DNA of 10,108 nt from a bacterium (GTDB lineage: Bacteria; Hydrogenedentota; Hydrogenedentia; Hydrogenedentiales; SLHB01): positions 1 to 10,108 of the forward strand of contig JAAEQP010000705.1 in assembly GCA_024231375.1 (NCBI GenBank), given 5' to 3'. The notes beneath the pieces are model-generated. The model was not told the DNA's origin. It did no database searches and worked only from the letters and a program-made list of their open reading frames with translations. Shown piece by piece: positions 1 through 10,108 of this stretch. The translations under genes were made by a program, and so were the position numbers. Positions within the stretch are counted from its first letter, which is position 1. Every line of letters starts with the position of its first letter.

Positions 1-27
1 ATTTGCTGGATAAGCCAAGCCATCGCC

Positions 28-78
28 GAGGACGAAGAACCCCGGGGGCATTCCCGTGAACGCGAGTTCTGGGTCCTC
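28..78. other. Imperfect stem-loop downstream of the small-peptide gene
   Basis: Bases 28-40 and 66-78 are inverted repeats that pair at 11 of 13 positions. Inside the loop, 43-46 (CGGG) can pair with 53-56 (CCCG). It lies 40 bp beyond the stop codon of the leftward gene ending at 118, the place where a transcript terminator or 3'-end stabiliser would sit. No run of T follows on the minus strand, so it is not a canonical intrinsic terminator. The rest of 1-117 shows no gene I can support: frame 1 is open to the stop at 145 and frame 3 to the stop at 57, so the tail of a gene entering from the left cannot be excluded. Confidence 0.35.
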
Positions 79-117
79 AGTGCGACGCAGTCAGGGGCCA
101 TTCAGCGGCGATTACGG

Positions 118-249
118 CTAGACGGGAAGGGTGCGGAACAGACCTAGGATGTAGCGAATGATCTGGACGATGATGCCCCAGATACCTTCGAAGTACGGGT
201 CTATGGCCTTGATGGGGCGTCTTGTCGCGTCAGAACGAGTCGGTACCAT
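118..249 (-). CDS. 43-residue small protein with hydrophobic C-terminal helix
   Basis: I do not recognise a family. A longer reading frame runs upstream to 312, but the ATG at 249 is preferred because AAGGAG (minus strand, 263-258) lies 8 nt before it, the best ribosome binding site in the window. The 43-residue product has a basic, polar N-terminus (MVPTRSDATRRPIKAIDPYF) and then a strongly hydrophobic stretch at about residues 19-37 (FEGIWGIIVQIIRYILGLF) broken by one Gln and one Arg. It ends in FRTLPV. That pattern suits a single membrane helix or a membrane-surface amphipathic helix, with the basic end in the cytoplasm. It lies 81 bp downstream of the acetyltransferase gene on the same strand, so the two may be co-transcribed. 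A membrane-associated regulatory peptide, a toxin-like peptide or an envelope peptide are all possible. Function is unknown. The gene call rests on the ribosome binding site and the composition. Confidence 0.6.
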   Translation of the reverse strand: MVPTRSDATRRPIKAIDPYFEGIWGIIVQIIRYILGLFRTLPV

Positions 250-257
250 GGTTCTAT

Positions 258-263
258 CTCCTT
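258..263 (-). promoter_or_regulatory. Strong ribosome binding site that decides the small-peptide start
   Basis: The minus strand reads AAGGAG here, with 8 nt to the ATG at 249-247. This sets the start of the 43-residue peptide at 249 instead of the upstream ATG at 312. Confidence 0.7.
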
Positions 264-330
264 GGTCGTTGCCTCGTGGATCCATTCTGTCACGCGGGCG
301 CCATGCCGTCAAGAGGACTTAACGCCAGGT

Positions 331-966
331 TCAATCGACCGTGCGCTTGAGGAGACAGCGTCCCCGGTGAGGAAGCCGCGGGTGGGGTCTGAACTTGACG
401 GTTTGGACGATGCGAAATCCCACTCGTTGGTAGAACGCGATGGCATCTTCCCGATCCTCCCATGTGAACAAGCAGAGGGAGTCGAGACCACTCGCACGGG
501 CCGCGGAGCAGGCCTGGCACATGAGCCGCCGCCCGATACCGTGCCCTTGATAGGGCGGGAACACGGCCACGTTGGCGATGAGGAGACTGTTCGTGGGCAC
601 GGGCGTTTGCCTGCACCGGGCGACCAAGCGTATGCGTCTGGCGAACCACCGGAGCATGGCGACCGGACCCAAGCCAACGGGACCTTTCATGGCCGCCACG
701 ACGTGGTTGTCGAGAGTGCTCATTTCAGAGGAGGGGATGGCGTTGAAGCCGCCTAGGACGCGTTCCCCGTCGATGGCCAGCGTGAAATGGCGAAACGAGT
801 ATGGGGTGTTGTCCGTGCGGCAAAGGGCAGTGACGGTATCGCGGACGCTCAGAGCTGGCGCTAGACCGTCCAGCAGAAAGGCGAAGGTATCTTCGTCGGC
901 GGTAAGGCAGATCTCGGCTAGATCCGAGGCATCCTCCGGTTGCGCGCGTCTGAATTGCACGTCCAT
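331..966 (-). CDS. GNAT-family N-acetyltransferase
   Basis: This 211-residue protein is a GCN5-related acetyltransferase, which transfers the acetyl group of acetyl-CoA to an amine. Beta-strand 4 and the CoA-pyrophosphate loop (motif A) are clear: IANVAVFPPYQGHGIGRRLM at residues 130-149, with the Q-x-x-G-x-G loop QGHGIG at 140-145. The C-terminal motif B is at 177-184 (AFYQRVGF), followed by the usual last strands. The N-terminus (FRRAQPEDASDLAEI) is the standard GNAT opening. The length is somewhat above the minimal GNAT domain of about 150 residues. The extra sequence is a middle segment at about 75-125 (EMSTLDNHVVAAMKGP and a basic RWFARRIRLVARC stretch) that could help bind substrate. 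The protein appears cytoplasmic. The ATG at 966 is preceded only by a weak purine run (GTAGAGAG). The substrate cannot be told from sequence. It is transcribed divergently from the radical SAM gene and is probably co-transcribed with the small peptide downstream. Confidence 0.88.
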   Translation of the reverse strand: MDVQFRRAQPEDASDLAEICLTADEDTFAFLLDGLAPALSVRDTVTALCRTDNTPYSFRHFTLAIDGERVLGGFNAIPSSEMSTLDNHVVAAMKGPVGLGPVAMLRWFARRIRLVARCRQTPVPTNSLLIANVAVFPPYQGHGIGRRLMCQACSAARASGLDSLCLFTWEDREDAIAFYQRVGFRIVQTVKFRPHPRLPHRGRCLLKRTVD

Positions 967-1146
967 AGCTCTCTACCAAGGTCCAGTTCATCCGGCAAAC
1001 GGAATTGGCGGGTGCGTGAATGTGGGCTGCACCTCTCAATTGTGATGATGACTATCGCTGGGTGGCATTTGACCAGAATGACCGGAGGGACTTCAACGGT
1101 TGTGGGCGCGCTGGAATGGACAGGGACGAGGGAAACGGTACGCCGG

Positions 1147-1176
1147 TTGATCGGTCGTTGGCGGGGAATGTAGACT
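1147..1176 (+). promoter_or_regulatory. Candidate sigma70-type promoter for the radical SAM gene
   Basis: TTGATC (1147-1152) and TAGACT (1171-1176) are 18 bp apart, and each matches 4 of 6 consensus bases. Transcription from here would begin at about 1183. That leaves about 47 nt of leader before the TTG start at 1230 but almost none before the GTG at 1191. The rest of the divergent gap 967-1229 shows no other convincing site, and no clear promoter was found for the leftward gene. Confidence 0.3.
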
Positions 1177-1215
1177 AGGCGCGCCGGAGAGTGTCTACGG
1201 AAACCCCTGCCCTAC

Positions 1216-1220
1216 GGAGA
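1216..1220 (+). promoter_or_regulatory. Ribosome binding site deciding the radical SAM start
   Basis: GGAGA lies 9 nt before the TTG at 1230-1232. The in-frame GTG at 1191 has a GGAGA directly touching it, with no spacer, so it is a poor start. The site therefore favours TTG at 1230. Confidence 0.55.
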
Positions 1221-1229
1221 TCGGTCACA

Positions 1230-2648
1230 TTGAAACCGTTGCGAGTCTTTCTAGTTAGACTCGGTGTACGCGATAATTCGCAGCCGCACGTGAGTCCACC
1301 CCTTGGATTGCTCTATCTCGCGGCGTATGTGCGCGAGAAGTTCAATCTTGAGATCCGTCTGGTGGACCAACGGCTCGAGAACTGTAGCATCGACGAGTTG
1401 GCGCGCCAGGTTGTTGAATTCGAGCCGGATATCCTCGGTATTGGGTCGGTGTCGGCGGCAGGCGTGCTGATCCCGGAACTGACGGAGAAGGTGCGTTCGG
1501 CGTGTCCGGATACGCTTATCGCGCTTGGAGGCCCTCATGCGTCGGCCAGCAAAGAGGCGGCCCTGACAGGCAACGACGCGGACCTGGTGGTGGTCGGGGA
1601 AGGTGAACTGACCTTTGAACGAATCATTGAAACCTACCTAGACAACAGAGATTACAGCGAGATTCCGGGCCTAGTCCGACGCGAGTCGGAGGGGGAAGCG
1701 GTTACGAATCCTGGCGTCGTGCCGTTTGTAGCGGATCTGGACAGCTTGCCCATGCCGGCCTACGACCTGATTGACGTGCGGCGATACTGGCTGCTCCATT
1801 CGTTCGTGTTGGTACCCCGGCGCAAGTACATCTCGCTCATGAGCAGCCGGGGATGCCCGTTCCTCTGCAACTACTGCCACAAGATCTTCGGTAAACGGTT
1901 TCGGGGGCATTCGCCCGAACGGTTAGTGGATGAACTGGAGTACTTCGTGGGCAAGTATGGCGCCCGCGACGTGGAACTGCTGGACGACGTCTTCAACTAC
2001 GATTACGACCGGGCGTTGGAAGTGTGCGAACTGATAGGGAAGCGGGATCTGAAGATCAAGATGGCGTTCCCGAACGGTCTGCGCACGGACACGCTCGACG
2101 AAGAATTGATTGACGCCATGGTCGACGTGGGGTTCTACTACGCGAGTTTCGCGTTGGAATCAGGATCGCCGCGCGTGCAGAAGCACATGGGAAAACGCCT
2201 GGACATCGATGCGTTTCTCAAGAACGTGGAATACGCCACGAATCACGGGGTCTTCGGCAACGGATTCGCCATGCTGGGGTTCCCGACCGAAACCGAGGCC
2301 GAGATGCGGGAGACGGTGGACGTGATGTGCGGTTCGCGGGTCCATACTGGGCAGTTCTTCACGGTGACGCCGTTCCCGGGCAGTGAACTCTACGACGAAG
2401 TCGCGCGGACCATGCCGGAGCGGCTGGAGGCGCTCGACCTATCGCATTCGACCTTCGGTAGAATGAAGGTGAACCTGTCTGACGCGCCCGATGAGGTGCT
2501 GTTCGCATGCCAGCGCGAGGCGAACCGCCGGCTGTACCTCAACCCCAATCGGGTCCTTCGTCTACTGCGCGACCATCCCAAGCCGTGGAGCTTTCCGTTG
2601 TACGTGCCGATGTTCCTTGAGAAAGTCACGAAGGGGCTCTTTGGCTGA
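1230..2648 (+). CDS. B12-binding-domain radical SAM enzyme
   Basis: This 472-residue enzyme (485 if begun at GTG 1191) uses a 4Fe-4S cluster to cleave S-adenosylmethionine and, in this family, usually a cobalamin cofactor as well. The N-terminal third is a B12-binding-type Rossmann fold: KPLRVFLVRLG start, PPLGLLYLAAYVRE at about residues 23-36, then DILGIGSVS, GGPHAS and VVVGEGE at about 67-125. The radical SAM core has the cluster motif CPFLCNYC (Cys 209, 213, 216; spacing Cx3Cx2C), a downstream LDDVFNYD, ALESGSPRV at about 308-316 and FAMLGFPTET at about 346-355. The C-terminus (LYLNPNRVLRLLRD) is the helical tail common in these proteins. The classical DxHxxG cobalamin motif is not evident, as in many members of the class, so cobalamin use is inferred from the fold. 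Relatives include BchE and the hopanoid methylase HpnP, plus many enzymes of lipid, glycan and antibiotic biosynthesis. The exact substrate is unknown. It is the first gene of the rightward block, separated from the YfhO-like genes by the 2681-2916 repeat. Confidence 0.85.
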   Translation: MKPLRVFLVRLGVRDNSQPHVSPPLGLLYLAAYVREKFNLEIRLVDQRLENCSIDELARQVVEFEPDILGIGSVSAAGVLIPELTEKVRSACPDTLIALGGPHASASKEAALTGNDADLVVVGEGELTFERIIETYLDNRDYSEIPGLVRRESEGEAVTNPGVVPFVADLDSLPMPAYDLIDVRRYWLLHSFVLVPRRKYISLMSSRGCPFLCNYCHKIFGKRFRGHSPERLVDELEYFVGKYGARDVELLDDVFNYDYDRALEVCELIGKRDLKIKMAFPNGLRTDTLDEELIDAMVDVGFYYASFALESGSPRVQKHMGKRLDIDAFLKNVEYATNHGVFGNGFAMLGFPTETEAEMRETVDVMCGSRVHTGQFFTVTPFPGSELYDEVARTMPERLEALDLSHSTFGRMKVNLSDAPDEVLFACQREANRRLYLNPNRVLRLLRDHPKPWSFPLYVPMFLEKVTKGLFG

Positions 2649-2680
2649 CCCGGCCCGTGGCAAGCGCGCGGTTTGGGAAG

Positions 2681-2916
2681 TGCATAGCGCGAAACGGGGG
2701 ACAGTGGGGCTGTTGAAAAGGTCTCGGCTCTGGCGCTTAGTTCGCGATAAGCGGGGGACAGCCACCCATTGTTGCCCTAAGAAGCGCAATAATGGGACGC
2801 AAGAGCTTGGCAGTCCCCGTTTGTCGCTTCTGTTCCGGTGGGCATGTGACTTTTTCAACGGCTCCACAGCCCCGTCTCGCTTCGCTCGCTTGGTACAGTC
2901 CCCGGTTTCGCTTGCA
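2681..2916. repeat. Nested inverted-repeat element (MITE/REP-like) in the 2649-2965 gap
   Basis: The gap between the radical SAM gene and the first YfhO-like gene holds this element and no gene I can support. Three pairs of inverted arms nest around a core hairpin. The outer arms are 2681-2705 and about 2895-2916 (TGCA...GCG..AAAC.GGGGAC..T on both, with small indels). The second pair is 2706-2719 (GGGGCTGTTGAAAA) and 2851-2874. The inner pair is 2744-2764 (GCGATAAGCGGGGGACAGCC then A) and 2808-2827 (TGGCAGTCCCCGTTTGTCGC). The right side carries an extra segment (2874-2893) that is itself palindromic. The GGGGACAGCCACCCATT-type motif resembles the REP-like elements mobilised by RAYT (TnpA_REP) transposases, which I know from established work on that class. 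No transposase is in the window, so mobilisation would be in trans. An apparent frame running through it (from 2792) is spurious. Confidence 0.65.
2765..2796. repeat. Core hairpin of the repeat element
   Basis: CCCATTGTTGC (2765-2775) pairs with GCAATAATGGG (2786-2796), with one G-T wobble (2771/2790) and a 10-nt loop. It is the apex of the nested inverted repeats and would form a strong hairpin in a read-through transcript or a cruciform in DNA. Confidence 0.7.
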
Positions 2917-2941
2917 AACCTTACCGTCGAGGCGTTACAAG
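2912..2941 (+). promoter_or_regulatory. Weak candidate promoter at the edge of the repeat
   Basis: TTGCAA (2912-2917) and TACAAG (2936-2941), 18 bp apart, each match 4 of 6 sigma70 consensus bases. The upstream hexamer overlaps the right end of the repeat. If real, transcription would start at about 2948 and serve the YfhO-like operon on its own. Confidence 0.2.
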
Positions 2942-2965
2942 AACAGCATGCATTTCAGTGGTATC

Positions 2966-5359
2966 ATGAACGATTCACCCGAAGCCGCCTCTACAGAGCG
3001 GGTGGTGTTCCGTGAATTCGCGGTTCACGCCGCTATCCTCGTGGTCATTCTGGCCATTCTGTTCCCGGCCACCTTCCTGCGGGGCGAACTGATCAGCCCG
3101 GAAGGGCACTTCTTCAAGGATGACCCGTGGCGCCGGCACATGCCGGACGGCGCCGAGATTCCGGCGAACGACCAGACCTTTGAGTTCGTGTCGGGCTGGA
3201 ATCCTTTCTACGTTTTCGGACGACGGGCCATGGACGAGGGCCAATGGCCGTTGTGGAATCCGTATTACCTCATGGGAATCCCCCTTCTCGGGAATTTCCA
3301 ATCGGCTTTCTTCTATCCGCCGCGCATGGCCCATGCCCTCTTCGAGAACCATGTCGGCACAACGATCCTCATGCTGATTCGTCTGTGGATGTGCGGGTTT
3401 GTCGCCTACGTGTGCGGGCGACTGCTGGGATTGGCGCGAGGCCCGTCGCGGTTCTGGTCGCTTGGGTGGATGCTATGCGGCTATGTGATGCACTGGGCCA
3501 TGTGGACCATCCCCGACGTGGCTGCCTGGTTTCCCGTCCTCTTCGTGGGGATCGAGTTGGTCCTGTCAGGACGCTACCGGCGGGGCTTCTTCACGACGCT
3601 CGTCGGAGGCGTTCTCGTGATCATTGCGGGTCACCCCGAGAGCGCTTTCGGGTTCTGTCTTGGCCTGGGCGCCTACTTCCTGCTACGGCTGGTTGCCGAT
3701 CGGTCGTCCATGAAGCATATCTTTGTCTCGGTGGTCGTGCTGTCGATCGCATGGGCTGTGGTCCTCCTTGTTTGCTGCGCTCAGATTCTGCCGTTCCTGG
3801 AGTTTTTGGTCCGTAGCCATACCTTCGCCTACCGATCGGAAGGGGGCAACGTCGAGCGTTTCGTACCCATCTTCCCGGGGTTGGCCACTGTGGCGTTCTG
3901 GGTACCGCGCTTCTTTGGCGCATCGCCCGACTCCAACCTGTGGCTCCTGACGCGGGAAAGCCCCTACAATCTGGGACAGACCGTTCCGTTGAACTCGAAT
4001 TTCATCGGTCTGGTGTATCCCGGTATAGCGGTGTGGCTGGGTCTGGGACTGCTCGTCGCTTGTGTGCGCACCGATTCCCTCGCGCGGCGACGGTTGCTGT
4101 GCATGGCGGTCCCCGCGGTGATCGGGGTCATCCTGGCACTGAATCTCCCCGCCACGGCCTTCGTTGACCGCTTGCCTCTCGTCAACAGCATGCATCGCCT
4201 GTACCACCTGTGCTTCTTTCTTTTCGCAGTACCGTTCCTTGGCGCGTTGGGACTTGACCGCTGGCTCCGCGGCAGAGAACCGCGACGCGCGCTGAAATGG
4301 CCCCTGATCATCGTTGGCGTGATGGCGGCCCATGTGTCCGTTCTTCTTCTCTTCTACTGGCCAACGATCTCCTTTGAGGGCGTGCATGTCTATGTTTTGA
4401 CGCAAGTCGGCTTGGCCGCACTTTTCACTGGCGCCGGTCTTGCAGCTCTTCTCATGCATATCCGCCGGCCCCGCGCTCGATTGACGGCCGGACTGTTGAC
4501 GGTTCTGCTCGCTCTGGACCTCTTGGTTGCTGCGCGGGGGGTGAATTCTACTGCGCCCAGGGAGCACTTGGATGTGCGGACCGACCTCATGGACTACATG
4601 GCGTCGCTGGGGCCGGGTAGCCGTTTCGATGTGGCGCTGGCGAACATTATGCTCGGGCCTCAGGCCAAACAGGGCATCCAGATCGCGGGCACATACGATG
4701 CGCTGGCCCCCGAGCGCTATTCGCGATTCTTGTACACATGCTACGCCGAGAACTGGGATAGCATCGGACCGGCATCGTCCGTCACGCACTACGTGGTGCG
4801 CGAGGGCGCCATGGGCGACGGCAATGACGAGTTGCGGCTTGAAGCGCGACTCGAGGGGTTCGACATCGTTCGCATTGCCAACGCTCTCCCGAGAGTGCGC
4901 CTGGTGCCGCGTTTGGAAGTGCTCCCGAACCGAGAAGCCTTGTTCGAGCGCCTCTGCGATCCATCGATCAACCCCGCGGAGATCGCTGTGACGAGTGAAC
5001 CCCCTGCCGAGATCCCCTCCCTCACCAGCGAGGGCTCGCCCGGCAGTGCGTCCATTGCGCGACACACGCCCTGCGAGGTGGACGTGGATGTTCAGGCCGA
5101 GGGGAATGCGGTTCTGGTGTTTGCGGACGAATACTACCCTGGGTGGAAGGTCTACGTGAACGATGAACCCGCCGAGCTGTTCCCGGTATACTACGCGTTC
5201 CGTGGGGTATGTGTCGGGAAAGGGAACCACCGCGTCCGTTTCTCGTATGAACCGGCGAGTTTCCGGGTGGGAATGACGGTTTCAACAGGGACACTGTTTG
5301 TCGGCGCCCTTGCAGCCGCGGTTGTATTGATGCGGCGGAAGAGCCGTCTAGCCACTTGA
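2966..5359 (+). CDS. YfhO-family polytopic membrane protein, copy 1
   Basis: This 797-residue integral membrane protein has a GT-C-like plan. In Bacillus, YfhO transfers sugar from a polyprenyl carrier to teichoic acid on the outer face of the membrane; transfer here is inferred. The layout is: first helix at about 19-35; first outer loop with E73 in DQTFEFVSGW; QWPLWNPYYLMGIPLLGNFQSA at about 93-114 (key residues W94, P95, N98, P99, G104, N110); PDVAAW at 183-188; GHPESAF at 222-228; VPRFFG at 313-318; about ten or more helices up to about 525; then a soluble domain ending in YYPGWKVYV (723-731) and LFPVYYAFRG (738-747), with a last helix at about 769-789. Start: an ATG at 2948 and a long upstream frame from 2792 also exist, but 2792 lies inside the repeat. 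Alignment with copies 2 and 3 favours ATG 2966; no strong ribosome site is visible at either. It differs most from the others: FFKDDPWRR replaces the APW motif of copies 2 and 3. It leads a three-gene run, with 21 nt to the next gene. Confidence 0.82.
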   Translation: MNDSPEAASTERVVFREFAVHAAILVVILAILFPATFLRGELISPEGHFFKDDPWRRHMPDGAEIPANDQTFEFVSGWNPFYVFGRRAMDEGQWPLWNPYYLMGIPLLGNFQSAFFYPPRMAHALFENHVGTTILMLIRLWMCGFVAYVCGRLLGLARGPSRFWSLGWMLCGYVMHWAMWTIPDVAAWFPVLFVGIELVLSGRYRRGFFTTLVGGVLVIIAGHPESAFGFCLGLGAYFLLRLVADRSSMKHIFVSVVVLSIAWAVVLLVCCAQILPFLEFLVRSHTFAYRSEGGNVERFVPIFPGLATVAFWVPRFFGASPDSNLWLLTRESPYNLGQTVPLNSNFIGLVYPGIAVWLGLGLLVACVRTDSLARRRLLCMAVPAVIGVILALNLPATAFVDRLPLVNSMHRLYHLCFFLFAVPFLGALGLDRWLRGREPRRALKWPLIIVGVMAAHVSVLLLFYWPTISFEGVHVYVLTQVGLAALFTGAGLAALLMHIRRPRARLTAGLLTVLLALDLLVAARGVNSTAPREHLDVRTDLMDYMASLGPGSRFDVALANIMLGPQAKQGIQIAGTYDALAPERYSRFLYTCYAENWDSIGPASSVTHYVVREGAMGDGNDELRLEARLEGFDIVRIANALPRVRLVPRLEVLPNREALFERLCDPSINPAEIAVTSEPPAEIPSLTSEGSPGSASIARHTPCEVDVDVQAEGNAVLVFADEYYPGWKVYVNDEPAELFPVYYAFRGVCVGKGNHRVRFSYEPASFRVGMTVSTGTLFVGALAAAVVLMRRKSRLAT

Positions 5360-5364
5360 CGATC

Positions 5365-5369
5365 GGGAG
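5365..5369 (+). promoter_or_regulatory. Ribosome binding site of YfhO-family copy 2
   Basis: GGGAG lies 11 nt before the ATG at 5381 and just after the copy 1 stop at 5357-5359. It supports this start and translation from the same transcript. Confidence 0.45.
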
Positions 5370-5380
5370 TTGGGGAAGCC

Positions 5381-7726
5381 ATGGGCCGTGAACACAGAAG
5401 GGTGACGGTTCGTGAGTGCCTGATTCAGTGCGTTATCCTGGCGGCGCTGCTGATGGTCCTCTTCCCCGGCGTGTGTTTCAAGCAGGAACTGGCCGTGCCC
5501 GGCACCCTGCTGTATGAGTGGGCGCCTTGGAGTGAGCACGCGCCCAGCGAGTACGCTCCCGCGACAAACGACTCCACCATCGAGATACTCACTGTGTTCG
5601 CGCTGTGGTATTCGCTGACCCGGGAAGCAATCGAGGCGGGAGAGTGGCCGCTCTGGAATCCCTGGGAATTCGGGGGGCTGCCTCTGCTCGCCAATTACCA
5701 GAGCGCGATCCTCTATCCAATCCACCTACTTCACACGTGGTTCGACACGTACGCCGCCATGAGCATCTATGTACTGATGAAGGCCATGCTATGCGGATTC
5801 AGTGCCTATGTCTGCGCACGGGTGATGGGGCTCGGCCGTCCGGCCTCTCGTCTGGTGTCCGTGGCGTGGATGTTGTGCGGGTTCAACATCGTGTGGCTCT
5901 ACTGGCCGCTGCCCGACGTCAATGCATGGCTTCCGATAGTGCTGATCGGCGCTGAGTGGATCCTGGCCGGTCGATCACGCAGAGGATTCTTCGCATTGTC
6001 GTTCGGCGCCGTGCTCATGTTGCTGGCGGGCCACCCGGAAACGGCGTTCGTGAACGGGTGCGGGGTCGGTCTCTACTTCGTCGTGAGGCTCATCCTGGAC
6101 CGACGTCCGGCTTCCCATGGGGTTCGGGCCGTAGGGTTGGCCCTCGGCGCGTGGGCGATAGCGCTGCTCGTGTGCGCCGCCCAGATCTTGCCCTTGGCCG
6201 AGTACATCGCGCACAGCCACACCGAGGGATTCCGTGCCGTCAGCGAGAAGGACCGCTTCTTCGTTACCTACGGCGGGCTTGTGGCTATGTGGGTGCCACG
6301 TTTCTTCGGATGCACGTCGGAAGCGAACTTCTGGGGCGACATGTGGGGGGATCTGAACTCCACGTTCCAGAATCTCACGTATGTGGGCATCCCCGTACTC
6401 GCGTGTGCCGCACTCACGTGTGCATCGGGCAAGTGGGCGCCACAGCGTAGACGACAGGCCATCGCGCTTGCGGTTGCAGGGGGTTTTCTGTTCCTTCTGG
6501 CCTGCAACTCTCCTGCCGTTTCCCCCCTGAACCGCCTGCCTGTGATACGCGCCATGCGTGGCGTCTACTACATGGGGTTCGTCGCGTTTGCTCTCGCCAT
6601 GATTGCGGGAATCGGGCTTGAACACTGGTGGTCGAGACGGCGAAGCCTTCGGGCGCTCTTGCTTCCATTGCTGGTCCTCGCGCTTCCCACAGCGGGCGTG
6701 TTCGTTCTGTACCGTGTCTATGGTCCCACTCTCGAGGCCGAGGGCCTCGCGGACTACGCCCAGTACCAGATTGTGGCCGCTGCCGTGGTCGCCGTGGCGA
6801 CGCTAATAATGCTCGTCCAGGCTATGGGATCCGCTCGCCCGAAGTTGTGGATCTCGTTGATGGCATGCCTACTCGCTGCGGACTTGATCCATGCGGCGCG
6901 GGACATTCATCCGACGTGCCGGCGATCGGACATGTTTGTCGATACCGATCTGACCCGCTTTCTTCAGGAACGCGAAGGGACGATACGCGTAGAGGTCAAT
7001 CCCTCCCAGATACGGACAGGCATTCTTCCAAGCTATCGGATCGAGGAACAATGGGGATACGACGGAATCTATCCGAGACGGATCCTGGAGTTCTACGGGC
7101 TTGCGGGAACGGGCAACTGGGCGAACGTGGGCCGACTTGCCAGCGTAACCCACTACGTCTTCCCCGAAGGAGGCGGCCCTCCTTTGGACGACAAATGGGA
7201 GTTCGTGCAGACGTTGGACGGCCTTGACCTCTACGAGGACAAGACGGCCTTCCCGCGAGCCTTCCTGGTGAACGCGTTGACCTGCCTGGAAAGTGAGGAG
7301 GCTGTACTGCGCGCAATGTCCGATCCCGAGTTCGACCCGATGGTCGCGGCGTTGACGGACCGCCCGGGCGTGTCGGTTGCCGCGAGCGACCGTGTGCCGA
7401 GTAGGGAGCAGAGTGCCGAAATCCTGGAACGCTCGTCCGGACGCACGCAGGTGAGTGTGTCGACAACCTCGGAAGCCGTTCTTGTGTTGACCGACGCATG
7501 GTACCCAGGCTGGAAAGCGACGATAGATGGGGAAGCGGCCGAGATCTTGCCCGTTTACCATGCATTCAGGGGCGTCATCGTACCGCCGGGCGAGAGTGTC
7601 GTGGCATTCCGCTACGATCCTATGTCGTTCAAGGTCGGTCTGGGCGTTTCCTTCGTGGCGATGAGCGGGGGGATCGCCTTGGCTCTGGCTATGCTGCTGA
7701 GAGCACGGCGGGCGCGTCATGGCTAA
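5381..7726 (+). CDS. YfhO-family polytopic membrane protein, copy 2
   Basis: This 781-residue protein is homologous along its whole length to the genes on either side. The first helix is at about 12-30, followed by ELAVPGTLLYEWAPW (36-50). The first outer loop has E68 (NDSTIEILTVF), aligned with E73 of copy 1 and E77 of copy 3. Further motifs are EWPLWNPWEFGGLPLLANYQ (88-107), PDVNAW (178-183), GHPETAF (217-223), VPRFFGCTSEANFW (305-318), and RAMRGVYYMGF with the GLEHWW end (390-416). The C-terminal extracytoplasmic domain contains QWGYDGIYPRR (557-567), SVTHYVFPEG (588-597), WYPGWKATIDGE (707-718) and ILPVYHAFRG (722-731). The last helix is at about 750-772, then a basic tail RARRARHG. The WNP motif typical of YfhO is intact. 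It is probably an outer-face glycosyltransferase or glycan-modifying protein using a lipid-linked sugar; substrate unknown. Its TAA stop lies inside the start of the next gene (8-nt overlap). Confidence 0.85.
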   Translation: MGREHRRVTVRECLIQCVILAALLMVLFPGVCFKQELAVPGTLLYEWAPWSEHAPSEYAPATNDSTIEILTVFALWYSLTREAIEAGEWPLWNPWEFGGLPLLANYQSAILYPIHLLHTWFDTYAAMSIYVLMKAMLCGFSAYVCARVMGLGRPASRLVSVAWMLCGFNIVWLYWPLPDVNAWLPIVLIGAEWILAGRSRRGFFALSFGAVLMLLAGHPETAFVNGCGVGLYFVVRLILDRRPASHGVRAVGLALGAWAIALLVCAAQILPLAEYIAHSHTEGFRAVSEKDRFFVTYGGLVAMWVPRFFGCTSEANFWGDMWGDLNSTFQNLTYVGIPVLACAALTCASGKWAPQRRRQAIALAVAGGFLFLLACNSPAVSPLNRLPVIRAMRGVYYMGFVAFALAMIAGIGLEHWWSRRRSLRALLLPLLVLALPTAGVFVLYRVYGPTLEAEGLADYAQYQIVAAAVVAVATLIMLVQAMGSARPKLWISLMACLLAADLIHAARDIHPTCRRSDMFVDTDLTRFLQEREGTIRVEVNPSQIRTGILPSYRIEEQWGYDGIYPRRILEFYGLAGTGNWANVGRLASVTHYVFPEGGGPPLDDKWEFVQTLDGLDLYEDKTAFPRAFLVNALTCLESEEAVLRAMSDPEFDPMVAALTDRPGVSVAASDRVPSREQSAEILERSSGRTQVSVSTTSEAVLVLTDAWYPGWKATIDGEAAEILPVYHAFRGVIVPPGESVVAFRYDPMSFKVGLGVSFVAMSGGIALALAMLLRARRARHG

Positions 7727-10055
7727 CCGGGGGGGACATATTCGGTCCTCGGCGCGGCCGACGGGCGTTACGAAACGTGAAGTCGCGATCCACACCCTGA
7801 TTCTCCTGGCGATCCTGGTCGTACTCTACCCAGGTGTGTTCCTGAAGGGCGAGGTGGCGGTCCCCGGCTCGCTCATCTACCAGTATGCGCCGTGGTCCCA
7901 TCACGTGCCCGAGGACACAGAGATCGCCGAGAACAAGCCTTCAGAAGAGGTGCTGCTTCAGTTCACGCTGTGGTATTCGCTGACGCGGCAGGCGATTCGG
8001 GAAGGCGAGTGGCCCCTCTGGCATCATCTCGAGTTCACGGGGATGCCGCTCCTTGCCAACTACCAGAGCGCCGTGTTCTACCCGACTCACGTGCTCCACG
8101 CCGTGATCGATGTCTTCACAGCGATGACGGTATACGCGGTCCTGAAGCTGTGGTTGTGCGGGTTCACGGCCTACTTGTGCGCGCGCGTCATGGGGCTCGG
8201 GCGAAACGGGGCGCGGTTCGCTTCAATCGCGTGGATGTGCAGTGGCTTCAACCTGACATGGTGCTACTGGCCGGAGGCCGATGTGAGTGCTTGGCCGCCC
8301 GTCATTCTCATGGGTGTCGAACTGCTTCTCCAGAAGCGTTACCGTCGCGGATATGCCGCCATGGCGCTGGGCGGCACCCTTCTTCTTCTAGGGGGCCATC
8401 CTGAATCGGCGTTCGTCGCGGCTCTCGGCATCGGGTTGTATATGGCTATCCGATTGGGACTGGACCGGCGAAGGGGGGGCGACTTGTGGCGACCGCCAGC
8501 GTATGCCGCCGCGGCCTGGGCGTCTGCCCTTCTCGTGGCATCGGTTCAATTGATACCGTTTGTCGATTACCTGACGCAAATCCATCATCGCGTGGGGGAG
8601 GGGGGCCTGAAGCCGTTCCTCACGCCCCAAGCACTCGCGGTATTCCTGGTGCCTCGTTTCATGGGGTCCAGTGCAGACGGTGCCTATTGGGGGCCTCACG
8701 ACAATTCAAACTACGTTTCCCTTGTCTACGGAGGAATCGTGACTTGGGTTGCTGTGTCGCTCCTCCTATCGCGTGGTCATTCGCGCCAGCGACTCACTCA
8801 GATGGCCGGCCTTGCCGCGCCCGCCTTTGTATTTGGGTTGATGGCCTTCGACGTGTCGATTGTCCGGCCGCTGCAGTCCATCCCACCATTCAACGCTATG
8901 TGGGGAATCTGGTTCATCACGTTTCCGATGCTGGCTCTGGCGATCCTCGGAGGGTGCGGTGTCGATCATTGGTTCAGCCGCGATCGCCACTGTCGTGACC
9001 TGATTGCGCCTCTCTTGTTTGCAGGATGCGCGGGGGGACTACTTCTTTGGGTGTATTCCCTCCAGAAGGGGATCCTCGTTCTTGAGGGGAATGGGGGATA
9101 CGTTCGCATCCAGTTGATGACGGCCGGCGTTCTTGCACTGTCCGCGTTGGTGATCGCGGCATTCGCCATGAGCGGGCACTCGCGCAAGACGGCCGCGGTT
9201 CTTGCCTGTGGCTTGCTTGCCGTCGATCTCGTTATGTTCGGCCAGGATCTTCTGCCCACGGACCGCCCCGACACGCTGTTTCCCGACACGGAACTGACCC
9301 GTCTGTTGGCGACCGAGTCGCCGCCGTATCGCGTGAGCGTGATGTCGACTCCCATTCATCCCGGCATCATGCCAAACTACGGAATCGCACAACTCTGGGG
9401 TCATGATGGCATGCATCCTGGTCGCGTCATCGATCTTCTGGGCCTAGCGGAACGCGGGTGCTGGCAAGCCGCCGAGCCGCTGTGCGCGGTCCGTCATTAT
9501 CTCTTCCCTGAAGGGACGTTCAGACCGGAGGAAGGCCAGTTCCGACTCGCAGAGACGCTCGAAGGGATTGACGTCTTCATCAATGATCGCGCTCTTCCTC
9601 CGGCTTTCCTGACCGGCGCCGTCCGAGCGTTGGAATCAAAGGAAGCACTGTTCGACGCCATGTGCGACCCCTCCTTCGATCCGAAGGAGGCGGCTTTGAC
9701 AGATGCCCCACCAGCAGAGACACTCCCATCCTTCGTTGGGCATGAAACCGGGCGCGTTGAATGCTTCGGTCGCCGCACGAACTTCGTGGGGCTCGAGGTG
9801 CGTGCCGAGAGACGATCCGTTCTGGTTCTCGCTGACACCTACTTCAACGGATGGCGCGCTGCCGTGGATGGAGAGCCTGTGGAGGTGTTCCCGGTCTTCC
9901 ACGCATTCCGTGGTATTCTTGTGCCGCCGGGACACTACGAAGTCGTGTTCTCGTATCGTCCGATGTCTTTCACCATGGGACTGTGGATCTCGGTGGCGGG
10001 GATGGTGCTCAGTTGCCTGTATTCCCTGCGACGACTTCGCGATCGTGGCAAATGA
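7719..10055 (+). CDS. YfhO-family polytopic membrane protein, copy 3
   Basis: This 778-residue paralogue starts with ATG inside the end of copy 2 (ATGGCTAA overlap). Without a clear ribosome site of its own, it is probably translated by coupling. The first 20 residues are basic and polar, then a helix (about 21-40) and EVAVPGSLIYQYAPW (45-59), close to copy 2. E77 (PSEEVLLQF) is the Glu shared by all three. The motif EGEWPLWHHLEFTGMPLLAN (95-114) has HH in place of the NP seen in copies 1 and 2. ADVSAW (187-192), GHPESAF (226-232), VPRFMGSSADGAYW (311-324) and GVDHWF (414-419) follow. The C-terminal domain has LWGHDGMHPGR (559-569), AVRHYLFPEG (590-599), NGWRAAVDGE (710-719) and VFPVFHAFRG (723-732), with a last helix at about 752-770. 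The copy is more like copy 2 than copy 1. It is an inferred outer-face sugar transferase or glycan modifier, possibly with altered specificity. Its stop overlaps the start of the next gene. Confidence 0.84.
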   Translation: MANRGGHIRSSARPTGVTKREVAIHTLILLAILVVLYPGVFLKGEVAVPGSLIYQYAPWSHHVPEDTEIAENKPSEEVLLQFTLWYSLTRQAIREGEWPLWHHLEFTGMPLLANYQSAVFYPTHVLHAVIDVFTAMTVYAVLKLWLCGFTAYLCARVMGLGRNGARFASIAWMCSGFNLTWCYWPEADVSAWPPVILMGVELLLQKRYRRGYAAMALGGTLLLLGGHPESAFVAALGIGLYMAIRLGLDRRRGGDLWRPPAYAAAAWASALLVASVQLIPFVDYLTQIHHRVGEGGLKPFLTPQALAVFLVPRFMGSSADGAYWGPHDNSNYVSLVYGGIVTWVAVSLLLSRGHSRQRLTQMAGLAAPAFVFGLMAFDVSIVRPLQSIPPFNAMWGIWFITFPMLALAILGGCGVDHWFSRDRHCRDLIAPLLFAGCAGGLLLWVYSLQKGILVLEGNGGYVRIQLMTAGVLALSALVIAAFAMSGHSRKTAAVLACGLLAVDLVMFGQDLLPTDRPDTLFPDTELTRLLATESPPYRVSVMSTPIHPGIMPNYGIAQLWGHDGMHPGRVIDLLGLAERGCWQAAEPLCAVRHYLFPEGTFRPEEGQFRLAETLEGIDVFINDRALPPAFLTGAVRALESKEALFDAMCDPSFDPKEAALTDAPPAETLPSFVGHETGRVECFGRRTNFVGLEVRAERRSVLVLADTYFNGWRAAVDGEPVEVFPVFHAFRGILVPPGHYEVVFSYRPMSFTMGLWISVAGMVLSCLYSLRRLRDRGK

Positions 10056-10108
10056 AGAGCGATACAAGAAGAATCTCGAAACTCAGCGCCTCTGAGCTTG
10101 TAGGACAG
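10052..10108 (+). CDS. 5' end of a further gene, truncated by the window edge
   Basis: An ATG at 10052 overlaps the TGA of YfhO-family copy 3 (ATGA arrangement), the classic sign of a translationally coupled operon gene. The frame stays open for 19 codons to the window end and reads MKSDTRRISKLSASELVGQ. No strong ribosome site is present. The basic start could precede a membrane or cytoplasmic protein, but 19 residues are too few to name a family. It suggests that the operon continues beyond the window. Confidence 0.5.
   Translation, partial: MKSDTRRISKLSASELVGQ

What the first reader, a model, noticed from the sequence alone, without database searches (positions are those of the whole stretch)
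2966..10055. Tandem triplication of YfhO-like membrane proteins
Three consecutive genes encode proteins of 797, 781 and 778 residues with the same motif order along their whole length. Their packing (21-nt gap, 8-nt overlap) indicates coupled translation and co-expression. Three co-expressed paralogues suggest either three sugar or lipid substrates, or hetero-oligomers, or sequential addition to one glycan. Copies 2 and 3 share an APW motif that copy 1 lacks (DDPW), so copy 1 diverged earliest or changed role.
Basis: partly seen in the sequence, partly recalled or inferred. Interest (0 to 1): 0.7.

Follow-up and report, generated by a model that had tools for sequence, protein, structure and literature searches.

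The report
Old paralogous membrane glycosyltransferase gene array
Three side-by-side genes, probably from an uncultured bacterium of the phylum Hydrogenedentota, encode related membrane enzymes that probably attach sugars to molecules on the outer side of the cell membrane; they look like old sister genes kept together, not a recent triplication, and the kind of enzyme is already known.

Summary
In detail: three full-length YfhO-like genes (797, 781, 778 aa) lie head to tail at 2966-10055, 21-nt gap and 8-nt overlap. AlphaFold models of copies 1 and 2 match GT-C glycosyltransferases (STT3, Pmt4, AftD, PglB, ArnT). The copies belong to a YfhO-like subfamily found mostly in Hydrogenedentota bins (33 of 68 genomes above 300 bits; 8 of the 33 with more than one copy, 3 with adjacent copies). 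The tree rejects a single origin of the three (AU p 4e-8): copy 1 groups with other homologues; copies 2 and 3 share a small clade in which copy 3 pairs with a gene from elsewhere. So this is an array of old paralogues, not an in-lineage triplication. The APW argument fails (variable site). In five relatives a dolichol-phosphate-mannose-synthase-like GT2 gene lies beside or near the YfhO gene, once just upstream of a three-gene array. Best reading: three lipid-carrier-sugar-dependent extracytoplasmic glycosyltransferases, as in CsbB/YfhO and Pgf systems. Sugars, acceptors, flippase and any hetero-oligomer are untested.

The parts
2966..5359 (+). YfhO-like GT-C protein, copy 1 (797 aa)
   Evidence: ORF; PF09586 45.9 bits; model pLDDT 92.9; GT-C fold matches; clade with P0100, P0088, P0122, P0123, P0125, P0126; 98/91
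5381..7726 (+). YfhO-like GT-C protein, copy 2 (781 aa)
   Evidence: (51.2 bits; model pLDDT 94.5; GT-C fold; with P0002 and P0004, 87/48)
7719..10055 (+). YfhO-like GT-C protein, copy 3 (778 aa)
   Evidence: (49.9 bits; with P0003, 97/95); not modelled on its own
6029..6040 (+). GHPE motif of copy 2 (residues 217-220), at the junction of two helices; near-invariant in the subfamily
   Evidence: H218 98%, E220 96% of 252 rows; helix boundaries
3629..3640 (+). GHPE motif of copy 1 (residues 222-225)
2690..2911 (.). Intergenic element of nested inverted repeats between the radical-SAM gene and copy 1; REP-like dispersed repeat, probably not part of the array

Best explanation
The three genes encode three separate GT-C-fold membrane glycosyltransferases of a YfhO-like subfamily found mostly in Hydrogenedentota. 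Each most likely takes a sugar from a polyprenyl-phosphate carrier on the outer face of the cytoplasmic membrane and passes it to a surface glycan, lipid or protein. The carrier sugar would be made in the cytoplasm by a dolichol-phosphate-mannose-synthase-like GT2 enzyme and moved across by an unidentified flippase. The array is a standing set of old paralogues: copy 1 split off long before copies 2 and 3 parted, and the split of copies 2 and 3 probably also predates this lineage. Retention of most conserved residues in each copy fits three active enzymes with different acceptors or positions in one glycan. Shown: gene layout, homology, phylogeny, GT2 linkage in some relatives. Predicted: the fold of copies 1 and 2. 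Inferred: catalysis, carrier sugar, flipping, acceptor specialisation.
Against: No GT2 or flippase gene is visible in the 10.1-kb window, and 32 of 37 relatives' loci show no such GT2 nearby (flanks often short). In G001 and G068, which also carry arrays, the closest GT2 relative lies on another contig with no subfamily gene within the 8-9 kb fetched. The GT2 gene in G005 holds an in-frame stop. A GtrA-type flippase (PF04138) was found in only 2 of 8 genomes, against 7 of 14 control genomes. An Asp common in distant relatives (column 42, 36 of 62 rows) is absent from all three window copies and held by 132 of 252 subfamily rows; all three instead keep Glu at column 36 (219 of 252 rows), where distant relatives mostly have R or K (35 of 62). 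So the catalytic acid is not pinned down. No other contig in the listings combines the clade of copy 1 with that of copies 2 and 3. Fold similarity alone does not show activity.
Confidence: 0.75

Rival explanations
1. Recent local tandem triplication: one ancestral gene duplicated twice in this lineage, and the copies then diverged.
For: Head-to-tail packing. Such events occur in the subfamily: the three genes of the G055 array form an exclusive clade, as do two pairs on contigs inferred from equal length (10643 and 69571). Same-contig members are somewhat closer than shuffled ones (mean 1.92 against 2.25; 0 of 2000 shuffles as low). The exclusive pair copy 2 + copy 3 is not rejected (p 0.186).
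Against: A clade of the three window copies is rejected (lnL 76.6 lower, p 4e-8). Copy 3's nearest relative is P0003, from another contig (97/95). Only 11 of 67 members on multi-copy contigs have their nearest tree neighbour on the same contig.
Confidence: 0.08
2. Hetero-oligomer: the three paralogues form one mixed complex, as EmbA-EmbB in mycobacteria, so that co-translation serves assembly.
For: Overlapping or closely spaced genes in the window and in other arrays. Precedent: three arabinosyltransferases encoded by embCAB, with an EmbA-EmbB heterodimer and an EmbC homodimer (PMC7305291, passages).
Against: Of the 33 genomes above 300 bits, 25 show a single copy (incomplete bins, so a lower bound on copies), so hetero-oligomers seem not to be needed for function. 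Array make-up varies from contig to contig.
Confidence: 0.15
3. Assembly by horizontal transfer of unrelated copies into one locus.
For: No other contig in the listings has the same combination as the window.
Against: GC content is even across the array (about 60-63%). Near relatives are mostly from Hydrogenedentota: 26 of the 28 near loci.
Confidence: 0.07
4. The proteins are not enzymes; they act as scaffolds or acceptor-binding membrane proteins that kept the GT-C fold.
For: The Asp of distant relatives at column 42 is lost in all three copies.
Against: Most conserved residues are kept in each copy, among them GHPE, Glu36, Arg147 and Arg307 of copy 2 numbering. GT2 donor-maker genes are linked in some relatives.
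Confidence: 0.07

Closest known systems
YfhO-like 'component 27' GT-C family (PMC10584680, one section read)
   Same: Bacterial proteins annotated YfhO, structurally related to STT3/PglB; the paper describes 4,889 sequences as a hitherto undescribed family that clusters apart from reference YfhO.
   Different: Representatives there have a median length of 665 aa. Whether the window copies fall inside that network was not tested, because the sequence set was not available.
CsbB-GtcA-YfhO lipoteichoic or wall teichoic acid glycosylation system (PMC8035078, passages)
   Same: A DPMS-like GT2 gene lies beside or near the YfhO gene in five relatives; GT-C fold; PF09586 hit in the C-terminal part.
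   Different: Three GT-C genes in a row instead of one. GtrA flippase found in 2 of 8 genomes only. The acceptors described there are teichoic acids of Gram-positive bacteria, so the acceptor here must differ (inference).
pgf operon of Streptococcus mutans (pgfS-pgfM1-pgfE-pgfM2; PMC5856776, passages)
   Same: A glycosyltransferase with two related multi-spanning membrane proteins in one cluster; the weak NCBIfam hits of the window copies are to PgfM1 and PgfM2 (E 5e-5 to 0.03).
   Different: Two membrane proteins, not three; hits far below the curated cut-offs. There, deleting pgfM2 gives partly modified and deleting pgfM1 unmodified protein, which suggests ordered action; untested here.
embCAB arabinosyltransferase operon of mycobacteria (PMC7305291, passages)
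   Different: Chains of about 1,030-1,080 residues from another GT-C family; no sequence match to them.

Membership tests
GT-C glycosyltransferase superfamily | Conserved GT-C multi-helix membrane fold | tested here: met
GT-C glycosyltransferase superfamily | Conserved catalytic acid in the first extracytoplasmic loop | tested here: inconclusive
   Glu36 is in 219 of 252 rows and in all three copies; the Asp at column 42 of distant relatives is absent from all three. Which acid acts is unknown.
YfhO (PF09586) | Score above Pfam's curated cut-off | tested here: met
   45.9, 51.2 and 49.9 bits against 28.5.
YfhO (PF09586) | Match along most of the model | tested here: not met
   best stretches cover model positions 764-835, 754-835 and 766-835 of 835; copy 2 has one further, weaker stretch. 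So YfhO-like rather than YfhO proper.
CsbB-GtcA-YfhO three-component system | GT-A/GT2 polyprenyl-phosphate-sugar synthase linked to the GT-C gene | tested here: inconclusive
   Not in the window. In relatives: 5 of 37 loci, with DPMS as best PDB match of the G055 gene.
CsbB-GtcA-YfhO three-component system | GtrA-type flippase | tested here: inconclusive
   2 of 8 relatives' genomes; the window's own genome is not held.
CsbB-GtcA-YfhO three-component system | Transfer of a sugar from undecaprenyl phosphate to a cell-wall polymer | not testable with these tools
   Needs biochemistry.
Component 27 YfhO-like family | Clusters with A0A7X7MB17 in sequence space | not tested
   The sequence set was not available here.

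The most novel reading that the evidence does not exclude
Hydrogenedentota keep modular gene arrays of anciently diverged GT-C transferases as a glycan assembly line: one GT2 supplies one lipid-linked sugar, and several YfhO-like enzymes of different lineages, combined differently in each genome, act in turn or as a mixed complex on one surface glycan, with the catalytic acid in the first loop moved from the Asp site of distant relatives to Glu36.
Probability: 0.15. Interest if true: 0.55.

Novelty: new member of a known kind. Interest (0 to 1): 0.35.

Why it matters
It gives a large but uncharacterised YfhO-like family a testable setting: a subfamily concentrated in one uncultured phylum, arrays in several of its genomes, and a donor-making GT2 gene linked in some. 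If confirmed, it would extend lipid-carrier-sugar glycosylation by YfhO-type enzymes, characterised mainly in Gram-positive cell walls, to that phylum, and would show how sets of paralogous GT-C enzymes are kept and recombined. The kind of enzyme itself is not new.

Tried and rejected
The window's own genome is not held, so nothing beyond 10108 could be seen. Viral contigs gave no relative. The B12-binding radical-SAM gene at 1191-2648 was considered as a partner and set aside: related genes of 400 bits or more occur in 11 of the 33 genomes that carry the YfhO subfamily, never on the same contig (my comparison of the tables), and a tblastn search at E 1e-10 found it in none of the 46 relatives' loci. 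The GNAT gene at 331-966 lies on the other strand and has no relative in those loci at E 1e-5. Genes next to or near YfhO in several relatives (a hybrid kinase/HDOD protein, a GGDEF protein, sulfatase, nucleotidyltransferase, inositol phosphatase) vary from genome to genome and were not taken as partners. The promoter/terminator scan gave nothing above shuffles. No sequence match to a solved structure for copy 2; a profile search gave one chance-level hit. A literature search for YfhO with paralogue terms gave only papers without the word YfhO among the 8 listed. My first gene caller missed GT2 genes beside YfhO in L118 and L130; the direct search found them.

The only one of these contigs that I could check on fetched DNA, 19272 (P0010 and P0069), was wrong: only P0069 is on that contig. 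That pair was also the only one without a common source label. I dropped it and repeated the count (27 contigs, 67 members, 23 contigs still inferred from length and source, 4 read directly); the result hardly changed. The protein searches scored only the ~8,000 candidates that share most words, and one search scored at most 15 candidates per genome, so copy counts are lower bounds. A structural model of a complex was not possible.

Full report
What is there. The window holds, on the + strand, a B12-binding radical-SAM gene (1191-2648) and three YfhO-like genes, 2966-5359, 5381-7726 and 7719-10055, for proteins of 797, 781 and 778 residues; a GNAT-type acetyltransferase gene (331-966) lies on the - strand. 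Copies 1 and 2 are 21 nt apart; copies 2 and 3 overlap by 8 nt. All three align from end to end. Pfam's YfhO model is passed by all three, mainly through the last 70-80 residues, so 'YfhO-like' is the exact term.

Where it comes from. No genome is held for the window. Homologues come largely from metagenome bins, and where a source names them mostly from Candidatus Hydrogenedentota. In one search, loci L001-L028 are the near relatives: 26 are named Hydrogenedentota/Hydrogenedentes, one is an uncultured bacterium and one a Bacteroidales bin; the other 51 of 79 loci are distant (21-27% identity). In some searches single close homologues bear other names (a Nitrospiraceae bin, P0076; a Bathyarchaeia bin, P0132; an FCB-group bin, P0151), which may be binning errors or real transfers; I did not check. 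In 68 genomes of the phylum, 38 have a match at E 1e-60 or better; from the table I count 33 with a match above 300 bits, the other 5 having only weaker matches (about 220-290 bits). The radical-SAM gene also has relatives in the phylum (37 of 68 genomes at E 1e-40, the best at 43-54% identity). The window is therefore most likely from a member of this phylum (inference).

One event or old paralogues. A 256-row FastTree and a 45-row IQ-TREE with a mixture model agree on the main points. Copy 1 sits with P0100, P0088, P0122, P0123, P0125 and P0126 (98/91). Copies 2 and 3 fall in one small clade with P0002, P0003 and P0004 (94/99); within it copy 3 pairs with P0003 (97/95) and copy 2, less surely, with P0002 and P0004 (87/48). 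The two trees differ in detail: FastTree puts P0008 next to copy 1 at 90, IQ-TREE does not. Forcing the three window copies into one clade is rejected (p 4e-8); forcing copies 2 and 3 into an exclusive pair is not (p 0.186).

Other arrays. Spacing there is also tight: overlaps of 1, 4, 16 and 19 nt and gaps of 51 and 12 nt, with starts chosen by the profile. Read directly, the two modes are both there: the three G055 genes form an exclusive clade, i.e. a local duplication, while the two neighbours in G068 contig C141 are from far-apart lineages (common clade of 243 rows), and a further copy about 10 kb upstream in G055 is also unrelated to the three. Contig lengths and source labels shared between homologues suggest 23 further contigs with two to six members; with the four contigs read directly that makes 27 contigs and 67 members. 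One more such pair, which lacked a common source label, proved false when checked on the DNA and was dropped, so the inferred contigs are to be taken with care. Only 11 of 67 members have their nearest neighbour on the same contig, although same-contig members are on average somewhat closer than shuffled ones (1.92 against 2.25). So local duplication happens, but most arrays appear to mix old lineages. No listed contig combines the clade of copy 1 with that of copies 2 and 3, so the window's exact combination has not been seen elsewhere.

The APW argument. At the position before the conserved PW, 127 of 252 rows have P, 36 have A and 5 have D; the nearest relatives of copies 2 and 3 have PPW (P0002, P0004) or EPW (P0003). 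The motif says nothing about branching order.

How it may work. In the characterised CsbB/GtcA/YfhO systems a GT-A enzyme makes a C55-P sugar, a flippase moves it, and the GT-C enzyme transfers it outside (PMC8035078, passages seen). I looked for the donor maker near relatives' genes. A GT2 gene lies about 65 nt upstream of the three-gene array in G055 (L116), convergent and overlapping at the 3' end of the YfhO gene in G058, G004 and G005 (the last with an in-frame stop), and about 1.9 kb away in G056: 5 of 37 relatives' loci with at least 1.5 kb of flank on one side. Of the eight closest GT2 genes in 68 genomes (E below 1e-80), six lie near a YfhO-like gene (five near the subfamily, one next to a distant member) and two, in G059 and G048, do not within the 9-11 kb fetched. 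Of the five weaker ones I fetched three (G001, G067, G068), none near a subfamily gene. The G055 GT2 matches dolichol-monophosphate-mannose synthase (E 2.2e-30) and ArnC-type enzymes. A GtrA flippase was found in 2 of 8 genomes only, so the flippase, if any, is usually another protein. Three transferases beside one donor maker, as in G055, suggest one donor with several acceptors or positions; the pgf operon gives a precedent, since loss of pgfM2 leaves partly and loss of pgfM1 unmodified protein (PMC5856776, passages). That the same holds for the window is inference: its contig ends 53 nt after copy 3.

Novelty. A YfhO-like family apart from reference YfhO and related to STT3/PglB has been described from structure predictions (PMC10584680, one section read). 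My searches for 'Hydrogenedentes' with 'YfhO' gave no paper, 'Hydrogenedentota' with 'glycosyltransferase' four (listing only), and 'YfhO' with 'tandem' 15 papers, of which 10 were listed, none with such arrays in its title. In that open-licence library I thus saw no report of the arrays; subscription journals are mostly missing from it. I file it as a new member of a known kind.

Noticed in passing
window 2690-2911: Nested inverted repeats (outer arms 17 bp at 88%, inner 26 bp at 81%; DNA fold z -3.97). Mostly its 3' part (about 2866-2912) recurs in Hydrogenedentota genomes: 19 of 68 genomes have a match to the 301-base query, several of them many. It looks like a REP-type element; a Y1 transposase (PF01797) occurs in 6 of 7 genomes chosen with the repeat and 3 of 5 chosen without it, in G023 contig C507 about 210 nt from a repeat copy.
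   Followed up: partly
window 1191-2648: B12-binding radical-SAM protein of a family that is multi-copy in several Hydrogenedentota genomes, with two copies next to each other in G051 contig C174; its function is unknown and I found no linkage to the YfhO subfamily elsewhere.
   Followed up: partly
L115 11881-14460 (G055); L118 14180-16504 (G058); L127 11176-13800 (G056): More distant YfhO-like genes (94-167 bits) within several kb of the subfamily genes; in G058 a second DPMS-like GT2 gene directly adjoins the distant one.
   Followed up: no
L116 3-1073; L115 15225-17918: Acyltransferase-3 family genes directly upstream of the GT2 and the three-gene array in G055, which may point to an acylated surface glycan.
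   Followed up: no
L116 11072-14125: A reading frame with sigma-70-type regions at its start and several carboxypeptidase-regulatory-like repeats after them, downstream of the G055 array.
   Followed up: no
P0076, P0132, P0151; L022: Close homologues in bins named Nitrospiraceae, Bathyarchaeia, FCB group and Bacteroidales; mis-binned contigs or transfers.
   Followed up: no
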